NCBI GenBank assembly: GCA_944338165.1
Contig: CALVLN010000001.1
Span: 124,001-188,000, forward strand
Length of the DNA stretch: 64,000 nucleotides
Direction: 5' to 3'
DNA from: an uncultured Clostridia bacterium
GTDB lineage: Bacteria; Bacillota; Clostridia; Christensenellales; Borkfalkiaceae
Positions 1 to 64,000 of the stretch are shown in pieces. Below the pieces are notes generated by a model that searched no databases, was not told the origin of the DNA, and saw only the letters and a list, made by a program, of their open reading frames with translations. A program made the translations under genes and the position numbers. Each line of letters begins with the position of its first letter. Positions within the stretch are counted from its first letter, which is position 1.

Positions 1-1
1 C

Positions 2-691
2 GACCTTGCCGAAGGATACAGCGTGGGCGAAACGGTCTACGCCATCGGCAACGCGGAAGGCGAAGGCATCAGCGCGACGAAAGGCATCGTCAGCGTGGAC
101 AACGAATCCATCACGCTGGACATCGACGAGGACGGCGAAGCGGAAAGCTACCGCTCCATCCGCTTTGACGCATCCATCTATCACGGCAATTCGGGCGGCG
201 GGCTCTTCAATGCGCGGGGCGAGCTCATCGGCATCACGAACGCAGGCATCGAGGGCTATGAGAGCGTATGCTATGCCATCCCTCTCTCCATCGCCGAAGG
301 GACGGCGGAAAACATCCTTTATCACTACCGCGACGACGATGAAACGACGAACGGCGTCTATAAGATCAAGCTCGGCGTCACCGTCTCGGGCGAGAATGCG
401 GCGTATGCCATGGGCGAGGACGGTTACGGCAGGATCCGCGAAGAAGTCCGCGTCGCCGCCGTGACGGAGGGCTCGCTCGCGGCGGACATGGGCCTTGCCG
501 CGGGCGACAGGATCACGGCGCTCGTCATAAACGGCGCGAAAACGGAGATCTTGCGCACCTTTGACATCGGCGATCTGCTCCTTACCCTGCAGCCGGGAGA
601 CAGCCTGCAGATCGCTTACGAGCGGGACGGAACGGAAACTCTCACCGGGTCCCTCACGCTGACGCAGGATCTTTTCCTGCAGGCGGAATAA
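2..691 (+). CDS. HtrA/DegP-type serine protease, C-terminal part (5' truncated by window edge)
   Basis: The reading frame is open from base 2, so the N-terminus lies outside the window. The visible part holds the end of a trypsin-like S1C domain: the catalytic-serine motif GNSGG follows a HGNS segment, and downstream is a glycine-rich strand typical of the S1 fold. After about residue 100 comes a PDZ-like region (VAAVTEGSLAADMGLAAGDRI is the family-type carboxylate-loop context). HtrA proteins degrade or refold misfolded envelope proteins, usually membrane-anchored with the protease outside the cell; the anchor cannot be seen here. It ends in a bidirectional terminator shared with the convergent trpB-like gene. 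Protease family is confident; paralogue identity is not. Confidence 0.88.
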   Translation, partial: DLAEGYSVGETVYAIGNAEGEGISATKGIVSVDNESITLDIDEDGEAESYRSIRFDASIYHGNSGGGLFNARGELIGITNAGIEGYESVCYAIPLSIAEGTAENILYHYRDDDETTNGVYKIKLGVTVSGENAAYAMGEDGYGRIREEVRVAAVTEGSLAADMGLAAGDRITALVINGAKTEILRTFDIGDLLLTLQPGDSLQIAYERDGTETLTGSLTLTQDLFLQAE

Positions 692-727
692 AATAAGCGG
701 GGCGCACATCGGCGCCCCGCTTATTTT
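690..727. terminator. Bidirectional intrinsic terminator
   Basis: A 15-16 bp stem with A-run on one side and T-run on the other (AAATAAGCGGGGCGC / GCGCCCCGCTTATTTT) lies between the convergent protease and trpB-like genes. Confidence 0.9.
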
Positions 728-745
728 ATTCCGTGCGCCTTGCCG

Positions 746-2125
746 TCAGTCTGCAGCAGGTACGCGCGGGATCGAGGCAAATCCCCGTTCAAGTTCCTCT
801 TCCGTGGGAGAAGAATCGGACATGGTGCCGTCGTTGTATTGCTTATAGGCCGTCATGTCAAAGTACCCGGTGCCCGTAAGCCCGAAGAGGATCCGCTTTT
901 TCTTGCCCGTGCGCTTGCAGGCGAGCGCCTCGTCCATCGCCGCACAGATGGCGTGCGCCGATTCGGGCGCGGGGAGGATCCCCTCGCAGCGGGCAAACGC
1001 GACCGCAGCATCGAAGACGCGCTTCTGCTCCACCGCAACGGCGCGCAGATATCCGTCTGCATACAGCTGCGAGATGACGGGGCTCATGCCGTGATAGCGC
1101 AGACCGCCGGAATGGGTCGGCGAGGGCATAAACCCGCAGCCGAGCGTATACATTTTGGCGAGCGGCGTCATCTGTGCCGAATCGCAGTAATCATAGGCGT
1201 ATTTTCCGCGCGTCAGCGACGGGCAGCTCGCGGGTTCCACGCCGACAAATTCAATGTCGTTCCTGCCCATGAGCTTTTCGCCCATAAACGGCGCGATCAA
1301 TCCGCCGAAGTTGCTGCCGCCGCCCATGCACCCGATCACCATGTCCACGTCGACGCCGTATTTTTCCAGTGCCGCCTTGGCTTCCAGACCGATGACCGAC
1401 TGATGCAGCAGGACGTGATCGAGCACGGATCCCAGCACGTAGCGGCAGGACTCGCGGTTTTGCGCCGTCTCCACCGCCTCGGCAATGGCGCAGCCGAGCG
1501 ACCCGCCCGTGCCGGGAAACGCCTTCAAGATCCGCCGCCCCGCCTCCGTGGTATCGGAAGGCGACGGGATGACGTTGGCCCCGTACGTGCGCATGACCTC
1601 CTTGCGGAAGGGTTTTTGCTCGTAGGAGACCTTCACCATGAACACGTCGAGCTTGAGCCCGAAAAATGCCGCAGCCATGGCAAGCGCCGTCCCCCACTGT
1701 CCGGCGCCCGTCTCCGTGGTGACGCCGGCAAGCCCCTGTTTTTTCGCGTAATACGCCTGCGCCGCCGCCGAATTCAGCTTATGCGAGCCGGACGTATTGT
1801 TGCCCTCAAACTTATAATAGATCTCCGCGGGCGTATCCAGCATGCGCTCGAGGAAATAAGCGCGCACGAGCGGCGACGGGCGGAACATCCTGTAAAAAGA
1901 TAAGATCTCTTCGGGGATGGCGATGCGTTCGTCCGTCTCATTGAGCTCCTGGTCGACGCATTCGGAACAGAATACCCGTTCCAACGCTTCGCGCGGGCAA
2001 GGTTTGCCCGTTTTGGGGTCGAGAAACGGCGGATGCTGACGCTTCATGTGCGCCTTGACGTTATACCATGCGCGCGGCAATTCCTCTTCCGAAAGGTAGA
2101 TCTTGTAAGGGATCGTCCGGTCCAT
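746..2125 (-). CDS. trpB: Tryptophan synthase beta chain-like protein (TrpB2 type)
   Basis: A 459-residue PLP enzyme of the TrpB2 subfamily, which makes L-tryptophan from indole and serine, or salvages free indole. The PLP lysine motif GSHKLNSA lies near residue 115, the ETGAGQWG segment follows, and the phosphate-binding loop is GCMGGGSNFGG near residue 265. The ATG at 2125 is chosen because GGAGG sits 8 nt upstream; the frame is open further up but runs into the T-box terminator. There is no trpA or other trp gene next to it, which fits an indole-salvage role. Expression is controlled by the tryptophan T-box leader immediately upstream. TrpB2 proteins are longer than TrpB1 and often stand alone. 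Confidence 0.93.
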   Translation of the reverse strand: MDRTIPYKIYLSEEELPRAWYNVKAHMKRQHPPFLDPKTGKPCPREALERVFCSECVDQELNETDERIAIPEEILSFYRMFRPSPLVRAYFLERMLDTPAEIYYKFEGNNTSGSHKLNSAAAQAYYAKKQGLAGVTTETGAGQWGTALAMAAAFFGLKLDVFMVKVSYEQKPFRKEVMRTYGANVIPSPSDTTEAGRRILKAFPGTGGSLGCAIAEAVETAQNRESCRYVLGSVLDHVLLHQSVIGLEAKAALEKYGVDVDMVIGCMGGGSNFGGLIAPFMGEKLMGRNDIEFVGVEPASCPSLTRGKYAYDYCDSAQMTPLAKMYTLGCGFMPSPTHSGGLRYHGMSPVISQLYADGYLRAVAVEQKRVFDAAVAFARCEGILPAPESAHAICAAMDEALACKRTGKKKRILFGLTGTGYFDMTAYKQYNDGTMSDSSPTEEELERGFASIPRVPAAD

Positions 2126-2142
2126 ATCCATAACCTCCATAA

Positions 2143-2405
2143 AAAAATAAACACGAAACACATCCGCTTGGGACGAATGGTTCCGTGTTGCCACCCAAAT
2201 TCACGGCAGAAAAGCCGCCTCGTTTCAGGCACGTGCATGCCCTCGCCCTGTAACGGGAACGACCCGTCGGGACCTACACAGCGCACATGCGTGCCCTTCG
2301 GCCCCGCCCTCGGGAATCCATTCATCCCGCGCCGCACCGCCCCGCTCCCACCGCCCGGGGCTCTCTGCATGTGCAGCCGCTGCGGAACTACTCCTTTCCG
2401 TCATC
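2143..2405 (-). promoter_or_regulatory. T-box riboswitch leader, tryptophan-specific
   Basis: On the minus strand the leader shows an AGTAG and AGAGAG-containing stem I, a specifier bulge GAATGGAT whose TGG (plus 2318-2320) is the tryptophan codon, and the T-box core TGGGTGGCAACACGG (plus 2183-2197). The core overlaps a terminator stem (AACACGGAAC at 2180-2189 with GTTTCGTGTT at 2150-2159) followed by a T-run at 2141-2148. By the known mechanism, uncharged tRNA-Trp pairs with the specifier and the core and blocks the terminator, so the gene is on when tryptophan is scarce. Confidence 0.95.
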
Positions 2406-2415
2406 GGTTTTATTC

Positions 2416-2444
2416 ATCATACAATACATTTATGCATTTGTCAA
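2416..2444 (-). promoter_or_regulatory. Sigma-A promoter of the trpB T-box transcript
   Basis: Minus strand TTGACA (2439-2444), 17-bp spacer, TATGAT (2416-2421). It is a near-consensus promoter directly upstream of the T-box leader. Confidence 0.9.
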
Positions 2445-2492
2445 GCGTTTGGATATAATTTTTTTGGAAATTTTTGCATACGTGCCGATAAC

Positions 2493-2525
2493 GCCGCACC
2501 GAGCTTCTCAATGAGAAGCCCGGTG
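2493..2525. repeat. Inverted repeat in intergenic region
   Basis: A long stem (GCACCGAGCTTCTC / GAGAAGCCCGGTGC, one mismatch) with a 2-nt loop and no clear T-run on either side. It lies downstream of the YbjN-like gene and upstream of the trpB promoter; a second smaller inverted repeat (GGCGG/CCGCC) is at about 2541-2577. These may serve as mRNA 3'-end structures. Confidence 0.5.
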
Positions 2526-2599
2526 CGATTCTTTGTGATATCATGCAATGGCGGAAATCCAAAATGGCCGCCGTTGCCGAAAGGCCGTTTGCCCTTCGT

Positions 2600-3025
2600 T
2601 TATTTTCTGAATTTGCCGAGCGTATCGTCCAGCTCGCCGACGATCTCCTGCAAAACGAACAGGCATATCTCCCCTGCGTCTTTCTTCCCGACGGCGATCT
2701 CCAGTTCCGCGTCGATGCTGTTGTCCTTTTCGTCCGCATCGTAGCGCAGCCAGCACGAATCCAGGTTGAGCTCATTGCAGAATCTGCAGACCTTGTCAAA
2801 CGGCTCGGACGGCAACTCAACGACCCCCAGCGCGAACACGGTGACGCTTTTGCCGTCTTCATTGAAGTAGAAGCTGAACGTGACGTTCTTGAAGTGATCC
2901 CCCGAAAACGCAATGTCTACGTTATACTTCTTTTTATCCATTGTAAAGCGCAGCTTTGCCTTACGAAGCTCCGCCACGAAGGCCTGCATGTTTCTTGCCC
3001 GCGGTTTTTTTAACATATCAAACAT
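2600..3025 (-). CDS. Conserved hypothetical protein, YbjN-like fold suspected
   Basis: A 141-residue soluble protein. The start at 3025 is set by GAGGAGG a few bases upstream; the longer frame would run into the preceding gene. The pattern of alternating strands with a FYFNEDG segment and a middle helix (FDKVCRFCNEL) resembles YbjN/type III chaperone-like domains, but no catalytic motif is visible and the assignment is tentative. It lies 28 nt behind the membrane-protein gene at 3054-3572 and is almost certainly cotranscribed with it from the operator-flanked promoter at 3622-3650, so it belongs to the same repressor-controlled unit. Confidence 0.65.
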   Translation of the reverse strand: MFDMLKKPRARNMQAFVAELRKAKLRFTMDKKKYNVDIAFSGDHFKNVTFSFYFNEDGKSVTVFALGVVELPSEPFDKVCRFCNELNLDSCWLRYDADEKDNSIDAELEIAVGKKDAGEICLFVLQEIVGELDDTLGKFRK

Positions 3026-3053
3026 ATCGTTCCTCCTCTGTCGCGCCGTGCGC

Positions 3054-3572
3054 TCAGTCGTCAAATTCGGCGTACGAATCGGGATCGTACCCGTTGGCGA
3101 TCATCTCCTCCTCCAGCTTTTCTTCGATCTTGAAGCATTTGCGCAGCAACGTCCCGACGAGCGCCGCCGCAAGGCCGAGCAGGATAAACAGAATGGGTGC
3201 GCCGATGACCGCGCCGCCTATGGCGCCGATCGTCTCCGATCCCACATCCATAAACACGCAGATAAAAGTCACGATCAATCCGGGAATAAAGAGAAACCCG
3301 ATGATCTTGCGCAGAAATATGATGAGATTGGAAAGCGCCTCCGCAAGTTTAAACAGAAGATTGTTCGTATACGGCGAATGACGCAGAAATACTTTATAGT
3401 GTTTGCTCTTTTCCGTAGGCTTCCAATTTTCATCGACGCCGTGCGTCGTTTCCGTATATGCTTCCGTATACTGCCACCCGAACGCCTTCTTCTGCACTAT
3501 GGTCAGCCACCCTTCCCAAAACTGAGACGGCACGTCGACCTTTTCCGTCATATACCTTACCCGCCTGCTCAT
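3054..3572 (-). CDS. Hypothetical membrane protein
   Basis: A 172-residue protein of unknown function. The N-terminal 75 residues are polar with several aromatic residues; two strongly hydrophobic segments follow at about residues 85-110 (IIFLRKIIGFLFIPGLIV) and 120-145 (IGGAVIGAPILFILLGLAAA), and the tail is acidic and charged. Start at 3572 has CGGAGG 9 nt upstream; an in-frame start further upstream would lie inside the operator region. It is the first gene of a two-gene unit divergent from a small XRE-type repressor, with two identical-type operators in the shared promoter region, so its regulation by that repressor is a strong inference. Confidence 0.7.
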   Translation of the reverse strand: MSRRVRYMTEKVDVPSQFWEGWLTIVQKKAFGWQYTEAYTETTHGVDENWKPTEKSKHYKVFLRHSPYTNNLLFKLAEALSNLIIFLRKIIGFLFIPGLIVTFICVFMDVGSETIGAIGGAVIGAPILFILLGLAAALVGTLLRKCFKIEEKLEEEMIANGYDPDSYAEFDD

Positions 3573-3594
3573 GTATCCATACCTCCGAAAATTA

Positions 3595-3650
3595 GTACAA
3601 TTTTCTTGTACATCGATACATATAATACAAGAATCTTGTACATTTGTCAA
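3595..3650 (-). promoter_or_regulatory. Promoter with two palindromic operators, divergent repressor region
   Basis: Minus-strand TTGACA (3645-3650), 17-bp spacer and TATTAT (3622-3627). Two 17-bp palindromes of the form (G/A)TACAA-N5-TTGTAC occur at 3595-3611 and 3625-3641; their centres are 30 bp apart, about three helical turns. One covers the -10 and spacer, the other lies just downstream of the start point. This is a classical repressor layout. Confidence 0.85.
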
Positions 3651-3654
3651 GTGT

Positions 3655-3864
3655 ATGAAGACGAAAATTGCAGAAAACATCAGATTTTATCGAAAACAAC
3701 TCAACATGACGCAGGGAGAGCTGGCAAAGCTGCTGTGCGGGAAGAAAAGTCTGGTCTCCAACTACGAGAACGGTTACAGTACGCCCGACATTTATACGCT
3801 GTGCCGCCTTGCCGACATCTTCGGGATCACGCTGGACGAGCTGGTGGAATGGGAATCGGATTGA
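3655..3864 (+). CDS. Small XRE-family (Cro/CI-type) DNA-binding regulator
   Basis: A 69-residue protein that is essentially a single helix-turn-helix domain: NIRFYRKQLNMTQGELAKLL, then KKSLVSNYENGYSTPD, ending in the LADIFGITLDELV segment typical of XRE regulators. There is no effector domain. The start at 3655 gives the exact domain; the frame is open upstream through the operators and no Shine-Dalgarno is evident (only AGTG), so initiation is weak or unusual. A TATAAT at 3621-3626 could serve it, overlapping operator 2. It likely represses both itself and the divergent membrane-protein unit. Confidence 0.88.
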   Translation: MKTKIAENIRFYRKQLNMTQGELAKLLCGKKSLVSNYENGYSTPDIYTLCRLADIFGITLDELVEWESD

Positions 3865-4115
3865 CCGCTTTTGATACGGCTTTGCCCTTCATGCCGCATC
3901 ACGTCACCTCTTGGTCCCTAACCGCGTCGCGGCAAGGCTCCACCTCTCGGGACGGCAACGCCGCCCTCGCCTTTGCTCCTGCCGCTCCTTTTCCCATAAA
4001 AAATACTTCGTCTTTTTATGGGAACACTTTATTTTAGCGCGCTTGGCACAGGAACGCTTGAGGCCGCGCCCTGGAATAAAGAACGGACATGCCCTAACAT
4101 GGCATGTCCGTTCTT
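3865..4115. repeat. Gene-free region with decayed copy of the tRNA-Pro-associated element
   Basis: No gene is seen. 3906-3923 is an 18-nt exact copy of the tRNA-Pro anticodon arm (4352-4369), fused to an 11-nt copy of the inverted acceptor end (3900-3910). 3961-3988 resembles the conserved body of the intact element (GGAG-CGGCAGGAGCAAAGGCGAGGG on the minus strand). Hairpins at 3993-4022 (CCCATAAAAA/TTTTTATGGG) and 4078-4116 look like terminators. The stretch reads as an older, degraded copy of the neighbouring element. Confidence 0.6.
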
Positions 4116-4116
4116 T
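4078..4116 (-). terminator. Intrinsic terminator behind the tRNA-Pro 3'-end copy
   Basis: AAAGAACGGACATGCC pairs with GGCATGTCCGTTCTTT, followed on the minus strand by a T-rich tract. It directly follows the CCA of the copied tRNA end, just as another terminator follows the true tRNA. Confidence 0.85.
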
Positions 4117-4270
4117 GGTTGAGGTGACGTGACTTGCGCCTTTGGCGGCGCGCCCCGGTGGACAGCCCGCCGGGCTGTCCAGGCTACGGAAGAACTGCCT
4201 GCCTATAAAATACCTTTCCGCCCTTCGCCCGCTTGCTCCCGCAATCGCCTCCACCCTCAAGTCACGTCAC
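4116..4270 (-). repeat. tRNA-Pro-associated structured element carrying copied tRNA 3' ends
   Basis: Read on the minus strand the 155-bp unit begins with a 13-nt sequence complementary to tRNA-Pro nucleotides 56-68 (plus 4258-4270), continues with GGGTGGAGGCGATTGCGGGAGCAA, an approximately 40-nt variable part, then a 9-bp hairpin (GGACAGCCC/GGGCTGTCC) and CGCCGCCAAAGGCG, and ends with a direct copy of tRNA-Pro nucleotides 56-76 including CCA (plus 4116-4136). The two ends can pair over 13 bp, leaving an acceptor-like overhang. The same body with tRNA-Ser ends is at 54818-54969. No protein is encoded. Confidence 0.85.
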
Positions 4271-4283
4271 AATTCCGCATATC

Positions 4284-4322
4284 AAAAAACTCCCGCAGAG
4301 GAAAATACCTCTGCGGGAGTTT
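4284..4322 (-). terminator. Intrinsic terminator of tRNA-Pro
   Basis: Stem ACTCCCGCAGAGG / CCTCTGCGGGAGT with T-run on the minus strand, immediately after the encoded CCA of tRNA-Pro. Confidence 0.93.
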
Positions 4323-4399
4323 TGGTTGAGGTGACGTGACTTGAACACGCGACCTCTTGGTCCCTAACCAAGCGCGCTACCAAACTGCGCTACACCTCA
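4323..4399 (-). tRNA. tRNA-Pro (anticodon AGG)
   Basis: Cloverleaf: acceptor TGAGGTG/CACCTCA, D-stem GCGC/GCGC, anticodon stem CTTGG/CCAAG with loop TTAGGGA (anticodon AGG, G37 as usual for proline), T-arm GCGTG-TTCAAGT-CACGT, discriminator A and encoded CCA. It has its own promoter and terminator. Its last 21 nt are copied at 4116-4136. Confidence 0.96.
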
Positions 4400-4414
4400 A
4401 TAAAAGCATACTCT

Positions 4415-4442
4415 ATTATAACAAGAATTCGGAAAGTGTCAA
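4415..4442 (-). promoter_or_regulatory. Promoter of tRNA-Pro
   Basis: Minus strand TTGACA (4437-4442), 16-bp spacer, TATAAT (4415-4420), about 16 bp before the mature 5' end. Confidence 0.92.
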
Positions 4443-4522
4443 GTAATTTATCGCCCATTTCGGCAAAAAAATGAAAAACGCGGGCACAATTTTCCCGGAT
4501 CAGAATGAACGCGGCACCCCGC

Positions 4523-5791
4523 TCAACGGATGATGAGCAGCTTCTTTTTGGCGCGCGTGACTGCCGTATACAGCCAGGCGCGGGCGTCTTCAAAAAAACC
4601 GCTTTCGTCTATGACGATGACAAAATCGTATTCCGAGCCCTGCGCTTTATGGCAGGTAATGGCATAGGCGTACTCAAAGCGGCAGACGGTATCCTCGCGG
4701 CGGACGCGCTTGTTCCGGAGCCCGCGGATGCCCTGCTCCCCCGCGAGCGTGCCGTCCTCCAGAAGATATGCCTTTTCGCCGTAGCCGTGCGCATAGCTGC
4801 CGTTTAAAAAATATCCCGCGTCAAAGGGAAGATCGTACACCTTGTCCGCAAGAAAATCCGCCTGAAAATCGAGAAGCCCGAGCATCTCGCCCGATTCGCG
4901 CACGCGGAAACACTTGCCGATGATGCCGTTGACGAGGTGAAAGTTTCCCGCTTTGTCGAGCGTCTTGCCCCAGTCGTTGAGCGTACAGATAAGTTTTTCC
5001 CCGTCGAGGGGAAGGCGCGCTTCCGGCGCAATGCCGAGATAGGCGCGCATTTCACGGTTGACGGCGCTGCGCGTGCGGTTGGTGCCCACGATGATCTGAT
5101 CCGCCTTCAGAAATAATTGTTTCCGCATCGCGGGGGACAGATCGTGGCGGGATACGACGGCGACACCATGTCCGTATTCTCCGAACCCGACGTATTCGCC
5201 CGAGCGGACGGCCAATGCGAGACGCACGATCGGATCGTTCTCCTCCTGCCGCACGATCTGCGTAAGCGTGGCGCACGGCATATCCAGCAGGGAATTGCTG
5301 CCGCCGACCGGGGGAAGCTGCGCCGGATCGCCGCAAAACAGGCACTTGACGCCGAAAGAAAGCAGGTCTTTGAGCACGTCGTCGGCGACCATAGACGTTT
5401 CGTCGACGATGATGAGCCGTATCTTGCCGTCGATGGAAGGTTTTTTGACAAAGCGCAGAAAGCGCTCGGAAATGACCTCCCCGTTTTCATCCACCTCGAT
5501 GTCCTCTTCCCGCATGTAGATGAGGCTGTGTACGGTACCGGCAGGCGTGCCGCCGCGGATGAGCACGGACGCGGCTTTCCCCGTCGGCGCGACGAACACG
5601 GCGCTTTCCCCTGCGACGAGCCCCATCCTGCGCACGGCGTGGTCGATGAGAAAGGTCTTGCCCGTACCTGCATAGCCGCAGAGAACGAAGATCTGATTGG
5701 AGAGATTGAAGAACCATTCTTCGATGAGTTGTTCCGCCTCCTCCTGATCGGGGGTCAGCGTTACGGCGGTTTGCGGAAGATGCGCGTCCAT
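4523..5791 (-). CDS. RecD2/Pif1-like superfamily 1 DNA helicase
   Basis: A 422-residue ATP-dependent helicase. Walker A GYAGTGKT at residues 39-46, motif II DETSM near residue 135, the GDPAQLPP motif III next, and at the C-terminus the UvrD_C_2-type motif TCHKAQGSEYD followed by YTAVTRAKK. It is much shorter than true RecD2 (about 720-850 residues) and lacks the N-terminal extension, so it is a compact RecD/Pif1-like helicase acting on single-stranded DNA ends or forks. The ATG is only 6 nt downstream of a TATAAT, so the mRNA should be leaderless or nearly so. It reads away from the lipoprotein gene and ends about 120 bp from tRNA-Pro's promoter. Confidence 0.9.
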   Translation of the reverse strand: MDAHLPQTAVTLTPDQEEAEQLIEEWFFNLSNQIFVLCGYAGTGKTFLIDHAVRRMGLVAGESAVFVAPTGKAASVLIRGGTPAGTVHSLIYMREEDIEVDENGEVISERFLRFVKKPSIDGKIRLIIVDETSMVADDVLKDLLSFGVKCLFCGDPAQLPPVGGSNSLLDMPCATLTQIVRQEENDPIVRLALAVRSGEYVGFGEYGHGVAVVSRHDLSPAMRKQLFLKADQIIVGTNRTRSAVNREMRAYLGIAPEARLPLDGEKLICTLNDWGKTLDKAGNFHLVNGIIGKCFRVRESGEMLGLLDFQADFLADKVYDLPFDAGYFLNGSYAHGYGEKAYLLEDGTLAGEQGIRGLRNKRVRREDTVCRFEYAYAITCHKAQGSEYDFVIVIDESGFFEDARAWLYTAVTRAKKKLLIIR

Positions 5792-5797
5792 ACCCCC

Positions 5798-5826
5798 ATT
5801 ATAGCATCTGCGCGCGCTCCCGTCAA
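5798..5826 (-). promoter_or_regulatory. Promoter of the RecD2-like helicase (predicts leaderless mRNA)
   Basis: Minus strand TTGACG (5821-5826), 17-bp spacer, TATAAT (5798-5803), then only GGGGGT before the ATG at 5791. The expected start point coincides with the start codon. Confidence 0.85.
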
Positions 5827-5844
5827 TCGTTCAAACATTTGTTT

Positions 5845-6240
5845 TTATTTTCGTTCGAACATTGCCAGCAGCAGACCGCCGTGCAGCGGAAAGCGGACGA
5901 GCACGGCGCCCGCCTGCAGGGGAAACGTCATGCTCCCTCGCCGGCCGAACGCCTCCGCGTCAAACGTGATGTGCTCCCCCGCCGCATCGACGCGGTAACG
6001 CCCCTCCGCCTGCTCCGCCCCGTCCCGCGTCAGAGAAAAACGTCCGTCCTGCCGGAGCGTGAGCACGAGCATTTCCGCATCGGGGAGCTCGCGTGCGCCC
6101 CAGCTGAGGCGCGTGCAGACGTATTCACCCGCATACGGGCGGGAAAATTCGGAAAGCGTGCCCATGGAAGCGGCATCGCAGCCGCAGGCACAGGCGCAGA
6201 GACATACGAGCGTGAAAAACAGACAAATTCTCTTCCTCAT
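5845..6240 (-). CDS. Small predicted lipoprotein of unknown function
   Basis: A 131-residue protein with a basic N-terminus (MRKRI), a hydrophobic cysteine-rich core and several possible lipobox cysteines (CLCACACGC), so it is probably exported and lipid-anchored. The mature part is a small beta-rich domain with repeated R-F-S-L/G-R-Y-R type strands, resembling small secreted lipocalin-like or META-like domains, but the family is not recognised. No strong ribosome binding site is visible. It is divergent from the amino-acid kinase gene and follows tail-to-head onto the helicase promoter. Confidence 0.7.
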   Translation of the reverse strand: MRKRICLFFTLVCLCACACGCDAASMGTLSEFSRPYAGEYVCTRLSWGARELPDAEMLVLTLRQDGRFSLTRDGAEQAEGRYRVDAAGEHITFDAEAFGRRGSMTFPLQAGAVLVRFPLHGGLLLAMFERK

Positions 6241-6252
6241 AAAAGAAAGTAT

Positions 6253-6281
6253 TTGCATTTTTCCCCGATTCATGTTAAGAT
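6253..6281 (+). promoter_or_regulatory. Promoter of the amino-acid kinase gene
   Basis: TTGCAT (6253-6258), 17-bp spacer, TAAGAT (6276-6281), 40 bp before the start codon. Confidence 0.65.
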
Positions 6282-6321
6282 AAGAGTATCCCCGCGCGGA
6301 GACGGACAAGGAGAAACACCC

Positions 6322-7158
6322 ATGACCTTTGATACCGAACTTGTCGGAAAGATCGGCTCGATGGCGCTCATCGACAAAGAGGACAACATGATCGACTATA
6401 CGCGGGTCGCGCGGATCTCGCGCGAGCTGCGCCCGGGATACATCTGGATCTCGAGCGGGGCAACCGAGATCGGGCGGCTCGATTTCCTTTCGCGCAACGG
6501 CTATGAACTGCAAGGTGAGGCCGCCAAGACGGACTACAGCGCACAGGGGCAGGCGATCCTCATGCAGACCTACCGGCAGTTCGTCGATCCCAAATATTCG
6601 CTGCGGCAGGTGCTCGTCGAGCATCAACACTTCAACGACGCCGAAAAATGCGCGCATCTGAAGGCGCTTCTGCTGCGCTGCCGCGAACAGAACGCCATCC
6701 CCGTCGTCAACTACAACGACGCCGTCTCCAACGAGGAAAACCGCCGCATGGAGATCGCCTCCCTCCTGCACGACCCCGGCCGCCGCGTCTACGAATGCGT
6801 GGACAACGACGAAACGGCGTCCCGCATCGCCTGCCTCGTCCGCGCGCGCTTTCTCGTTATCCTCACGAGCACGGACGGCATCTACAAGGATCCGGACGAC
6901 GCTTCCACCCTTCTTCCCGTCATCACGGGGAAGGACGCCTACGAACTTCTGGAAGCGATCGAAGAAAAAAAGGCATGCTGCCGCGGCGCCTCGCGCGAAG
7001 GGGCGAACGGCGCGAAGGCAAAACTGGAGTACATCAAGGACGCCGCCGCACAGGGGACGACCGTATTCATTGCAAACGCGAAGTATTCGCTTTCGGACGT
7101 GCTCTCCGGCAAAGCCCCCTCAACCAAGATCGGCGTCGGCATCAAGCCGGCAAATTGA
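6322..7158 (+). CDS. Amino-acid kinase family protein, glutamate 5-kinase-like
   Basis: A 278-residue protein of the amino-acid kinase fold. The phosphoryl-acceptor loop reads ISSGATEIG (ProB has VSSGAVAAG), and the nucleotide-binding half has DNDETASRIACLV and ILTSTDGIYKDP, close to ProB's DND and TDVDGLY motifs. It lacks a PUA domain. The family phosphorylates an acyl group of an amino acid such as glutamate using ATP. No proA or proC adjoins it, and the first 20 residues lack the usual glycine-rich VVKxGS loop (KIGSMALI is a weak version), so the substrate is uncertain. Start at 6322 follows AAGGAG; the longer frame is a by-product of GC-rich composition. Confidence 0.8.
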   Translation: MTFDTELVGKIGSMALIDKEDNMIDYTRVARISRELRPGYIWISSGATEIGRLDFLSRNGYELQGEAAKTDYSAQGQAILMQTYRQFVDPKYSLRQVLVEHQHFNDAEKCAHLKALLLRCREQNAIPVVNYNDAVSNEENRRMEIASLLHDPGRRVYECVDNDETASRIACLVRARFLVILTSTDGIYKDPDDASTLLPVITGKDAYELLEAIEEKKACCRGASREGANGAKAKLEYIKDAAAQGTTVFIANAKYSLSDVLSGKAPSTKIGVGIKPAN

Positions 7159-7202
7159 GCGGATACGACATGCCCATGTCCGCGTTGGAAATAAGCAAAC
7201 TC

Positions 7203-7235
7203 AAAAGCCCGCTGCTTTCCGCGGCGGGCTTTTTT
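7203..7235. terminator. Bidirectional intrinsic terminator
   Basis: AAAAGCCCGC / GCGGGCTTTT stem with A- and T-runs between the convergent kinase and LysR genes. Confidence 0.9.
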
Positions 7236-8124
7236 ACGTGCGTCTGCACAAGTGTATGAAAGCGCGGAGCGCAAACGAGAGGTTGGCGTTCCTCGGCAGC
7301 GCCATTCCCACCGAACGGGTGGGCATGACGGGCGTGACGTCGAGCTCGAAGAGCTTTCCGTCGCTCATCTTGCGCAGGGCGTATTCGCGCGGGATGCAGC
7401 CGATGCCCATACCGTCGACGACCAGCCGCTTCATGAAGCCCCAGCTGTCCACCTCGATGACGGGATGAAGCTGCACGCCCAGGCTCTGCGCGAAGTGTTC
7501 GAGCGCCGCTCGCGCCACGGTATGCTGTTCCATCAGAAGCAACGGATAGTTCTGCAGATCCCATATGGTGAGCGGCCTTCCGCGCAGCGCGGAAAACGCC
7601 TCGCCTGCAATAAAGATATCGTTGAGCAGCTCGATGGAATCGGTGACGGTGATCTCGGGGTCTTCTTCGATGGGAAGATTTAAAAATGCGATGTCGCAGC
7701 GGTCGGTCTTCAGCCGCTCGATGGTGCGCGGCGAAACGTCGGACAAAAGTTCGAATTTTACCTTGGGATATTGCTTGTGAAAGGCGACGATCTTATCGGA
7801 AAGCACGTATTGGAAAATGGTCTCCGACGCGCCGATGCGCAGCGTGCCCGTGGCGCTGTTTTTGAGTTCCGCGAGTTTTTCCTCCACGCCGTTGAGAAGA
7901 CCCAGCGCACGCTCGACGTCGCCGAACACGAGTTCGCCGCCCTGCGCCGTCAGTTCCATGCCGCGGTGCGTGCGGTGAAAGAGCGGCGTTTTCAGCTGCG
8001 TCTCCAGCTGCTTGACCGCCTGCGAGACGGCGGGCTGGGAGATGTATAATTCCTCCGCCGCCCTGGTGAGGCTTCCGCACCTGGCGACCGTATAAAAGAC
8101 GCGGTACAGTTCAAGATTGACCAT
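7234..8124 (-). CDS. LysR-family transcriptional regulator
   Basis: A 296-residue regulator. The N-terminal winged helix reads ELYRVFYTVARCGSLTRAAE then LYISQPAVSQAVKQLE, the LysR hallmark, followed by the linker helix and a two-lobed periplasmic-binding-type effector domain from about residue 90. Start at 8124 has GGAGGG 4 nt upstream. It lies 48 nt behind mnmE on the same strand and may ride on that transcript; there is no divergent target gene, so its effector and regulon cannot be told from context. Confidence 0.93.
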   Translation of the reverse strand: MVNLELYRVFYTVARCGSLTRAAEELYISQPAVSQAVKQLETQLKTPLFHRTHRGMELTAQGGELVFGDVERALGLLNGVEEKLAELKNSATGTLRIGASETIFQYVLSDKIVAFHKQYPKVKFELLSDVSPRTIERLKTDRCDIAFLNLPIEEDPEITVTDSIELLNDIFIAGEAFSALRGRPLTIWDLQNYPLLLMEQHTVARAALEHFAQSLGVQLHPVIEVDSWGFMKRLVVDGMGIGCIPREYALRKMSDGKLFELDVTPVMPTRSVGMALPRNANLSFALRAFIHLCRRT

Positions 8125-8172
8125 ACTTCCCTCCCCTGCGCCCGCCGCGGGGCGCATCCGCTTGCCCGGCGC

Positions 8173-9462
8173 TCATTTGCCGACGCAGAATCTGGAGAAG
8201 ATCTCGCCGATGATCGCCTCCGTTGCCGTCTCTCCGCTCAGCTCGCCCAGGTCGTCCCACGCCGCCTTGATCTCCACGGCGTACACTTCGGCGGGCATGC
8301 CGGAAGCGATGCTCGCTTCTGCCGCAGAGAGCGCCGCGTCCGCGTGTTCCAGGGCGCGGTAATGCCGCGCCTCCAGGAGAAAAGCGCCGTCGTTCTGCTG
8401 CCCGAATCCGCGTTCGTAGATGAGCTTTTTCAGTTCTTCCAGCCCTTCCCCCGTCACGGAAGAGACGGCGACGTCTCCTTCGCGCCGGGAAAGGTCGCTT
8501 TTCCCCGCCACGGTGATGACGGGAACGCCCTGCGGAAGGCTGCCGGGGAATTCCTCCCCTTCCCGCAGCCAGACGATGAGATCCGCCGTGCGGATCGCCC
8601 GTTCGGCGCGGCGGATGCCCTCGCGTTCCAGTTCGTCCGCGCCCGCGCGCAGCCCCGCCGTATCCACGAGGCGGAAGAGCACGCCGTTGAGCTCAAGCGT
8701 CCCCTCCACGGCATCGCGCGTGGTGCCTTCCACCGCGGAGACGATGGCCTTATCGTAACCGAGCAGCGCGTTTAAGAGCGAACTTTTGCCCGCGTTCGGC
8801 CTGCCGCAGATGGCAACGGAGACGCCGTCTTTGATCTTTCTGCCCGCACGGTACTGCCCCTTCAAGCGGGAAAGCCGCTCCCGCACGGCGCGGACCGCCT
8901 GCAAAGACGCCTCGCGCGTGTCGGCGGAAAGGTCCTCTTCGGGATAATCGATGTCCGCATCGATGGCGGCGAGGCAGCCCGTGAGCAGGGTCTGCATCTC
9001 CCTTGCCTCGCCCGTCAGCTTTTCTTCATACAAGAGACAGCCCGCGCGCACCTGCGCCTCCGATTCGGCGTTGATCATATCGGCAAGCCCTTCCGCCGCA
9101 GACAGCGACAGCTTGCCGTTGAGAAAGGCGCGGCGGGTAAACTCCCCGCGTTCCGCGGGCCGCGCACCCAGTGCAAACGTACGCGAAAGCACGCCGCGGG
9201 CGATGGCGGTCCCGCCGTGGCAGTGAAATTCCACCGTGTCCTCGCCCGTAAACGAATGCGGCGCGCGGAAAAACACGCACATGCCGTGATCGGAAAACGT
9301 CCCGCAGTCGATGGTGCCGGGATACAGCATGTTGGGAACGTAATTCCCGCGGCGGGAAAACATGGCGCGGGCAATATCCAGCGCTCCTTCGCCGCTCACG
9401 CGGACGATGGCGACGCCGCCCCGCCCCTGCGCGGTGGCGATCGCAGAGATGACGTCCTTCAA
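8173..9462 (-). CDS. mnmE: tRNA uridine-34 5-carboxymethylaminomethyl modification GTPase MnmE
   Basis: A 429-residue GTPase. N-terminal tetrahydrofolate-binding domain (VISAIATAQGRGGVAIVRVSG), central helical domain, inserted G domain with P-loop GRPNAGKSS at residues 220-228, G3 DTAG, and NKxD replaced by GKSD, and the family's C-terminal FCVGK with the essential cysteine. With MnmG it builds cmnm5U34 in tRNAs reading two-fold boxes. mnmG is not in this window. The start codon is TTG with GGGGG just upstream. It has its own promoter at 9553-9581 and is shielded from clpC by a terminator. Confidence 0.97.
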   Translation of the reverse strand: MKDVISAIATAQGRGGVAIVRVSGEGALDIARAMFSRRGNYVPNMLYPGTIDCGTFSDHGMCVFFRAPHSFTGEDTVEFHCHGGTAIARGVLSRTFALGARPAERGEFTRRAFLNGKLSLSAAEGLADMINAESEAQVRAGCLLYEEKLTGEAREMQTLLTGCLAAIDADIDYPEEDLSADTREASLQAVRAVRERLSRLKGQYRAGRKIKDGVSVAICGRPNAGKSSLLNALLGYDKAIVSAVEGTTRDAVEGTLELNGVLFRLVDTAGLRAGADELEREGIRRAERAIRTADLIVWLREGEEFPGSLPQGVPVITVAGKSDLSRREGDVAVSSVTGEGLEELKKLIYERGFGQQNDGAFLLEARHYRALEHADAALSAAEASIASGMPAEVYAVEIKAAWDDLGELSGETATEAIIGEIFSRFCVGK

Positions 9463-9552
9463 ACGAGCCCCCTCTCCCGCGGCGCAAACTATAATGCAGG
9501 CTTTTGAAACAGCCCCGTTTTCCGCCGCAGGTCATAAGTTTTACTGATAGCT

Positions 9553-9581
9553 ATTATAGCACAGCCGACCGCTTCTGTAAA
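9553..9581 (-). promoter_or_regulatory. Promoter of mnmE
   Basis: Minus strand TTTACA (9576-9581), 17-bp spacer, TATAAT (9553-9558). Confidence 0.85.
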
Positions 9582-9593
9582 TAAATTTCATGC

Positions 9594-9620
9594 AAAAAGG
9601 CCGCGGAAACGCGCGGCCCT
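9594..9620 (-). terminator. Terminator of the mcsA-mcsB-clpC operon
   Basis: Minus strand stem GGCCGCG / CGCGGCC followed by TTTTT, just after the clpC stop codon. Confidence 0.85.
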
Positions 9621-9629
9621 CCGGCTTAT

Positions 9630-12098
9630 TTATTCCTCGGAAAAAACAAGATCCCCTTCCTCTTCGTCGACGACGACGGCGCTTCCCGCCGCGAGATGTC
9701 CGAGCAGGATCTCCTCGGAAAGTTTATCCTCGATGCGTTTGCGGATGACGCGCTTTAACGGCCGCGCGCCGAATTCCTCGCTGTACCCCTCTTCAACGAG
9801 CAGATGTCTGGCACGTTCGCTGATCCGGACGGTGACGCCGCGTTCCGCAAGGCGCTGTTTCAGCCCTTCCAGCATCCTGGAGCAGATCCTGCCCGCATCC
9901 TCGCGCGTGAGCTTGTGGAACACGATGATCTCGTCGAGGCGGTTCAAAAATTCCGGCTTGAACTGTTTTTTCAAAGCCTCGTCGATCTTGCGGCGCATGG
10001 GCTCGTACTCGCCCGCATCCTGCGAACCGAACCCGAGCGCGGGCGTCTCCGCCGCCTCCTGCGCGCCGACGTTGGACGTCATGATGAGCACGGTGTTCTT
10101 GAAGGATACGACGCGCCCGCGGCTGTCCGTCAGACGCCCGTCGTCGAGGATCTGCAAAAGAATGTTGAATACGTCGGGGTGCGCCTTCTCGATCTCGTCG
10201 AACAAAACGACGGAATACGGCTTGCGGCGGATGCGCTCGGTGAGCTGCCCGCCCGCCGCGTCATCATAGCCAACGTATCCGGGCGGCGCGCCGATGAGCT
10301 TGGAGACGGAATATTTCTCCATAAATTCGGACATGTCCAGGCGGATCATCAGCCGCTCGTCGCCGAACAGGCTCTCCGCAAGCGCCTTGGAAAGGTCCGT
10401 CTTGCCGACGCCCGTCGGCCCGACGAAGATGAACGACCCGATGGGCTTTCCCGGGTCCTTCAGCCCTGCACGGGCGCGGCGGATGGCGCGCGCGACGGCG
10501 CTGACCGCCTCGTCCTGGCCCACGATGCGCTTGTGGAGCTCCTCCTCAAGGTGCATGAGCCGCTCGCTCTCCGCCTCGGTGAGCCTGACGACGGGCACGC
10601 CCGTCCAGCTGCTCACGATCTCGGCGATCTGTTCGGTGCCGATGGAAAGATGGGTGGCGTTGCGCTTGCTGTTCCACTCGTTTTTGCGCGCCTCGATCTC
10701 CTTTTCCAGTTTTTCGATCTTGTCGCTGAGTTCCGCCGCGCGGCTGTATTGCGCCCGCCGCGCCGCCCTGCCGCGCTCGGACTTCAGCCGTTCGAGCTGA
10801 TCTTCCGCTTCGTGCAGCTCCGCGGGACCGATATAAGAATTCAGGCGCTCGCGGGATGCCGCCTCGTCGATGAGGTCGATCGCCTTATCGGGAAGAAAGC
10901 GGTCGGTGATGTAGCGGTCGGAAAGCCGCGCCGCCGCCTCGATCGCCTCCGCCGTGATGGTCACGTTGTGATGCGCTTCATATTTGTCCTTCAGCCCCTG
11001 CAGGATGGCGATGGTATCCTCCACGCTCGGCTGCTCCACGAGCACGGGCGTAAACCTGCGCTCGAGCGCGGGGTCCTTTTCGATGTACTTGCGGTACTCC
11101 TCCAGCGTGGTGGCGCCGATGGTCTGGATCTCGCCGCGGGCGAGCATGGGTTTGAGGACGTTGGAGACGTCCGTGGTGCTCTCGCTCGAGCTGCCCGCGC
11201 CCACGATCATGTGGATCTCGTCGATAAAGAGGATGATGTTCTCGTTGGTGCGGATGGCGTCGAGCAGGTTTTTGAGCCGCTCCTCAAAGTCGCCGCGGTA
11301 GCGCGTGCCGGCGAGCAGGCTGTTGATGTTCAGGGAAAAGACGGTGCGGCTGCGGAGAAGCTCCGGCACTTCGCCCCCGACGATCGCCTGCGCCAGCCCT
11401 TCGGCGACGGCGCTCTTGCCGACGCCCGGTTCCCCGACGAGAACGGGATTGTTTTTGGTGCGGCGGCAGAGGATCTGGATGACCTTCTCGATCTCCTTTC
11501 TGCGGCCGATGACGGGATCCAGCCGCCCCTCCCGCGCGCGGCGGGTGAGATCTTCGCCGTATTGCAGCATCTCGGGAGAGACCGCCGGCTCCTGCACCGC
11601 CTGCCCGTGATGGCTGACGGACTGGAAGGGCAAAAATGCCGCGGGCTCCTCTTCCTCGCCCGCATCCGGCCCGATGAGGAGCTCCACCTTTTTGGTCAGC
11701 CGCGCGACGTTGACGCCCAGCCCCGTCAGAAGCTTCAGCGCATAGGAATCGTGAAAGCCGAGGATGGCGAGCAGCATGTGCTCCGTCCCCGCAAGCGGCT
11801 TGAACGCGCCGTCTACCATGGAATACTGCACGGCAAGTTCGAACATGCGCTTCGTGTTCGGCGTATAGCCTTCGAGCTTGGCGTCATGGTCGAGGATGCG
11901 CTTGAAATAGCGGACGTATCCCTCGTACGTCACGCCCTCTTCGGAAAGCGGCTGATATGCCGCGCATTCGGGAATGCTCAGTATGCCGAGCAGGATGTGC
12001 TCGCTGCCGATGTACGAGGTGCGGTACTGCCGCGCCGCTTCCCTGGCGATCTTCAGCGCCGTGTTCAGATGATCGGAAAAATTCCCTTCGCTGTCCAA
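9630..12098 (-). CDS. clpC: ATP-dependent Clp protease ATP-binding subunit ClpC
   Basis: An 822-residue Hsp100 unfoldase. Two N-terminal Clp_N repeats (residues 5-140), first AAA module with Walker A GEPGVGKS and Walker B IILFIDEIH, a coiled-coil M-domain with a UVR-like segment (about residues 415-470), second AAA module with GPTGVGKT and VVLFDEIEKA, and the ClpB_D2-small domain. It feeds arginine-phosphorylated and adaptor-bound substrates to ClpP (encoded at 38149-38742). The start is TTG, 6 nt after GGAGG. It closes the mcsA-mcsB-clpC unit; ctsR, usually the first gene, is absent here. Confidence 0.97.
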   Translation of the reverse strand: MDSEGNFSDHLNTALKIAREAARQYRTSYIGSEHILLGILSIPECAAYQPLSEEGVTYEGYVRYFKRILDHDAKLEGYTPNTKRMFELAVQYSMVDGAFKPLAGTEHMLLAILGFHDSYALKLLTGLGVNVARLTKKVELLIGPDAGEEEEPAAFLPFQSVSHHGQAVQEPAVSPEMLQYGEDLTRRAREGRLDPVIGRRKEIEKVIQILCRRTKNNPVLVGEPGVGKSAVAEGLAQAIVGGEVPELLRSRTVFSLNINSLLAGTRYRGDFEERLKNLLDAIRTNENIILFIDEIHMIVGAGSSSESTTDVSNVLKPMLARGEIQTIGATTLEEYRKYIEKDPALERRFTPVLVEQPSVEDTIAILQGLKDKYEAHHNVTITAEAIEAAARLSDRYITDRFLPDKAIDLIDEAASRERLNSYIGPAELHEAEDQLERLKSERGRAARRAQYSRAAELSDKIEKLEKEIEARKNEWNSKRNATHLSIGTEQIAEIVSSWTGVPVVRLTEAESERLMHLEEELHKRIVGQDEAVSAVARAIRRARAGLKDPGKPIGSFIFVGPTGVGKTDLSKALAESLFGDERLMIRLDMSEFMEKYSVSKLIGAPPGYVGYDDAAGGQLTERIRRKPYSVVLFDEIEKAHPDVFNILLQILDDGRLTDSRGRVVSFKNTVLIMTSNVGAQEAAETPALGFGSQDAGEYEPMRRKIDEALKKQFKPEFLNRLDEIIVFHKLTREDAGRICSRMLEGLKQRLAERGVTVRISERARHLLVEEGYSEEFGARPLKRVIRKRIEDKLSEEILLGHLAAGSAVVVDEEEGDLVFSEE

Positions 12099-12113
12099 AA
12101 CAGACCTCCCTGT

Positions 12114-13115
12114 TTACTGCATGGCGCGCAGCGCCTTGCGCGTGTATTCCGCACGATAGACGTCCCGCTCCCGTTCGCCGAGCGGCGCGCCGTTCAGGCG
12201 GTTGATGTTGGCGGGACGCATGGCGACGATGAGATCGTTGAGCTCCTGCATGGTCCCGTTCAGGATGCCGGACGCCACGCCCAGCTTGACGTCCGCCATG
12301 TGCAGCATGAACTCGTGCGCGTCGATGCGCACGCAGTTGGTGAGAATGCCGTACGCACGGCAGACGCGGTCGCGGAAGGCGACCTCGTCCTCTTCCATCA
12401 GGCGCTGCCGCTCGCGCAGCTCAAATTCGGCAATGAGGCGGACTGCATCCTCGACGACTTTCAGGATCTCGTCCTCCGAGCGGCCGAGCGTGATCTCGTT
12501 GCTTACCTGATAGAGCTCCCCTTCCGTTCCGCTGCCCTCCCCGAAGGCGCCGCGCACGGTGAGCCCGAGCCGCGTGAGGTACGGCATGAGCTTGCGCATG
12601 ACGCTGCGCCGCGTGAGCCCGGGCAGAAAGAGCATGACGGAAGCGCGCAGGCCCGTGCCCAGATTGGTCGGACATGCCGTGAGATATCCGAGCGCCTCGT
12701 CGTAAGCAAAGGGGATGGACTCCGAAATGATATCGTCGATGCCGGAAATGCGTTCGTATACTTTTTTCAGGTTGAATTCGTTGAGGAAGTACTGCTCGCG
12801 GACATGGTCCTCCTCGTTGATCATGACGGAGATACTCTCATCCCGCGAGACGAGCGCCGCGGATATGCGGCGGTTGTTGATGAGATCCTGGCTGATGAGA
12901 TGGCGTTCCTTTAAAAACGCCGCCTTTTCCGCCGAAACGCTGCTCATGTAATAGACGTCGAACGTATCCGTATGGTTGAGTTCGGCGGCGAGGAGGCGCA
13001 CGATCTCCCGCGCCTGCCCCACGTCCGTGAGGCGGTTGGGGAAGGGATAATCGGCGAAATTGCGTGCCAGCCGCACGCGCGTGGAAACCACCACGTCTTC
13101 AAACGATGCCCTCAT
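12114..13115 (-). CDS. mcsB: Protein arginine kinase McsB
   Basis: A 333-residue guanido-phosphotransferase-family kinase. The ATP/arginine site motifs STRVRLARN (residues 11-19) and CPTNLGTGLRAS (near residue 150) are intact, as are the downstream RxxQ-type elements. McsB phosphorylates arginines in misfolded proteins, marking them for ClpC-ClpP. It overlaps mcsA by 4 nt (ATGA) and is 15 nt from clpC, so the three genes are translationally linked. Confidence 0.96.
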   Translation of the reverse strand: MRASFEDVVVSTRVRLARNFADYPFPNRLTDVGQAREIVRLLAAELNHTDTFDVYYMSSVSAEKAAFLKERHLISQDLINNRRISAALVSRDESISVMINEEDHVREQYFLNEFNLKKVYERISGIDDIISESIPFAYDEALGYLTACPTNLGTGLRASVMLFLPGLTRRSVMRKLMPYLTRLGLTVRGAFGEGSGTEGELYQVSNEITLGRSEDEILKVVEDAVRLIAEFELRERQRLMEEDEVAFRDRVCRAYGILTNCVRIDAHEFMLHMADVKLGVASGILNGTMQELNDLIVAMRPANINRLNGAPLGERERDVYRAEYTRKALRAMQ

Positions 13116-13606
13116 GGTTCCTCCCCGTGATACAGCCTGCGGTTGATCTCCATCAGGCGCTCTTTCAATGCGTCCGCCGCGGAAAAATTCCTCTCCCGCA
13201 TGGCGCGTTCAAGTTCTTCTTTGAGCCGTTCCTGTTCGCGTACGAGTTCGCGCACCATCGAATAATTTTTCTGTGCCCCCGCATCGGGCGCCTGCCCCTT
13301 GTGGCGGACGCTGCCCTGCGTCTGACGGATGACGGGGAGCAGATCCTCGCGGAACGCTTCGTAGCAATGCGCACAGCCCAAAAGCCCGGTGCGGCGGAAA
13401 TCGGAGAGCGCCGTCCCGCAGGCAGGGCATACTTTTTCCGTGCCGCCGCCCACGCTGCCGAGCAGCGCGGCAAAAAATTCCGCTTCGTCGCGGTCCCCGT
13501 ACAGGCGTTCGTAACAATCCCTGCACAGCGCGACGGTCTCCGTTTTGCCCTCCGCCGCCCTGCGATAGAGCGACGCGGCGTCCTTACCGCAATGCGAACA
13601 AATCAT
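13112..13606 (-). CDS. mcsA: McsA, zinc-binding activator of McsB
   Basis: A 164-residue protein with two pairs of CxxC (CSHCGK, CRDCYE, then CPACG and CAHCYE), the zinc-finger set of McsA, and a C-terminal UVR domain (ELERAMRERNFSAADALKE). McsA activates McsB kinase and helps couple it to ClpC. The ATG at 13606 is chosen because AGGA sits 8 nt upstream and the next ATG upstream lies within the promoter -10. It is the first gene of the operon. Confidence 0.94.
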   Translation of the reverse strand: MICSHCGKDAASLYRRAAEGKTETVALCRDCYERLYGDRDEAEFFAALLGSVGGGTEKVCPACGTALSDFRRTGLLGCAHCYEAFREDLLPVIRQTQGSVRHKGQAPDAGAQKNYSMVRELVREQERLKEELERAMRERNFSAADALKERLMEINRRLYHGEEP

Positions 13607-13625
13607 AGTTACATCCTCTTCCGCC

Positions 13626-13654
13626 ATTATAATCTCTGCGGGCGCGTTTGTCAA
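13626..13654 (-). promoter_or_regulatory. Promoter of mcsA-mcsB-clpC
   Basis: Minus strand TTGACA (13649-13654), 17-bp spacer, TATAAT (13626-13631): consensus sigma-A promoter. No CtsR heptad repeat (GGTCAAA pair) or CIRCE palindrome is visible around it. Confidence 0.92.
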
Positions 13655-13884
13655 CCTTCCTCGATCAGCGCAAAGCGCATCTCCTGCGGCGCATCCGGAT
13701 ATTTCTCGCGGTCGACGGGGGATAAAAACATGGAAAGCGGGCGCACGTACAGCTTGCGTTCCCCGTACAGGGCGCGGTATACGACGAGCGGCTCCCCCGT
13801 TTCCGAATGCTCGGCAAGCCCTTCCACCACATAATACTTCCCCTTGAAATGGCGATACAGCCCGTGGACGACGAGTTCCCTCAT
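13651..13884 (-). CDS. DUF1653 family protein
   Basis: A 77-residue protein with the DUF1653 signature: G-Y-RHFKGKYYVVEG near the N-terminus, then GEPLVVYRALYGERKLYVRP and the conserved FL--V. The small beta-barrel-like domain has no known function. It overlaps the preceding membrane-protein gene by 4 nt (ATGA), so it is translated from that transcript; its last codons overlap the mcsA promoter -35. Confidence 0.9.
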   Translation of the reverse strand: MRELVVHGLYRHFKGKYYVVEGLAEHSETGEPLVVYRALYGERKLYVRPLSMFLSPVDREKYPDAPQEMRFALIEEG

Positions 13885-14918
13885 GCAGCTTCCCTCCCCG
13901 CCTTCTCGGGAAATTCCTGTGCGATCGCATCGTACAGCCCGTCGATATCGGGATAATAGAAGGCGCCGTAGGCACAGGCAAACCGCACGAAGGAGTGCCC
14001 CTCCTGCTCCGTCCGCGTCACGCCGCCGATCTCCTCCCAGGGGAGATACACGCTCTCGTAAAGGTTGCGCTCCTTCCAGTATACGCCCTGGCGGTAAACG
14101 ATGAGCGAACCGTCCCCGCGCGCGAAATCGTAAATGCTGCGGCCGGCGGAACAGGCGCCGAACACGGCGAGCAGATACCCGAGCGAAGACGCCGCGCCGC
14201 CGAACACGGCGAGCAGGATGCCCGCAAGGATCATGGCGCCCGCCAAGACGGCAGAGATATACTTTCCCTTGCCGCCGCTCTGCCTGAGTTTGACGGCATA
14301 CACCTTCTCCAATTTTTCCGGCCGCTTGCCGGAATCCGTCTCGATCAAGGGCACGCCGTGCGCTTCGATCGCCCGGAAGAGCCGTTCCTTGGCGTCCATG
14401 GAGATGAGCGAAGGCTGCGCCTTGTCCGGCGCGTCCGCCTCGAGATAGCGGGCGGGAATCTCCAGAAGCACCGTCTTCTGCCCCGCCGCGCGGGGGGACG
14501 TGCGCATGCGCACCGAATAAAACGTCACGTCGCAGTACGGGACCGTAACGTCGCGCAAATTGCCCTCCGCGCCCGCCTCCGCGTGGATGTGCAGCCCTTC
14601 CTGCGTAAAGGAGGCGAGCATCTTTTCACCGACGAAAAAGCTCTCGGGCGAATCGGCGAGCTCGCGCGCGTCCGCCTCCGCCGTGCGGTACTTTTCGCCG
14701 AGGCGGAAGCAAAGCAGTGTCAGCGCGATGAAAATGAGGATGACGAGAAAGCTGACGCCCGCACAGATCCACCAGATCGCCGCGTCCGCTTCCGCACTGA
14801 GCTCCGCCCCGACGACGGAGACGACGAGCCCGATGAGCCCGACGATGAAAAAACCGATAAAGATCCAGGAAAGAATGTGCACGACCTTCCCTTTGCGCTG
14901 TGCCGTCTGAATGTCCAT
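13881..14918 (-). CDS. Hypothetical four-helix membrane protein
   Basis: A 345-residue protein. Two hydrophobic helices near residues 20-50 and 55-80, a soluble domain (80-215), two more helices near 225-270, then a C-terminal domain with W-K-E-R and PWEEIGGV typical of bacterial PH-like/YcxB-like domains. Function is not recognised; the architecture resembles YcxB-family membrane proteins. Start at 14918 has AGGAG 6 nt upstream. It overlaps the DUF1653 gene. Confidence 0.7.
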   Translation of the reverse strand: MDIQTAQRKGKVVHILSWIFIGFFIVGLIGLVVSVVGAELSAEADAAIWWICAGVSFLVILIFIALTLLCFRLGEKYRTAEADARELADSPESFFVGEKMLASFTQEGLHIHAEAGAEGNLRDVTVPYCDVTFYSVRMRTSPRAAGQKTVLLEIPARYLEADAPDKAQPSLISMDAKERLFRAIEAHGVPLIETDSGKRPEKLEKVYAVKLRQSGGKGKYISAVLAGAMILAGILLAVFGGAASSLGYLLAVFGACSAGRSIYDFARGDGSLIVYRQGVYWKERNLYESVYLPWEEIGGVTRTEQEGHSFVRFACAYGAFYYPDIDGLYDAIAQEFPEKAGREAA

Positions 14919-14953
14919 ATTGTCTCCTTGATAAAATCTACGCCGCACGGCGG

Positions 14954-14985
14954 CGAAAAAAAGCGCCCGGAGCTACCGGACGCGA
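14954..14985 (-). terminator. Terminator of the XRE membrane regulator gene
   Basis: Minus strand GCGTCCGG / CCGGGCGC stem followed by seven T. Confidence 0.85.
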
Positions 14986-14989
14986 AAAT

Positions 14990-15619
14990 TCAGCCTCTGA
15001 AATGCGCGCCCTTCCGCCACACGAAGAAGATGAGCGCAAGGATCTGCAGCGGGATGCCGATGAGGAAGATCAGCCAAGTCTTATACTGGGCGTTGACCTC
15101 GGGCGGGAGCAGGCGGAACAGCGTCAGATAAACGGCGCCCACGATGCTCCATACGAGCACGGAAATGGAGAGGATGCGCACCCATTTATAGTGCCAGATG
15201 CAGCTGAACACGAGCACGACCACCGCCGTGGCGGGGATCGCATAGAGAAAGATCAGCCATGCGTCGCCAAATTCGGGCGCAAAGATGCCCGTAAAGACAA
15301 AGGCGATGACCGCAACCAGCCAGCAGAGCCCGGAAGAAAGCAACACGGTGATGAGCCGCTGGATGCGCTTGGTCTTTTTGGGCATGACCGCGTCCTGCGT
15401 GTGATCGCGGACGAGATCGTCGAGCGTGACGCCGTACAGCTCGGAAAGCTGCAGCAAAATGCGCACGTCCGGGATGCCGTTCCCCTGTTCCCATTTGGAA
15501 ACGGATTTGTCCGAGTAATTGAGTTTTTCCGCAAGCTCGAGCTGCGTGAGGTTCGCCATCTTCCTCAGCCGCGTGAGGTTTTTCCCGATGGTGACCGCCA
15601 ACTGATCCTGATCTTCCAT
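14990..15619 (-). CDS. XRE-family regulator with C-terminal membrane domain
   Basis: A 209-residue protein. Residues 8-65 form a typical XRE helix-turn-helix (LRKMANLTQLELAEKL, YSDKSVSKWEQGNGIPD, LYGVTLDDLV). After a short basic linker come four hydrophobic segments (about residues 88-112, 118-140, 145-170, 180-205). Such membrane-tethered XRE proteins are common in Clostridia and Bacilli. The ATG is 6 nt from the -10 box, so the mRNA should be leaderless, and a perfect 15-bp palindrome sits just upstream of the -35, a plausible autoregulatory operator. Confidence 0.85.
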   Translation of the reverse strand: MEDQDQLAVTIGKNLTRLRKMANLTQLELAEKLNYSDKSVSKWEQGNGIPDVRILLQLSELYGVTLDDLVRDHTQDAVMPKKTKRIQRLITVLLSSGLCWLVAVIAFVFTGIFAPEFGDAWLIFLYAIPATAVVVLVFSCIWHYKWVRILSISVLVWSIVGAVYLTLFRLLPPEVNAQYKTWLIFLIGIPLQILALIFFVWRKGAHFRG

Positions 15620-15625
15620 ACCTCT

Positions 15626-15653
15626 ATTATACCCTGCGAAAGCAAAATGTCAA
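15626..15653 (-). promoter_or_regulatory. Promoter of the XRE membrane regulator (predicts leaderless mRNA)
   Basis: Minus strand TTGACA (15648-15653), 16-bp spacer, TATAAT (15626-15631), 6 nt, then ATG. Palindrome TCTACT-GTG-AGTAGA at 15658-15672 flanks the -35. Confidence 0.88.
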
Positions 15654-15734
15654 CACTTCTACTGTGAGTAGAGGCGCGTTTTTTTCTCTACCCGCCAAAA
15701 TCTGCGCAATAGAGCGGTTTTTCGCAGGAGTAGG

Positions 15735-15763
15735 TTGCTATTTTGCCCCGTCCGCGGTATGAT
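15735..15763 (+). promoter_or_regulatory. Promoter of candidate structured RNA
   Basis: TTGCTA (15735-15740), 17-bp spacer, TATGAT (15758-15763), with no open reading frame downstream before a terminator 130 bp away. Confidence 0.6.
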
Positions 15764-15768
15764 ATCCC

Positions 15769-15893
15769 CGTAAGGCAGCGGCTTTTCCCGCATGCCTGCC
15801 TCCCCTACGGCATCGGGCGCGCGCGGTCCCAGCTGCGTGCGCTTGGCTCTCCAATCTTGCGGCGGCGCCCCAACGGGCGCCGCCGTTTTTCGG
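15769..15893 (+). ncRNA. Candidate structured small RNA, about 125 nt
   Basis: The stretch has a promoter, no convincing coding frame and three stable hairpins: GGCAGCGG/CCGCATGCC (15774-15798 region), GCGCGCGC/GCGTGCGC (about 15819-15850), and a terminator GGCGGCGCCC/GGGCGCCGCC followed by GTTTTT (about 15863-15892). It matches no family I can recognise: no SRP GGAA loop signature, no tmRNA or RNase P core. It is oriented towards the rubrerythrin terminator. Confidence 0.5.
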
Positions 15894-15929
15894 CAAAAAA
15901 AAGAGCGGGTTCTCCGCTCTTTTTTTCTC
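15894..15929. terminator. Bidirectional terminator of rubrerythrin
   Basis: AAAAAAAGAGCGG / CCGCTCTTTTTTT stem at the 3' end of the rubrerythrin gene. Confidence 0.9.
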
Positions 15930-16455
15930 ACTTGTTGAAGTATCTCTTGAGAAGGCCCGCAAAGCCTGCGCCGTGGCGCGCTTCGTCCTTTGCCATCTCA
16001 TGCACGGTATCGTGAATGGCGTCGTAGCCGAGTTCCTTGGCGCGCTTGGCGAGCATGAGTTTGCCCTCGCAGGCACCCGTCTCCGCCGCAAGGCGCAGCT
16101 CCAGGTTCTTCTTGGTGGAATCGGTGACGACTTCGCCGAGCAGTTCCGCGAACTTGGACGCATGATCTGCTTCCTCGTACGCGTAACGCTTGTAGGCTTC
16201 CGCGATCTCGGGATACCCTTCGCGCTCGGCGACGCGCGCCATGGCAAGATACATCCCGACTTCCGTGCACTCGCCCGCGAAATTCGCGCGCAGGCCCTCC
16301 ATCACTTCCGCATCCTCCACCTTGCCGTCGCCGACATGGTGTTCGCATGCAAACGCCGCCTTGTCCTCAAGGGGAACAAACTTCTTGGCATGGCAAACGG
16401 GGCATTCCATCACGTCATCTGCGACGATCTCGCCGCATACAGCACATCTCTTCAT
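15928..16455 (-). CDS. Rubrerythrin, reverse type (N-terminal rubredoxin domain)
   Basis: A 175-residue protein. The rubredoxin-like FeS4 site comes first (CAVCGE and CPVCHA, residues 4-24), followed by a four-helix diiron domain with EXXH-type ligands (E in [30 protein letters not shown]). This is the reverse-rubrerythrin order of anaerobes, in which the protein reduces hydrogen peroxide with electrons from NADH-linked donors. AGGAG precedes the ATG. It is monocistronic with its own promoter, and an imperfect palindrome over the -35 suggests peroxide-responsive control. Confidence 0.93.
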
Positions 16456-16489
16456 AACAATCTCCTTATTTTTATTGGTTTCTGCTTTG

Positions 16490-16518
16490 ATTATACCACA
16501 ATTAAGACTTAGTATCAA
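16490..16518 (-). promoter_or_regulatory. Promoter of rubrerythrin with palindrome over -35
   Basis: Minus strand TTGATA (16513-16518), 17-bp spacer, TATAAT (16490-16495). ATTGATAC-TAA-GTCTTAAT is an imperfect inverted repeat covering the -35, similar in style to Fur/PerR-type boxes. Confidence 0.8.
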
Positions 16519-16533
16519 TAGCTTTTCACTATA

Positions 16534-17181
16534 TTAAGTAGAAAAAAGCAATTCGCCCAACTGGGAAAAGTCGCGGGCGAAGCGCGTCGCGCCCGCCTGT
16601 TCCAGCTGTTCGCGCGTGCGGTAGCCCCAGAGACAGGCAACCGAGAACATCCCCGCGGCGCGCGCCGTTTTCACGTCCGTCTCGCCGTCGCCGACAAAGG
16701 CGCAATCCTCGGGGAAGACGCGCATGGTAAGCGCCGCATAGCGGGCAAGCGACGGATCGGGCTTGCAGGGAAAATCGCCCGTGTCACCGCCGATGAAGTC
16801 GAATTCCACCTCGGGAAGGCGGCTTTTTACCGCGCGAAGCGCCGCATCCTGCGGCTTGTTCGTGACGATGCCGAGCTTGACGTTTGCCGCTTTCAGCCGT
16901 TTCAAAAGGGCGATCTCCCCTTCATAGGGGAAGGTAAGGGCGTTGTCGGAAGACGCGAACAGCGTGCGGAAGTATTCGTAGCAGGCCTCCGTATCCGCGG
17001 CGCCCGCAGGCACGGCGCGCTCGATGAGCTTCCTTGCCCCGTCGCCGACGTATGCCTTCGTCTGCTCCGGCGTGACGGGCGGATAGGAAAATTTTTTCAG
17101 CGCCTCGTTGACCGACTTGCAGATATCGGGCAGCGTATTCAAAAGCGTCCCGTCGAGGTCAAACAACACAGCCTGTACCAT
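16534..17181 (-). CDS. HAD-family phosphatase, phosphoglycolate phosphatase-like
   Basis: A 215-residue HAD hydrolase with a helical cap. Motif I FDLDGTLLNT (residues 7-16) holds the nucleophile aspartate, motif II IVTNKP, motif III KPDP and motif IV GDGETD. The set fits Gph-type enzymes, which dephosphorylate 2-phosphoglycolate or similar small phosphoesters. It follows argS by 20 nt on the same strand and is probably cotranscribed; the exact substrate is uncertain, as is normal in this family. Confidence 0.88.
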   Translation of the reverse strand: MVQAVLFDLDGTLLNTLPDICKSVNEALKKFSYPPVTPEQTKAYVGDGARKLIERAVPAGAADTEACYEYFRTLFASSDNALTFPYEGEIALLKRLKAANVKLGIVTNKPQDAALRAVKSRLPEVEFDFIGGDTGDFPCKPDPSLARYAALTMRVFPEDCAFVGDGETDVKTARAAGMFSVACLWGYRTREQLEQAGATRFARDFSQLGELLFST

Positions 17182-17201
17182 GTCCGCGTTCTCCCTCCCG
17201 T

Positions 17202-18887
17202 TTACATCTTTTCCGGCACACCGATGCCGAGCAGCGCGAGTGCGTTTTTGAGCACGCGCAGCGTCGCTTCCGTCAAGGCAAGGCGGAAGGCGCGCAGCCC
17301 CTCCTCCGCCTGCAGGATCTTACAGTCAAAGTAGAACTTGTTGAATTTCTGCGCCACGTCCACGCAGTAGCGCGCCACGTAGCTGGGCTCGTATTTCTCC
17401 GCTGCCGAGACGACCACGGCGGGAAATTCCGCCAACGCCTTCACGAGCTCGGATTCCTGGTCGCAGGGGGAAGCGGGCACCGTATATTCCCCGAGCGCGC
17501 CCGCGCGGGAAAGCACGGACGAAGCGCGCGCGCACGTATACTGCACGTAGACGCTCGTCTCGCCGTCGAAATTGAGCACTTTGTCGTACGAGAAGGTGAT
17601 ATCCTTGATCTTGCTGTTGTAGAGCGCGCCGAAAATGACGGCGCCGACGCCCACTTTGCGCGCGACGTCCTCTTTATGCTCCAGCGTAGGATTTTTCTCG
17701 TCGACGATGCGGTATGCCTTTTCGATGCACTTGTCGATGACGTCCTCAAGAAAAACGACGTTGCCTTTACGCGTGGACATGGCCCCCTCCTCGAGGGAAA
17801 CCATGCCGTAGGCGACGTGGACGAGGTCCTTTGCCCATTCCTTGCCCATGAGCTCGAGCACCTTGAAAAACTGACGGAAATGCAGGTTCTGCTGATAGGC
17901 GACGACGTACAGGCATTTATAAAAATCGTACGTCTTTTTGCGGTAAATGGCGGCCGCCATGTCGCGCGTGGCGTACAGCGACGAACCGTCCGATTTGAGG
18001 ATGAGGCAGGGCGGCATGCCGTATGCCTCCAGGTCGACGATCTGCGCGCCGTTGCTCTCCTTCAACAGCCCTTTTTCGCGCAGTTCCTCGATGACGGGCT
18101 GCATCTTGTCCGAATAAAAGCTCTCCCCCGCATACGAATCGAAGCGCACGTCGAGGAGATCGTAGATCTTCTGCACGTCTTTGAGCGTGAGCTCCTTGAA
18201 CCAGGCGAACAGTTCGTTGCATTCCCTGTCGCCTTCCTCGATCTTCTTAAAGTAGGCGCGCGCCTCATCGTCAAGCGCGGGATCCGTTTCCGCCTCGCGG
18301 TGAAAGCGGACGTAAAGTTCGTTGAGGGCACGGATGCCGCCTTTTTCGACGGTTTCCCTGTCCCCCCAGCGGCGGTAAGCGGAAATGAGCTTGCCGAACT
18401 GCGTGCCGTAATCGCCGAGGTGGTTGATGCCGATGGTGTGATAGCCGAGAAACTTACAGATGCGGTAGAGCGCCGCCCCGAGCACCGTGGTGGAAAGGTG
18501 CCCGATGTGGAAGGGCTTGGCGATGTTGACGGAAGAATAATCGATGCAGATCGTCTTCCCCGCGCCGAGATCGGAAGACCCGTACCGCTCCCCTTCGCGG
18601 AAAATGCGCGCAAGCGTCTCTTCCGCGAGCCGCTGCTTGCAGAGTTTGAAGTTAAGATAGCCGTTGACGGCGGAAACTTCGCCGATGACGCCGTCCGCCG
18701 GCACGCGCGCCCTGAGTTCTTCCGCGATGAGCGCGGGGCTCTTGCGGAAGATCTTGGCAAAGCGGAAACAGGGAAGCGCAAAATCCCCCATGGCGGGATC
18801 GGGCGGGACGGTGAGCGCGGAAGAGACTTCCTCCGCAGAGAGCTGATCGCCCGAAAGTTTTTCTGCAATGTAACGCTTATAATCCAT
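17202..18887 (-). CDS. argS: Arginyl-tRNA synthetase
   Basis: A 561-residue class I synthetase. The HIGH-type motif is FHIGHLS (near residue 131), the YGMVSLEEGAMSTRKGN segment carries the KMSKS-like MSTRKG, and the C-terminal DALR anticodon-binding domain ends the protein; the N-terminal Arg_tRNA_synt_N domain is present. It charges tRNA-Arg. The length matches the bacterial family. It heads a short unit with the HAD phosphatase and is divergent from ychF. Confidence 0.97.
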   Translation of the reverse strand: MDYKRYIAEKLSGDQLSAEEVSSALTVPPDPAMGDFALPCFRFAKIFRKSPALIAEELRARVPADGVIGEVSAVNGYLNFKLCKQRLAEETLARIFREGERYGSSDLGAGKTICIDYSSVNIAKPFHIGHLSTTVLGAALYRICKFLGYHTIGINHLGDYGTQFGKLISAYRRWGDRETVEKGGIRALNELYVRFHREAETDPALDDEARAYFKKIEEGDRECNELFAWFKELTLKDVQKIYDLLDVRFDSYAGESFYSDKMQPVIEELREKGLLKESNGAQIVDLEAYGMPPCLILKSDGSSLYATRDMAAAIYRKKTYDFYKCLYVVAYQQNLHFRQFFKVLELMGKEWAKDLVHVAYGMVSLEEGAMSTRKGNVVFLEDVIDKCIEKAYRIVDEKNPTLEHKEDVARKVGVGAVIFGALYNSKIKDITFSYDKVLNFDGETSVYVQYTCARASSVLSRAGALGEYTVPASPCDQESELVKALAEFPAVVVSAAEKYEPSYVARYCVDVAQKFNKFYFDCKILQAEEGLRAFRLALTEATLRVLKNALALLGIGVPEKM

Positions 18888-18926
18888 ACAAAATCATCCT
18901 CGGATACCGTTGTTGTTTCAGGGGAT

Positions 18927-18955
18927 ATTTTATCATATTTTTGGGGAAATGGCAA
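18927..18955 (-). promoter_or_regulatory. Promoter of argS
   Basis: Minus strand TTGCCA (18950-18955), 17-bp spacer, TAAAAT (18927-18932). Confidence 0.75.
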
Positions 18956-18964
18956 ACGAAAGGC

Positions 18965-18993
18965 TTGCCGATTTGCCAAGAATATTATATAAT
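18965..18993 (+). promoter_or_regulatory. Promoter of ychF
   Basis: TTGCCG (18965-18970), 17-bp spacer, TATAAT (18988-18993), back to back with the argS promoter. Confidence 0.8.
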
Positions 18994-19024
18994 AGACGGG
19001 AAAAACCATCGGGAGCAAACAGAT

Positions 19025-20125
19025 ATGAAACTCGGAGTCGTAGGGCTTCCCAACGTGGGGAAATCCACCCTGTTCAACGCCATCACCCATGCGGGCGCGG
19101 AAGCGGCAAACTATCCCTTCTGCACCATTGAGCCCAACGTCGGCGTGGTCGCCGTCCCCGACGAACGGCTGCAAAAGCTCGCCGCGCTTTACGAAAGCAA
19201 AAAAGTCACCCCCGCCGTCATCGAATTCGTCGACATTGCGGGGCTCGTCAAGGGCGCAAGCCGCGGCGAAGGGCTGGGCAACAAATTCCTCTCGCACATC
19301 CGCGAGGTAGACGCCATCGTGCACGTCGTGCGCTGCTTTGAGGACGAGAACATCACGCATGTGGAAAGTTCCATCGATCCCGTGCGCGATATCGAGACCA
19401 TCAACCTCGAGCTCATCCTCTCCGACATCGAGGCGGTGCAGAAGCGCATGGACCGCGTAAAAAATGCGGCGCGCGGCGGCAGCGACAAGGCAGCGGCCGC
19501 CGAATACGCCTTCCTGGAAAAACTTCTCGCCCATCTCGAGAAGGAGCAGCCCGCAAATACCTTCCCCGTTACGGAAGAGGAGCAGGGCTTGCTCGACGGG
19601 CTTTTCCTGCTCTCCGCAAAGCCCGTCATCTACTGCGCAAACATCTCGGAAATGGAGATGGGCCCGGATGAGGAATCTCTGCCCAACGTAGTCAAAGTGC
19701 GCGAATACGCGGAACGGCATCATGCGGGCGAACTCACCATCTGCGCCAAGACGGAGGAGGAGCTCTCACAGATGAGCGAAGAAGACCGCGCCATGTTCCT
19801 GGAAGAATTCGGGCTCAAGGAAAGCGGGCTCGACAAGCTCATCAAGGCGTCCTATTCCCTGCTCGGCCTCATTTCCTACCTCACGGCGGGAGAAAAAGAA
19901 ACGCGCGCCTGGACGATCAAAAAAGGGACCAAAGCGCCGCAGGCGGCGGGAAAGATCCACAGCGATTTTGAAAAAGGATTCATCCGCGCCGAAGTCGTCG
20001 ACTGGGAGACGCTGCTTGCATGCGGCGGGCTTGCCGGCGCGCGCGAAAAAGGAAAGGTGCGCTCGGAAGGCAAAGAGTACGTGATGAAGGACGGCGACGT
20101 CGTCCTCTTCCGCTTTAACGTCTGA
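19025..20125 (+). CDS. ychF: Redox-regulated ATPase/GTPase YchF
   Basis: A 366-residue Obg-family P-loop protein. G1 GLPNVGKST (residues 7-15), switch region, G3 DIAGLVKGAS, a helical insertion, the NxxE-type G4 region (YCANISEME) that favours ATP over GTP, and the C-terminal TGS domain. YchF binds ribosomes and modulates stress responses and translation. Full family length. The ATG at 19025 follows GGGAGC; the longer frame would start before the promoter. Ends in a strong terminator. Confidence 0.96.
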   Translation: MKLGVVGLPNVGKSTLFNAITHAGAEAANYPFCTIEPNVGVVAVPDERLQKLAALYESKKVTPAVIEFVDIAGLVKGASRGEGLGNKFLSHIREVDAIVHVVRCFEDENITHVESSIDPVRDIETINLELILSDIEAVQKRMDRVKNAARGGSDKAAAAEYAFLEKLLAHLEKEQPANTFPVTEEEQGLLDGLFLLSAKPVIYCANISEMEMGPDEESLPNVVKVREYAERHHAGELTICAKTEEELSQMSEEDRAMFLEEFGLKESGLDKLIKASYSLLGLISYLTAGEKETRAWTIKKGTKAPQAAGKIHSDFEKGFIRAEVVDWETLLACGGLAGAREKGKVRSEGKEYVMKDGDVVLFRFNV

Positions 20126-20138
20126 TCGGACAAACGGC

Positions 20139-20180
20139 AAACGCCCCTGCATCGGCATCCCGGTGCAGGGGCGTTTTTTT
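20139..20180 (+). terminator. Terminator of ychF
   Basis: ACGCCCCTGCA / TGCAGGGGCGT stem followed by seven T; its other strand serves the convergent small gene. Confidence 0.92.
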
Positions 20181-20286
20181 ACGACTGGCTGCCGGAGACG
20201 ATGTCCTCGTCCCCTTCGTCCGCGTCCGGCATGATCATACAGAACTGCGGATTGTGCGCATAGTAGTATTTTTTCGTCGGCTGCAT
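20179..20286 (-). CDS. Small acidic protein, 35 residues, unknown function
   Basis: A short frame with a perfect ribosome binding site (GGAGG then 6 nt then ATG). The product starts basic and aromatic (MQPTKKYYYAHNP) and ends strongly acidic (DADEGDEDIVSG). Its stop codon lies at the ychF terminator. It follows the GH36-like gene by 42 nt and is probably on the same transcript. No known family is recognised; the signal for translation is the main support. Confidence 0.6.
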   Translation of the reverse strand: MQPTKKYYYAHNPQFCMIMPDADEGDEDIVSGSQS

Positions 20287-20328
20287 GTGCCCCTCCTTTC
20301 CCGAAAGTATGGCGCGGACGCCTGCTTT

Positions 20329-22194
20329 CTATACGCGCGGACGGCGTTTCAGGTCGCGGCGGGTCAGCAAAATGCAGCGCCTGTCCGCGGCGGGAAAGGC
20401 AGAAAACAGCGCACGGACGGAAATGCCGCAGCGGCAGAGAACTCCCCCGCTCACCGCGAGCATGCCCGCTTCGCCCGCCTGCGTCAACTCGTACATGCTC
20501 CCCTCGTCCAAGCCGAAAAGCCGTACATAGTCCCCGCGATCTCTTTTGAGCGGAAAAAGCAGGGCGCGGCTTCGGTCTGCGGAGACGAGCAGCGTGCCTG
20601 CCGCCTGGGAGCAACATTCCGCCCCGAGGAGAGAGGAACGGAAAAAAGCATATTCCGCCATGCGGGCGGCGATCTCCTCGTCCTGCATGTCAAAGGAAAA
20701 GCGAGGGCCTCCCATGCAGGATGCGGGAAACAGCGAGCAGACGGACGACGGCATAGCCATGTCTGCAAACGAGACTTGCGGGAAGACGCATAGTTTGCCG
20801 AGATCGTACGAAACGCCGCGTGAAAGCCCCGCCTCGAAGAGCACGTTCGGGAAGCGTTCCGCAAGCCGCTTCCGGACAGCATACAGTCCTGCAAGGAAAC
20901 GGTATGCAAATTCCCCCGCGGGAACGTCCTTGGCGTACGCGCCGAAGGGGATCCGTACGCAGTCCCATACGACAAACGCCGCCTTGCACGATTCCATCTC
21001 GCGCGCGGCGGCGCGGTAAACGACGCCCTGCACCTGCGGATCGGCAAAATTCGGATACGCGTACTCTCCCGCCTCACGGCGCGGAAAGCGCAGAAAATAT
21101 TCGGGATGCCTGCGATAAAGTTCGCTTTCCGTCCGCAAACGCTCCAACGTAAGGCGCATGCCTGCCTTCAGGCCGAGCGCGCGGATGCGCTCGGAAAGTT
21201 CCGCGCGCTCCGCATAAAGCGGGCCGTTCTCCTCCGTACACGCCGCGCTCAGAAGGAACACTTCGCCGCCGAGCCTTGCGGCGCGGGCCGCATTCCGCAT
21301 CGCCTCCTCCGCCGTATCGGACGCGTCTTCAAAGACGACGGGGCGTTCGCGCAGGCAGACGCGCCCGCGCAGGCAGTTTACGGAAGCCAGGGCGCGCAGA
21401 CGGGCAAACGCCTCCCAGCGCGTTTTTCCGCAGGAAAACGCCGCTTCCGGCGTCGTAAACGTCTCCCCTGCGGCGAGCTCGATCTCCCCTTCCGGGCACG
21501 CGCCCATCACGAGAACGGCGCTTTCTCCCCGCGCGGCGGCACGGATGCGGCATTTTCCCGACCAGACGAGCGTACAGGCGACGGCGCCCTCCCTGCCTTC
21601 CACGGCAAAATAAGGCACATCGGAGCCGTCCGGATCCGTTACATACGGCAGATCTGCAAGCAGCGTCTCTTCCTCCCGCGCCTGCACGCCGCAGAAACGA
21701 TACAGCGCCGCCTTCTCCGCGGGAAAAATGAGGCACAGAGGATCCAGCTGCATCAGGCGGACGGGGCGTTTGCCGCCGTTGGTCAGGGAAGCGCTCACGC
21801 CGTAAGCGTCCGCCTCCCCGAAGGCGGTCAGCCGCAGCGTAAGGCGCAGGCGGGACGCCGCGTCCGAAAATTCCAGGCGCAGGCACTTCGCTTCCCCTTC
21901 CGCCTGCGGCGATCCCTCGGATGCGGGGCGCAGGCCGATGCGGGCCTTTGCGAATGCAAACTCCGCAGCGGGCGAGCCGTCGGCAAGGCAGGCGCGCACG
22001 GTCGCCCCCACGGGGGACGGATCGCAAGGCTGCAGGAAGAGCGGCGCCGCGGGAACGGGGGCAAATTCCGCCCCTTCCGGCCCTGCGATCTTTTCACCAA
22101 AATATAGAAGTTTTGGTGCGCCTTCTCCCGTTTTCAGCCAAAGAGAGGTGTTTTTTGTCTCTAAAATACAAAAATTCTCCGTAAGTTTCAGCAT
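20329..22194 (-). CDS. GH36-like glycoside hydrolase (divergent alpha-galactosidase family)
   Basis: A 621-residue protein with the GH36 plan: an N-terminal beta-sandwich (to about residue 270), a TIM-barrel core and a small C-terminal beta domain. Family-like landmarks are VVWDCVR near residue 415, where the WD aspartate matches the nucleophile, and LGKLCVFPQVSFADMAMP about 60 residues later, where the second aspartate matches the acid/base in the family's LYYxPQIWxSD segment; FPASCMGGP matches YPxSxMGAH. Many surrounding consensus residues are changed, so activity and substrate (alpha-galactosides?) are uncertain. Unusual is the high cysteine content. Promoter at 22215-22243, CGGAGG before the ATG. 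Confidence 0.75.
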   Translation of the reverse strand: MLKLTENFCILETKNTSLWLKTGEGAPKLLYFGEKIAGPEGAEFAPVPAAPLFLQPCDPSPVGATVRACLADGSPAAEFAFAKARIGLRPASEGSPQAEGEAKCLRLEFSDAASRLRLTLRLTAFGEADAYGVSASLTNGGKRPVRLMQLDPLCLIFPAEKAALYRFCGVQAREEETLLADLPYVTDPDGSDVPYFAVEGREGAVACTLVWSGKCRIRAAARGESAVLVMGACPEGEIELAAGETFTTPEAAFSCGKTRWEAFARLRALASVNCLRGRVCLRERPVVFEDASDTAEEAMRNAARAARLGGEVFLLSAACTEENGPLYAERAELSERIRALGLKAGMRLTLERLRTESELYRRHPEYFLRFPRREAGEYAYPNFADPQVQGVVYRAAAREMESCKAAFVVWDCVRIPFGAYAKDVPAGEFAYRFLAGLYAVRKRLAERFPNVLFEAGLSRGVSYDLGKLCVFPQVSFADMAMPSSVCSLFPASCMGGPRFSFDMQDEEIAARMAEYAFFRSSLLGAECCSQAAGTLLVSADRSRALLFPLKRDRGDYVRLFGLDEGSMYELTQAGEAGMLAVSGGVLCRCGISVRALFSAFPAADRRCILLTRRDLKRRPRV

Positions 22195-22214
22195 GTCTGC
22201 CTCCGTTACGGAGA

Positions 22215-22243
22215 ATTATATCACATTTTTCCCCTTCTGTACA
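22215..22243 (-). promoter_or_regulatory. Promoter of the GH36-like gene
   Basis: Minus strand TGTACA (22238-22243), 17-bp spacer, TATAAT (22215-22220). Confidence 0.75.
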
Positions 22244-22249
22244 CCGTTT

Positions 22250-22552
22250 TCATCCGGTTTCGCCCGCATCCGAGAGCTGTTTTTCGATTTTTTCATACGT
22301 CCGCAGCATCCGTTCCGGGTCGCTCCGCTCTGCGGCGGCAGCGTGCCCTTCCGCCTCGCGCAGCAACGCGTTGATTTCCGAAGCGGCATCCGCACAGGCG
22401 GGAACGTGCACCAAAAGCGCGGCGCGGAAAGATCTGTGCTCCCCCGCAGCGAGCGCCTCGGCATACAGCCGGATGAGCCGCCGCTCCTCTTCCGCCATAT
22501 CCCGCAGCGCATCCCGCTCGCACAGGGAGATCTCGCGCAGGGAACACTTCAT
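22250..22552 (-). CDS. Small helical protein, unknown function (coat-protein/ferritin-like helices)
   Basis: A 100-residue, all-helical protein (LREISLCERDALRDMAEEERRLIRLYAEAL at its start, cut here only by description) with regularly spaced acidic and histidine residues, similar in style to the ferritin-like helices of CotF-type spore coat proteins. No metal site can be proven. It overlaps the upstream 65-residue gene by 4 nt (ATGA), so the two are translated together and probably act together. Confidence 0.6.
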   Translation of the reverse strand: MKCSLREISLCERDALRDMAEEERRLIRLYAEALAAGEHRSFRAALLVHVPACADAASEINALLREAEGHAAAAERSDPERMLRTYEKIEKQLSDAGETG

Positions 22553-22746
22553 GCGATGCCCCCTTTGAACGCGGAAAGCAGGGAGGAAAACCGCGCCGCA
22601 TGCCCGTCCGCGAGCCGTTTCATGGCGGAAGCAAGCGCGGGCTCGGTGAGCGTGTTTGCATATACGCGCGCCTTTTTGCACGCCATTTCTTCGCAGGAAA
22701 GGATGCGCCCGAGCGCCTGCCGTTCTTCGGCAGTCAGTAACTCCAT
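22549..22746 (-). CDS. Small helical protein, unknown function
   Basis: A 65-residue helical protein (ELLTAEERQALGRIL, then CEEMACKKARVYANTL, then AMKRLADGHAARF). The pattern resembles the first helices of CotF/ferritin-like coat proteins, as in its translationally coupled partner. The AGGAGG ribosome binding site lies inside the 3' arm of a hairpin at 22750-22793, so initiation may be controlled. Confidence 0.6.
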   Translation of the reverse strand: MELLTAEERQALGRILSCEEMACKKARVYANTLTEPALASAMKRLADGHAARFSSLLSAFKGGIA

Positions 22747-22749
22747 ACA

Positions 22750-22793
22750 AAAATACCTCCTTACGACAAGTGTTGCCGCAGGAGGTATTTTTT
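22750..22793 (-). promoter_or_regulatory. Hairpin that includes the ribosome binding site of the 65-residue gene
   Basis: Minus strand AAAAATACCTCC pairs with GGAGGTATTTTT over 12 bp, with a 20-nt loop. The 3' arm contains the Shine-Dalgarno and ends in a T-run, so the element could either sequester the start site or terminate transcription coming from nth. Confidence 0.6.
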
Positions 22794-22879
22794 ATGCGCC
22801 GCGACCGTAAAAACGAAGCATTCCGCCTCGGACATGCCAAGCATCTTTCCCGAAACCTTCAGACACGGGCGGCACGACG

Positions 22880-23509
22880 TCATTCTTTTTGCGCGGCGCG
22901 GAAGGCGCACAGAGGCGCCAGCGTGCAGGCCGCGCAGTCCGGCCTTTGCGCGTGGCATACCCGCCGCCCGTGATAGATCAGCCAATGATGCGCCTTCGAC
23001 CAATCTCTCTGCGGGATGACCGATCTCAGATCCTCTTCCGTCCGGGCGGGCGTATCCGAAGAAGCGAGCCCGAGGCGGTTGCTCACGCGGAAGACGTGCG
23101 TATCCACGGCGATGGCGTCGCCGCCGAAGGCGACGGAATAGACGACGTTCGCCGTCTTCTGTCCCACCCCGGAGAGCGTGCGCAGCTCCCTGATAGTGGA
23201 AGGAACGCTGCCCCCGAATTTTTCCAGGATATCGCGCGAGGCGGAGAGGATATGTTTTGCCTTGGCGTGATACAGCCCGCAGGAATAAATATAGCCTTCC
23301 AGCTCCTCCTGCGTGAGCCGCACCATCGCCTGCGGCGTCGCGTGTTCCGAAAAAAGTTCGCGCGTGACCGCATTCACCCGTTCGTCCGTGCACTGCGCGG
23401 AAAGGATGACCGCCACCAGAAGTTCGTACGGCGTGCGGTATTCAAGCGCGGGACGGGCGTCCGGGTACAGCCTCGCAAGTTCCGATAAGATCAGTTCATT
23501 GGTGTTCAT
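22880..23509 (-). CDS. nth: Endonuclease III
   Basis: A 209-residue DNA glycosylase/AP lyase. The helix-hairpin-helix LSGVGQKTANVV holds the catalytic lysine (Q-K-T), the DTHVFRVSNRLG segment holds the catalytic aspartate, and the C-terminal FeS cluster ligands C-X6-C-X2-C-X5-C are present (CHAQRPDCAACTLAPLC). It excises oxidised pyrimidines. The ATG lies exactly 6 nt after a TATAAT, predicting a leaderless mRNA. It follows the DUF3343 gene on the same strand but with its own promoter. Confidence 0.96.
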   Translation of the reverse strand: MNTNELILSELARLYPDARPALEYRTPYELLVAVILSAQCTDERVNAVTRELFSEHATPQAMVRLTQEELEGYIYSCGLYHAKAKHILSASRDILEKFGGSVPSTIRELRTLSGVGQKTANVVYSVAFGGDAIAVDTHVFRVSNRLGLASSDTPARTEEDLRSVIPQRDWSKAHHWLIYHGRRVCHAQRPDCAACTLAPLCAFRAAQKE

Positions 23510-23515
23510 ATGCAG

Positions 23516-23544
23516 ATTATACCGCATTTTTCGCCGCGGCGCAA
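23516..23544 (-). promoter_or_regulatory. Promoter of nth (predicts leaderless mRNA)
   Basis: Minus strand TTGCGC (23539-23544), 17-bp spacer, TATAAT (23516-23521), 6 nt, then ATG at 23509. Confidence 0.75.
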
Positions 23545-23549
23545 GCATT

Positions 23550-23792
23550 TTATGCCCGTTCGTACCCGTACGGGGTGCGGCGCAGGAACCCTGCAAACGA
23601 GGAATATCTGCGCCCGCCCAAAATGCTGCGCACGCGGGTAAAAAATCGCTCGTCGAAGCGGACGGAAATGCCGCAGCCGACGCCGGCTTCGGCGGGCGTG
23701 CCGACGGCGGAAACGGGGATCCCGCCTTTCCGCAGCAGAGAAATGCAGTCGAGCGCCTGTGCGCGCGAACGGAAAACAGCCAATACCGTCAT
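23550..23792 (-). CDS. DUF3343 (putative Se/S carrier-like) protein
   Basis: An 80-residue protein matching the DUF3343 pattern: FRSRAQALDCISLLRKGGIPVSAVGTP, then a conserved C-G-I-S-V-RF segment, where the cysteine may carry sulfur or selenium. The family is thought to act as a small Se/S carrier; that role is a prediction. It is divergent from a cysteine desulfurase gene, which is a sulfur donor, and the 57-bp gap between them must hold both promoters. The context supports a shared sulfur-transfer role. Confidence 0.8.
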   Translation of the reverse strand: MTVLAVFRSRAQALDCISLLRKGGIPVSAVGTPAEAGVGCGISVRFDERFFTRVRSILGGRRYSSFAGFLRRTPYGYERA

Positions 23793-23849
23793 GAAACTAT
23801 CCCTTCCTTCGTATCATAAAAATAACGTGAACCATCCAAGGAGGACGCC

Positions 23850-24962
23850 ATGATCTATCTCGACCATGCCGCCACGGGCGGAACCAAACCCGCCTGCGTG
23901 CACAATGCCGTGCGCGCCGCCCTCGCGCAATGCGCAAACCCGGGGCGGAGCGGGCACGGCCTCTCGCTCGCCTGTGCCGAACGCGTGCTCGCCTGCCGCC
24001 GCGCTTTGGACGACCTGTTCGGCGGTTACGGCTTTGAACGCGTGATCTTCACCAAAAATTGCACGGAAGCGCTCAACCTGATGCTGCTCGGGACGCTCAA
24101 ACAGGGCGACCACGTGATCGCCACCTGCCTTGAACACAACTCCGTGCTGCGGCCGCTCGCCTTCCTGCAAAAACAGGGCGTCATCGAATATTCCGTGGCG
24201 CCGCTGAACGAGGGCAGGCTGCAGCCCGAAACGGTTGCCGCGCTCGTCCGCGAAAACACCGTCGCCGCGGTGATCACCGCCGCTTCCAACGTGACGGGAG
24301 AATGCCCCGATCCCGCCGCCTTCCGCGCCCTTCTGCCGCAGCGCGTGCTGCTGTTCTGCGACGGCGCGCAGGCGGGCGGCCACGTGGAGATCTCCATGCG
24401 GCGGCAGGGGATCGACGCCCTCGCGCTGGCGGGGCACAAAGGGCTGCACGCGATCCAGGGCATCGGCGCGCTGCTCTTTTCCGAGCGCGTTTCTCCGCGC
24501 CCGCTCCTCTTCGGCGGCACGGGGAGCGACAGCGCAAACGCAGACATGCCCGCCTTCTATCCCGACCGCCTGGAGAGCGGGACCCTCCCCTTCCCCGCCA
24601 TATGCTCGCTTCTGGAAGGCGCGCTGCTCGTCTCGCTCCACAAGGCGGAATACGGGAAAACGCTTACCCGCCTGACGGGCGCCCTCCTCAACGGGCTGCG
24701 CGCGCTTCCCGCATACGAGGCTTTTTCCGCCCCCAATCCCTGCGGCATCGTCTCCTTCTCGCACAGATCGATCGCTTCGGAAGAGCTTGCGGAACTCCTC
24801 TTTGAACGCTTTTCCATCGCCGTGCGCGGCGGGCTGCACTGTGCGCCGCTCGTTCATAAGGCGCTGGGCAGTTTTCCGCACGGGCTCGTACGGGCTTCCT
24901 TCTCCCCCTTCCAGGGCATGCGGGAGGTCCGCGCCCTGCTTTCAGCGCTCGGGACGCTGTGA
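23850..24962 (+). CDS. Class V aminotransferase, cysteine desulfurase-like
   Basis: A 370-residue PLP enzyme of the SufS/CsdA type. YLDHAATGGTKP at the start, the PLP lysine in LALAGHKGLHAIQG (near residue 200), and the catalytic cysteine in RGGLHCAPLVH near residue 330. It mobilises sulfur from cysteine (or selenium from selenocysteine). AAGGAGG precedes the ATG. The divergent DUF3343 gene suggests a Se/S-trafficking pair rather than a full Suf or Isc system, none of which is nearby. Its stop codon directly abuts that of the convergent gene (TGA-TCA). Confidence 0.9.
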   Translation: MIYLDHAATGGTKPACVHNAVRAALAQCANPGRSGHGLSLACAERVLACRRALDDLFGGYGFERVIFTKNCTEALNLMLLGTLKQGDHVIATCLEHNSVLRPLAFLQKQGVIEYSVAPLNEGRLQPETVAALVRENTVAAVITAASNVTGECPDPAAFRALLPQRVLLFCDGAQAGGHVEISMRRQGIDALALAGHKGLHAIQGIGALLFSERVSPRPLLFGGTGSDSANADMPAFYPDRLESGTLPFPAICSLLEGALLVSLHKAEYGKTLTRLTGALLNGLRALPAYEAFSAPNPCGIVSFSHRSIASEELAELLFERFSIAVRGGLHCAPLVHKALGSFPHGLVRASFSPFQGMREVRALLSALGTL

Positions 24963-25238
24963 TCACATCCGCTTGAGCTGCTCCACGATCTTTTTCAGCT
25001 TTTTGCGCCTGACGGGATCCAGCATGGACGAAAACCGCGCATAAAACGCGTCGATCTGCTCGTCGGTCAGCGTGCCGCTGCGCCTGCCTTCCACCGCACG
25101 CGCATAAATGGCGCGCAGAAGATCGCCCTCGCTCTTGCCGTGAAAGGACGCGGCGAGCGATCTGGCTTCCTCCTCCCATTGCTGCATCGTCTTACCTTCC
25201 TCCCCCGCGTGATCGCCGAAATTCGCAAAATCTTTCAT
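24963..25238 (-). CDS. Hypothetical protein, 91 residues
   Basis: A small charged protein with a helical C-terminal half (IDAFYARFSSMLDPVRRKKLKKIVEQLKRM pattern, here abbreviated). Start at 25238 has GAGGTGG 5 nt upstream. The QIDAFYARFSSMLDP segment is reminiscent of short clostridial proteins of unknown role. It is divergent from a second unknown small gene; function unknown. Confidence 0.65.
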   Translation of the reverse strand: MKDFANFGDHAGEEGKTMQQWEEEARSLAASFHGKSEGDLLRAIYARAVEGRRSGTLTDEQIDAFYARFSSMLDPVRRKKLKKIVEQLKRM

Positions 25239-25300
25239 ATTCCACCTCGCTTGCATTGTATGACGAGCACGGAGAAGATGGTTCCCGCATACCATGCAAT

Positions 25301-25597
25301 ATGGAAATTTTATTGCTTGCCGTATTGCTTTCCGCCGCTCAGAACGGAAAAACGGATCTTTCCGCCGCCCTGCGCGACGCGCTCGCTTTCTACCGGGAAA
25401 ACCGCGAGCTTGTGGGCATGCTTGCGGGAATGCTCGCCCGGGACGGCGGCGCATCCGTTCCCTTCCGCGAAGAGCAGACGCCCCCGCGCGAAGACGCCCC
25501 GCCGCAAACTTCGCAAAAAAACGACCGGCCGCCCGACGATGCGGCGGCCGATCTGAACGTATTCGAAGAATATTTCCGTCAATTACACAAACACTGA
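25301..25597 (+). CDS. Hypothetical protein, 98 residues
   Basis: The N-terminal 12 residues are hydrophobic (MEILLLAVLLSA), followed by a helix with FYRENRELVGMLAGML and a proline/glutamine-rich linker ending in NVFEEYFRQL. It looks like a short membrane-associated or exported protein. No strong ribosome binding site is seen at 25301, which is chosen because it gives the start of the hydrophobic segment. Function unknown. Confidence 0.5.
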   Translation: MEILLLAVLLSAAQNGKTDLSAALRDALAFYRENRELVGMLAGMLARDGGASVPFREEQTPPREDAPPQTSQKNDRPPDDAAADLNVFEEYFRQLHKH

Positions 25598-25620
25598 TAT
25601 GGGAGCTGATATGGGAGCGG

Positions 25621-26976
25621 TCAGCCGAGGACCTGCTGCAAAAAGCTGTCCGTTCCTTCGATATACGGCGAGACGATCGCTACGGCGCCGTCCGCTTCCC
25701 CCACGCCCGTGCCGTGGATGCAGCGATCGGAGACGGGCCAATGGATGGTCGCCACGGTGAGCTTCATGACTTCCCCGGAAAGGCTCATGAAGTGCGACTG
25801 CATGATGCCCTTCCCGTAGGTAGCGGCGTATCCCGTCTGCGCGTCCTTGCGCACGCAGATATCCCCATAGCCGATGGTCCCGTAGTCGATCAGCGCGCCG
25901 ATGAGGCATTCGGAGGCGGACGCCGTCCCCTCGTTGGCGAGCACGCGGATGCGGGAATCCGCAGAAAAATACGCGGAGAAATCGTTGGCGGACGCGTGGA
26001 ATTCCGCGGTCGACCCGTCGCGGTATTTTGCCCGCGCCACGAGCGGCGCATCGCCTTCCGCATTGCGCAGCAGATGCCCCGCGATCTCGGAAAGCGTGCT
26101 CATATATCCGCCGCCGTTCCAGCGCAGGTCGAGGATGAGATCGCTCCGCCCCCGCTCGCGCATCTTCACGAGGCAAAGGCGGAACTCCTCCGCGGCGTTG
26201 CCGTTGAAGGCATCCAGGCGGATGTACGCCGTATCTTCATCCAGCCCGTCGAGCGCCTCTCCCGTTTGCGTGAGCGCAAGCGTCTCTTCCCCGCGGAAGG
26301 AAAACGAACTTTCGCTGTCGGCATACGAGACGTAGGCGGCGTGATATTCCCGCCGTTCCACCTGAAATTCCTCGGCGTCCGAGCCGTCCGCCGCATAGCC
26401 GCAGCGAAGATAAAACGGCTGCGTCTGCGCGGCAAGAAATTCCCCGAACGGCTCATACTGCGTATAGGGCGTGAGCGATGCGGGATCCGCGCCGTACGCG
26501 AGGATATACATGCCGCGGCGCAGCCCCGCAAGGTCGGCGGGCGAATTCTGCGTGACCGAATAGAGGACAAGCGTACCCTCTCCCTGCATCATGGTGATGC
26601 CGATCCCCTCGTTCTCCCCGCGGCTTTCGCGGATGACCGCCGCGTATTCCCCGCTCGAATAATAACAGGAATACGGATCGAGCCGTTCCTCGAGCGCGGC
26701 GATGATGTCCTCATACAAGCCGTCCTTGTCGATGGGTTCGTAATAATGCTTTTCCGTCTCCGAAAGCGCCCACATGAACGTGCGGAGCCCCCGGTCGAGC
26801 GAAAAGTAATGGCCGAACCAGCCGGCGCAGAACAGCGCCGCCGCCGAGACGCAAAAGAGCAGGATGATGGCGACGATCCTGCCCCACCCCCGTGCCGGGG
26901 ACGAACGCCGAGCCGCATCCGCGGCTGCGGGAACGTCCGCTTCTTCTTTGGTACCGATCGGTTGATCCTGCTGCAT
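25621..26976 (-). CDS. S41-family C-terminal processing peptidase-like protein
   Basis: A 451-residue membrane-anchored protease. A single transmembrane helix at about residues 33-55, a PDZ-like region (residues 130-190; GIGITMMQGEGTLVLYSVTQNSPADLAGL is the carboxylate-binding context, shortened), and the S41 core with strand DLRWNGGGYMS, the nucleophile serine in EGTASASE and the general-base lysine in YGKGIMQ. It should cleave extracytoplasmic proteins. GGAGG precedes the ATG at 26976. Upstream is a 327-bp divergent region holding promoters in both directions. Confidence 0.9.
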   Translation of the reverse strand: MQQDQPIGTKEEADVPAAADAARRSSPARGWGRIVAIILLFCVSAAALFCAGWFGHYFSLDRGLRTFMWALSETEKHYYEPIDKDGLYEDIIAALEERLDPYSCYYSSGEYAAVIRESRGENEGIGITMMQGEGTLVLYSVTQNSPADLAGLRRGMYILAYGADPASLTPYTQYEPFGEFLAAQTQPFYLRCGYAADGSDAEEFQVERREYHAAYVSYADSESSFSFRGEETLALTQTGEALDGLDEDTAYIRLDAFNGNAAEEFRLCLVKMRERGRSDLILDLRWNGGGYMSTLSEIAGHLLRNAEGDAPLVARAKYRDGSTAEFHASANDFSAYFSADSRIRVLANEGTASASECLIGALIDYGTIGYGDICVRKDAQTGYAATYGKGIMQSHFMSLSGEVMKLTVATIHWPVSDRCIHGTGVGEADGAVAIVSPYIEGTDSFLQQVLG

Positions 26977-27039
26977 TGATGCCTCCTTTTCCGCCGCCCG
27001 CGCACGCGCCGGGCCGCTTCCTTGAAAAATCTTATCTCC

Positions 27040-27068
27040 ATCATACCACTTCGGCGTCCGTTTGGCAA
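27040..27068 (-). promoter_or_regulatory. Promoter of the S41 peptidase gene
   Basis: Minus strand TTGCCA (27063-27068), 17-bp spacer, TATGAT (27040-27045). The rest of 26977-27303 shows no gene. Confidence 0.75.
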
Positions 27069-27214
27069 CCCGTTTGCGGGCTCCCGGGCAAGAACTTGCG
27101 GATACGGCAAAACGGAGCAAAATAATGATACGCGCGGGAAAACGCCTCCCCGCGCTCCGCGGAAGCCCAAAAAAATTCTGTCGGAAAATATACAATTTTT
27201 TTACACTTTACGTA

Positions 27215-27243
27215 TTGACACGGCATGGTTTTGATGATATAAT
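27215..27243 (+). promoter_or_regulatory. Promoter of the Pro/Ala/Gln-rich membrane protein gene
   Basis: TTGACA (27215-27220), 17-bp spacer, TATAAT (27238-27243), AT-rich upstream tract and a 55-nt leader with AGGAG before the ATG. Confidence 0.92.
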
Positions 27244-27303
27244 GATTACAAGGTAAAAAAGAATAGCATTTTTTGAAAAATCTAATCATTTCAGGAGATT
27301 GTT

Positions 27304-29004
27304 ATGACAAAGAAACACACTCTTACGGACGAAGCGGAAACGACCGAGATGGAAGATTTCGCGGATGCAACTTACGAAGAAGAAACCGTCGAGAACGTAA
27401 AAGCTCCCGGCTATCGTTTCTTTTCCGTGATCCTCCTTCTCATCGCCGTGGCAGGCCTGCTCATTGCAGGTATGTCCAAGTGGTTTGAAGCGTTTAAACC
27501 GCTCGTGACCGCAGGTCCCGGCGCATGGAAGGCATCGATGCTCTTCGTGATCATCGAGACGTTCAAGGGGCTGTTCGGCGGTACTTCTACCGTCGATTTC
27601 GGGCTGCCCGCAGACCTGCCGTCTTACGCGGACAATCTTGAAGCCGTCCTTTCCTACGTTCCCCTCCTGATCGCGCTTGCCGTCGTCGTCTCGCTCGTCA
27701 TGACGATCGCGGCGCTCGCATCCGGGAAAGCCGCCAAGGGCTGCTTCTACGTCAACGCGTTCTTCGTGTTCTTCTCTTACGGCACGATGTTCGTCGGCAT
27801 GTACGGCCTGAGAGCGCTCTGCGGTGCGGAAACGCTCATCGACCTTACGATGGCGATCATCGCGGGGGCTGCGCTCCTCGTCCTCATCGTCAACGGCCTC
27901 ATCAGGGCAAAGGGATTCTGGGTCGTCAATTTCCTGCTCCTCGCGCTCGGGTTTGCTTCCGCATACGCGCTGTTCTACGAAACTTCGTATACGCTCGCGC
28001 AGATGGACGCCGCCATGGGCTATAACAGAGAAGGCATGGAACTCGTCAGCCAGATCTGCATCCTCGTCCTTTCCGGCCTTATTATGATCAACTGCATCCT
28101 CGCGGTGTTCCGCCTGAACGCAAGAAGAGGCTACGGCACCATCTGCCTGCTCTTCCTCCTTCAGCTGGCCGCGGCCGTCGCCGTGACCGTGCTGGACATC
28201 ACGCAGAACGAGGTCGATCCCTTCTGGTCCAACATCATGACCCTTCCCGGTATGCTTCTCCTTCTTTCCTCGCTGGCGGCATTCCTTCTCGCGTTGGTCG
28301 GCAGCGCCGTCAGAAGAGCCTACAAGAAAGCCGAGGCTGAATTCGAAGAAGACGAAGATACGGAAGAGTATGAAGATCTTCCCGAACTTACCGATACGAC
28401 GGCGGAGGCTCCCGCAGCGGCGGCAGCGGCTCCCGCGGCAGAGACCGTTCCCGTGGTGCAGCAGGTTTATCCCGCAGCGCCCGCGGCGAATTACCCCTAT
28501 CCCGTCACCAACATCTACATGGCGGCTCAGCCGGCGCCCGCTCCTCAGCCCGCGCCCCAGGCTCAGCCCGCTCCTCAGCCGGCACCCGCGCCTCAGCCTG
28601 CGCCTCAGCAGCCTGCAAGCCGTGAGATGACCGAGTTCGAAGCTTCGATGGCGGCCCTTGCCCGCGGCGAACAGCCTGCAGCGAAGCCGGCGCCTCAGCC
28701 TGCTGCACGGCCCGCGGCACAGCCCATCCCGGCACCCGCGCCTCAGCCTGCTGCACAGCAGCCTGCCGGCAAGTACACGTACGATCCGTTCATCAACAGC
28801 CTGACGGAAGAGGAAAAGAACGAGTTCGGCGACCTCTTCATCTCCAAGAAGTACGGCACGAGCGCGTATCTTCCGACGTACGTCATCGGCGGCGACAACA
28901 AGGACTTCTTCCTCAAGGTATTCATCTACCTCGGCAAGTTCCGTACGCTCATCTCCGACAGCCTGCTCAACAAGCTGTACGTGTATGTCAACTACGGCAT
29001 GTAA
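27304..29004 (+). CDS. Large membrane protein with Pro/Ala/Gln-rich linker, unknown function
   Basis: A 566-residue protein of unknown function. An acidic N-terminus is followed by about eight hydrophobic segments (residues 38-345), then an acidic patch, then a long low-complexity linker of PAPQ-type repeats (about residues 360-485), and finally a compact 75-residue C-terminal domain (from YDPFINSLTEEEKNEFGDLF, ending DSLLNKLYVYVN). Codon use differs from neighbours: more CTT/GCA and fewer GC-rich codons, typical of a highly expressed gene. Strong promoter, AGGAG and tandem terminators point to high expression. The linker suggests that the tail domain is displayed away from the membrane. Confidence 0.75.
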   Translation: MTKKHTLTDEAETTEMEDFADATYEEETVENVKAPGYRFFSVILLLIAVAGLLIAGMSKWFEAFKPLVTAGPGAWKASMLFVIIETFKGLFGGTSTVDFGLPADLPSYADNLEAVLSYVPLLIALAVVVSLVMTIAALASGKAAKGCFYVNAFFVFFSYGTMFVGMYGLRALCGAETLIDLTMAIIAGAALLVLIVNGLIRAKGFWVVNFLLLALGFASAYALFYETSYTLAQMDAAMGYNREGMELVSQICILVLSGLIMINCILAVFRLNARRGYGTICLLFLLQLAAAVAVTVLDITQNEVDPFWSNIMTLPGMLLLLSSLAAFLLALVGSAVRRAYKKAEAEFEEDEDTEEYEDLPELTDTTAEAPAAAAAAPAAETVPVVQQVYPAAPAANYPYPVTNIYMAAQPAPAPQPAPQAQPAPQPAPAPQPAPQQPASREMTEFEASMAALARGEQPAAKPAPQPAARPAAQPIPAPAPQPAAQQPAGKYTYDPFINSLTEEEKNEFGDLFISKKYGTSAYLPTYVIGGDNKDFFLKVFIYLGKFRTLISDSLLNKLYVYVNYGM

Positions 29005-29018
29005 CCGGATTTAAATTA

Positions 29019-29047
29019 CGGGCGGGGATATCCCCGCCCGTTTTTTT
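29019..29047 (+). terminator. First of two tandem terminators after the membrane protein gene
   Basis: CGGGCGGGGAT/ATCCCCGCCCG followed by seven T. Confidence 0.93.
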
Positions 29048-29074
29048 CCGCCGCAGAAATGCGGCGGTTTTTTT
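29048..29074 (+). terminator. Second tandem terminator
   Basis: CCGCCGCA-GAAA-TGCGGCGG followed by seven T. Confidence 0.9.
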
Positions 29075-29082
29075 ATCCGGAC

Positions 29083-29107
29083 AAAAAGAAAAAGCCGCAC
29101 CCGCGGC
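29083..29107 (-). terminator. Terminator of the sigma-factor operon
   Basis: Minus strand GCCGC-GGGT-GCGGC followed by TTTTTCTTTTT. Confidence 0.8.
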
Positions 29108-29121
29108 CCTTCCCCCTTCTT

Positions 29122-29487
29122 CTATTTTCCGATTACCCGGACGGTCACACAGATGCCTTGCTCCGGGCTGTAACTTCTGCTCTCGCACACGGCGTCGACG
29201 AGGAACAATCCCCTTCCCCGCTCGCTCTCCACGGACGAACACTCGCTTTCATCCGGCGGACGCCATTCGCGTTCCGCCCGCACGCGCAGGAAGGCGACGC
29301 CGCCTTTCAGTTCGGCATGAAGATACGCCTTCCCGCCGCCGTGCTGCAGCACATTGCTCAGCAGCTCGCAGGCGACGAGCTTGCAGTCAAAGATCCCCTG
29401 TTCGGGGATGCTGCAGCGCTGCATCTCCTCGCACATCGTATGAAGCGCATCCCGCATCGCGTTGTAATCGACGATCTCAAACTCCAT
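29122..29487 (-). CDS. Anti-sigma factor, RsbW/SpoIIAB-like GHKL serine kinase
   Basis: A 121-residue HATPase domain protein. The N box is intact (CELLSNVLQHGGGK) and the G box reads RGRGLFLVDAV, so ATP binding is expected. Proteins of this family bind a sigma factor and are released when the STAS antagonist binds. It is the last gene of the operon, 1 nt after the sigma gene, an order unlike spoIIAA-spoIIAB-sigF where the kinase precedes sigma. It may be the true anti-sigma of the module. Confidence 0.85.
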   Translation of the reverse strand: MEFEIVDYNAMRDALHTMCEEMQRCSIPEQGIFDCKLVACELLSNVLQHGGGKAYLHAELKGGVAFLRVRAEREWRPPDESECSSVESERGRGLFLVDAVCESRSYSPEQGICVTVRVIGK

Positions 29488-29488
29488 A

Positions 29489-30220
29489 TCAATCTGCCAT
29501 ATCTTTGCTCAGCTGCGTTCTCAGCTTTTCCAGGATCTTCCGTTCCATACGGGAGACGTACATCTGCGATACCCCCATCCGCCGCGCCGTTTCCGTCTGC
29601 GAGAGCTCCTGGCGGAAGCGGTAATCGAGGATGGTGCGCTCCGTCTCGTTCAGGCCCTTCACGGCGGACATGATGGCGTCGCGGTTTTCAAACGATTCCA
29701 GCGCGCCGTCGTCCGAGGCGAGAATATCGTAAAAATTCATGCCCTCGTCGTCCTCTTTTTCCGTAGTGCGGTCAAGCGAGACGACGCCGCCCGCTTCCAT
29801 GGCACGCACGATCTCTTCTTCGGAAACGTGCAGCCGTTCGGCAAGCTGCTTTACGGTCGGTTTTTTCCCCGTCTGCGACAAGATCTCGTCCGAAGCTTTT
29901 TTCAGGCTTACGCGGAGCTCCGCAACGCGGCGGGGCAAATGAATGAGGCGGGAGCGGTCGCGGAAATAATTTTTGATCTCTCCCGTAATGGTGGGCGTGA
30001 TGAAGGTGGAAAACTTCAGACCCTTGCTTTCGTCGAAGCGTTCGACTCCCTTGATGAGTGCAAGGCATGCGACCTGATAGAGATCGTCGTACTCCACGCC
30101 GCGCCCGACAAACTTTTTTGCGAGGACGGCGGCTATGTACAGGTATTTTTCAACGATCTTGTTGCGCACGGCAACGTCTTTCGTCTCCCTGTATTGGCGG
30201 AAAAGTTCGCTGTCTTCCAT
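29489..30220 (-). CDS. RNA polymerase sigma factor, SigB/SigF/SigG subfamily
   Basis: A 243-residue group 3 sigma-70 factor. Region 2 includes YDDLYQVACLALIKGVERFD and FSTFITPTITGEIKNYFRD, region 3 has TGKKPTVKQLAERL, and region 4 has the helix-turn-helix LSQTETARRMGVSQMYVSRMERKIL (abbreviated in spirit). It resembles SigB and the sporulation sigmas SigF/SigG, all controlled by partner switching. The neighbouring STAS and kinase genes confirm this class. It could be a general-stress or a forespore sigma; the sequence does not decide. Confidence 0.93.
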   Translation of the reverse strand: MEDSELFRQYRETKDVAVRNKIVEKYLYIAAVLAKKFVGRGVEYDDLYQVACLALIKGVERFDESKGLKFSTFITPTITGEIKNYFRDRSRLIHLPRRVAELRVSLKKASDEILSQTGKKPTVKQLAERLHVSEEEIVRAMEAGGVVSLDRTTEKEDDEGMNFYDILASDDGALESFENRDAIMSAVKGLNETERTILDYRFRQELSQTETARRMGVSQMYVSRMERKILEKLRTQLSKDMAD

Positions 30221-30241
30221 GTTGACTCCGTTGATGCCGCG

Positions 30242-30604
30242 TTATGCCCCGAATCGGAAGGCGATCTTGCAGACGACGTCGCCCTCCCGTTCCATCACGA
30301 GATCCTTTACAAGCGCGCCGAGGAGCGCAAGCGAAAGTTCGTCCTGCCCTTCTTCGGCAGACGGAGCCCCGGCCGATTCTCCGCAGATCTGCACGGAAAG
30401 CCCGCCCTGCAAGGAAAACGCGAGCCGCGCGCGGGAAAACCCGTTGCGCAGCAAGACGAGGAGGCTCTCCGTCACGCAAAGTTTGCAATCCTCGCTGTCG
30501 TCGAGGTCGAGCCCCGCGAGCGAACAGACGCCCCCCGTCGTGAGACGGACGGTGGTGAGAAGACCGCTTTCCAGCGGAAACGTTACCGACATGATCTCTT
30601 CCAT
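30242..30604 (-). CDS. Degenerate HATPase-fold protein, RsbW-like
   Basis: A 120-residue protein in the position where RsbW/SpoIIAB is normally found. The fold pattern is kept (SEDCKLCVTESLLVLLRNGF) but the N-box asparagine that holds magnesium is replaced and no GxG lid motif is seen, so kinase activity is unlikely. It starts in a TGATG overlap with the STAS gene, and a second ATG four codons on is also possible. It may be a non-catalytic regulator or scaffold in the partner switch. Confidence 0.7.
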   Translation of the reverse strand: MEEIMSVTFPLESGLLTTVRLTTGGVCSLAGLDLDDSEDCKLCVTESLLVLLRNGFSRARLAFSLQGGLSVQICGESAGAPSAEEGQDELSLALLGALVKDLVMEREGDVVCKIAFRFGA

Positions 30605-30909
30605 CACGAAATCTCCATGACCGTATCCAACGCGCAGATGACGAACAGCTTTTTCAGCCTCGGCTGCATGTTGATGAGTTTGAGCGCATGCCCGTCCGTC
30701 CTGACGTGCTTCAAGATCTTGACGAACGTGCCGAGCGTGGTCGAATCGATAAACGAGAGCGCGGCGCAATCGAACGTCACGTCCGACGGCTGCACGCGGT
30801 ACGTCTCCATCACTTCCTGATAGAATTCGTCCGCGTTCTTGGAATCGATCTCGCCGCTGAGGGCAAACGAGAGCCCCGCCGCGTTCTCCAAACGTTTTAC
30901 TTCCTGCAT
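30604..30909 (-). CDS. Anti-sigma factor antagonist, STAS domain (RsbV/SpoIIAA-like)
   Basis: A 101-residue STAS domain. The phosphorylatable serine lies in FIDSTTLGTFVK, equivalent to the DSSGLG motif of SpoIIAA. In its unphosphorylated form it should free the sigma factor from its kinase. It is the first gene of the four-gene operon, with GGAGG before the ATG and a promoter at 30969-30996. Confidence 0.9.
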   Translation of the reverse strand: MQEVKRLENAAGLSFALSGEIDSKNADEFYQEVMETYRVQPSDVTFDCAALSFIDSTTLGTFVKILKHVRTDGHALKLINMQPRLKKLFVICALDTVMEIS

Positions 30910-30968
30910 ATCAACCTCCGTGGGAGCGCGCCGTACGGGCACGCGTTCCGCGTTTTCTGTTCCTCTAT

Positions 30969-30996
30969 ATTGTAACACATTTTGCGCGGATTCCAA
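30969..30996 (-). promoter_or_regulatory. Promoter of the sigma-factor operon
   Basis: Minus strand TTGGAA (30991-30996), 16-bp spacer, TACAAT (30969-30974). Confidence 0.65.
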
Positions 30997-31030
30997 ACGA
31001 TTTTCAGCAAAAAAACCAACTTTGCCGCCC

Positions 31031-32152
31031 TTATACGCCCGTTTCCGCTTCCAGAAGCCCAAAATCGCGGATGACCGCGCTCAGCCCTTCCGGCGCGTAT
31101 TCGGGCAGCACGGAAAGCAGCGGCGGCGCCGCCCCCTGCAGATCGCCGCCGAGCAGGCGGAAGATGCGCTCCGCATCCCTGTCGCGCGCGGTGATCGCCC
31201 CGAGATCGCGCAGCAAACGGCTGCGCGCCCGTTCCAGCGCCATTGCGCGCGCCGCATATTCCTCCGCGGAAGGGATCCTCACTCGGAGATACCCAGCTTC
31301 CCCGACGCCCGCCCGCTCGCAGCGCGCGCGATAATCGGGCGTGAAAAAGCGCCGCGGCCTGCCCTTGCGGAAAAAAGCGCGGTACAGTGCCGTGAGCATA
31401 CGGTATGCGCGGAAACACGCAAAGGGTTCGCCCCGTCCGGCAAGCAGAGAGGCAAGCGCGCGGCCGTCGCCTTGCAGCCCTTCCTCGCCGAGTTCGCCGA
31501 GCGCGATCCCCGCGCGTACGATAACTTCGCGGTCCTCCGAAATGCCCTTTTCCGCCGCGGCAAACAGCTGCTCGTACCGGGCGTCCGCCTCTCCCTCTTC
31601 TTTGCGGAAGACGCGCAGCGCCGCGTGCTCGAAACAGGAAAGCCGTACGAGAAGCAGGCGGGCAAACGCTTCCGGGAAACCGTCCATGCGGGACAGATCG
31701 AAATATGTCTCCGCCGCCCGCAGCGGGTATTCCGCGGCTTTTCCGCCGAGCAGGACGCGCCCGCGGGAAATCGCGATGCCTTCGCAGCGCGCGTCGGACG
31801 GAAAGAGCACGCAGGGGATCCGCCGCACCTCGGCAAAATACCGCGCTGCGGAAAACACGGGCGCGCTGCCTGCCGCCACCGCACAGACGGTGCTGTCCGG
31901 CATGGAAAACAGAGGCAGCGCTTCCGCCGTCTCCTGCACGAGCGTCACCGTCCTGCGGGGCGGGAACAGCTTGGAAAGCGCAAACGAACGCTCGTCGGTA
32001 AGGAGCACGAACGTACCTGCGGGAAAGCGCGCCTTCAGCGCGGCCGCCGCCTCTTCCGCCGCACAAAAATGCGGCCTGCCGCTTCCGTACTTCCTCTCTT
32101 CCGCCGCCGGGGCGGGATTTTTCTTTCGTACGGATGTGTCTGCAAGCCGCAT
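31031..32152 (-). CDS. Divergent iron-alcohol-dehydrogenase/AraM-like protein
   Basis: A 373-residue protein. The first half follows the glycerol-1-phosphate dehydrogenase (AraM/EgsA) plan: a nucleotide-domain strand TFVLLTDERSF, then VCAVAAGSAPVFSAARYFAEVRRIPCVLFPSDARCEG, which parallels the family's GSGTxNDxxKYxA...PyisvPTAPSmDG (shown in part). The catalytic metal ligands (Asp and two His) are not clearly kept, so it may be inactive or altered. GGAGGG is 4 nt before the ATG. It is 22 nt behind hisC in a unit with a metal permease, with no obvious shared pathway. Confidence 0.5.
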   Translation of the reverse strand: MRLADTSVRKKNPAPAAEERKYGSGRPHFCAAEEAAAALKARFPAGTFVLLTDERSFALSKLFPPRRTVTLVQETAEALPLFSMPDSTVCAVAAGSAPVFSAARYFAEVRRIPCVLFPSDARCEGIAISRGRVLLGGKAAEYPLRAAETYFDLSRMDGFPEAFARLLLVRLSCFEHAALRVFRKEEGEADARYEQLFAAAEKGISEDREVIVRAGIALGELGEEGLQGDGRALASLLAGRGEPFACFRAYRMLTALYRAFFRKGRPRRFFTPDYRARCERAGVGEAGYLRVRIPSAEEYAARAMALERARSRLLRDLGAITARDRDAERIFRLLGGDLQGAAPPLLSVLPEYAPEGLSAVIRDFGLLEAETGV

Positions 32153-32174
32153 ATCACCCTCCATGAAATTGTCT

Positions 32175-33236
32175 TTATCCCGCAGCGAGCGCGCGGAGCG
32201 CCGCCAACAGGGCGTCGTTCTCCTCCCGCGTGCCGACGGTAATGCGCACGAAATCACGCAAAAACGGTTTGTCCCAGAACCGGACGAGAATGCCGTGCTC
32301 CTTCAGATAGCGGTACAGCGTACCGCCGTCCGCCTTGAAGCGGCCCGCAAAGAGGAAGTTCGCCGCGCTCTCGGGCACGGTAAAGCCCAATGCGAGAAGT
32401 TCCCCGCGCAGCCGTTCCCGCTCCTCCCGCACGCGCGCCAGCGTCCCCGCATAATAGTCGCGGTCGAGCACCGCCGCCGCGCAGACGGCCTCGCAAAGCG
32501 CATCCACGGGATAGGAATTGAAGCAATCTTTGGCGCGGGTAAGCGCGTCGATGAGCGCGGGATCGCCCAACGCGTACCCGCAGCGGATGCCCGCGAGGGC
32601 ATAACTTTTGGAGAAGGTCTTGACGACGAGCAGATTCCGGCACGTTTTGATCAGCGGCGCGCAGCTCTGCCCGAAGAAATCCATGTACGCCTCGTCGAGG
32701 ATGACGAGTTTTTCCGGCACGCGGGCAAGAAATGCCGCCATCTCCTCCCGCCCGATCCCCACGCCCGTCGGCGCGTTGGGATTGGCGATGAGATATCCCT
32801 TGCACGGCGTATCCGCCAGGCGGTCAAGGTCGAGATAAAATTCCTCCCGCATCGGCACGCGGGCAAACGGCACGTCAAACAGATGCGCAAACACATCGTA
32901 AAACGTATAGGTGACGGCGGGAAAACAGGCGGGCTCGTCCGCGCCGAAGAAGGCGGGAAAACAGAGCGCGAGCACCTCGTCCGAGCCGTTGCCGCAGAAC
33001 ACGCAGTCGGGCGAAACGCCTTCCGCCTGCGCGATCGCCGCGCGCAGCCTGCCCGATGCGGGATCCGGATAGCGGCGCAGCCCGGCGGGATCGAACGCAT
33101 CCAGCACCGCCTTCACGCGCGGGGAAGGCGGATAGGGATTTTCATTGGTATTCAGCTTGATGAATTGCGCGCCGCGCGGCTGTTCGCCCGCCGTATACGG
33201 CGTGACGGCGCGCGCCTTTTTGCTGATAAACTGCAT
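32175..33236 (-). CDS. hisC: Histidinol-phosphate aminotransferase-like (HisC family)
   Basis: A 353-residue class I/II PLP aminotransferase. N-terminal KLNTNENPYPPSP is the HisC signature, NPNAPTG the cofactor region, DEAYMDF the pyridoxal contact and TFSKSYALAGIRCGYALG the PLP lysine. It converts imidazole acetol phosphate to histidinol phosphate, or acts on aromatic amino acids. There are no other his genes here, so a broad-specificity role is possible. The GGGAGG before the ATG fixes the start. Cotranscribed with the permease 13 nt upstream. Confidence 0.9.
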   Translation of the reverse strand: MQFISKKARAVTPYTAGEQPRGAQFIKLNTNENPYPPSPRVKAVLDAFDPAGLRRYPDPASGRLRAAIAQAEGVSPDCVFCGNGSDEVLALCFPAFFGADEPACFPAVTYTFYDVFAHLFDVPFARVPMREEFYLDLDRLADTPCKGYLIANPNAPTGVGIGREEMAAFLARVPEKLVILDEAYMDFFGQSCAPLIKTCRNLLVVKTFSKSYALAGIRCGYALGDPALIDALTRAKDCFNSYPVDALCEAVCAAAVLDRDYYAGTLARVREERERLRGELLALGFTVPESAANFLFAGRFKADGGTLYRYLKEHGILVRFWDKPFLRDFVRITVGTREENDALLAALRALAAG

Positions 33237-33249
33237 AGAATACCTCCCG

Positions 33250-34131
33250 TCACGCCCCGAACGCGAGTGCGATCGCATTGACGGCATAACCGACCGCGAT
33301 GCCCACCGCGTACAGGACGAGGATGATGCAAAGATTGCGCTTGTACTCCCGCCCGTTGCGGAGCAGGACCAGAAGCCCGAGACCCGCGTTGGCGCAAAGC
33401 CCCGCGAGGCAGCTCCCGAAGGTAATGCCGCCCAGAAGATACGTCTGCGTGAGCACCACGCTGGAAGCACAGTTGGGGATAAGCCCGATGAAGGCGGCAA
33501 TGAGCGGCTGCACCCATACGCCCGCGGCGAGGAACTCCGTCACGCGCGCCTGGCCGATGGCGGCAAAGAGAAAGCCGAAGGCGAGATTGACGAGCAGGAT
33601 GTATGCCGCCACCTGCAGCGAATGCAGGAGCGGCGCCAGAAAATACAGCGTAAGCGGACGTTTTCCGTCATGCTCCCGCCCGCAGGACGTGCAGTCGTAA
33701 TGTTCGTGTTCGCCGACGGCGACCGCCTTGCGGCGGACGAGCGCATCCGCGAGATACCCCGTCCCGACGCCGACGGCAAGCTTGATCGCGATCATGGGCA
33801 TGATGGCGACCGCGCCCTTCCCCGAAGAGAGCAGGATGATGAACGCCTCGTCGCTCGTCGCCAGAAAGACGGCAAGCAGCGTCCCCACCGTGATGTGGCG
33901 GTTTTCATACAGCTTGGCCGCCATGACGGAAAACCCGCACTGCGGGATCAGCCCCGTCGCCCCGCCGATGAGCGGCGCGAGCTTCCCGCTCAGCGCGCCG
34001 TGCGGCTTGCCGAGATCCGTCTTATGTTCTAAAAGTTCGATGACGATATAGGAAAGCAGCAAAAAAGGAAACAGCTTGAGCGTATCCAGAAACGCATCGG
34101 AAACGACTTCCCATACGGTCTCCCAATCCAT
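33250..34131 (-). CDS. Putative metal/arsenical efflux permease (ArsP_2-like family)
   Basis: A 293-residue polytopic protein with about eight to ten helices in two repeated halves: GLIPQCGFSVMAA in the first and GLIPNCASSVVLT in the second, each with an exposed cysteine after a G-L-I-P turn. A cytoplasmic loop with HEHYDCTSCGREHDG is a likely metal site. The repeats and the H/C-rich loop match the putative heavy-metal exporter family. Substrate unknown (Mn, As or another metal). It is the first gene of the permease-hisC-AraM-like unit. Confidence 0.8.
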   Translation of the reverse strand: MDWETVWEVVSDAFLDTLKLFPFLLLSYIVIELLEHKTDLGKPHGALSGKLAPLIGGATGLIPQCGFSVMAAKLYENRHITVGTLLAVFLATSDEAFIILLSSGKGAVAIMPMIAIKLAVGVGTGYLADALVRRKAVAVGEHEHYDCTSCGREHDGKRPLTLYFLAPLLHSLQVAAYILLVNLAFGFLFAAIGQARVTEFLAAGVWVQPLIAAFIGLIPNCASSVVLTQTYLLGGITFGSCLAGLCANAGLGLLVLLRNGREYKRNLCIILVLYAVGIAVGYAVNAIALAFGA

Positions 34132-34171
34132 AGCGGTCTCCCTCCCTGCAAAAATTCATGTCCTCAAACAG

Positions 34172-34206
34172 ACGGGAAAAGCGCCCAAACCTTTGGCGCT
34201 TTTCTC
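34172..34206 (-). terminator. Terminator of the MalK-like ATPase gene
   Basis: Minus strand AAAAGCGCC / GGGCGCTTTT stem with a short T-run, between this gene and the downstream permease unit. Confidence 0.75.
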
Positions 34207-34236
34207 TGGTGTAACGATAGATTGCATTGCGGCGCT

Positions 34237-35535
34237 TTATCTGCCGCCGTGCGGTTTTCTGCCCTTCTGCGGTTTTGCGGGCTTTGCCGCCTCTTCCGCT
34301 TCGCGCATTTCCTGCGGGGTGGGCGGCAGCATGTCCGCTTCTTCCGCGTAAGCGGGGATCGCTTCGTACTTTTCGTCGCGAGCAAGGAGGCTGCGCTCCG
34401 TCTCCGCGTCGAAAAGCTGAACATGGCGGGCGTCAAACGCAAGGTCGAGCACGTCGCCGCATTTGACGGCGGCGCGCGGCGAAAGCCGTACGGAAAGCTG
34501 CGTTGCCCCCGCCGTCACCGAAGCGGACTCGGCCGAAAGGTCAAGGTCGCACACGGCGAACGTCTCCGCCCCCTGCGGCTCCACGGAAATGACGCGCGCG
34601 CGGAACGCCGTATCGGGCGAACTGGAAAGGAAAAGCTCCTCGCCGTGGACATCCTCGGCGCGGATGCCGAACACGACGGGGCGATCCGTATCCGCGTATG
34701 CCGCCGCATCCTTGAGGCGGGCGGCGGTGGCGCCGGGCAGCAGGATCTTCGCCCCGCAGGGAAGAAGGACCGCCGTCTTCTCCCCCTCCCTGCACAGCCG
34801 CGCACGAAAGAGGTTGATCTGCGGCGCCCCGATGGCGGTAGCCACGAAGAGGTTGGCAGGATAATCGTAGAGATTCTGCGGCGTATCCGCCTGCTGCAGG
34901 AACCCGTTCCTGAGCACGGCGATGCGCGTGCCCAGCATCATGGCCTCAAGCGGATCGTCCGTCGCGTAAAGATAGGTCGTTTTAAGGCGCGCCTGCAATT
35001 TGGAGAGCAGCGTGCGCAGCTCGGCGCGCAGGCGCGCATCGAAGCTTGCAAGCGGATCGTCGAACAGGCAGAGCGCGGGCTCGCGCACGACGGTGCGTGC
35101 AAGGACGACGCGCTGCCGCTCGCTGCCCGAGAGCGTCTTGGGGCGGCGGGAAAGCAGATCGGTCAGACCGAGGATCTCCGCCGCGGCTTTGACGCGCTCT
35201 TCAATGAGTTCGGCGGGAAATTTGCGGAGCTTCAGCCCGTAAGCGATGTTTTCGGCGACCGTCTGCTGGGCAAAAAGTTCGCTCTGGCGGAAGACCATGG
35301 CGACGTTGCGTTCCTTGGCGGGAACGTCGTTCTGCAATTTGCCGTCGAGGTAAAGCTCCCCTGCCGTAACGTCCTCGAGCCCCGCCGCCATGCGCAGGAG
35401 CGTGGATTTGCCGCTCCCCGCAGGCCCGAGCAGGACGAAGAATTCGCCGCTCTGCACGCGCAAAGAAAGGTCATGGACCGCCTTTCCGCCGCCCGGATAC
35501 TGCTTGCTCACGTTTTTGAATAACAGTTCGGCCAT
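34237..35535 (-). CDS. MalK/UgpC-like ABC ATPase with altered catalytic residues
   Basis: A 432-residue protein with an ABC domain (residues 1-235), a MalK-type C-terminal OB/TOBE region (to about 375) and a lysine- and proline-rich tail. Walker A GPAGSGKST (residues 37-45) is normal. Walker B reads LCLFDDPLASFD, so the catalytic glutamate is aspartate; the signature is LSGSERQR; and the H-loop histidine is aspartate (YATDDPLEAM where MalK has THDQ). These changes predict slow or no hydrolysis. No sugar permeases adjoin it. GGGAGG precedes the ATG. Confidence 0.88.
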   Translation of the reverse strand: MAELLFKNVSKQYPGGGKAVHDLSLRVQSGEFFVLLGPAGSGKSTLLRMAAGLEDVTAGELYLDGKLQNDVPAKERNVAMVFRQSELFAQQTVAENIAYGLKLRKFPAELIEERVKAAAEILGLTDLLSRRPKTLSGSERQRVVLARTVVREPALCLFDDPLASFDARLRAELRTLLSKLQARLKTTYLYATDDPLEAMMLGTRIAVLRNGFLQQADTPQNLYDYPANLFVATAIGAPQINLFRARLCREGEKTAVLLPCGAKILLPGATAARLKDAAAYADTDRPVVFGIRAEDVHGEELFLSSSPDTAFRARVISVEPQGAETFAVCDLDLSAESASVTAGATQLSVRLSPRAAVKCGDVLDLAFDARHVQLFDAETERSLLARDEKYEAIPAYAEEADMLPPTPQEMREAEEAAKPAKPQKGRKPHGGR

Positions 35536-35713
35536 AGCTGCCTCCCGTAGGTAGAATTTCCCCCGCGCGCAGGGCAGGCATGTCCCGCACGCTTATACGC
35601 CTATTGTACACCATTTTCCGCAAAAAAGCAATCAACCGCGGGGGGATTTCTGCGTCTGGATCGCCCCGGGGGAAAGTTTTTTTCGCCTCTTTGCCAAAAC
35701 GGCGCAAAATCCC

Positions 35714-35742
35714 TTGCTTTTCCCTCCCAAAAGTTGTACTCT
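35714..35742 (+). promoter_or_regulatory. Promoter of the YitT-family gene
   Basis: TTGCTT (35714-35719), 17-bp spacer, TACTCT (35737-35742). The rest of 35536-35792 shows no gene. Confidence 0.55.
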
Positions 35743-35792
35743 TAAAAAGGCTTGCGCCTTTGACGCGCGCCGACTACACGAGAGAGATTTTT

Positions 35793-36851
35793 ATGGAACG
35801 GCAAAACGAATCGTATTCCGCAAAAAACGTCGCGGTCGACCTCGGCATCTGCCTGCTCGCCGCCGCCTGCGTATCCGGATCGCTGTACTTTTTCTCCAAC
35901 TATAATTCGTTCGTCCCCGGCGGGGTCACGGGCGTCGCTTCGCTGCTGGCTTCGCTGCTGGCGGAATTTTTCCCTTCCCTCGGCGACGTGAGCACCATCC
36001 TGAGCGTGCTCATCCTCGTCCTCAACATCCCCATCTTCGTGCTCGTCGCCATCTTCGTGAGCAAGCGCACCGGGATCATGCTGAGCTTTTACGCGCTCTT
36101 CCAATCGCTGCTGATGCTGCTTCTGAAAGAACTGCATACGTCGACGGATCTTTCTTACTACGCCGCGTGGTCGAGCGACCCCCTCTATGAGGAAGGCAAC
36201 AGCATCTTTTTTGCCGCGCTCGGCGTTGGCGTCATTTCCGGTTTCGGGTTCTCGCTTATGCTGCGCCAGTTCGGCGCGTCGGGCGGCACCTTTGCCATTT
36301 CGGCGGTCATCAAGCATTTCCGCCCCGAACGCAACATCGCATGGCTCGCCTTTGCCCTCGACTCCTCCGTCACCTTCGTGACGCTGTTCGTATACAATAC
36401 GGGCATCAACTCGCTGATGGCGACGCTCATCAACATCTTCCTCTCCGATTTTATTTCCGACTTCTTCCTGCAGGGCGGCAGGAACGGTTACAAGTTCAAC
36501 ATCATCACCGACCGCGCGGAGGAACTTTCCGAAGAACTCATGCGCACGCTGGGCCGCGGCGTCACCTGCATCCACGGCGAGGGCATGTACACGCACAGCA
36601 ACAAGGATATGCTCATCTGCATCATCCGCAAGCGTCAGGTCGGGACCATGCTTAAGATCCTGAAAAAATACCGCGCTTCCTTTGCCTATACGGAAAAGGT
36701 GAGCGAGATCTACGGGAATTTTTCCGAACACCCCCACTACAAAAAACGGGTGGTGACCATATCGCCCGGCGCACCGCAGCAAGACGACGGGGCCGCCATG
36801 TCCGAGGCAGTGCCGCGGGACGGGCAGGAAGCGGACGAACGGAACGCATGA
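35793..36851 (+). CDS. YitT family membrane protein (DUF161/DUF2179)
   Basis: A 352-residue protein. Five to six hydrophobic segments (residues 10-200) with the family phrase NYNSFVPGGVTGVASLL, then a cytoplasmic ferredoxin-like DUF2179 domain (GRGVTCIHGEGMYT, LICIIRKRQV). The family is widespread in Bacillota; no transport substrate is proven. The charged tail contains a stretch of acidic residues. GAGAG precedes the ATG. Its terminator is shared with clpX. Confidence 0.9.
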   Translation: MERQNESYSAKNVAVDLGICLLAAACVSGSLYFFSNYNSFVPGGVTGVASLLASLLAEFFPSLGDVSTILSVLILVLNIPIFVLVAIFVSKRTGIMLSFYALFQSLLMLLLKELHTSTDLSYYAAWSSDPLYEEGNSIFFAALGVGVISGFGFSLMLRQFGASGGTFAISAVIKHFRPERNIAWLAFALDSSVTFVTLFVYNTGINSLMATLINIFLSDFISDFFLQGGRNGYKFNIITDRAEELSEELMRTLGRGVTCIHGEGMYTHSNKDMLICIIRKRQVGTMLKILKKYRASFAYTEKVSEIYGNFSEHPHYKKRVVTISPGAPQQDDGAAMSEAVPRDGQEADERNA

Positions 36852-36856
36852 ACTCA

Positions 36857-36890
36857 CAAAAAAAGCACTCCCCGCGGGGAGTGCTTTTTT
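36857..36890. terminator. Bidirectional terminator between YitT gene and clpX
   Basis: AAAAAAGCACTCCCC / GGGGAGTGCTTTTTT stem. Confidence 0.93.
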
Positions 36891-38134
36891 CATGCCGTCT
36901 TTTTGTAAATGAGTTTGGGCTTTGCCCCTTTGTCGACGCAGTCCTTGGTGATGATGACTTCCTCGATGTTCTGCTCCGAAGGGATCTCGTACATGACGTC
37001 GGTCATCAGCCCCTCGATGATGGTGCGGAGCCCGCGCGCCCCCGTCTTCAGGCGGATGGCGGTATTGGCGATCTCGCGCACGGCGTCCTCTTCCACCGTC
37101 AGCTTGACGCCGTCAAGGCCGACGAGCTTCTGATACTGCTTGATGATGGCGTTGCGCGGCTTGGTGAGGATGCTGACGAGCGCGTCCTCGTCGAGCGGAT
37201 TGAGATTGACCACGATGGGAAGGCGGCCGACGAATTCGGGGATCAGCCCGAATTTGGTGAGATCCTGCGGCTTGACGTCGTCAAGCAGGGAGTAATCCAC
37301 CTCGTTTTCGCCAAGTTTTACCTTGCCGCCGAAGCCGAGCGCCGTATCGTCCTTGCGGGCGCCGACGATCTTGTCCAGCCCCACGAAGGCGCCGCCGCAG
37401 ATAAAGAGGATGTTGCTCGTATCGATGCGCATGCAATCCTGCTGCGGGTGCTTCCTGCCGCCCTGCGGCGGGACGTTGGCGACGGTGCTCTCGATGATCT
37501 TCAAAAGCGCCTGCTGCACGCCCTCGCCCGAAACGTCGCGCGTGATGGAAACGTTTTCGCCCTTGCGCGCGATCTTATCGATCTCGTCGATATAAATGAT
37601 GCCGCGCTGCGCGCGTTCGATGTTATAGTCGGCGTTCTGGATGAGTTTGAGGAGGATGTTTTCCACGTCCTCGCCCACGTATCCCGCCTCCGTCAGCGTC
37701 GTCGCATCGCAGGTGGCGAACGGGACTTTCAGGATCTTGGCAAGCGTGCGGGCGAGCAGCGTCTTGCCGCTCCCCGTCGGGCCGAGAAGGAGAATGTTGC
37801 TCTTCTCGATCTCCACCCCGTCGTCCTTTTTGCCCGCGCCGAGCAGGGAATTGATGCGCTTGTAATGGTTGTAAACGGCAACGGAAAGCACTTTTTTTGC
37901 CTTGTCCTGCCCGACGATGTACTGATCAAGCTCCGCCTTGATCTCGGCGGGTTTTTTCAGTTCCACCTCGGCAGCGGGCGCGGCAGAAGGCAGGTTGGAG
38001 AGCTGATCCGCGCACAGCTGTACGCATTCGTCGCAGATATAAGCCCCGTCCATGCCCATGAGAAGACTCTTCGTTTTGGATTTTTCCTTGCCGCAGAAGG
38101 AACAGCGCGGTTCGTTTGATTCGTATTTTGCCAT
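36890..38134 (-). CDS. clpX: ATP-dependent Clp protease ATP-binding subunit ClpX
   Basis: A 414-residue AAA unfoldase. The N-terminal zinc-binding domain has C4 ligands ([14 protein letters not shown]); Walker A is GPTGSGKT, Walker [10 protein letters not shown], the pore loop GYVG, and the sensor II arginine lies near the C-terminus. It delivers substrates to ClpP. It follows clpP and tig, forming the classic tig-clpP-clpX group. A 14-nt gap from clpP supports cotranscription. Confidence 0.97.
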
Positions 38135-38148
38135 GTTGTCTCCGATCG

Positions 38149-38742
38149 TTACCTCTTGCTGAATACTTTATCGATGAGGCCGTAAGAAAGCGCCTCGTCC
38201 GCGGTCAGATAATTATCGCGGTCGGTATCCTTCTCCACGACTTCGATGGGTTTGCCCGTGTTCGCGGACAGAATGGCGTTCATCTTGGCCTTGATGCGCA
38301 GGATGTGCTCCGCCTGGATCTTGATGTCGCTCGCCTGGCCCTGCGCGCCGCCGAGCGGCTGATGGATCATGATCTCGCTGTTTTTCAGCGCATAGCGCTT
38401 GCCCTTTGCCCCCGACGAGAGCAGAAACGCCCCCATCGACGCCGCAAGCCCGATGCAGATGGTGCTCACGTCGCACTTGATGTAATTCATGGTGTCGTAG
38501 ATGGCCATCCCCGCGGAGACGGAACCGCCCGGGCTGTTGATGTACAGGCTGATATCCTTGGTGGGATCCTTCCCTTCGAGGTAGATGAGTTGCGCCACCA
38601 CCGTATTGGCGACGTTATCGTCGATCTCGCCGCTCAGAAAGATGATGCGATCCTCGAGCAGGCGGGAATACAGGTCGTAACTGCGTTCGCCGCCCGACGT
38701 GCGCTCCACCACGTAAGGGATCAGGACGTTCTTTTCCTTCAT
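38149..38742 (-). CDS. clpP: ATP-dependent Clp protease proteolytic subunit ClpP
   Basis: A 197-residue serine protease. Catalytic serine in [11 protein letters not shown], histidine in MIHQPLGG, and aspartate in the DRDNYL segment. It forms the tetradecameric barrel used by ClpX and, from its neighbourhood elsewhere in this window, ClpC. The tig stop codon abuts this ATG with GGAGG in the tig end, so translation is coupled. Confidence 0.97.
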
Positions 38743-40218
38743 TTATGCTTCCTCCGTCGTCTTCTTGGCGGTCTTTTTTGCAGCAGGCTTCTTGGCGGGC
38801 GCTTCCCCGTCCTCCGCCTTCTTGGCGGTCTTCTTTGCCGCGGGCTTCTTGGCGGGCGCTTCCCCGCCCTCTGCCTTCTTGGCGGCGGTCTTCTTCGCCG
38901 CGGGCTTCTTGGCAGGCTTTTCTTCGGTGAAAGCGACCATCTCGTTGTTCGCCATGAGGAAATCAAACAGCTTGGTCACGGCGATATCGCTGCGGATGTA
39001 TTCGAGCTGGCGGGGCTGCAGCGTCTTCTTGTATTCTTCCGCCGTCTTACCGACGCTTGCAGCCTGTTCGGCGACCTTGGCGTCGACCTCTTCCTGCGTG
39101 GCGGCGAGGTTCTCAAGCTTGATGATCTTTTCGACGATGAGCTGATGCAGAACGGTCTTGCGTGCAGCTTCCTCGTAATTTTTCTTGAACGCGTCGCGCG
39201 TCGTGCCGATGTAAGTGAGATAATCGTCGAGGCGGATGCCCTGATACATGAGGTCGGTCTCCAGCTTGCGGAGTTCCTCATCCTCCTGGCGGTCGATCAT
39301 GGCTTCGGGGATCTCCGCGGAAGCGCCCTTGGCGATCTCGGTGATGATGGCGTTCTCCGTCTCATTGCGGCCGCGCGCCGCAGCGTTGCGCTCGAGGCGT
39401 TCGCGCACCTTGACGCGGTATGCGTCCATCGAATCGCAGTTCATCTTTTGGGCGAATGCGTCGTCGAGTTCGGGAAGCACCTTGCCCTTGACGGCGTGCA
39501 GCGTGACGGTGAACACCGCCTTCTTCCCCTTGAGCTCTTCCGAAGCGTAGTCCTCCGGGAAGGTGACCTCGATGTCCTTCACGGCGCCGATCTCCATGCC
39601 GGCGACCTGTTCCTCAAAGCCGGGGATAAAGCTGTGCGAGCCGAGCGTGAGGTCATACTTCTCCGCCGAGCCGCCTTCAAAGGCCTTGCCGTCGAGTTTG
39701 CCCACGAAATCGATGTTGACGGTATCGCCCATGGCGCAGGGACGGTCGGTGACTTCCACGCTGTCGGCGAGGCGCTCGCGCGTGGCCTGAATGTCGCGGT
39801 CGACGTCCGCGTCCGTAACAGTATACTCGAACCGATTGATTTTTATACCCTTGTACGTCTTGATCTCCACGTCGGGCTTGACGGGGACGACGGCGGTCAT
39901 GACCACCTTTTCATCCGAAAGATCGTCCACGGAGAGAGAAGGCTCGCCGACAGGGAAAAAGTTCTCCCGTTCCGCCGCCAGCGTCTCGTAATAATGTTCG
40001 CCGTAGAGGATGTTGAGCGCATCTTCATAGAAGAGCCCTTTGCCGTAATAAAGTTCCAGAACGTGCTTGGGCGCCTTGCCCTTGCGGAAGCCGTTGACGG
40101 CGTACTTGCCTCTGTTCTGCAGGTAGGCCTTGTCGATGGCCGCAGACCACTCTTCGGGCGTAAAGGTCATCGTCAGTTTTACCGTGCTCTTTTCAGCGGG
40201 GGTAACAGTATACTTCAT
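38743..40218 (-). CDS. tig: Trigger factor with lysine/alanine-rich C-terminal tail
   Basis: A 491-residue ribosome-associated chaperone. The N-terminal ribosome-binding region carries the GFRKGKAP motif (family GFRxGxxP), the PPIase domain spans about residues 155-245 (NIDFVGKLDG, HSFIPGFEEQ), and the C-terminal helical arms follow. After about residue 432 the protein continues into a histone-H1-like tail of three AKKPAAKKTAKK-type repeats, absent from typical trigger factors of about 430 residues. AGGAG precedes the ATG. It heads the tig-clpP-clpX unit. Confidence 0.95.
   Translation of the reverse strand: MKYTVTPAEKSTVKLTMTFTPEEWSAAIDKAYLQNRGKYAVNGFRKGKAPKHVLELYYGKGLFYEDALNILYGEHYYETLAAERENFFPVGEPSLSVDDLSDEKVVMTAVVPVKPDVEIKTYKGIKINRFEYTVTDADVDRDIQATRERLADSVEVTDRPCAMGDTVNIDFVGKLDGKAFEGGSAEKYDLTLGSHSFIPGFEEQVAGMEIGAVKDIEVTFPEDYASEELKGKKAVFTVTLHAVKGKVLPELDDAFAQKMNCDSMDAYRVKVRERLERNAAARGRNETENAIITEIAKGASAEIPEAMIDRQEDEELRKLETDLMYQGIRLDDYLTYIGTTRDAFKKNYEEAARKTVLHQLIVEKIIKLENLAATQEEVDAKVAEQAASVGKTAEEYKKTLQPRQLEYIRSDIAVTKLFDFLMANNEMVAFTEEKPAKKPAAKKTAAKKAEGGEAPAKKPAAKKTAKKAEDGEAPAKKPAAKKTAKKTTEEA
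38776..38930 (-). repeat. Tandem DNA repeats encoding the Lys/Ala tail of trigger factor
   Basis: About two and a half near-identical copies with a period near 60 bp, each encoding an APAKKPAAKKTAKKAE-like unit. One unit has an extra alanine codon, showing recent slippage or unequal exchange. Confidence 0.85.
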
Positions 40219-40293
40219 GATGTTTCTCCTGATGTTTTCTTTTCGTGCACATGATATTTTACCATATTGCCCGTCAAAAGAAAAGCGTTTTTA

Positions 40294-40322
40294 TTTACAA
40301 ATACGTTTTTTTCGGGTATAAT
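40294..40322 (+). promoter_or_regulatory. Promoter of rqcH
   Basis: TTTACA (40294-40299), 17-bp spacer, TATAAT (40317-40322). The divergent tig promoter is less clear (TTGACG with TATCAT at 15 bp). Confidence 0.85.
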
Positions 40323-40360
40323 AATCGTAATTCGCGGGGAGACCCGCCCAAGGAGGCGTT

Positions 40361-42064
40361 ATGCCGCAGGATGCTTTTACGCTGCGCTTTGTCGCAAAGG
40401 AACTTTCCGATGCCCTCCGCGGAGGAAAGATCAACAAGATCAACCAGCCCGAACGGGAGGAGCTTTCCCTCCTTATATACACGGGAACGCGGACGCTTAA
40501 ACTCGTTCTGAATGCGAACGCTTCCGACTGCGGCGCCTATTTCAGCGCGGAAGAACGGGAAAATCCGCTTACCGCGCCCAACTTCTGCATGCTGCTGCGC
40601 AAGTATATCCAGAATGCCGAGATCCTCGCCGTCGAGCAGGTGAAATTCGAACGCATCCTCTGCTTCCGCCTGCTCTGCCGTTCTGATTTTTCCGCCTGCG
40701 AGCGGCTTTTATACGCAGAGATCATGGGGAAATATTCCAACCTTATCCTCACGGAAAACGGCACCATTCTCGGCGCCATGAAGACGACTTCGCTTGGGGA
40801 AGGCTGCAAACGGCTGCTGATGCCGGGGGCGGCCTATGTGCTCCCCGCCCCGCAGGACAAGACGGACCCCTGCGACGAGGCCGCCCTCGCGCGGCTGATG
40901 GAAAGCGCCCCCAAGGGCGAGGACGAACTTTCCCGCTTCCTCTTTTTGCACGTGGCGGGCATTGCGCCCTGCACGGCGGAACAGATCGCCTCATCGTGCG
41001 GCGGTCACGCCACGGCGGAGCGCGTCCGCCGCTTCCTCTTTTCCGAGGAGACGTTTCCCTGCGTGACGGAGCGGAACGGGATGCCCGTAGACTTCCTCGC
41101 GCAAAAAGCGCCGGGCGCCATCCCCTTTGACACCCTCTCCGCGGCGCAGGAGTATTTTTATCGCAAAAAGCGCGGCAAAAAGCGGACGGATGCCTTCCGC
41201 CGCCGCCTGGAAAGCGCCGTAAAGGCGATCCAAAAGAAACAGGAAAAACGGCTCTCCCAGATCCTGGAAAAATACCGTGAATGTGCGGACATGGAGCAGA
41301 CCCGCATCAAGGGCGAGCTCATCACCGCCAACCTGTACGCCCTCGCGCGCGGACAGCGCGCCTGCGAACTCGTCGACTATTACGACCCGGACGGAAAGAC
41401 GGTGAAGATCGCCCTCGACGAAAGTCTCACCCCCTCGCAGAACGCACAGCGTTACTTCAAAAAATATCAAAAGCAAAAGCGCACGCTCGCCGCGCTCGAA
41501 CCGCAGGAAAAAGCGCTGCGCACCGAGCTTGCCTATACGGAAAGCCTGCTTTCCGCCGTGCGTGCCGCCGAGACGGATGAAGACATGCGCTCTCTGGAAG
41601 AAGAGCTGCTCGCGGCGGGATACCTCAAAGCGCAGGACGAACGCAAAAAGAAAGGGAAAAAGCAGGAAACGCCGGGATTCCGCGTCTTTGAACGGGACGG
41701 CTTCCGCATCCTTTCCGGGCGCAACAACCTGCAGAACGACAGGCTTGTCCGCGCCGCCGCGCCCGACGACGTCTGGCTGCACGCGCAGAAATACCATTCC
41801 TCGCACGTCGTCATCCAAACGAACGGACGGGCCGTTCCCGACGAGGTGCTCGCCTATGCCGCCGCCGTCTGCGCGCGCTATTCCGACGGCAAACAGGGCA
41901 CGAAGATCCCCGTCGATTACTGCCCCGCCCGCTTCGTCAGAAAGCCCTCGGGCGCCAAAGCGGGTTTCGTCGTCTATACCGATTATAAGACCGTCCTTGC
42001 AGATCCCCTGCCGGAGGGGGAAGCGGATCCGTTTTCCTCCGCAACGGACGGAACGCTGCCTTGA
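40361..42064 (+). CDS. rqcH: Ribosome quality control protein RqcH (NFACT family)
   Basis: A 567-residue NFACT protein. NFACT-N domain at the start (DAFTLRFVAKELSDAL), HhH and coiled-coil middle (residues 255-430, rich in K/R/E), and the NFACT-R domain (GRNNLQNDRLVRAA, then DVWLHAQKYHSSHVVI with the conserved WLHA). It binds stalled 50S subunits carrying peptidyl-tRNA and recruits tRNA-Ala to add alanine tails, which mark the peptide for Clp proteases. The ClpXP and ClpC genes nearby are functionally fitting. Strong promoter and terminator; monocistronic. Confidence 0.95.
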   Translation: MPQDAFTLRFVAKELSDALRGGKINKINQPEREELSLLIYTGTRTLKLVLNANASDCGAYFSAEERENPLTAPNFCMLLRKYIQNAEILAVEQVKFERILCFRLLCRSDFSACERLLYAEIMGKYSNLILTENGTILGAMKTTSLGEGCKRLLMPGAAYVLPAPQDKTDPCDEAALARLMESAPKGEDELSRFLFLHVAGIAPCTAEQIASSCGGHATAERVRRFLFSEETFPCVTERNGMPVDFLAQKAPGAIPFDTLSAAQEYFYRKKRGKKRTDAFRRRLESAVKAIQKKQEKRLSQILEKYRECADMEQTRIKGELITANLYALARGQRACELVDYYDPDGKTVKIALDESLTPSQNAQRYFKKYQKQKRTLAALEPQEKALRTELAYTESLLSAVRAAETDEDMRSLEEELLAAGYLKAQDERKKKGKKQETPGFRVFERDGFRILSGRNNLQNDRLVRAAAPDDVWLHAQKYHSSHVVIQTNGRAVPDEVLAYAAAVCARYSDGKQGTKIPVDYCPARFVRKPSGAKAGFVVYTDYKTVLADPLPEGEADPFSSATDGTLP

Positions 42065-42103
42065 ATTTTATTTCAAGGCGCGGAAAACTTTCCCGAACAC
42101 AGA

Positions 42104-42137
42104 AAAACGGCGCCCCGCGCGGGGCGCCGTTTTTTTC
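42104..42137 (+). terminator. Terminator of rqcH
   Basis: AAAACGGCGCCCCGC / GCGGGGCGCCGTTTT stem, T-run on the plus strand; may serve both directions. Confidence 0.92.
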
Positions 42138-42169
42138 CGTTTTCCGCATCGGCCGATCAAGTAAGGCGG

Positions 42170-42823
42170 TTATTTCCTGCAGCAGGCGCCGCCGTTGGGA
42201 TAGAGCGGAAGCTCGAAAAACTCCGAGCAGACCTCCTGCGAATATTCCTGCGCGGGAGGGATGGCGCAATAGCCGTATGCGGGCACGAGCAGCTCCACCT
42301 GCATGGCAACTTTGAGGATGCAAGTCACGCAGATGCTGACCGTAAAGGCGTTTGCCGCCGTGTTCCAACTGCCCTCGGGGGCGACGCAGGAGGCGACCGC
42401 CGTGACCGTAAAGGGAATGATGGATGCCGGCGGGACGTAGAGCATGACGTCCTCATTAAGCGTGACGCTGCCGGTCGCCTTCCCCTCCTTGCCCGCCGCG
42501 TCCATATAGACGATCTCCACGGGGATGGTGACGGTGGCCTGCACGCGCGCGCACTGCCCTTCCGCCTGCCGCTCGACGTTGAGCCCGGACACGGTACCCT
42601 GTGAAGTGAGCGAACGCGCGCTGATAAACGTGAGCGGATATGTAGGATCTGCGGGGGTGAAGGTTTCGGGCGTGACGGTATAATTTTCAAGGCGCGTCTG
42701 CACGATGCCCGCGTCAAAGATCTTTTCCGCCTGGATACACACCTTCTCGCACAGCCCGTTCAAGGGATTGCCCGTGATCTGCCCCGGACAGCGATCGGAT
42801 GAAAAATTGGAAAAAAATGACAT
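42170..42823 (-). CDS. Hypothetical protein, possible spore-coat-associated
   Basis: A 217-residue beta-rich protein with scattered cysteines (CPGQITG, CEKVCIQ, CVTCIL, CCRK at the end). Strand-rich composition with V/T-alternation and a DUF3794-like style (VNVxGxV type strands) recalls SipL/coat morphogenesis proteins, but the family is not certain. GGAGG precedes the ATG. It lies 77 bp downstream of a LysM protein, and coat assembly proteins often combine these two domains, which supports the idea without proving it. Confidence 0.6.
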   Translation of the reverse strand: MSFFSNFSSDRCPGQITGNPLNGLCEKVCIQAEKIFDAGIVQTRLENYTVTPETFTPADPTYPLTFISARSLTSQGTVSGLNVERQAEGQCARVQATVTIPVEIVYMDAAGKEGKATGSVTLNEDVMLYVPPASIIPFTVTAVASCVAPEGSWNTAANAFTVSICVTCILKVAMQVELLVPAYGYCAIPPAQEYSQEVCSEFFELPLYPNGGACCRK

Positions 42824-42900
42824 GATGACCTCCGTATAACGGACCTTCCCGGTCCTTATTGCATTGTATGCGCATCCGTCCCCGCGTGTGCGGGGGGCGC

Positions 42901-43182
42901 TTACAGCAGGATCTCCTGCCCGGGATACAGGCGCGAGGTGCCGTTTTTGCGGCGAAACGCCTCCTCTGAACCGCAGAGCTGCGCCGCATCCTCCCCGCCC
43001 TGCACGCGATAAACGGGAGAAAGCGGCGGCAGACAGAGCAGCTGCCCCGCTTCCGGTTCGCCGTCGAGGGCGTTGAAGGCGGCGAGCGCGCGGCAGGGGA
43101 TGTGAAAGGCGGCGGCAACGTCGCGCAGACACTGCCCCTTCTTCACGCGGTATAGTTCCGGCCGTTCCAGACAAAGTTCCAT
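42901..43182 (-). CDS. LysM-domain protein, small
   Basis: A 93-residue protein containing a LysM repeat (YRVKKGQCLRDVAAAFHI, then GQLLCLPP) and a second partial LysM-like repeat (YRVQGGEDAAQLCG, GQEILL). LysM binds N-acetylglucosamine-containing polymers such as peptidoglycan or spore cortex. No signal peptide and no clear ribosome binding site are seen; 43182 is the only good ATG. It is divergent from the SpoVB-like gene, a cell-envelope or sporulation context. Confidence 0.78.
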   Translation of the reverse strand: MELCLERPELYRVKKGQCLRDVAAAFHIPCRALAAFNALDGEPEAGQLLCLPPLSPVYRVQGGEDAAQLCGSEEAFRRKNGTSRLYPGQEILL

Positions 43183-43259
43183 ACCATCATGCTATGCGGG
43201 GCCGCCGCAAAAGGTTCCGCCTTTACATATTTTCCCCCGCGGGCGAATAAAATTAGGGC

Positions 43260-44798
43260 ATGAACCGCCTCTACCGCACCGCCGCCGTCGTCACCGTCTT
43301 TTCCACCTGCGAACACTGCCTCGGATTTTTATACCGCATGATCCTTTCCCGCGTGCTCGGATCGGAAGGGCTCGGCGTCTATCAGGCGGCGCTCACCGTA
43401 TTTGCGGTCTTTCTGACGGCGACTTCGAGCGGGCTCCCCATCACCCTTTCCCGCATCATCGCCAAGCACCGCACGCGCGGCAACGCGCACGGGGAGCATG
43501 CTGCGACCAGCGCCGCCATGCTCATCACGCTGCTCGTAAGCGTGCCCGTGACCGTACTGCTCTTCCTCTTCCGCGAGGAGTTTTCCCGCATCTTTTCCGA
43601 TCCGCGCTGCGCCGACCTCTTTTATATCCTCATTTTCGGGCTCTCTTTCACCTCCGTCTATGCCATCATCCGCGGCTGTTTCTGGGGAAACAAGCGCTTC
43701 TTTGCCTATTCCCTCATTGAACTGATCGAGGAGATCGTCATGATCGCCGTGGGCGTCTTTCTGCTGCTCGGCGTGGGGAGCGGCATCGCGGACGTCAACA
43801 AAGCGGCGGTCGCCGTCCTCGTCTCCTACCTCTGCTCCTTTGCGATCGCGGCGGCGTATTTCTTCTGCCGCGGCGGAAAACTCGCCTCGCCGCGCGGCGA
43901 ACTGCGCCCGCTGCTGCGGGCGTCGCTGCCCGTCACCGCCATGCGCGCTTCCTCCTCGCTCATCTCCTCGCTCATTTCCGTGCTCTTTCCCCTGCGCCTC
44001 ATGCAGGCGGGATATTCCTCCTCCCGCGCCATGAGCGAATACGGCGTCATCTGCGGCATGGTGATGCCCGTGATGATGATCCCCTCCACTCTCATCGGCT
44101 CCATTGCGCTCGTGCTGGTGCCCGAACTTTCCGAATGCTTTTACCGCGGCGACAAACGGGCGCTCTCGGCACACGTGGAAAAGGCGCTCAACAGCACGCT
44201 GCTCATCGCGGGCGTGCTCATCCCCTTCTTTCTCGTCTGCGGCGAGGGCGTGGGCATCCTGCTCTATTCCAACGCGCAGAGCGGGAAATTCCTTGCGTAC
44301 GGAGCGCTGATCCTGCTGCCCATGAGCATCACCATGATCTCCACGAGCCTTCTCAATTCGCTCAACTGCGAAAAGCAGACGCTATGCATCTTTCTTGCCG
44401 GGGCGGCGTGTATGCTCGCCTGCGTCTGGCTGCTCCCGCCGTATCTGGGCAGCGGCGCGCTGCTCGCCGGCATGGCGTGCGACCATACGGTCACGGCGGT
44501 CTGTTCGCTCCTTCTGCTGCGCAAAAAGACGGGCGCGCTGCGCTCGAAACCGTATTTTCTGCGCCTGCTGCTTGCGCTTTTGCCCGTCTGTGCGGCGGGC
44601 TGGTGCGTGCATGCGCTCTCCATGAAGATCCTGAGTTTTATGCCCGCGCTCGCGCTCACGATGCTTGCCGTCGGCGGGGCGGAGCTCGGCTTTTTCGCAC
44701 TTTTCCGCCTTTACGACTTCCGCGCACTCGTCGGGCGCATTCTGCGCAAAAAAACACGCAAAACACCCGCTGTTCTGTTGACAATCGGGCAAAAGTAA
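43260..44798 (+). CDS. Lipid flippase of the SpoVB/MurJ-like (MVF/polysaccharide biosynthesis) family
   Basis: A 512-residue polytopic protein with about 14 hydrophobic segments. The first helix has the family GFLYRMILSRVLGSEGLGVYQ; cytoplasmic loops contain basic residues. SpoVB/YtgP/MurJ proteins flip lipid-linked glycans for cell wall or spore cortex. No gene for cell-wall synthesis adjoins, but the LysM and coat-like genes on the other strand hint at a spore role. A TAAAAT lies 6 nt before the ATG and no Shine-Dalgarno is clear (GGG only), so a short or leaderless mRNA is possible. Confidence 0.88.
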   Translation: MNRLYRTAAVVTVFSTCEHCLGFLYRMILSRVLGSEGLGVYQAALTVFAVFLTATSSGLPITLSRIIAKHRTRGNAHGEHAATSAAMLITLLVSVPVTVLLFLFREEFSRIFSDPRCADLFYILIFGLSFTSVYAIIRGCFWGNKRFFAYSLIELIEEIVMIAVGVFLLLGVGSGIADVNKAAVAVLVSYLCSFAIAAAYFFCRGGKLASPRGELRPLLRASLPVTAMRASSSLISSLISVLFPLRLMQAGYSSSRAMSEYGVICGMVMPVMMIPSTLIGSIALVLVPELSECFYRGDKRALSAHVEKALNSTLLIAGVLIPFFLVCGEGVGILLYSNAQSGKFLAYGALILLPMSITMISTSLLNSLNCEKQTLCIFLAGAACMLACVWLLPPYLGSGALLAGMACDHTVTAVCSLLLLRKKTGALRSKPYFLRLLLALLPVCAAGWCVHALSMKILSFMPALALTMLAVGGAELGFFALFRLYDFRALVGRILRKKTRKTPAVLLTIGQK

Positions 44799-44806
44799 TT
44801 TACAAT
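44778..44806 (+). promoter_or_regulatory. Promoter of pgi
   Basis: TTGACA (44778-44783), 17-bp spacer, TACAAT (44801-44806). Its -35 lies in the last codons of the flippase gene. Confidence 0.9.
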
Positions 44807-44843
44807 ATTATTTGGTTTGAATTATTTATCCGGAGGTCTTCTC

Positions 44844-46271
44844 ATGAGAATGACAGAAGAAATGCGCAAAGCCCTTCGTATCACGGTGGACTACACCAAT
44901 ATGACGGACAAGTACCTCGGCGACAAGGGGTACGGCGCAAAGAAGTTCGACGAACTCAAAAAAACCATCAAAGCGGCGCACGCCTACGTGAGCGGCAACC
45001 GCGGGAAGGACGAGCTCTTTATGGGCTGGACGGAACTTCCCTACAATCAGGATGCCATCGTAAAAGATATCCTCGAGACGGCGAAAGCGGTGCGCAAGAA
45101 GTTCGATTATTTCGTAGTGCTCGGCATCGGCGGGAGCGCGCTCGGCCCCATCATGGCATTCCAGGCACTCTGCCATCTACACCATAACGACCTGCCCAAG
45201 AGCAAGAGAAAGGGCCCCAAATTTTACGTGGAGGACAACGTCGACCCCGTCCGCATGAAGGAACTGCTCGACGTCATCGACCTCAAAAAGACCTGTTTCA
45301 ACGTCATCTCCAAATCGGGCGCCACCAGCGAGACGATGGCGCAGTATCTCATCATCTCCGAACTCCTGAAGAAAAACGGTCTCTCCGTCAAGGAGCACAT
45401 GATCTTTACGACCGACGCAAAGAAAGGCAACCTCGTGAAGATCTCCGCCTCCCTCGGCGGCGTCAAGAGCTACGTGCTTCCCGACGGCGTGGGCGGCAGA
45501 TTTTCGGAGCTCTCCCCCGTGGGGCTTCTGCCCGCGGCCGTGCTCGGCATCGACATCAAGCTGCTTTTAAAGGGCGCGGCCTTCATGGACAAGCTGTGCA
45601 AGAGCGCGGACGTCAAAAAGAATCCCGCCCTGCTCTGCGCAGCGCTGCAATTTATGGCGATGCGCGACGGCAAAAACGTCGGCGTCATGATGCCCTATTC
45701 GGACAACCTGCGCTACGTCGCCGACTGGTACGCGCAGCTTTGGGCGGAATCGCTCGGCAAAAACGTCACCCTCGACGGCACGCCCTGCAACGCAGGGCAG
45801 ACGCCCGTAAAGGCGCTTGGCGTCACCGACCAGCATTCGCAGGTGCAGCTGTATACGGAAGGTCCCTTCGATAAAGTCGTCACCTTCCTCTCCGTCGGCA
45901 GCTACAAACAAAAGAGCCCCATCCCGCACGGCTGCGAGGACATCCCCGACGTTTCCTTCCTCGGCGGCCACACCATGGAGGAGCTCATCCAGGCGGAAAA
46001 CAAGGCGACCGCTTACGCGCTCACCAAGGCGGGCAGGCTCAACTATACCATCGACCTTCCCGAAGTCAACGAATTCACGCTCGGCCAGCTTTTGTTCCTC
46101 TTTGAGATGCAGACGGCGTACGCGGGCGCGATGCTCAACATCGACACCTTTAACCAGCCCGGCGTGGAAGCCGGCAAAAAGGCGACCTTTGCCCTGCTGG
46201 GAAAACCCGGCTACGAGGAGCAGAAACAGCAGCTTGACGCAGCTGCTTCCGATCCCGCATACCGCGTATAA
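44844..46271 (+). CDS. pgi: Glucose-6-phosphate isomerase
   Basis: A 475-residue sugar isomerase of the bacterial-type PGI family. The SIS-domain motifs VVLGIGGSALGP and NVISKSGATSET (phosphate binding) are intact, with the PGI catalytic features QHSQVQLYTEGP and a late helix with the conserved lysine. It interconverts glucose-6-phosphate and fructose-6-phosphate in glycolysis. The ATG at 44844 is chosen because GGAGG lies 7 nt upstream. It has its own promoter and terminator. Confidence 0.96.
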   Translation: MRMTEEMRKALRITVDYTNMTDKYLGDKGYGAKKFDELKKTIKAAHAYVSGNRGKDELFMGWTELPYNQDAIVKDILETAKAVRKKFDYFVVLGIGGSALGPIMAFQALCHLHHNDLPKSKRKGPKFYVEDNVDPVRMKELLDVIDLKKTCFNVISKSGATSETMAQYLIISELLKKNGLSVKEHMIFTTDAKKGNLVKISASLGGVKSYVLPDGVGGRFSELSPVGLLPAAVLGIDIKLLLKGAAFMDKLCKSADVKKNPALLCAALQFMAMRDGKNVGVMMPYSDNLRYVADWYAQLWAESLGKNVTLDGTPCNAGQTPVKALGVTDQHSQVQLYTEGPFDKVVTFLSVGSYKQKSPIPHGCEDIPDVSFLGGHTMEELIQAENKATAYALTKAGRLNYTIDLPEVNEFTLGQLLFLFEMQTAYAGAMLNIDTFNQPGVEAGKKATFALLGKPGYEEQKQQLDAAASDPAYRV

Positions 46272-46280
46272 ATCAATCAA

Positions 46281-46317
46281 AAAAACCGCCCCCTGCCGTG
46301 CCGCAGGGGGCGGTTTT
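46281..46317. terminator. Bidirectional terminator between pgi and the ClC gene
   Basis: AAAACCGCCCCCTGC / GCAGGGGGCGGTTTT stem. Confidence 0.93.
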
Positions 46318-46325
46318 CCATTTCA

Positions 46326-47966
46326 TCATGCAAGCTGTTCTGCCGCAGCGGAAGAAGGCGCCGTCTCTTCCCGGGAGAGGAGTTCCCCCACCGTAGAGAC
46401 GAGCGACTGCGTATAGGCGGCTTCGTCCGCCGTCTCCCCCCGCAAAACGAGTTCGTCGCCCGGAAGAAGCACCGTCTCGCCGTCGGGAACGAGGTGAAGT
46501 TCCCCGCGGAAAAGCGTGACGACGAGCGAATCGGCGGGCCAAAGCACGTCGCGGATGGCGCGGCCGTCCGCAGGCGCTCCCTTGCCGACGCGCAGGCGGT
46601 AGGTATAGGTATGCACGGGATTCGCCCTGCGCTGCTCTTCCAGGATGCCGTCGAGCAGCTTATCGTAAATGGGTTCGGTGCGGAAAGCGTCCCCCATCAG
46701 GTACCCCACCGCCGCGCCCACGATGACGGGCAGAAGGAAGGCAAAATTCCACGTGAGTTCCACGACCATGACGATGGCGGTGACGGGCGCCTTGACGATG
46801 GTGGTGAAGAACGCCGCCATACAGACCATGACCATGAGGTCGGAATAAGCGGGATCCATGCCCATCTGCGTGCAGAGCAGGCTCATCAACCCGCCCATGC
46901 AGGCGCCGACGGCGAGCATGGGGATGAACACGCCGCAGGGCACGCCCGCGCCCATATTGACGACGGAAATGACAAATTTCAGCACGAGAACGATGAGGAG
47001 CGTCGCCCACATCGGGGAACCAAACACGCGCTCCAACCCGGACATGCCGCCGCCCAATGCTTCCAAAAGTTCGTGCCCGCCGCCCATCGCGTATACCGTG
47101 ATGAGGCCGAAGGCGCCGCCGAGCAGGAACGGTACGGTCATTTTGCCGATGCCCTTCCAGAACGTGATCTTGGAAAAGGCTTTTTTGAGAAGAAACACGA
47201 GAAAATAAAACCCGACCCCGAGCAACCCGCAGGCAAGCGCGGCGAACAAAAAGTAGAGATAGGATACCATGTCCGGGGTCGCAAAGGTATAGGTGGTGAG
47301 CGAAGAACCGACGGAAAGCCCCATGAGCGGCCGCAGCAGATTGCGCGTCAGCACGCCGACGATGACGGAAGAGAAGGAACAGATGAACACTTCCGGCGTG
47401 AACCGCTTGTGCGCCTCCTCAAAGGCGAACGCCATGCCCGTGAGCGGCGCGTTGAAGGCGACGGCAAGACCCGTACATGCCCCGCCCGTGACCTGGTAGC
47501 GGCGCACCGTATCGTTCCGGCGCAGCAGTTCGCTGGTCCCGTAACCGCAGGCGCCGCCGACCTGGATGCTCGGCCCCTCCGACCCTGCGGAAAGCCCCAT
47601 AAATACGGTAAAGAGGCTGGCCGCAAACATCGCCGTGAGCACCTCATACCAACGGAAGCGGATCAGGCCGCGTGCAGCGCCCTCCGTCTGCGGAATGCCG
47701 CTGCCGCGGATCATGGGAATGAATTTCACGATGCCGCCCACGACGACCGCGCCCAGAAACAGCGTTACGAACAGAAGCGGGATAAAGGCGGGGTTTTCGC
47801 GCAGGAGCTCGTACACCCCGCGCGAAAAAGATTCCGCCTTCGTCGTGAGTACGTTGTAGATGGTGACGACCGCCCCCGCAAACAGACCCGTGAGCGCGCC
47901 GACGGCCACCAGCTGAACGCCGTAATGATAGGCGTTGCTTTTGATCTTCTCTAATTTTTTCTTCAT
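46326..47966 (-). CDS. ClC-family chloride/anion channel or H+/Cl- antiporter with regulatory domain
   Basis: A 546-residue ClC protein. The anion-site motifs are GSGIPQTEG, GSEGPSIQVG (with the gating glutamate, typical of H+/Cl- antiporters) and GVPCGVFIPML. The C-terminal 75 residues form a TrkA_C/RCK_C-like domain (VLWPADSLVVTLFRG, GDELVLRG), an unusual but known fusion that may sense nucleotides or ions. Start at 47966 has CGGAG upstream. Promoter at 47990-48018. Confidence 0.93.
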   Translation of the reverse strand: MKKKLEKIKSNAYHYGVQLVAVGALTGLFAGAVVTIYNVLTTKAESFSRGVYELLRENPAFIPLLFVTLFLGAVVVGGIVKFIPMIRGSGIPQTEGAARGLIRFRWYEVLTAMFAASLFTVFMGLSAGSEGPSIQVGGACGYGTSELLRRNDTVRRYQVTGGACTGLAVAFNAPLTGMAFAFEEAHKRFTPEVFICSFSSVIVGVLTRNLLRPLMGLSVGSSLTTYTFATPDMVSYLYFLFAALACGLLGVGFYFLVFLLKKAFSKITFWKGIGKMTVPFLLGGAFGLITVYAMGGGHELLEALGGGMSGLERVFGSPMWATLLIVLVLKFVISVVNMGAGVPCGVFIPMLAVGACMGGLMSLLCTQMGMDPAYSDLMVMVCMAAFFTTIVKAPVTAIVMVVELTWNFAFLLPVIVGAAVGYLMGDAFRTEPIYDKLLDGILEEQRRANPVHTYTYRLRVGKGAPADGRAIRDVLWPADSLVVTLFRGELHLVPDGETVLLPGDELVLRGETADEAAYTQSLVSTVGELLSREETAPSSAAAEQLA

Positions 47967-47989
47967 GGCGATTCTCTCCGAACTTTCCC

Positions 47990-48018
47990 ATTTTAACACA
48001 TCGGGCAAAAAAAGTAAA
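47990..48018 (-). promoter_or_regulatory. Promoter of the ClC gene
   Basis: Minus strand TTTACT (48013-48018), 17-bp spacer, TAAAAT (47990-47995). Confidence 0.75.
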
Positions 48019-48052
48019 CTTATTTTTCCGCTTTGCCGCCGCTTCCCCCACG

Positions 48053-48081
48053 GAAAACGGCGCCGCCCGCAGGCGCGCCGT
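48053..48081 (-). terminator. Terminator of the ABC exporter operon
   Basis: Minus strand ACGGCGC / GCGCCGT stem with TTTT after it. Confidence 0.7.
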
Positions 48082-48095
48082 CTCTTGAATGCATT

Positions 48096-49847
48096 TTATT
48101 CGGGAACGGCGAACTGCGCGTGATACAATTCGCTGTAAAAACCGCCCTTTTGCAGCAGCTCCTCATGCGTGCCCTGTTCGATGATCTTGCCCGCGTTCAT
48201 GACGAGGATGATATCCGCGGAACGTACCGTAGAGAGCCTGTGCGCGACGATGAAGCTCGTTCTGCCGAGCATCAGTTTGGCAAACGCGTCCTGCACGCGG
48301 AGTTCGGTGCGCGTATCGATGGAGCTCGTCGCCTCATCGAGGATGAGCATGGGCGGCAGGCAAAGCATGATGCGCGCGATGCACAACAGCTGTTTCTGCC
48401 CCTGCGAAAGCGCGCCCTCGTCGCCGATCACCGTGTCGTACCCCTGCGGCAGCCGCATGATGAAGGAATGCGCGTGCGCCGCCTTCGCCGCGGCGATCAT
48501 CTCCTCTTCCGTGCAGTCGGGCTTGCCCATGCACAGATTTTCGCGCACGGTGGCGCGCTTGAGCCACGTCTCCTGCAACACCATGCCGTAGTGCGCACGC
48601 AGGGAATGCCGGGTAACCGAACGGATATCGTGCCCTTCCACGCAGATGCTGCCGCCTAAGACGTCGTAAAAGCGCATCAGAAGATTGATGATGGTCGTTT
48701 TCCCGCAGCCCGTCGGCCCGACGATGGCGACCCGCTTGCCCGCCGTCACCGAAAGGTTGAGGTCCTCGATGAGCCTGCGTTCGGGTGAATAGGAAAATTC
48801 CACGTGCGAAAGCTCAATGTTGCCGTCCACCTGTTTGAGCACGTAATTGCCTTCGTCCGAAGGCTGCGCCTCCTCGCCGATGAGCGCGAGCAGACGGGAC
48901 GCGCAGGCAACGGCATTCTGGAATTCGGTGATGACTTCCGTGATCTCGTTAAACGGTTTGGTATACTGATTGGCGTATGAAAGGAAGGTGGACAGATACC
49001 CGACGCTGAACGCGCCGCCCGTCCCGATGACCGTGAACGCCCCCACGAGCGCGACGCCCGCATATACGACCGAGTTGATGAAGCGCGTCACGGGGTTTGT
49101 GGTCGATGAATAGAAGATGGCGCGCAGAGAACATTTTTTCAGGCGCTCGTTGATCTCGGCAAACGTCTCCTCGTTTTCGTCCTCATGCGTGTACGCCTTG
49201 ACGATCTTGAGGTTGCCCACCATCTCATCGATGAAAGCCGTCTGCTCGGCGCGCGTCTCCGATTGCAGCTTGAACATGGAATAGGTGTGCGAAGCGATAA
49301 ATTTCGCCGCGAACAGGGAAACGGGCGTGATGCAGAAGACGACAAGCGCGATCTCAAAGCGGAGCACGAGCATGATGACGAGCGTGCCGAGGATGGTACA
49401 GATGCCCGTAAACAGCTGCGTAAACCCGAGCAGAAGTCCGTCCGAAAACTGCTCCGCATCCGTGATGACGACGCTGGCGATCTCCCCGTACGAGCGCGAA
49501 TCGATGTAACGCAGCGGCAATACCTCGATCTTGCGGAATGCGTCGCGGCGGATGTCCGCCAGAACGTGATAGGCGATCTTGTTGTTGCACAGGCTCATCA
49601 GCCATTGAGAGAGCGCCGTCACGGCGATACAGCCGCCGATGACGAGGAAGAGGTCGCCGAGGCGGGCGAAATCGACCTCCCCCGCCCCGAGGATGCAGTC
49701 GATGGCAAGGCCGACGAGAAAAGGGACCGCGAGCGTCAGAAGGACGGTGACGAGCGCGAGGAAGACGGTGCAGAGGAGGTACCCCGTGTACGGCCTGAGA
49801 TAGCGGAAAATGCCTTTGAGCGTCTTTGTCCGTTTCATCGCGTTCAT
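48096..49847 (-). CDS. ABC exporter subunit (ATP-binding/permease), catalytic half
   Basis: A 583-residue half-transporter: six helices (residues 15-330) then an ABC domain with Walker A GPTGCGKT, Walker B MLILDEATSSID (catalytic glutamate present), and H-loop AHRLST. Its signature motif is altered (LSQGQKQ instead of LSGGQ). Together with the upstream partner, whose Walker B and H-loop are altered but whose signature is canonical, it forms a heterodimer with one working and one degenerate ATP site, the usual plan of BmrCD-type drug or lipid exporters. It overlaps the partner gene by 4 nt. Confidence 0.93.
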   Translation of the reverse strand: MNAMKRTKTLKGIFRYLRPYTGYLLCTVFLALVTVLLTLAVPFLVGLAIDCILGAGEVDFARLGDLFLVIGGCIAVTALSQWLMSLCNNKIAYHVLADIRRDAFRKIEVLPLRYIDSRSYGEIASVVITDAEQFSDGLLLGFTQLFTGICTILGTLVIMLVLRFEIALVVFCITPVSLFAAKFIASHTYSMFKLQSETRAEQTAFIDEMVGNLKIVKAYTHEDENEETFAEINERLKKCSLRAIFYSSTTNPVTRFINSVVYAGVALVGAFTVIGTGGAFSVGYLSTFLSYANQYTKPFNEITEVITEFQNAVACASRLLALIGEEAQPSDEGNYVLKQVDGNIELSHVEFSYSPERRLIEDLNLSVTAGKRVAIVGPTGCGKTTIINLLMRFYDVLGGSICVEGHDIRSVTRHSLRAHYGMVLQETWLKRATVRENLCMGKPDCTEEEMIAAAKAAHAHSFIMRLPQGYDTVIGDEGALSQGQKQLLCIARIMLCLPPMLILDEATSSIDTRTELRVQDAFAKLMLGRTSFIVAHRLSTVRSADIILVMNAGKIIEQGTHEELLQKGGFYSELYHAQFAVPE

Positions 49848-51571
49848 GCCTCTTCCTCCTTGAATTGCGAGCGATAGATCTCCCGATAGACGGAACAGGT
49901 ACGCAGAAGGTCCTCGTGGCTTCCCATGCCGACGACCTTGCCGTCGTCGAGAACGAGGATGAGGTCGGCCTGCAATACGGACGCCGTACGCTGGGAGACG
50001 ATAAACACGGTGCGCCCGGTCTCGCGGAGCGCCGCGCGCAGGCGCGCGTCCGTTGCATAATCGAGCGCGGAAGCGGAATCGTCAAGGATGAGGATCTCGG
50101 GATCGCGCACGAGGGCGCGCGCGATGGTCAGTCTCTGCCGCTGCCCGCCGGAAAGATTCTTGCCTTCCTGGGCGATCTCGCCGTCGAGGCCGCCCTTGGC
50201 CGCAAGCACGTCGTCCGCCTGCGCGGTATGCACGGCGCTTAAAAGCGCCTCTTCCGGGGCGTCCTCCCTGCCCCAGAGCAGGTTGGAGCGGATGCTGCCC
50301 TTGAAAAGCACGGCCTTCTGCGGCACGATGCCGATGCGCTCGCGCAGCTCCGTTGCGGACATGGTGCGCACGTCGCGCCCTTCGAGCAGTACCTGTCCTT
50401 CCGTCGCGGCATAGAAGCGGGGCAGCAGGTTGACGAGCGTCGTCTTGCCGGAACCCGTCCCCCCGATGATGCCCACCGTCTGCCCTTTTCTGACCTGAAA
50501 ATGGATATCGGTGAGCGCGGGCGCGCCGCCGCCCGCATACGAGAACGTGACGTGGCGGAATTCAAGATAGGCGCCGCCTTCGGCCGCGGGCGCGGCGTCC
50601 GAATATTCCGCGCACAGCACGTCAGGCTCCCCTTCCGTATCCAATACGCGCTCGATGCGCTTTTCGCAGGAGACCGCCTTGGTGACGGTGACGATGAGGT
50701 TGGCAAGTTTGATAAGCTCGACGAGGATCTGGGAAAGATACCCGTAGAGGGCGATGACGTCGCCCTGCTGCAGCGCGCCGGCGTTCACCTGCAGCGCGCC
50801 CACGTAGACGAGGGCGATGACGGCGAGATTGACGAGTACATAGGTGAGCGGATTGGTGAGCGCGGCGATCTTGCCCACCCGTTTCTGCGCGGCGAGCAGT
50901 TCCCCGTTGCGCAGCTCGAATTCCTTTTGTTCGCTCTCCTCCTTGCAGAAGGCGCGGATGACGCGCACGCCCGCAAGATTTTCGCGCGTGGAAAGAAAGA
51001 CCCGATCGAGTTTTCCCTGCACCTTCTGATAGAGCGGGATGCAGGCAGCCATGACGGCAAACACGGCGACGGACAGGAGCGGGATGACGGCGACGAAGAC
51101 GAGCGCCGCCTTGACGTCGACCACGAACGCCATCGCCATGGCACCGAAAACGATGAAGGGCGAACGCAAAAAGAGGCGCAGGGACATATTTACGCCCGTC
51201 TGCACCTGATTGACGTCGCTCGTCATGCGCGTGATCATCGTGGAAGTCCCCATCTCGTCGATCTGCGTATACGAAAAAGACTGTAATTTGCGGAAAAGCC
51301 GCGTGCGGAGATCGGCGCAGGCGCCCACGGCGGCGCGCGCCGCAAAGTACTGCGCCGTGATGGAGAAGGCGAGCCCGACGATGCCGAACCCGACGAGGAG
51401 CAGACACATGCCCACGATATATCCCTTGTCGCCTTCCGCGATGCCGTGATCGACGATCGCCGCCACGACGAGCGGCACGATGAGCTCGAGCGAGGCTTCC
51501 AGCAGCTTGAAAAGCGGCGCAAGGATCGCCTCGACGCGATACGATTTGATACAGGATAACAAATGTTTCAA
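49844..51571 (-). CDS. ABC exporter subunit (ATP-binding/permease), degenerate-site half
   Basis: A 575-residue half-transporter. Six helices (about residues 15-310) precede the ABC domain with Walker A GGTGSGKT, canonical signature LSGGQRQR, Walker B ILILDDSASALD (Asp for the catalytic Glu) and Q for H in the H-loop (SQRTASV). The start is TTG with GGAG upstream. It is the first gene of the pair and may be cotranscribed with the Na/Ca exchanger 57 bp upstream. Confidence 0.92.
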   Translation of the reverse strand: MKHLLSCIKSYRVEAILAPLFKLLEASLELIVPLVVAAIVDHGIAEGDKGYIVGMCLLLVGFGIVGLAFSITAQYFAARAAVGACADLRTRLFRKLQSFSYTQIDEMGTSTMITRMTSDVNQVQTGVNMSLRLFLRSPFIVFGAMAMAFVVDVKAALVFVAVIPLLSVAVFAVMAACIPLYQKVQGKLDRVFLSTRENLAGVRVIRAFCKEESEQKEFELRNGELLAAQKRVGKIAALTNPLTYVLVNLAVIALVYVGALQVNAGALQQGDVIALYGYLSQILVELIKLANLIVTVTKAVSCEKRIERVLDTEGEPDVLCAEYSDAAPAAEGGAYLEFRHVTFSYAGGGAPALTDIHFQVRKGQTVGIIGGTGSGKTTLVNLLPRFYAATEGQVLLEGRDVRTMSATELRERIGIVPQKAVLFKGSIRSNLLWGREDAPEEALLSAVHTAQADDVLAAKGGLDGEIAQEGKNLSGGQRQRLTIARALVRDPEILILDDSASALDYATDARLRAALRETGRTVFIVSQRTASVLQADLILVLDDGKVVGMGSHEDLLRTCSVYREIYRSQFKEEEA

Positions 51572-51628
51572 GCGCGCTCCTTTCCCCTTCTCTGCATTTC
51601 ATCGCAGACACGGCCGTGCCGCATGCGC

Positions 51629-52624
51629 TCAAATGAGGAAGAGATAGGTATAATATCCGGCAAAGCAGAGCAGCATGACCGCCCCGCCGATCTTGTTGAG
51701 TTTGTGCCCTTTCAGGGCGGAAAGCGCATACAGCAGGAGCGCCGCCCCCAACGCCACGCAGGCATCGACGAGGTTCCCTTCCGCCGTAAACGTGAGCGGA
51801 TAAAAGAAGGAAGAGACACCCGCCACGAAAAAGATGTTAAAAATATTGCTGCCGATGATGTTGCCGACGGCGATGTCCGTTTCCCCTTTTGCCGCCGCCA
51901 CGACGGACGTCACGAGTTCGGGCAGCGAAGTGCCGATCGCGACCACCGTGAGCCCGATGATGCGTTCACTGACGCCGAATTCCTCGGCGATGGCGCGGGC
52001 AGCATCCACGAGCAGCGTGCCGCCTCCCACGACCATGCCAAGCCCTACGAGCACAAGCACGATCAAAAACCATGTTTTTTGCGACATACGGGCATACCAT
52101 GCCCTGATTTTTCCCTTTTCCTCCTGCGGGTCGCCCTGCGGCTCCGCAAGCGGTTCCCCCGCCGCCGCGTCCGCGCGGGAATTGCGGAAGAGAAAGAAGA
52201 GATAGACCGAAAACACCGCGACGAGGATGAGCCCGTCCCACCAGGAGAGCGCATTCCCCCAGAGCCCGAGCCCGATCAGAAGGCCGCTCGCCACGAGGAG
52301 CGCGGGCAGATCGAGCGTCAAAGAAAGCCTCTGCACCGGCAGGTCGCGGATCAGCGCGGAAAGCCCGAGGATGAGCAGGATATTCGTGATGTTGCTGCCC
52401 ACGACGTTGCCGATGGAGATGTCCGCCGAATGCTGAATGGCGGAGGTGACGGAGACGGCAAGCTCCGGCGCGCTGGTACCGAAGGCGACGATGGTCAGCC
52501 CGATGACGAGCGGCGATATGCGGCACTTTTTGGCGACGCCCGCGCTGCCGTCTACAAACCAATCCGCCCCCTTGACGAGGAGCACAAGTCCCACAATGAG
52601 CAATATGATCTGAACTGCCAGCAT
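51629..52624 (-). CDS. CaCA-family calcium/sodium (or proton) antiporter, YrbG-like
   Basis: A 331-residue antiporter with two homologous halves, each with the alpha-repeat signature: FGTSAPELAVSV and IGTSLPELVTSV, and GNVVGSNITN / GNIIGSNIFN. About ten helices. It exports calcium or another cation. A short polar loop with a proline/glutamate-rich stretch joins the halves. A promoter-like TTGACA with TAGAGT is at 52664-52692. The ATG has GGAACGGAAG upstream, a weak site. Confidence 0.93.
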   Translation of the reverse strand: MLAVQIILLIVGLVLLVKGADWFVDGSAGVAKKCRISPLVIGLTIVAFGTSAPELAVSVTSAIQHSADISIGNVVGSNITNILLILGLSALIRDLPVQRLSLTLDLPALLVASGLLIGLGLWGNALSWWDGLILVAVFSVYLFFLFRNSRADAAAGEPLAEPQGDPQEEKGKIRAWYARMSQKTWFLIVLVLVGLGMVVGGGTLLVDAARAIAEEFGVSERIIGLTVVAIGTSLPELVTSVVAAAKGETDIAVGNIIGSNIFNIFFVAGVSSFFYPLTFTAEGNLVDACVALGAALLLYALSALKGHKLNKIGGAVMLLCFAGYYTYLFLI

Positions 52625-52694
52625 CTTCCGTTCCTTCCGGGGCGTACCCGCCCCGCATTGTTTACTCTATCATGACGGGCGTAAAATGTCAAGC

Positions 52695-52728
52695 GCACGG
52701 CGACGCCCGCGCCGTGCACGGTTTTTTT
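52695..52728 (+). other. GC-rich hairpin with T-run on the plus strand only
   Basis: GCACGGCG / CGCCGTGC stem followed by ACGG and seven T on the plus strand, where no gene precedes it. On the minus strand it lies between mntP and the exchanger and may be an mRNA end structure. Confidence 0.45.
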
Positions 52729-52751
52729 GCCAAAAACTCCCAATTTTCGGC

Positions 52752-53321
52752 TTAAAAGAAACTTTCTATCAGGATCTTCAGCCCGATGCCGATGAGGATA
52801 ATGCCGCCCAAAAGCTCCGCCTTGTCGGCAAGTTTGTTTCCGACCGCCTTCCCCACATAGACGGCGGCAAAAGACAGCAGATACGTGACGCCCGCGATGA
52901 CGAGCGCGCATGCCCAGACGGGAACGGGAAGGCCGCCCGCCGACTCCGCAGCGAGCAGCGTCACCCCTACGGCAAGCGCGTCGATGCTCGTTGCCAGCGC
53001 CTGCAGAAAGAGTCTTTTCACCCCCAGCACCTGCGGCTCTCCCTCATCTTTTTTCAAACAGTCCCAAATCATTTTCCCGCCGATGAATGCGAGCAGAACA
53101 AAGGAGAGCCAAGGCGCCACCGCTTCCACCGCGGCCGAAAACAGCGAACCGCAATAGTAGCCCGCAAGCGGCATCGCGCCCTGAAAAAAACCGTAAAACA
53201 AGGCGACGAGCGCGACTTTGCCGAAGCGCATCTTCGGCTCCGCCATGCCGTTCGTCATTCCGACGGCAACGGCGTCCATGGACAACGCTACGCCAAGAAG
53301 CAGTATTTCCCAAATGCTCAT
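52752..53321 (-). CDS. mntP: Manganese efflux pump MntP
   Basis: A 189-residue six-helix membrane protein. The family motif ALSMDAVAVGMTNG, with its essential aspartate, occurs at residues 13-26, and its repeat ATSIDALAVGVTL at about residues 105-117. MntP exports Mn(II). GGAGGG precedes the ATG. A yybP-ykoY manganese riboswitch lies immediately upstream, so expression should rise when manganese is high. Confidence 0.96.
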   Translation of the reverse strand: MSIWEILLLGVALSMDAVAVGMTNGMAEPKMRFGKVALVALFYGFFQGAMPLAGYYCGSLFSAAVEAVAPWLSFVLLAFIGGKMIWDCLKKDEGEPQVLGVKRLFLQALATSIDALAVGVTLLAAESAGGLPVPVWACALVIAGVTYLLSFAAVYVGKAVGNKLADKAELLGGIILIGIGLKILIESFF

Positions 53322-53344
53322 AAATCCCTCCGCGCCTGCGGCAA

Positions 53345-53465
53345 AAAGAAAAGACTTATGCGCGAAAAAAACGCGCATAAGTCTCGCCGTTTCAGATAAA
53401 ACCCGCGGTCACCCGCAATCTGTGGACTTTACCGCCGGAAACGCCCGGCCGACTACTCCCCTATG
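53345..53465 (-). promoter_or_regulatory. yybP-ykoY manganese riboswitch with terminator
   Basis: On the minus strand the leader begins with the class hallmark GGGGAGTAG (plus 53453-53461), has GC-rich paired arms with GGTGACCGCGG, and ends in a terminator GACTTATGCGCG / CGCGCATAAGTC with TTTTCTTTTT. In the known mechanism Mn(II) binding disrupts the terminator and turns the efflux gene on. Confidence 0.93.
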
Positions 53466-53472
53466 TGTTTTT

Positions 53473-53502
53473 ATAGTACCATTTTCCGCTTTACTTTGTC
53501 AA
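53473..53502 (-). promoter_or_regulatory. Promoter of the riboswitch-mntP transcript
   Basis: Minus strand TTGACA (53497-53502), 18-bp spacer, TACTAT (53473-53478). It overlaps the divergent rRNA methyltransferase promoter. Confidence 0.75.
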
Positions 53503-53518
53503 CGCTTTTGATTATAAT
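53490..53518 (+). promoter_or_regulatory. Promoter of the RlmI-like gene (predicts leaderless mRNA)
   Basis: TTTACT (53490-53495), 17-bp spacer, TATAAT (53513-53518), then exactly 6 nt and the ATG at 53525. It physically overlaps the mntP promoter. Confidence 0.85.
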
Positions 53519-53524
53519 ATTTGC

Positions 53525-54688
53525 ATGGGTTACGAAATTTTTCTCAAAAAAGGCGAAGAAAAGCGCATCGTCGCGGGACACAGCTGGGTATACGCCAACG
53601 AAGTTGCCCGCATCGAAGGCAAAGACAAAAACGGAGCGCTGGCGACCGTGCGCGCCTTTGACGGGCGCTACATCGGCAAGGGCTACATCAACCATGCGTC
53701 CAAGATCCTCGTGCGGATCTTTTTGCGCGAGAACGAGGAAGAGAGCGAAGAACTTCTGCTTTCCCGCATCCGCCGCGCCAACGATCATCGACGCGCGCTC
53801 GGCTATGAAAACTGTTACCGCGCCGTCTTTGCCGAGGCGGACGACCTGCCCGCGCTCATCGTGGACAAATACGGCGACTATCTCTGCGTACAGCTGCTTT
53901 CGTTGGGTGTGTATCTGCGCAAAGCGCAGATCGTAAACGCGCTCGTGCGCGTCTTTTCCCCGAAAGGCATTTACGAACGCTCGGACGTTTCCGTGCGCAA
54001 AAAGGAAGGGCTCGCCGAGGAGACCGGCATTTTATACGGGGAGGTCCCCGAACGGGTGGAGATCGAAGAAAACGGCCTGCGCATGCTCGTCAGTCTGCAA
54101 AAGGGTCAGAAGACGGGCTACTTCCTCGACCAGAAGGAAAACCGCTTTGCCGTGCGCCGGTATGCAAGAGGCGACGTGCTCGACTGCTTTTGCAACAGCG
54201 GCGGGTTTTCCCTCAACGCCGCCCTCTCTGCCGACTGCGTGACTGCGCTCGACATCTCGGAATTTGCCCTGGAAAACGTGCGCGAAAATGCCGCGCTCAA
54301 CGGGATCTCCAACATCAGGACGCAATGCGGCGACGTGTTCGAAGTGCTGCGCGCCTATAAGGCGGAAGGCAGAAAGTTCGACTGCATCGTCCTTGACCCG
54401 CCCGCCTTTTGCAAGAGCGCAGACGAGGTAAAGGACGCCTACCGCGGCTATAAGGACCTCAACCTCCTCGCCATGAAGCTGGTGCGGCCGGGCGGATACC
54501 TCGTCACCTGTTCCTGCTCGCATTACATGACCTTCCCGCTGTTTGAAAAGATGCTGGTAGAGGCGGCGCGTAATTCGGGCAGACGCGTGCAGAGCGTGGA
54601 AACAAAGACGCAGGCACCCGACCATCCCTCCCTTCTGTGCGCGGAAGAAACGCAGTACCTGAAGTTTTTTGTCCTGCACGTCATCTGA
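53525..54688 (+). CDS. Class I SAM-dependent rRNA methyltransferase, RlmI-like (23S m5C)
   Basis: A 387-residue protein. An N-terminal PUA domain (residues 1-75, GEEKRIVAGHSWVYANEV), a middle EEHEE-type domain, and a Rossmann methyltransferase with VLDCFCNSGGFSLNA (motif I), ALDISEFAL (motif II) and LDPPAFCKS (motif IV). The RlmI family methylates cytosine in 23S rRNA. No catalytic cysteine pair is claimed. Leaderless mRNA is predicted. It is divergent from mntP and reads into the tRNA-Ser-associated repeats. Confidence 0.93.
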   Translation: MGYEIFLKKGEEKRIVAGHSWVYANEVARIEGKDKNGALATVRAFDGRYIGKGYINHASKILVRIFLRENEEESEELLLSRIRRANDHRRALGYENCYRAVFAEADDLPALIVDKYGDYLCVQLLSLGVYLRKAQIVNALVRVFSPKGIYERSDVSVRKKEGLAEETGILYGEVPERVEIEENGLRMLVSLQKGQKTGYFLDQKENRFAVRRYARGDVLDCFCNSGGFSLNAALSADCVTALDISEFALENVRENAALNGISNIRTQCGDVFEVLRAYKAEGRKFDCIVLDPPAFCKSADEVKDAYRGYKDLNLLAMKLVRPGGYLVTCSCSHYMTFPLFEKMLVEAARNSGRRVQSVETKTQAPDHPSLLCAEETQYLKFFVLHVI

Positions 54689-54699
54689 ATCGAAATAAT

Positions 54700-54838
54700 T
54701 TGTCCCCCTTCCGTTCGGGCGCAAACCGTTTGCTCCCGCAAACGCCTCCACCCCCGAATCCCTCTCTTTATTCGCATTTTTCCAAAAAAAGAGCCGACAA
54801 CCGTCGGCTCTTTTTGTTGGCGGAGAGAGAGGGATTCG
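54700..54838 (-). repeat. tRNA-Ser-associated tandem repeat, distal copy
   Basis: 139 bp nearly identical to 54902-55041 (one substitution and one T indel). In minus orientation it begins with tRNA-Ser nucleotides 56-76 (plus 54818-54838), a terminator (54784-54815), a 13-nt inverted match to tRNA-Ser 56-68, and the conserved GGGTGGAGGCGTTTGCGGGAGCAA body start, then stops abruptly. Confidence 0.9.
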
Positions 54839-54969
54839 CGCCTTTGGCGGCGCGCCCCGGGAAACAGCCCGCCGGGCTGTTCCGTTTGCGTTCTTCCTTC
54901 CTTGTCCCCCTTCCGTTCAGGCGCAAACCGTTTGCTCCCGCAAACGCCTCCACCCCCGAATCCCTCTCT
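54818..54969 (-). repeat. tRNA-Ser-associated structured element (full unit)
   Basis: In minus orientation: inverted tRNA-Ser 56-68 (plus 54957-54969), GGGTGGAGGCGTTTGCGGGAGCAA, about 50 nt of variable sequence, a 7-bp hairpin (ACAGCCC/GGGCTGT), CGCGCCGCCAAAGGCG and a direct copy of tRNA-Ser 56-76. The body matches the tRNA-Pro element at 4116-4270 nearly base for base in its conserved segments while the ends match tRNA-Ser. Confidence 0.88.
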
Positions 54970-55041
54970 TTATTCGCATTTTTTCCAAAAAAAGAGCCGA
55001 CAACCGTCGGCTCTTTTTGTTGGCGGAGAGAGAGGGATTCG
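54902..55041 (-). repeat. tRNA-Ser-associated tandem repeat, proximal copy
   Basis: 140 bp whose plus-strand right end (55021-55041) is the real tRNA-Ser 3' end. It includes a terminator at 54986-55019. Together with 54700-54838 it forms a direct repeat with a 203-bp period, separated by a 63-bp conserved core (54839-54901). Confidence 0.9.
54986..55019 (-). terminator. Terminator of tRNA-Ser
   Basis: Minus strand AAAAAGAGCCGAC / GTCGGCTCTTTTTTT, directly behind the encoded CCA. An identical terminator follows the copied end at 54784-54815. Confidence 0.92.
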
Positions 55042-55108
55042 GACCCCCGGAAAGTTGCCCTTCAACGGTTTTCAAGACCGCCGCATTCGACCGCTCTGCC
55101 ATCTCTCC
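55021..55108 (-). tRNA. tRNA-Ser (anticodon TGA), with C at position 55
   Basis: Acceptor GGAGAGA/TCTCTCC, anticodon loop CTTGAAA (anticodon TGA), long variable arm as expected for serine, T-stem GGGGG/CCCTC, discriminator G and encoded CCA. The T-loop reads TCCGAAT, so the nearly universal U55 (pseudouridine) is C. All other features are normal. Confidence 0.93.
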
Positions 55109-55109
55109 G

Positions 55110-55132
55110 AAAAAGCGCAGGGATCCCTGCGC
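55110..55132 (-). terminator. Terminator of degV, directly upstream of tRNA-Ser
   Basis: Minus strand GCGCAGG-GAT-CCCTGCGC followed by TTTTT; the tRNA 5' end begins only a few bases later, so the tRNA has no obvious room for its own promoter after it. Confidence 0.85.
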
Positions 55133-55185
55133 ACGATATTGGTGTTGCCGCGGACATGGCCGCGCCGTATGCTGTTTTCCGCGCT

Positions 55186-56064
55186 TTATCTGTGCGTGCC
55201 GCGGAAGAAAAGCGCAAGCGTCCCGGGGCCGGAGTGGGTCCCGATGACGTTGCCGACGTAGTTGACGAGGATGGGATGGCGATCGCCGAAGCTGCGGCGG
55301 ATGAGTTGAATAAGGGACTCCACGTCATCCATGCAATCGCCGTGGCTGATGAAGATAGGCTCGTCGTCCTCAAGCACCGCAAGCTGCTTCATGTGATCGA
55401 CGAGCGCGGAGACGGATTTTTTTCGCGTCATGACCTTGCCGATCGCGATGAGGTGCCCCGCGTCATCCACGTGCAGGACGGGCTTGATGTTGAGGAGCGT
55501 CCCCATGATCGCCGTCGATTTGGATACGCGGCCGCCGCGGTGGAGATGAAAGAGGTTGTCCACCGTAAACATATGCACGATGTGCAGTTTCAGCGATTCC
55601 GCATAATCACGGACTTCCTCGATCGAAGCGCCCGTATCCGCCTTTTTCACCACGTAATCGACCAGCAGCCCTTCCCCGAGCGAAGCTGAAAGCGAATCGA
55701 CGACGAAGATCTTGCGCTGCGGATACTGCGCGGAAAGCTCTCTGGCCGCGACCACAAAGCTGTTTGCTGTGCCGGAAAGCCCTGAGGAGAAGGCGATGAC
55801 GAGCACGTCGTTTCCTGCCGCGACGAGAGGCTCGATGTGCGCCTTTGCCTGCTCGGGCGCGATCTGGAAGGTGGTGGGCATCGCCTTTTCGTTGCGCAGC
55901 TTGGCATAGAAGGTCTTAACGTCCATATGCGCGCCGTCCTCGCCCCCGTAGGTGACGCCGTTGAGCATGAATCCCAGTTCGACGCTGTACACGCCGTGTT
56001 CTTTCAGATATTCTTCGGGCAGATCGGCGGAAGAATCCGTCATGATCGCAAATTTCCGTTCCAT
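55186..56064 (-). CDS. DegV family fatty-acid-binding protein
   Basis: A 292-residue two-domain protein. FAIMTDSSADLPEEY at the start (the conserved serine and TDS motif), VIAFSSGLSGTANS in the middle (second binding serine), and HRGGRVSKSTA, where the basic residues contact the acyl carboxylate. Such FakB-type proteins present fatty acids to the FakA kinase; fakA is not in this window. The promoter is followed by a terminator-like hairpin in the leader. Confidence 0.94.
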   Translation of the reverse strand: MERKFAIMTDSSADLPEEYLKEHGVYSVELGFMLNGVTYGGEDGAHMDVKTFYAKLRNEKAMPTTFQIAPEQAKAHIEPLVAAGNDVLVIAFSSGLSGTANSFVVAARELSAQYPQRKIFVVDSLSASLGEGLLVDYVVKKADTGASIEEVRDYAESLKLHIVHMFTVDNLFHLHRGGRVSKSTAIMGTLLNIKPVLHVDDAGHLIAIGKVMTRKKSVSALVDHMKQLAVLEDDEPIFISHGDCMDDVESLIQLIRRSFGDRHPILVNYVGNVIGTHSGPGTLALFFRGTHR

Positions 56065-56093
56065 ATGATATCTCCGTGTTTTGTCAAATTGAT

Positions 56094-56123
56094 AAAAAGA
56101 GATAACACGTCATCCGTGTTATC
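56094..56123 (-). promoter_or_regulatory. Terminator-like hairpin in the degV leader
   Basis: Minus strand GATAACACG-GATGA-CGTGTTATC followed by TCTTTTT, between the degV promoter and its ribosome binding site. It would stop most transcripts about 40 nt after the start point unless overcome. Confidence 0.65.
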
Positions 56124-56138
56124 GCTGCAATTTTATTC

Positions 56139-56167
56139 AGTATACCGCAAATGGCAGATTTTGTCAA
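56139..56167 (-). promoter_or_regulatory. Promoter of degV
   Basis: Minus strand TTGACA (56162-56167), 17-bp spacer, TATACT (56139-56144). Confidence 0.88.
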
Positions 56168-56185
56168 GACAATGAGCACGCTTCC

Positions 56186-56422
56186 TCATTTCAGCGTATA
56201 AAAATTTTTTACGCGGACGGCGCGGAACCGTACGGTGACCTCGATCGTCCCCGTCCCCTCGCCGAGTGAGAGCGTCACCTCCCCTTCCGGCTCAAAATAT
56301 TCATGCGCGACGCGCGAAAACTCCTCCTGAGCCGCGCGGAAACTTTCCTCGTTCATCTCCGCTTTATCCGCTTTCAGCATGGCATCCAGGCGCTGCCTGG
56401 TCTCCCCTTCCCCTCGTTTCAT
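56186..56422 (-). CDS. minE: Cell division topological factor MinE
   Basis: A 78-residue protein in the correct place directly behind minD. After a short N-terminal helix it follows the MinE pattern: RLDAMLKADKAEMNEESFRAAQEE, then EVTLSLGEGTGTIEVTVRF (the beta strands of the topological domain; given in parts). MinE drives MinD off the membrane and keeps division at midcell. The ATG at 56422 has GGGAGGG upstream; a GTG five codons earlier overlaps the minD stop codon. minC is not adjacent. Confidence 0.75.
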   Translation of the reverse strand: MKRGEGETRQRLDAMLKADKAEMNEESFRAAQEEFSRVAHEYFEPEGEVTLSLGEGTGTIEVTVRFRAVRVKNFYTLK

Positions 56423-56433
56423 GATTCCCTCCC

Positions 56434-57201
56434 TCACAGGCGGCGCTTGAGCCCGCCAAGGATCGAGCCGATGAGCCCGCCGTATTTTTTCTCCGCATCA
56501 AAGATCCGGCTCTTTCCGCTCAGATAATAGGACGCGAAAAAGCGGAACGCGCGCGAACCTTCCGCCACGTTGTCGAGGAAAATGCGATCTTCCTCGGGTA
56601 TGACGGCAAGGAGCGGCAGGCGCAGCATATCGGAGATCTCCCGCGGGGACAAAATCTCCCCGCGCTTCATCATGTCCCCCCGCACGAGGTTGACGGCAAG
56701 CCCGACGCCCTTCAGCCGATAATTCTTCAGCATGCCCGAAACCTTATCCGCATCCCGCATGGCGGAGATATGCGGCGTGGTGACGAGGATGGCTTCTTCC
56801 GCCGCCGCCACGGCGCGGTGAAACCCCTCCTCGATGCCTGCGGGCGAGTCGATGAGAATGTAATCGAACTGCGGCGCGAGAGAATCGAGAATGAGGCGCA
56901 CCGCCTGCGGCGAGATATAGCGATCGGGATCGTGCCCGCTTGAGAGCACGGACAGCGCCGGATACCGCGGATGGCGCACCAGCGCCTGCCGGGGCCGGCA
57001 GCGCCCCTCGATGGCGTCTACGATGTCATACGTCGCCAGATTTTCCATCCCGAGCACGACGTCGATGTTGTTCAGCCCGAAATCAAGGTCGCACACGATG
57101 ACGCGGGCGCCGCGGCGCGCCAGCTGTACGCCGAGATTGGCGGTGACCGTCGTCTTGCCGACCCCGCCCTTGCCCGACGTTACCACAATTTTTCTCGCCA
57201 T
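56434..57201 (-). CDS. minD: Septum site-determining protein MinD
   Basis: A 255-residue deviant Walker ATPase. KGGVGKTT (signature lysine at KGG) at residues 11-18, the switch I region DLDFGLNNID, switch II DSPAG, and a C-terminal amphipathic helix (GLIGSILGGLKRRL) for membrane binding. It places the division site with MinE. GGAGG precedes the ATG. It reads as minD-minE; a TTGACA occurs at 57302 upstream but no convincing -10 follows it. Confidence 0.94.
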   Translation of the reverse strand: MARKIVVTSGKGGVGKTTVTANLGVQLARRGARVIVCDLDFGLNNIDVVLGMENLATYDIVDAIEGRCRPRQALVRHPRYPALSVLSSGHDPDRYISPQAVRLILDSLAPQFDYILIDSPAGIEEGFHRAVAAAEEAILVTTPHISAMRDADKVSGMLKNYRLKGVGLAVNLVRGDMMKRGEILSPREISDMLRLPLLAVIPEEDRIFLDNVAEGSRAFRFFASYYLSGKSRIFDAEKKYGGLIGSILGGLKRRL

Positions 57202-57361
57202 AGCCTCCTCCCGCCCGCCTGATCTCTGCGGATGCGTCTCCCCCGCACCATACGCATACAGAATACCACATCCGCGAGCGCGCGGCACGTCGTACTTTGT
57301 CAAACGGACACGAAAAAGCGTAAACTCCGTTTTTTGTACAAATTGAATAACATTTTGTATC

Positions 57362-57390
57362 TTGACAACCGGGCAAAACCGTGTTATGAT
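57362..57390 (+). promoter_or_regulatory. Promoter inside the FtsX fragment
   Basis: TTGACA (57362-57367), 17-bp spacer, TATGAT (57385-57390); the -35 and spacer are in frame with the downstream fragment. Confidence 0.75.
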
Positions 57391-57394
57391 GCTG

Positions 57395-57730
57395 ATGACC
57401 AACTTCCTGCTCGCCTCGCTGGACGCCCGCAAGCATACGATCGGCATCCTGCGGGCGATGGGCGCGCGCAGACGCGACGTCGTACATGTATGCCTTGCAG
57501 AAAGCCTCCTGATGGCGCTCATCGACTTTCTCATCACCTTGCTCGCGGTCGGGATCGCCTGCGCCGCATTCAACGCGCAATATTACGGCGTCCCCATTCT
57601 GCAGATGGGCTTCCTGCCGCTGCTTTTGACGGCGACGCTCTGCTTCGGCACGGCGGCACTCGCAAGCGCTCTGCCCGCGCTGCACGTCCTCAGGCAGAGA
57701 CCCATCGACATCATCAGCAAAAACGCCTGA
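57395..57730 (+). pseudogene. 5'-truncated FtsX-family permease fragment
   Basis: The frame matches only the last 110 or so residues of an FtsX/MacB-type permease: FLLASLDARKHTIGILRAMGARRRDVVHV, two hydrophobic helices, and the terminal ALHVLRQRPIDIIS. The extracytoplasmic domain and first helix are missing. A good promoter sits exactly where the gene is broken, and the first ATG is 4 nt after its -10. It is homologous in type to, but clearly distinct from, the full ABC permease at 57916-60549. Likely a remnant, possibly expressed. Confidence 0.7.
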
Positions 57731-57744
57731 CCGCGCACTGCGCA

Positions 57745-57782
57745 AAAGAAGGTGCGGAGCAATGCTCCGCACCTTCTTTTTT
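57745..57782. terminator. Bidirectional terminator
   Basis: AAAGAAGGTGCGGAGC / GCTCCGCACCTTCTTT stem between the FtsX fragment and the 26-residue gene. Confidence 0.9.
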
Positions 57783-57861
57783 AATGCTCGTTTTCCAGTT
57801 TTTTCACATACGCCGCGTATTCCTCGTCGCTCAGACGGGGAACTTTTTTCTTCTTTCCCAT
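57781..57861 (-). CDS. Small basic protein, 26 residues, unknown function
   Basis: A short frame with AAGGAG 7 nt before the ATG. The product reads lysine-rich at the start (MGKKKKVPRLS) and acidic/aromatic after (DEEYAAYVKKLENEH). It ends at the shared terminator and follows the large ABC transporter gene by 55 bp on the same strand. Basic small proteins with this pattern are common in Clostridia, but none is identified here; the ribosome binding site is the main support. Confidence 0.55.
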   Translation of the reverse strand: MGKKKKVPRLSDEEYAAYVKKLENEH

Positions 57862-57915
57862 AAGCACACTCCTTGCAATCGAGATCGCCATGAGTATGCC
57901 CGAAAAGGCAGCGCT

Positions 57916-60549
57916 TTATTCGGTGCGCAGGGCAATGACGGGATCCTTCTTCGCCGCCGCCGAGGCGGGGATGAGCCCCGAGATCAGCGTGAGCACCACG
58001 CTGATGAGCACCATGATGAGCGCCGAGCTGAACGGCAGCGCCGCAAGCTGCGCGATGCCCGTCAGCGACTGCAGAATGAGGTTGACGATAAAGGCGATGA
58101 GATAGCTCACCGCAACGCCGATGACGCCCGCCGCGAGCCCGATGATAAAGGTCTCCGCATTGAACAGATTGCGGATATCCCGCTTGCGCGCGCCGAGCGA
58201 TCGCAATACGCCGATCTCTTTGACGCGCTCGACCACGGAAACGTACGTGATGATGCCGATCATGACCGACGAAACGACGAGCGAAATGGCGGTGAAGGCG
58301 ACGAGGACGTAGGTAATGACGTCGAGGATGGTCTGCACCATGCGCATGAGAAGCCCGACGCGGTCGGAATACGTTACCTGCTCCGCCTCCTCGTGCGCGT
58401 CGTTCCAGGCGTCGAGATAGGCGAGCATGTCGTCCTTGGCGTCAAAGTCGCGCGGGTAGAAATAGATGGCGTTGACGGTGTCATCCCCGCCGAGACGGCG
58501 GAGGACCGATTCCTGCGTGTAATTGACGAACACGTTGGTGCCCATCACCTCGTATGCCGTGTAATAGCCGTTGAGATGCGCCGCAGGCGAACGGTACAGC
58601 GTCATCATCTGTCCCTCGTAGGGGATGGTGAGAGCGTTGGAAGGATCCTGCATCCACTGCACGATCTTCGACTGCATGTTCGCCTGAATGTACTCTTCAT
58701 AGATCTGTTCGGGCAGATTCAGCCCGCTGGAAAGGCACCCGTACGTCATGCCCTTTTTGAGGCGCAGGATGCCGCTCACCTTGATGTTGATGCCTTCCCC
58801 ATCCCGGGCCGTCAGGGAAGCGCGCGTCCCCTCGTAGACGTAAGGGTACAGGCTTGCCCCTGCCGATTCCGCGTATACGGCGTCGTTAAAAAAGAGCGTG
58901 AACTGCTTGCCGATGACGTCGTCGAAGTCGATGGTGAGGTATTCGTCCTCCGTCCCCGCCGGCCCCTCCCCGACGTTGAAGAGGGAAAGGAAGGTCATCT
59001 CATCGATAAACCCGAGCTGAGCGAGCGTCAGGTCGGTGATGTCGTTGGTGTCGCCGATGACGAGGACCGCTTCCGAACTGTTCGTGGGGAATTCGCCCGC
59101 AACGACGTCGTACTGCGAACGGATGTATTCGCCGTAGCGATCGTCCGTGAAATCTGCCGTGCCGGGCATTTTGGTCACCACGCTGCCGAGGTAATTGATG
59201 AGGTAAGCGAGCTGGCTGTACTCCTCCGCGCGCGTCGTCAGTTCGTTCGTATAGAACTCCTTGAGCTCGGAGAGGGACATGTACTGCGTCTTGACCTCCT
59301 CCGGCGTAGCGCCCGTGACGACCTCGGTAAAGAGGTTGTCGAGGATGGATTCCCCGTGCCCGTACTGGATGGCGTAATAGTACTCCTCGGGCATGGCCTT
59401 GACATAGTCGATGTATTCATCGGAAATGTTGTTGGTGACGCTCATGCCGTTGGCGAGGTTGGTGAGGAAGGAATTGACGTATACCTTGTCGCCGATCTCG
59501 GAGAGGTCCGGCATGTCGTTGATCGAAGTCATATTGCTCAGGATGGACGAAACGTCGAGCGTCGATTCCGTGACCTCGAGCGGATAATGGGAAAGCATGT
59601 CCTCTTCCGTGCGCAAAATGTAATTGTTGAACCCGTTGGAGAGCGCGAGCACCAGGCAGACGCTGATGATGCCGATGCTGCCTGCGATGGACGTGACGAT
59701 CGTGCGGCCCTTCTTGGAGAAGAGGTTGCGGGCGGACAACGCAAGCGCCGTGAAAAAGCCCATGCTGGCGTGTTCCTTCTTCACCTTCTTCTTTTTGGGC
59801 GCCTTCTTCTTTTGGGGAAGAATGCCCCTTGCCTGTGCCGCCGCGCGGCGCTGCGCCGCTTCCGCCGCGCTGTCGTACGGCATGGAATCGGAGACGACCT
59901 TGCCGTCCTTCAGCTTCACGATACGGGTGGCGTACTGCTGGGCGAGCTCGGGATTGTGCGTGACCATGATGACGAGCCGTTCGCCGGAGATCTCTTTGAT
60001 GAGATCCATGATCTGCACGCTCGTGGCGGAATCCAAAGCGCCCGTCGGCTCGTCGGCGAGCAGGATGGCGGGATCGTTGACGAGCGCGCGCGCAATAGCG
60101 ACGCGCTGCATCTGCCCGCCCGAAAGCTGATTGGGCAGCTTGTGCAGATGATCGCCGAGCCCGACGCGGATGAGCGCCTGCTTGGCGCGCTCCTTCCGCT
60201 CCTCGCGGCCGACGCCGCCGATGGTGAGGGCAAGCTCGACGTTCCCGAGGACCGTCTGGTGCGGGATGAGGTTATACGACTGGAAAATAAACCCGATCTT
60301 ATGATTGCGGTAGACATCCCAATCGCGGTCGGTATACGCCTTGGTGGATTTTCCCTGAATGACGAGGTCGCCCGACGTGTACTGGTCGAGCCCGCCGATG
60401 ATGTTGAGCAGCGTCGTCTTGCCGCACCCGGACGGGCCGAGGATGCAGACAAACTCGTTGCGGCGGAATTCAAGATCGATCCCGCGCAGAGCGCGGACAC
60501 GGGTATCGGCTACCTTGTAATCTTTCTTGATGCGAATGAGTTTTAACAT
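57916..60549 (-). CDS. ABC transporter, fused ATP-binding and FtsX-family permease (MacB-like)
   Basis: An 877-residue fusion. ABC domain (residues 1-225) with Walker A GPSGCGKT, signature LSGGQMQR, Walker B LLADEPTGALD and H-loop TH, then a lysine-rich linker (KKKAPKKKKVKK), then an MacB-like permease: one helix at about 275-300, a large extracytoplasmic domain (310-735) and three helices ending in ALRTE. Such transporters export peptides or lipoproteins, or act in antimicrobial resistance. It is cotranscribed with the MarR-type regulator 50 bp upstream. Confidence 0.93.
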   Translation of the reverse strand: MLKLIRIKKDYKVADTRVRALRGIDLEFRRNEFVCILGPSGCGKTTLLNIIGGLDQYTSGDLVIQGKSTKAYTDRDWDVYRNHKIGFIFQSYNLIPHQTVLGNVELALTIGGVGREERKERAKQALIRVGLGDHLHKLPNQLSGGQMQRVAIARALVNDPAILLADEPTGALDSATSVQIMDLIKEISGERLVIMVTHNPELAQQYATRIVKLKDGKVVSDSMPYDSAAEAAQRRAAAQARGILPQKKKAPKKKKVKKEHASMGFFTALALSARNLFSKKGRTIVTSIAGSIGIISVCLVLALSNGFNNYILRTEEDMLSHYPLEVTESTLDVSSILSNMTSINDMPDLSEIGDKVYVNSFLTNLANGMSVTNNISDEYIDYVKAMPEEYYYAIQYGHGESILDNLFTEVVTGATPEEVKTQYMSLSELKEFYTNELTTRAEEYSQLAYLINYLGSVVTKMPGTADFTDDRYGEYIRSQYDVVAGEFPTNSSEAVLVIGDTNDITDLTLAQLGFIDEMTFLSLFNVGEGPAGTEDEYLTIDFDDVIGKQFTLFFNDAVYAESAGASLYPYVYEGTRASLTARDGEGINIKVSGILRLKKGMTYGCLSSGLNLPEQIYEEYIQANMQSKIVQWMQDPSNALTIPYEGQMMTLYRSPAAHLNGYYTAYEVMGTNVFVNYTQESVLRRLGGDDTVNAIYFYPRDFDAKDDMLAYLDAWNDAHEEAEQVTYSDRVGLLMRMVQTILDVITYVLVAFTAISLVVSSVMIGIITYVSVVERVKEIGVLRSLGARKRDIRNLFNAETFIIGLAAGVIGVAVSYLIAFIVNLILQSLTGIAQLAALPFSSALIMVLISVVLTLISGLIPASAAAKKDPVIALRTE

Positions 60550-60598
60550 AGAAGATCCCTCGTTTGAAGATATTTCATTATCCCCGTTCGCTCTCAGT

Positions 60599-61072
60599 TC
60601 AGGCGTTCTGTTCTCCCTGCTTTGCCTGCCTCGTCTCCGCGATCGCCTTGCGGAAGACGGACGCAAATTCATCGTAGGCGGAAATAAGCTGCTTCAGGCG
60701 CTCCTCGCCGTATTCCGCCGTGATGCGCTCCATAACGGCGTTTGCCTGGCGGCACTGCTCCTCAAACGTGGCGTATGCCTTATCGGAGAGGCGTATGTAT
60801 GCGATCTTCTTATCGCTGGGGGATTCGACGCGCTGCACGATGCCGCGCTTTTCCATTTTGGTCACCAGCTGGGAAATGGCCGAACGCGTGATGCCGAGAC
60901 GCCGCGCAAGTTCGGAGGAAATGATGTCCTTTCCCTTTTCCCCTTCCATGATGATCTCCCGCAAGAGGCGGAACTCCGTCTTGCTCAACACCGCTTCGCC
61001 GCGGAACAGCCCGAGTGATTCCATGTTTTTGGCGATTTGAAAAATTTTGATAAGATACTCGTTGATCTCCAT
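60599..61072 (-). CDS. MarR-family transcriptional regulator
   Basis: A 157-residue winged-helix regulator: helix KDIISSELARRLGITRSAISQLVTKMEKRG (shown in part), wing with SPSDKKIAYIRL and the family DxR segment, then a dimerisation helix. It is the first gene before an ABC transporter and should repress the unit until a ligand binds. A 20-bp palindrome in its promoter is the likely operator. AAGGAG precedes the ATG at 61072. Confidence 0.92.
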   Translation of the reverse strand: MEINEYLIKIFQIAKNMESLGLFRGEAVLSKTEFRLLREIIMEGEKGKDIISSELARRLGITRSAISQLVTKMEKRGIVQRVESPSDKKIAYIRLSDKAYATFEEQCRQANAVMERITAEYGEERLKQLISAYDEFASVFRKAIAETRQAKQGEQNA

Positions 61073-61092
61073 CACGGCTCTCCTTTTTCTAT

Positions 61093-61150
61093 ATTGTATG
61101 CTTCTAAACAATTTACTAATTTTATATACCCTTTCGGGGGATGTTGTCAA
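61093..61150 (-). promoter_or_regulatory. Promoter of the MarR-ABC unit with palindromic operator
   Basis: Minus strand TTGACA (61145-61150), 18-bp spacer, TATAAA (61121-61126), with ATTGT-N10-ACAAT at 61093-61112 just downstream. Confidence 0.75.
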
Positions 61151-61186
61151 ACAATTTGTCGCGGATTTCAAAAAATTTTTTATTTT

Positions 61187-62341
61187 TCACAATCTTTTAT
61201 ATGATTCCGCACGTTCATGCCCGCCGCGCGGCGGTTTTTCCCCGAAATAGGAGTAAAATCCGCAGGAAAGGTGTGCGTTGAACAGCTTGCGGCGGCGCGA
61301 AACGCGCCCTCCGAATGCGCGCTCCGCCTGCGGATAGGAACTGATGAAATGGCAGCTCCAGCCGGGGAGACGGCGGTACATGGCGCCGAAATCGCGGTAA
61401 AGGGAAAAGAGGTCCTCCTCCTGCAGGCGTTCCCCGTAAGGCGGGTTTGAAAGCAGGATCCCGTACCCTTCCGCCGCAGAAAATTCGCGCATGTCCGCGC
61501 AGGCAAAGCGGATACAATCGGCAACGCCCGCCCGTTCGGCGTGGAACCGGGCGACGGAGACCGCGCGGGGGGAAAGGTCGCCCGCAAAGATCTCCGGTTT
61601 TGCCGCGCGATCTTCGAGATCCGCCGCCTCCTCGAGCGCGCGCGGCAGCACGTCGGGCACCCCCTTCCACGCGGTGAAATCAAAGTGACGGCCGCGCCCG
61701 GGCGCCATGCGGCGGGCGAGCATGGCCGCCTCGATCGCGATGGTGCCGCTGCCGCAGAACACGTCGGCAAACGGTTTTTGCGCGCGGTAAAAACACAGAT
61801 CGAGCAAGGCCGCCGCCGTCGTTTCCCGCAGGGGCGCATCGTAACGCAGCACGCGGTATCCGCGCTTGTGCAGGCCGTCGCCGGAAGTATCGAGCGTCAG
61901 CGTGACCGTATCCTCAAATACGGACATACCCACCACGGCGCGCGGGCCTTTCTCGTCCAGCGTACGCACGCCAAGCCGTTCCTTCAGCCGTTCCACGATC
62001 GCCTTTTTGAACACGCCGCCCGCCGCCTTGACCGCCATCAGGCGGCTTTTGACGCATTTCCCGTCCAGCAGAATGCGCGTATGCGGCGTAAAATACGTCT
62101 CCCAAGGGACGGCGCGCGCTCCCTCAAAGAGCTCGTCGAACGTCTCCGCGCGGAATTCCGCCAGCTCGATCAGCACGCGTTCGCCCGTGCGCAAAAAGAC
62201 GTTGAGGCGGGCGACGTCGGAAAAATCGCCCGTGAGGGATACCCTGCCCCGCTCGGCGGGACGGTCGCCGTAGCCGAGGCGGATGAGTTCGCGCTTGAGC
62301 GGCGCCTCCGTCCCCGCGGCGGCGGGAATGAGCAGTTTCAT
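61187..62341 (-). CDS. THUMP-domain 23S rRNA methyltransferase, RlmL/YpsC-like
   Basis: A 384-residue protein. The N-terminal THUMP domain (residues 60-150) is followed by a methyltransferase fold with DVFCGSGTIAIEA (motif I), DLSPRAV (motif II) and LSNPPYGERL (motif IV). The family modifies 23S rRNA (m2G2445 in E. coli RlmL, without the RlmK part here). It lies upstream of a T-run terminator shared with the CorC gene transcript. Confidence 0.93.
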   Translation of the reverse strand: MKLLIPAAAGTEAPLKRELIRLGYGDRPAERGRVSLTGDFSDVARLNVFLRTGERVLIELAEFRAETFDELFEGARAVPWETYFTPHTRILLDGKCVKSRLMAVKAAGGVFKKAIVERLKERLGVRTLDEKGPRAVVGMSVFEDTVTLTLDTSGDGLHKRGYRVLRYDAPLRETTAAALLDLCFYRAQKPFADVFCGSGTIAIEAAMLARRMAPGRGRHFDFTAWKGVPDVLPRALEEAADLEDRAAKPEIFAGDLSPRAVSVARFHAERAGVADCIRFACADMREFSAAEGYGILLSNPPYGERLQEEDLFSLYRDFGAMYRRLPGWSCHFISSYPQAERAFGGRVSRRRKLFNAHLSCGFYSYFGEKPPRGGHERAESYKRL

Positions 62342-62352
62342 GCGTTTCCTCC

Positions 62353-62381
62353 AAAAAAAAGAGCGGCAAACGCCGCTTTTT
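62353..62381 (-). terminator. Terminator of the CorC/HlyC gene
   Basis: Minus strand GCGGC-GTTT-GCCGC followed by a run of T, between the CorC gene and the methyltransferase gene. Confidence 0.85.
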
Positions 62382-62404
62382 CCCGTACATGGGTATGCCG
62401 TATG

Positions 62405-63463
62405 TTACGATCCCGTCTCCTCGTCCCCTTCGGGCGGCTCGGGTTCCGGGATAAACGGCGTAATGGGCTCGGTATCGGGCGTGAGATCGTAGCGGTCGTC
62501 CACGTCGCCGAGCAGTTCCTCGATGATGTCCTCGCGGGTGATGATGCCAAGCGCGTTCCCCTCGCTTCCGACGATCGCCATCTGCTCGCGCATGCTCTGC
62601 ATGCGGCGGAGCTGGTCGGAGATCTTTTCCTCCGCCGTCGTCCACGAAACGGGATGCAGGATGTTGGCAAAATCCTCCCTGCCGGAGAGCATGTTCTCGT
62701 AAAAGTCGGCGCGGTACAGGATGCCGACGATGTTCGTCTTGCTCCCCTTGAATACGGGAATGCGCGAAAAATTGGTCTCGCGGAAGATCTTGCCGACGGC
62801 GCGCGGATTGGCGCGCACCTCAACGAGCACCACCCGATCGAGCGGGATCATGCACGACCCGACGTGCAGATCGTCAAAGCGCAGCGTCTTGGTGATGAGT
62901 TCGTGCTCCGTCTCGTTGAGGACGCCTTCCTCCTTGACGTCGGAGACGATCATTTTAAATTCCTCTTCCGTGAACTTCGGCTGCTTTTTATTGCGCCGGA
63001 ACATGCGGAAGAGCAGCTTTTTCCACAGCCCGAAGAGGAAGGAAAGGGGCAGCAGAACGACCTCGCACGCATATACGGGATACGCCGCAAAGCAGGCAAA
63101 CGCCTCCGGCGATTCCTTGGCGAGCGTTTTTGGCGTGATCTCCCCGAAAATAAGCACCACGACCGTCAGAACGATCGTGGAGAGCGTCACGCCGATATCG
63201 CCCCAAAGATTGGTAAACAGCACGGTGCCCAGCGAGGCAGCCGTGATGTTGACGATGTTGTTACCGATGAGCAGCGTGGTCAGAACTTTGTTGTAGTCTT
63301 CACTGATGCGCAGCGCGAGGCGCGCCGTGCGCCTTTTCTGCGCATACCTGCGCATGCGGACCGTACTGAAGCTCGTATATGCCGTTTCCGTAGCGCTGAA
63401 GAACGCGGAAAAACACACGAGCACGAGGATCGCGACGAGCAGACCTATGTCTATGGCATCCAT
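62405..63463 (-). CDS. CNNM/CorC-HlyC family membrane protein with CBS domains
   Basis: A 352-residue protein. Four hydrophobic segments form the DUF21 domain (residues 1-145, with AFFSATETAYTS and GEITPKTLAK), followed by two CBS repeats (about residues 195-310), and an acidic proline-rich tail. The CNNM family is linked to magnesium or cobalt efflux. The C-terminal CorC_HlyC transporter-associated domain is missing, so this is a short form. The start at 63463 is a clean ATG. Confidence 0.92.
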   Translation of the reverse strand: MDAIDIGLLVAILVLVCFSAFFSATETAYTSFSTVRMRRYAQKRRTARLALRISEDYNKVLTTLLIGNNIVNITAASLGTVLFTNLWGDIGVTLSTIVLTVVVLIFGEITPKTLAKESPEAFACFAAYPVYACEVVLLPLSFLFGLWKKLLFRMFRRNKKQPKFTEEEFKMIVSDVKEEGVLNETEHELITKTLRFDDLHVGSCMIPLDRVVLVEVRANPRAVGKIFRETNFSRIPVFKGSKTNIVGILYRADFYENMLSGREDFANILHPVSWTTAEEKISDQLRRMQSMREQMAIVGSEGNALGIITREDIIEELLGDVDDRYDLTPDTEPITPFIPEPEPPEGDEETGS

Positions 63464-63501
63464 ATCTTATCCGTATCTTACCGCAAGACCCCGCAGCGTT
63501 T

Positions 63502-63789
63502 TCAGCCCTGTCTGCGGACAAAGGAGAGAATGCAGTAGCGCGGCGCATCGTCCCCGTTCTTCAGCGAAAGGACGCGGAGCGACCGCTCCTTCTTTTCTGC
63601 GATGGGCGTGCCGTTGGCGCCTTCGATCTCCTCCATCATGAGCTGCGCGTGGGCGCACGGATATTCCAGATACCGCTCGCAATAGCGGCAGCGCGGGTAA
63701 TTCCCGCACATGTCGTACCCGCGCCATGCGCTTTCATACCACTTCTCGACGTCGAACTGTTCCTGTAACTTTGCAAGATCCTGTTCCAT
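63502..63789 (-). CDS. Hypothetical small Cys-rich protein
   Basis: A 95-residue protein of unknown function. A cluster CGNYPRCRYCERYLEYPCAH (residues 28-47) could bind zinc or an FeS cluster. The rest is charged and helical. GGAGG precedes the ATG. It has its own promoter at 63834-63862 and sits 38 bp upstream of the CorC gene, so cotranscription is possible. Confidence 0.7.
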   Translation of the reverse strand: MEQDLAKLQEQFDVEKWYESAWRGYDMCGNYPRCRYCERYLEYPCAHAQLMMEEIEGANGTPIAEKKERSLRVLSLKNGDDAPRYCILSFVRRQG

Positions 63790-63833
63790 ACTCTTCCTCC
63801 GTCCCTTATCTTTCGGTACCATTGGGTAATTCT

Positions 63834-63862
63834 ATTATACTATATCTTTTTTCATTTTTCAA
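63834..63862 (-). promoter_or_regulatory. Promoter of the Cys-rich gene
   Basis: Minus strand TTGAAA (63857-63862), 17-bp spacer, TATAAT (63834-63839). Confidence 0.75.
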
Positions 63863-63881
63863 CCCTTGCGGCACGATTTTT

Positions 63882-64000
63882 TTAATTTTCTTCATCTTCC
63901 CCGTAAACGGCGGTGAACGGCGTGAGCACGCCCCCCTTCCGCCAGCCCGGCACGGAATCGAGATTGACGTTGTGCATGCTGCGGAAGATGTTTTTTCCCG
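63882..64000 (-). CDS. C-terminal end of an unidentified protein (cut by window edge)
   Basis: The frame is open from the window end to a TAA at 63882-63884, giving 38 residues including NIFRSMHNVNLDSVPGW and TPFTAVYGEDEEN. The short visible part cannot be assigned to a family. It lies upstream of the Cys-rich gene on the same strand, with that gene's promoter in the 90-bp gap. Confidence 0.55.
   Translation of the reverse strand, partial: GKNIFRSMHNVNLDSVPGWRKGGVLTPFTAVYGEDEEN

Follow-up and report, generated by a model that had tools for sequence, protein, structure and literature searches.

What is the element that stands behind the two tRNA genes of this window, and how does it come by ends that resemble each of them so closely? 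The window is the whole 64-kb stretch of DNA analysed here, out of a 1.45-Mb draft genome, and ARAGORN finds two tRNA genes in it, tRNA-Pro(AGG) and tRNA-Ser(TGA), both on the minus strand. Read along the tRNA strand, the order is tRNA gene, a hairpin or terminator designated T1, a spacer, a 5′ arm, a body, a 3′ arm with CCA and, often, a second terminator designated T2. At the Pro locus, all of which lies on the minus strand, the tRNA gene from which the ends are copied occupies 4323..4399 (ARAGORN; Rfam), T1 begins right at its CCA (4284..4322, from the sequence and the CCA-to-arm distances across copies), and a spacer (4271..4283), where other copies have a weak ACGAA-like motif, leads to the 5′ arm (4257..4270), which arm comparison identifies as an inverted copy of tRNA-Pro nucleotides 55-68. 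The body (4137..4256), which scores 138 bits with our covariance model, contains the GNRA hairpin P2, P3, the triloop hairpin P4 and P5 (CGCC-GCCAAA-GGCG), as supported by covariation; it is followed by the 3′ arm (4116..4136), a direct copy of tRNA-Pro 56-76 including CCA, and by the T2 hairpin (4077..4115). An earlier note on this DNA had quoted a direct copy at 4116-4136 and an inverted copy at 4258-4270, and both are present in the sequence. Of the region it gave, 4116-4343, approximately 4116-4270 is the element proper; the region also extends over T1 and into the tRNA.

The Ser locus, likewise on the minus strand throughout, contains tRNA-Ser(TGA) (55021..55108, by ARAGORN and sequence), in which position 55 is C and not T, T1 (54985..55020), and a first unit with a 5′ arm (54956..54969) that is the inverted copy of tRNA-Ser 55-68 and carries G opposite C55, a body (54839..54955; 149 bits with the covariance model) and a 3′ arm (54818..54838) that is the direct copy of 56-76. 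The copies quoted earlier for this unit, direct at 54818-54838 and inverted at 54957-54969, are there, as are the body motifs said to be shared with the Pro unit. A second, truncated unit at about 54700-54767 had been missed: a repeated T1 that belongs to it (54783..54817), its 5′ arm (54755..54767) and a body that stops in the P3 loop (54700..54754) are recognizable from the sequence and the covariance model. In the same genome, further units stand behind tRNA-Gly(CCC) and tRNA-Leu(TAG), and a probable remnant stands behind tRNA-Arg(CCT).

How general is this arrangement? A degenerate pattern matched 49 of 201 genomes of the family, some of them by chance. A covariance model, which the earlier note had suggested as a check, was built from 32 complete units (151 positions, 42 pairs); by this model, 71 of 103 genomes of the genus carry the element, in up to 10 copies per genome. 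Among 396 genomes sampled from the order, 26 are positive; they fall into seven genera, six of which belong to one family, the seventh being a weak case in another family, and in a class-wide genome sample the model found no further carriers outside the family. Those carriers that have names are uncultured gut-metagenome Clostridia, Candidatus Gallimonas and Candidatus Coproplasma among them, and these names point to Borkfalkiaceae as the family. The host genes are Pro, Ser, Leu, Gly, Arg, Thr, Val and Lys tRNAs as well as tmRNA, and tandem units are frequent. Of 193 matches, 105 follow a tRNA or tmRNA gene of the same strand at a distance of up to 110 nt, and 24 do so at 110-330 nt. The expectation that every match would lie 3′ of a tRNA is thus borne out for 129 of them and not for the rest; many of those without an adjoining tRNA lie at contig edges or are cut off by an integrated element. 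tRNA genes in one other genus and one other family of the order are also followed by a divergent relative whose body is shorter (AATATGGAG..CGGGTAGGTCGCACAGGCGA; L186, L187, L188).

T1 is 36-40 nt long, starts right after the CCA and is usually terminator-like, its U-tract being weak in many copies, and the distance from CCA to the 5′ arm is mostly 46-56 nt. T2 belongs to the plan of the window loci and several others, and dual terminators are seen at the Pro locus of the window and elsewhere. The 5′ arm is a 12-14-nt inverted copy of tRNA 55-68, and the body that follows is a folded stretch of approximately 115 nt. The arm boundaries are sharp. In the 96 units that lie directly behind a tRNA or tmRNA, identity of the direct arm to the host gene is 0.94-1.00 at positions 56-76 and 0.00 at position 55, while identity of the inverted arm is 0.93-1.00 at positions 55-67, 0.57 at 68, 0.02 at 69 and 0.05 at 54. 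The claim that the breakpoint always lies between 55 and 56 therefore stands for the direct copy and fails for the inverted one, which includes position 55. The 21-nt 3′ arm (56-76) matches its tRNA exactly in 65 of 95 units. Over 12 nt, the inverted arm differs from the adjacent tRNA by a mean of 0.33 mismatches, compared with 4.02 when arms are shuffled among loci, and the lowest mean reached in 5000 shuffles was 3.52, which excludes a chance match of the arms. These statistics, together with the occurrence of the element in 71 genomes, rule out chance or an assembly artefact as the source of the pattern.

The ends are set by the tRNA and the body by the genome. Mean body identity is 0.78 between units of the same genome behind different tRNAs, 0.69 between units of different genomes behind the same tRNA, and 0.68 otherwise; for example, in genome G066 the Ser and Pro tRNAs are followed by identical bodies and unrelated T1 hairpins. 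A fixed body with tRNA-specific ends and a breakpoint in the T-loop, as proposed from the two window loci, is what approximately 160 copies display, and these copies also support spreading between tRNA genes. When one arm deviates from the tRNA, the opposite arm still fits it in nearly all cases and compensation is almost never seen, so the arms look as if they were copied once and were then free to drift. Furthermore, C55 of the window tRNA-Ser is answered by G in the inverted arm, at a position that the direct copy lacks, which points to the tRNA gene itself as the template, an argument that draws on a single tRNA type. In two units of G066 (L090, L092), the 5′ arm is that of tRNA-Leu and the 3′ arm and terminator are those of another tRNA; these chimaeras could come from recombination between bodies or from misassembly.

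What kind of molecule does the body encode? The structure drawn by hand comprises P1, formed by the arms, P1b, P2, P3, P4 and P5; P2 has a GNRA loop and U-A pairs alternating with tandem G.A, P4 has a triloop, and covariation suggests two putative tertiary pairs, 18/135 and 123/133. Standard pairs make up 96.1% of cells, compared with 33-40% in slid structures, a contrast that is inflated since the structure was drawn from the same sequences. Two-sided changes occupy 188 cells, compared with 47 in shuffles. Covariation of the arms is explained by copying and so is no evidence of selection for pairing; that of the body helices is independent of arm copying, and the body thus carries the compensatory base changes by which RNA genes are recognized. 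Both window units fold more stably than shuffled sequences (z of −3.0 and −2.3). In three orthologous pairs, the bodies differ between species by 1/119, 1/118 and 3/120 substitutions and the flanks by 2-40%, from which we infer that the body is under purifying selection. This low divergence could partly reflect gene conversion, against which we count the distinctive P2 variant carried by the Leu(cag) pair. The body stems contain 45 G.U and 22 A.C, a bias that is only two-fold and weaker than expected for an RNA, so folding as single-stranded DNA is still conceivable. Among Rfam families, none fits the element, and RtT has no match in the window at the gathering score.

We propose that the element is probably a small-RNA gene of Clostridia that resembles the tRNA-linked repeats (TLRs) of E. 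coli and is expressed as a read-through RNA, that uses the copied tRNA end as a 3′-processing signal and spreads by target capture. RNA polymerase would sometimes pass T1 and transcribe the element; a promoter was sought between T1 and the 5′ arm and none was found, and that candidate was rejected because the ACGAA motif of the spacer is weak and no −35 is conserved. The inverted arm would pair with the copied tRNA end in a stem of 12-13 bp that closes the transcript, and tRNA-maturing enzymes may generate the 3′ end of the latter by cleavage at the copied CCA, by analogy with what has been proposed for E. coli rrB. The body would move between the tRNA loci of one genome and take both of its ends from the target tRNA gene, after which the arms would drift and the body would be held by purifying selection. 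The earlier suggestion that the element is mobile gains indirect support from patchy occupancy, within-genome likeness of bodies and the chimaeras. A search for an empty and a filled locus at high identity yielded no such pair, so the insertion itself is something we infer.

How might an insertion take its ends from the target? As a speculation, synthesis could fold back across the closed body and copy 12-14 nt of flanking tRNA DNA, which would explain both the inverted arm and its fixed length. We tentatively extend this to the notion, to which we give somewhat less than even weight, of a mobile structured RNA or DNA element common to Clostridia and E. coli that captures 55-68 of its target in inverted and 56-76 in direct orientation at each insertion, for example by folding back. 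To our knowledge, such target-capturing spreading, if true, would be a mode that has not been described before. Insertion into a pre-existing inverted T-arm was rejected, since a scan of 179 tRNA genes for such an arm without a body gave no clear case. The one doubtful case lies in L168 at about 1990-2010, where ACGAAGGGACTTCAACCC resembles the reverse complement of tRNA 68 to 51 with no body and is either the body-less state or chance.

Alternatively, the units may be selfish, MITE-like, non-autonomous DNA that folds as single-stranded DNA, has no RNA function and owes its movement to a transposase or recombinase that acts on its hairpins, a possibility we take seriously while favouring the RNA gene. 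Patchy occupancy speaks for it: in related species, the orthologous tRNA-Ser(TGA) locus holds the element, other inverted/direct-copy elements, large-serine-recombinase-like genes, or none of these. So do the tandem and truncated units, the other MITE-like repeats nested in loops, the low G.U content and the triloop and palindromic form of P4. Against it stand bodies that are near-invariant between species, the GNRA loop and the apparent tertiary covariation at 18/135 and 123/133. A link to a Y1 transposase was rejected because the genome distribution of the latter does not track the element: it has a match in just 25 of 103 genomes and none in the element-rich genomes G129 and G190. Like MITEs and REP/BIME, the units are small, palindromic, multicopy and free of ORFs; unlike them, they take their ends from the target and are linked to tRNAs.

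Direct repeats that run from the T-loop to the 3′ end of a tRNA gene are the classical attL/attR pattern. The element could accordingly be a miniature integrative element, on which a tyrosine or serine recombinase acts in the T-loop or at the CCA, with the 56-76 repeat as att identity block. Its duplication resembles that of tRNA-targeted integrative elements, and large-serine-recombinase-like genes adjoin the same CCA at several loci. We nonetheless consider this reading unlikely: the unit, at approximately 200 bp, has no integrase and no room for an integrase ORF, and neither the inverted 55-68 copy, which sets it apart from such elements, nor the association of one body with many tRNA cores per genome is explained. 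The recombinase-like genes themselves, which were recognized by eye from their translations, end in ..GCACCA or similar right before T1 (L085, L095, L077, L150, L164, L076, L131, L132), and the tRNA CCA end thus seems to serve as an attachment site of integrative elements at several loci. A second repeat family (CGTCGCCGCAAGGCGCG...CTCCTTTTCCC(R)AAAAA...TTTTTYGGGA) follows exactly after the CCA of tRNA, tmRNA or copies (L201, L150, L168, L240, L264), and a copy related to it, which includes a stretch like the anticodon arm of tRNA-Pro, lies at about 3905-4025 of the window. Further classes (L318, L320, L323, downstream in L225, and L466 and L467 at E. coli lysQ/lysV) consist of a hairpin, an inverted copy of tRNA 76 to 51 or 61, a body and a direct copy from 59/60.

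A further reading, in which the arms were not copied at insertion and selection for pairing, between the two arms or between arm and tRNA, keeps them equal to the tRNA, is quite improbable. In 92 of 158 units the arms do pair without a mismatch over 12 nt; yet deviating arms go uncompensated, position 55 is matched in the inverted arm while it is partnerless in the direct arm, and no cross-locus match, in which an arm would fit a former host tRNA, was seen. Finally, a coding frame was rejected because body lengths differ by 1-3 nt in many copies, a T-box, suggested by the likeness of AGGGUGGA to a T-box motif, because other body types are without it and there is neither a specifier nor a leader gene, and a guide-RNA (TnpB/IscB-like) reading was considered and set aside.

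We return to the TLR-like small-RNA gene and to the systems it resembles. The TLRs of E. coli were described in 1978, and no general function or origin has been found for them since; the rrB T1-T2 cassette, which is present in many expression plasmids, is built around one. K-12 has 22 TLR genes at ten loci, mostly without function, which are identical with the gene upstream of them over 18-19 bp at the 3′ end (PMC8144298). RrA, RrB and RrF each sit between two terminators and are made when transcription reads through T1; they bind Hfq and CsrA, and a role as RNase E signal has been proposed for the 3′ repeat of rrB (PMC8144298). The clostridial element has the same succession: a gene and its T1, then a structured RNA whose 3′ end is copied, then T2 (PMC8144298); unlike it, RrA, RrB and RrF adjoin 5S rRNA, and no inverted 5S copy was seen there. 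In E. coli rrnB (L470), where the host gene is 5S rRNA, the rrB repeat has CAAATCCGC-CGGGA-GCGGATTTG, a hairpin like a T-loop half plus an inverted copy.

The clostridial element stands directly downstream of its host gene on the same strand and repeats the 3′ end of that gene at its own, as for a TLR. The rtT/RttR repeats (RF00391) behind tyrT/tyrV and the TLRs of argQ/Z/V and lysT/W/Y/Z are similarly placed and often tandem, and they share with it the direct copy of the tRNA 3′ end (at Tyr, Arg and Lys), a body common to different tRNAs, a fixed breakpoint in the T-loop and a short inverted arm adjoining the body. Of all known systems, the tyrT repeats, a parallel that had been called loose, come closest in architecture, this arm included: the tyrT/tyrV repeats (rttR) have the same plan, with the inverted arm GGGGAAGGAT as the reverse complement of 59-68. 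Likewise, units of the K-12 arg and lys operons share one body (AACGTTGC..GCAACGGCCCGAAGGGCGAG..), and their direct ends, which start from 58/59, are specific to the tRNA. The own tRNA is the best match of the inverted arm in all four Tyr units (0-1 mismatches in 10) and in four of five Lys units at 1 mismatch, the fifth fitting only at 3 in 10; Arg is weaker, with the own tRNA best in two of three (1 and 3 mismatches) and the third tied with Tyr at 2. We have seen no description of the inverted arm of tyrT/tyrV, and the word 'inverted' is absent from PMC8144298; the arm may be described elsewhere in the literature.

The two families also differ. Their bodies are unrelated, the breakpoint is at 58/59 in E. 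coli and at 55/56 in Clostridia, the E. coli inverted arm is approximately 10 nt, often imperfect and poor for Arg compared with 12-14 nt in Clostridia, and E. coli TLRs are usually without a T1 hairpin, except at lysQ/lysV and rrB. The RtT model (RF00391) finds no match up to E=5 at six clostridial loci. Since the plan and the two defining features that can be read from sequence fit a TLR and RtT is unmatched, we call the element TLR-like and not a sequence member of RtT. The TLR plan itself was already known; what is new, on our best reading of these sequences, is a sequence-unrelated TLR-like family in Clostridia. The cross-phylum parallel and the inverted arm raise its interest: a second unrelated family, with many copies and crisper ends, would mean that what was a curiosity is a tRNA-coupled RNA gene of a general kind, and yields testable rules for the breakpoint, the inverted arm and target capture. 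With the TLRs of E. coli built to the same plan, small RNA genes of this kind look widespread and seem to spread between tRNA genes.
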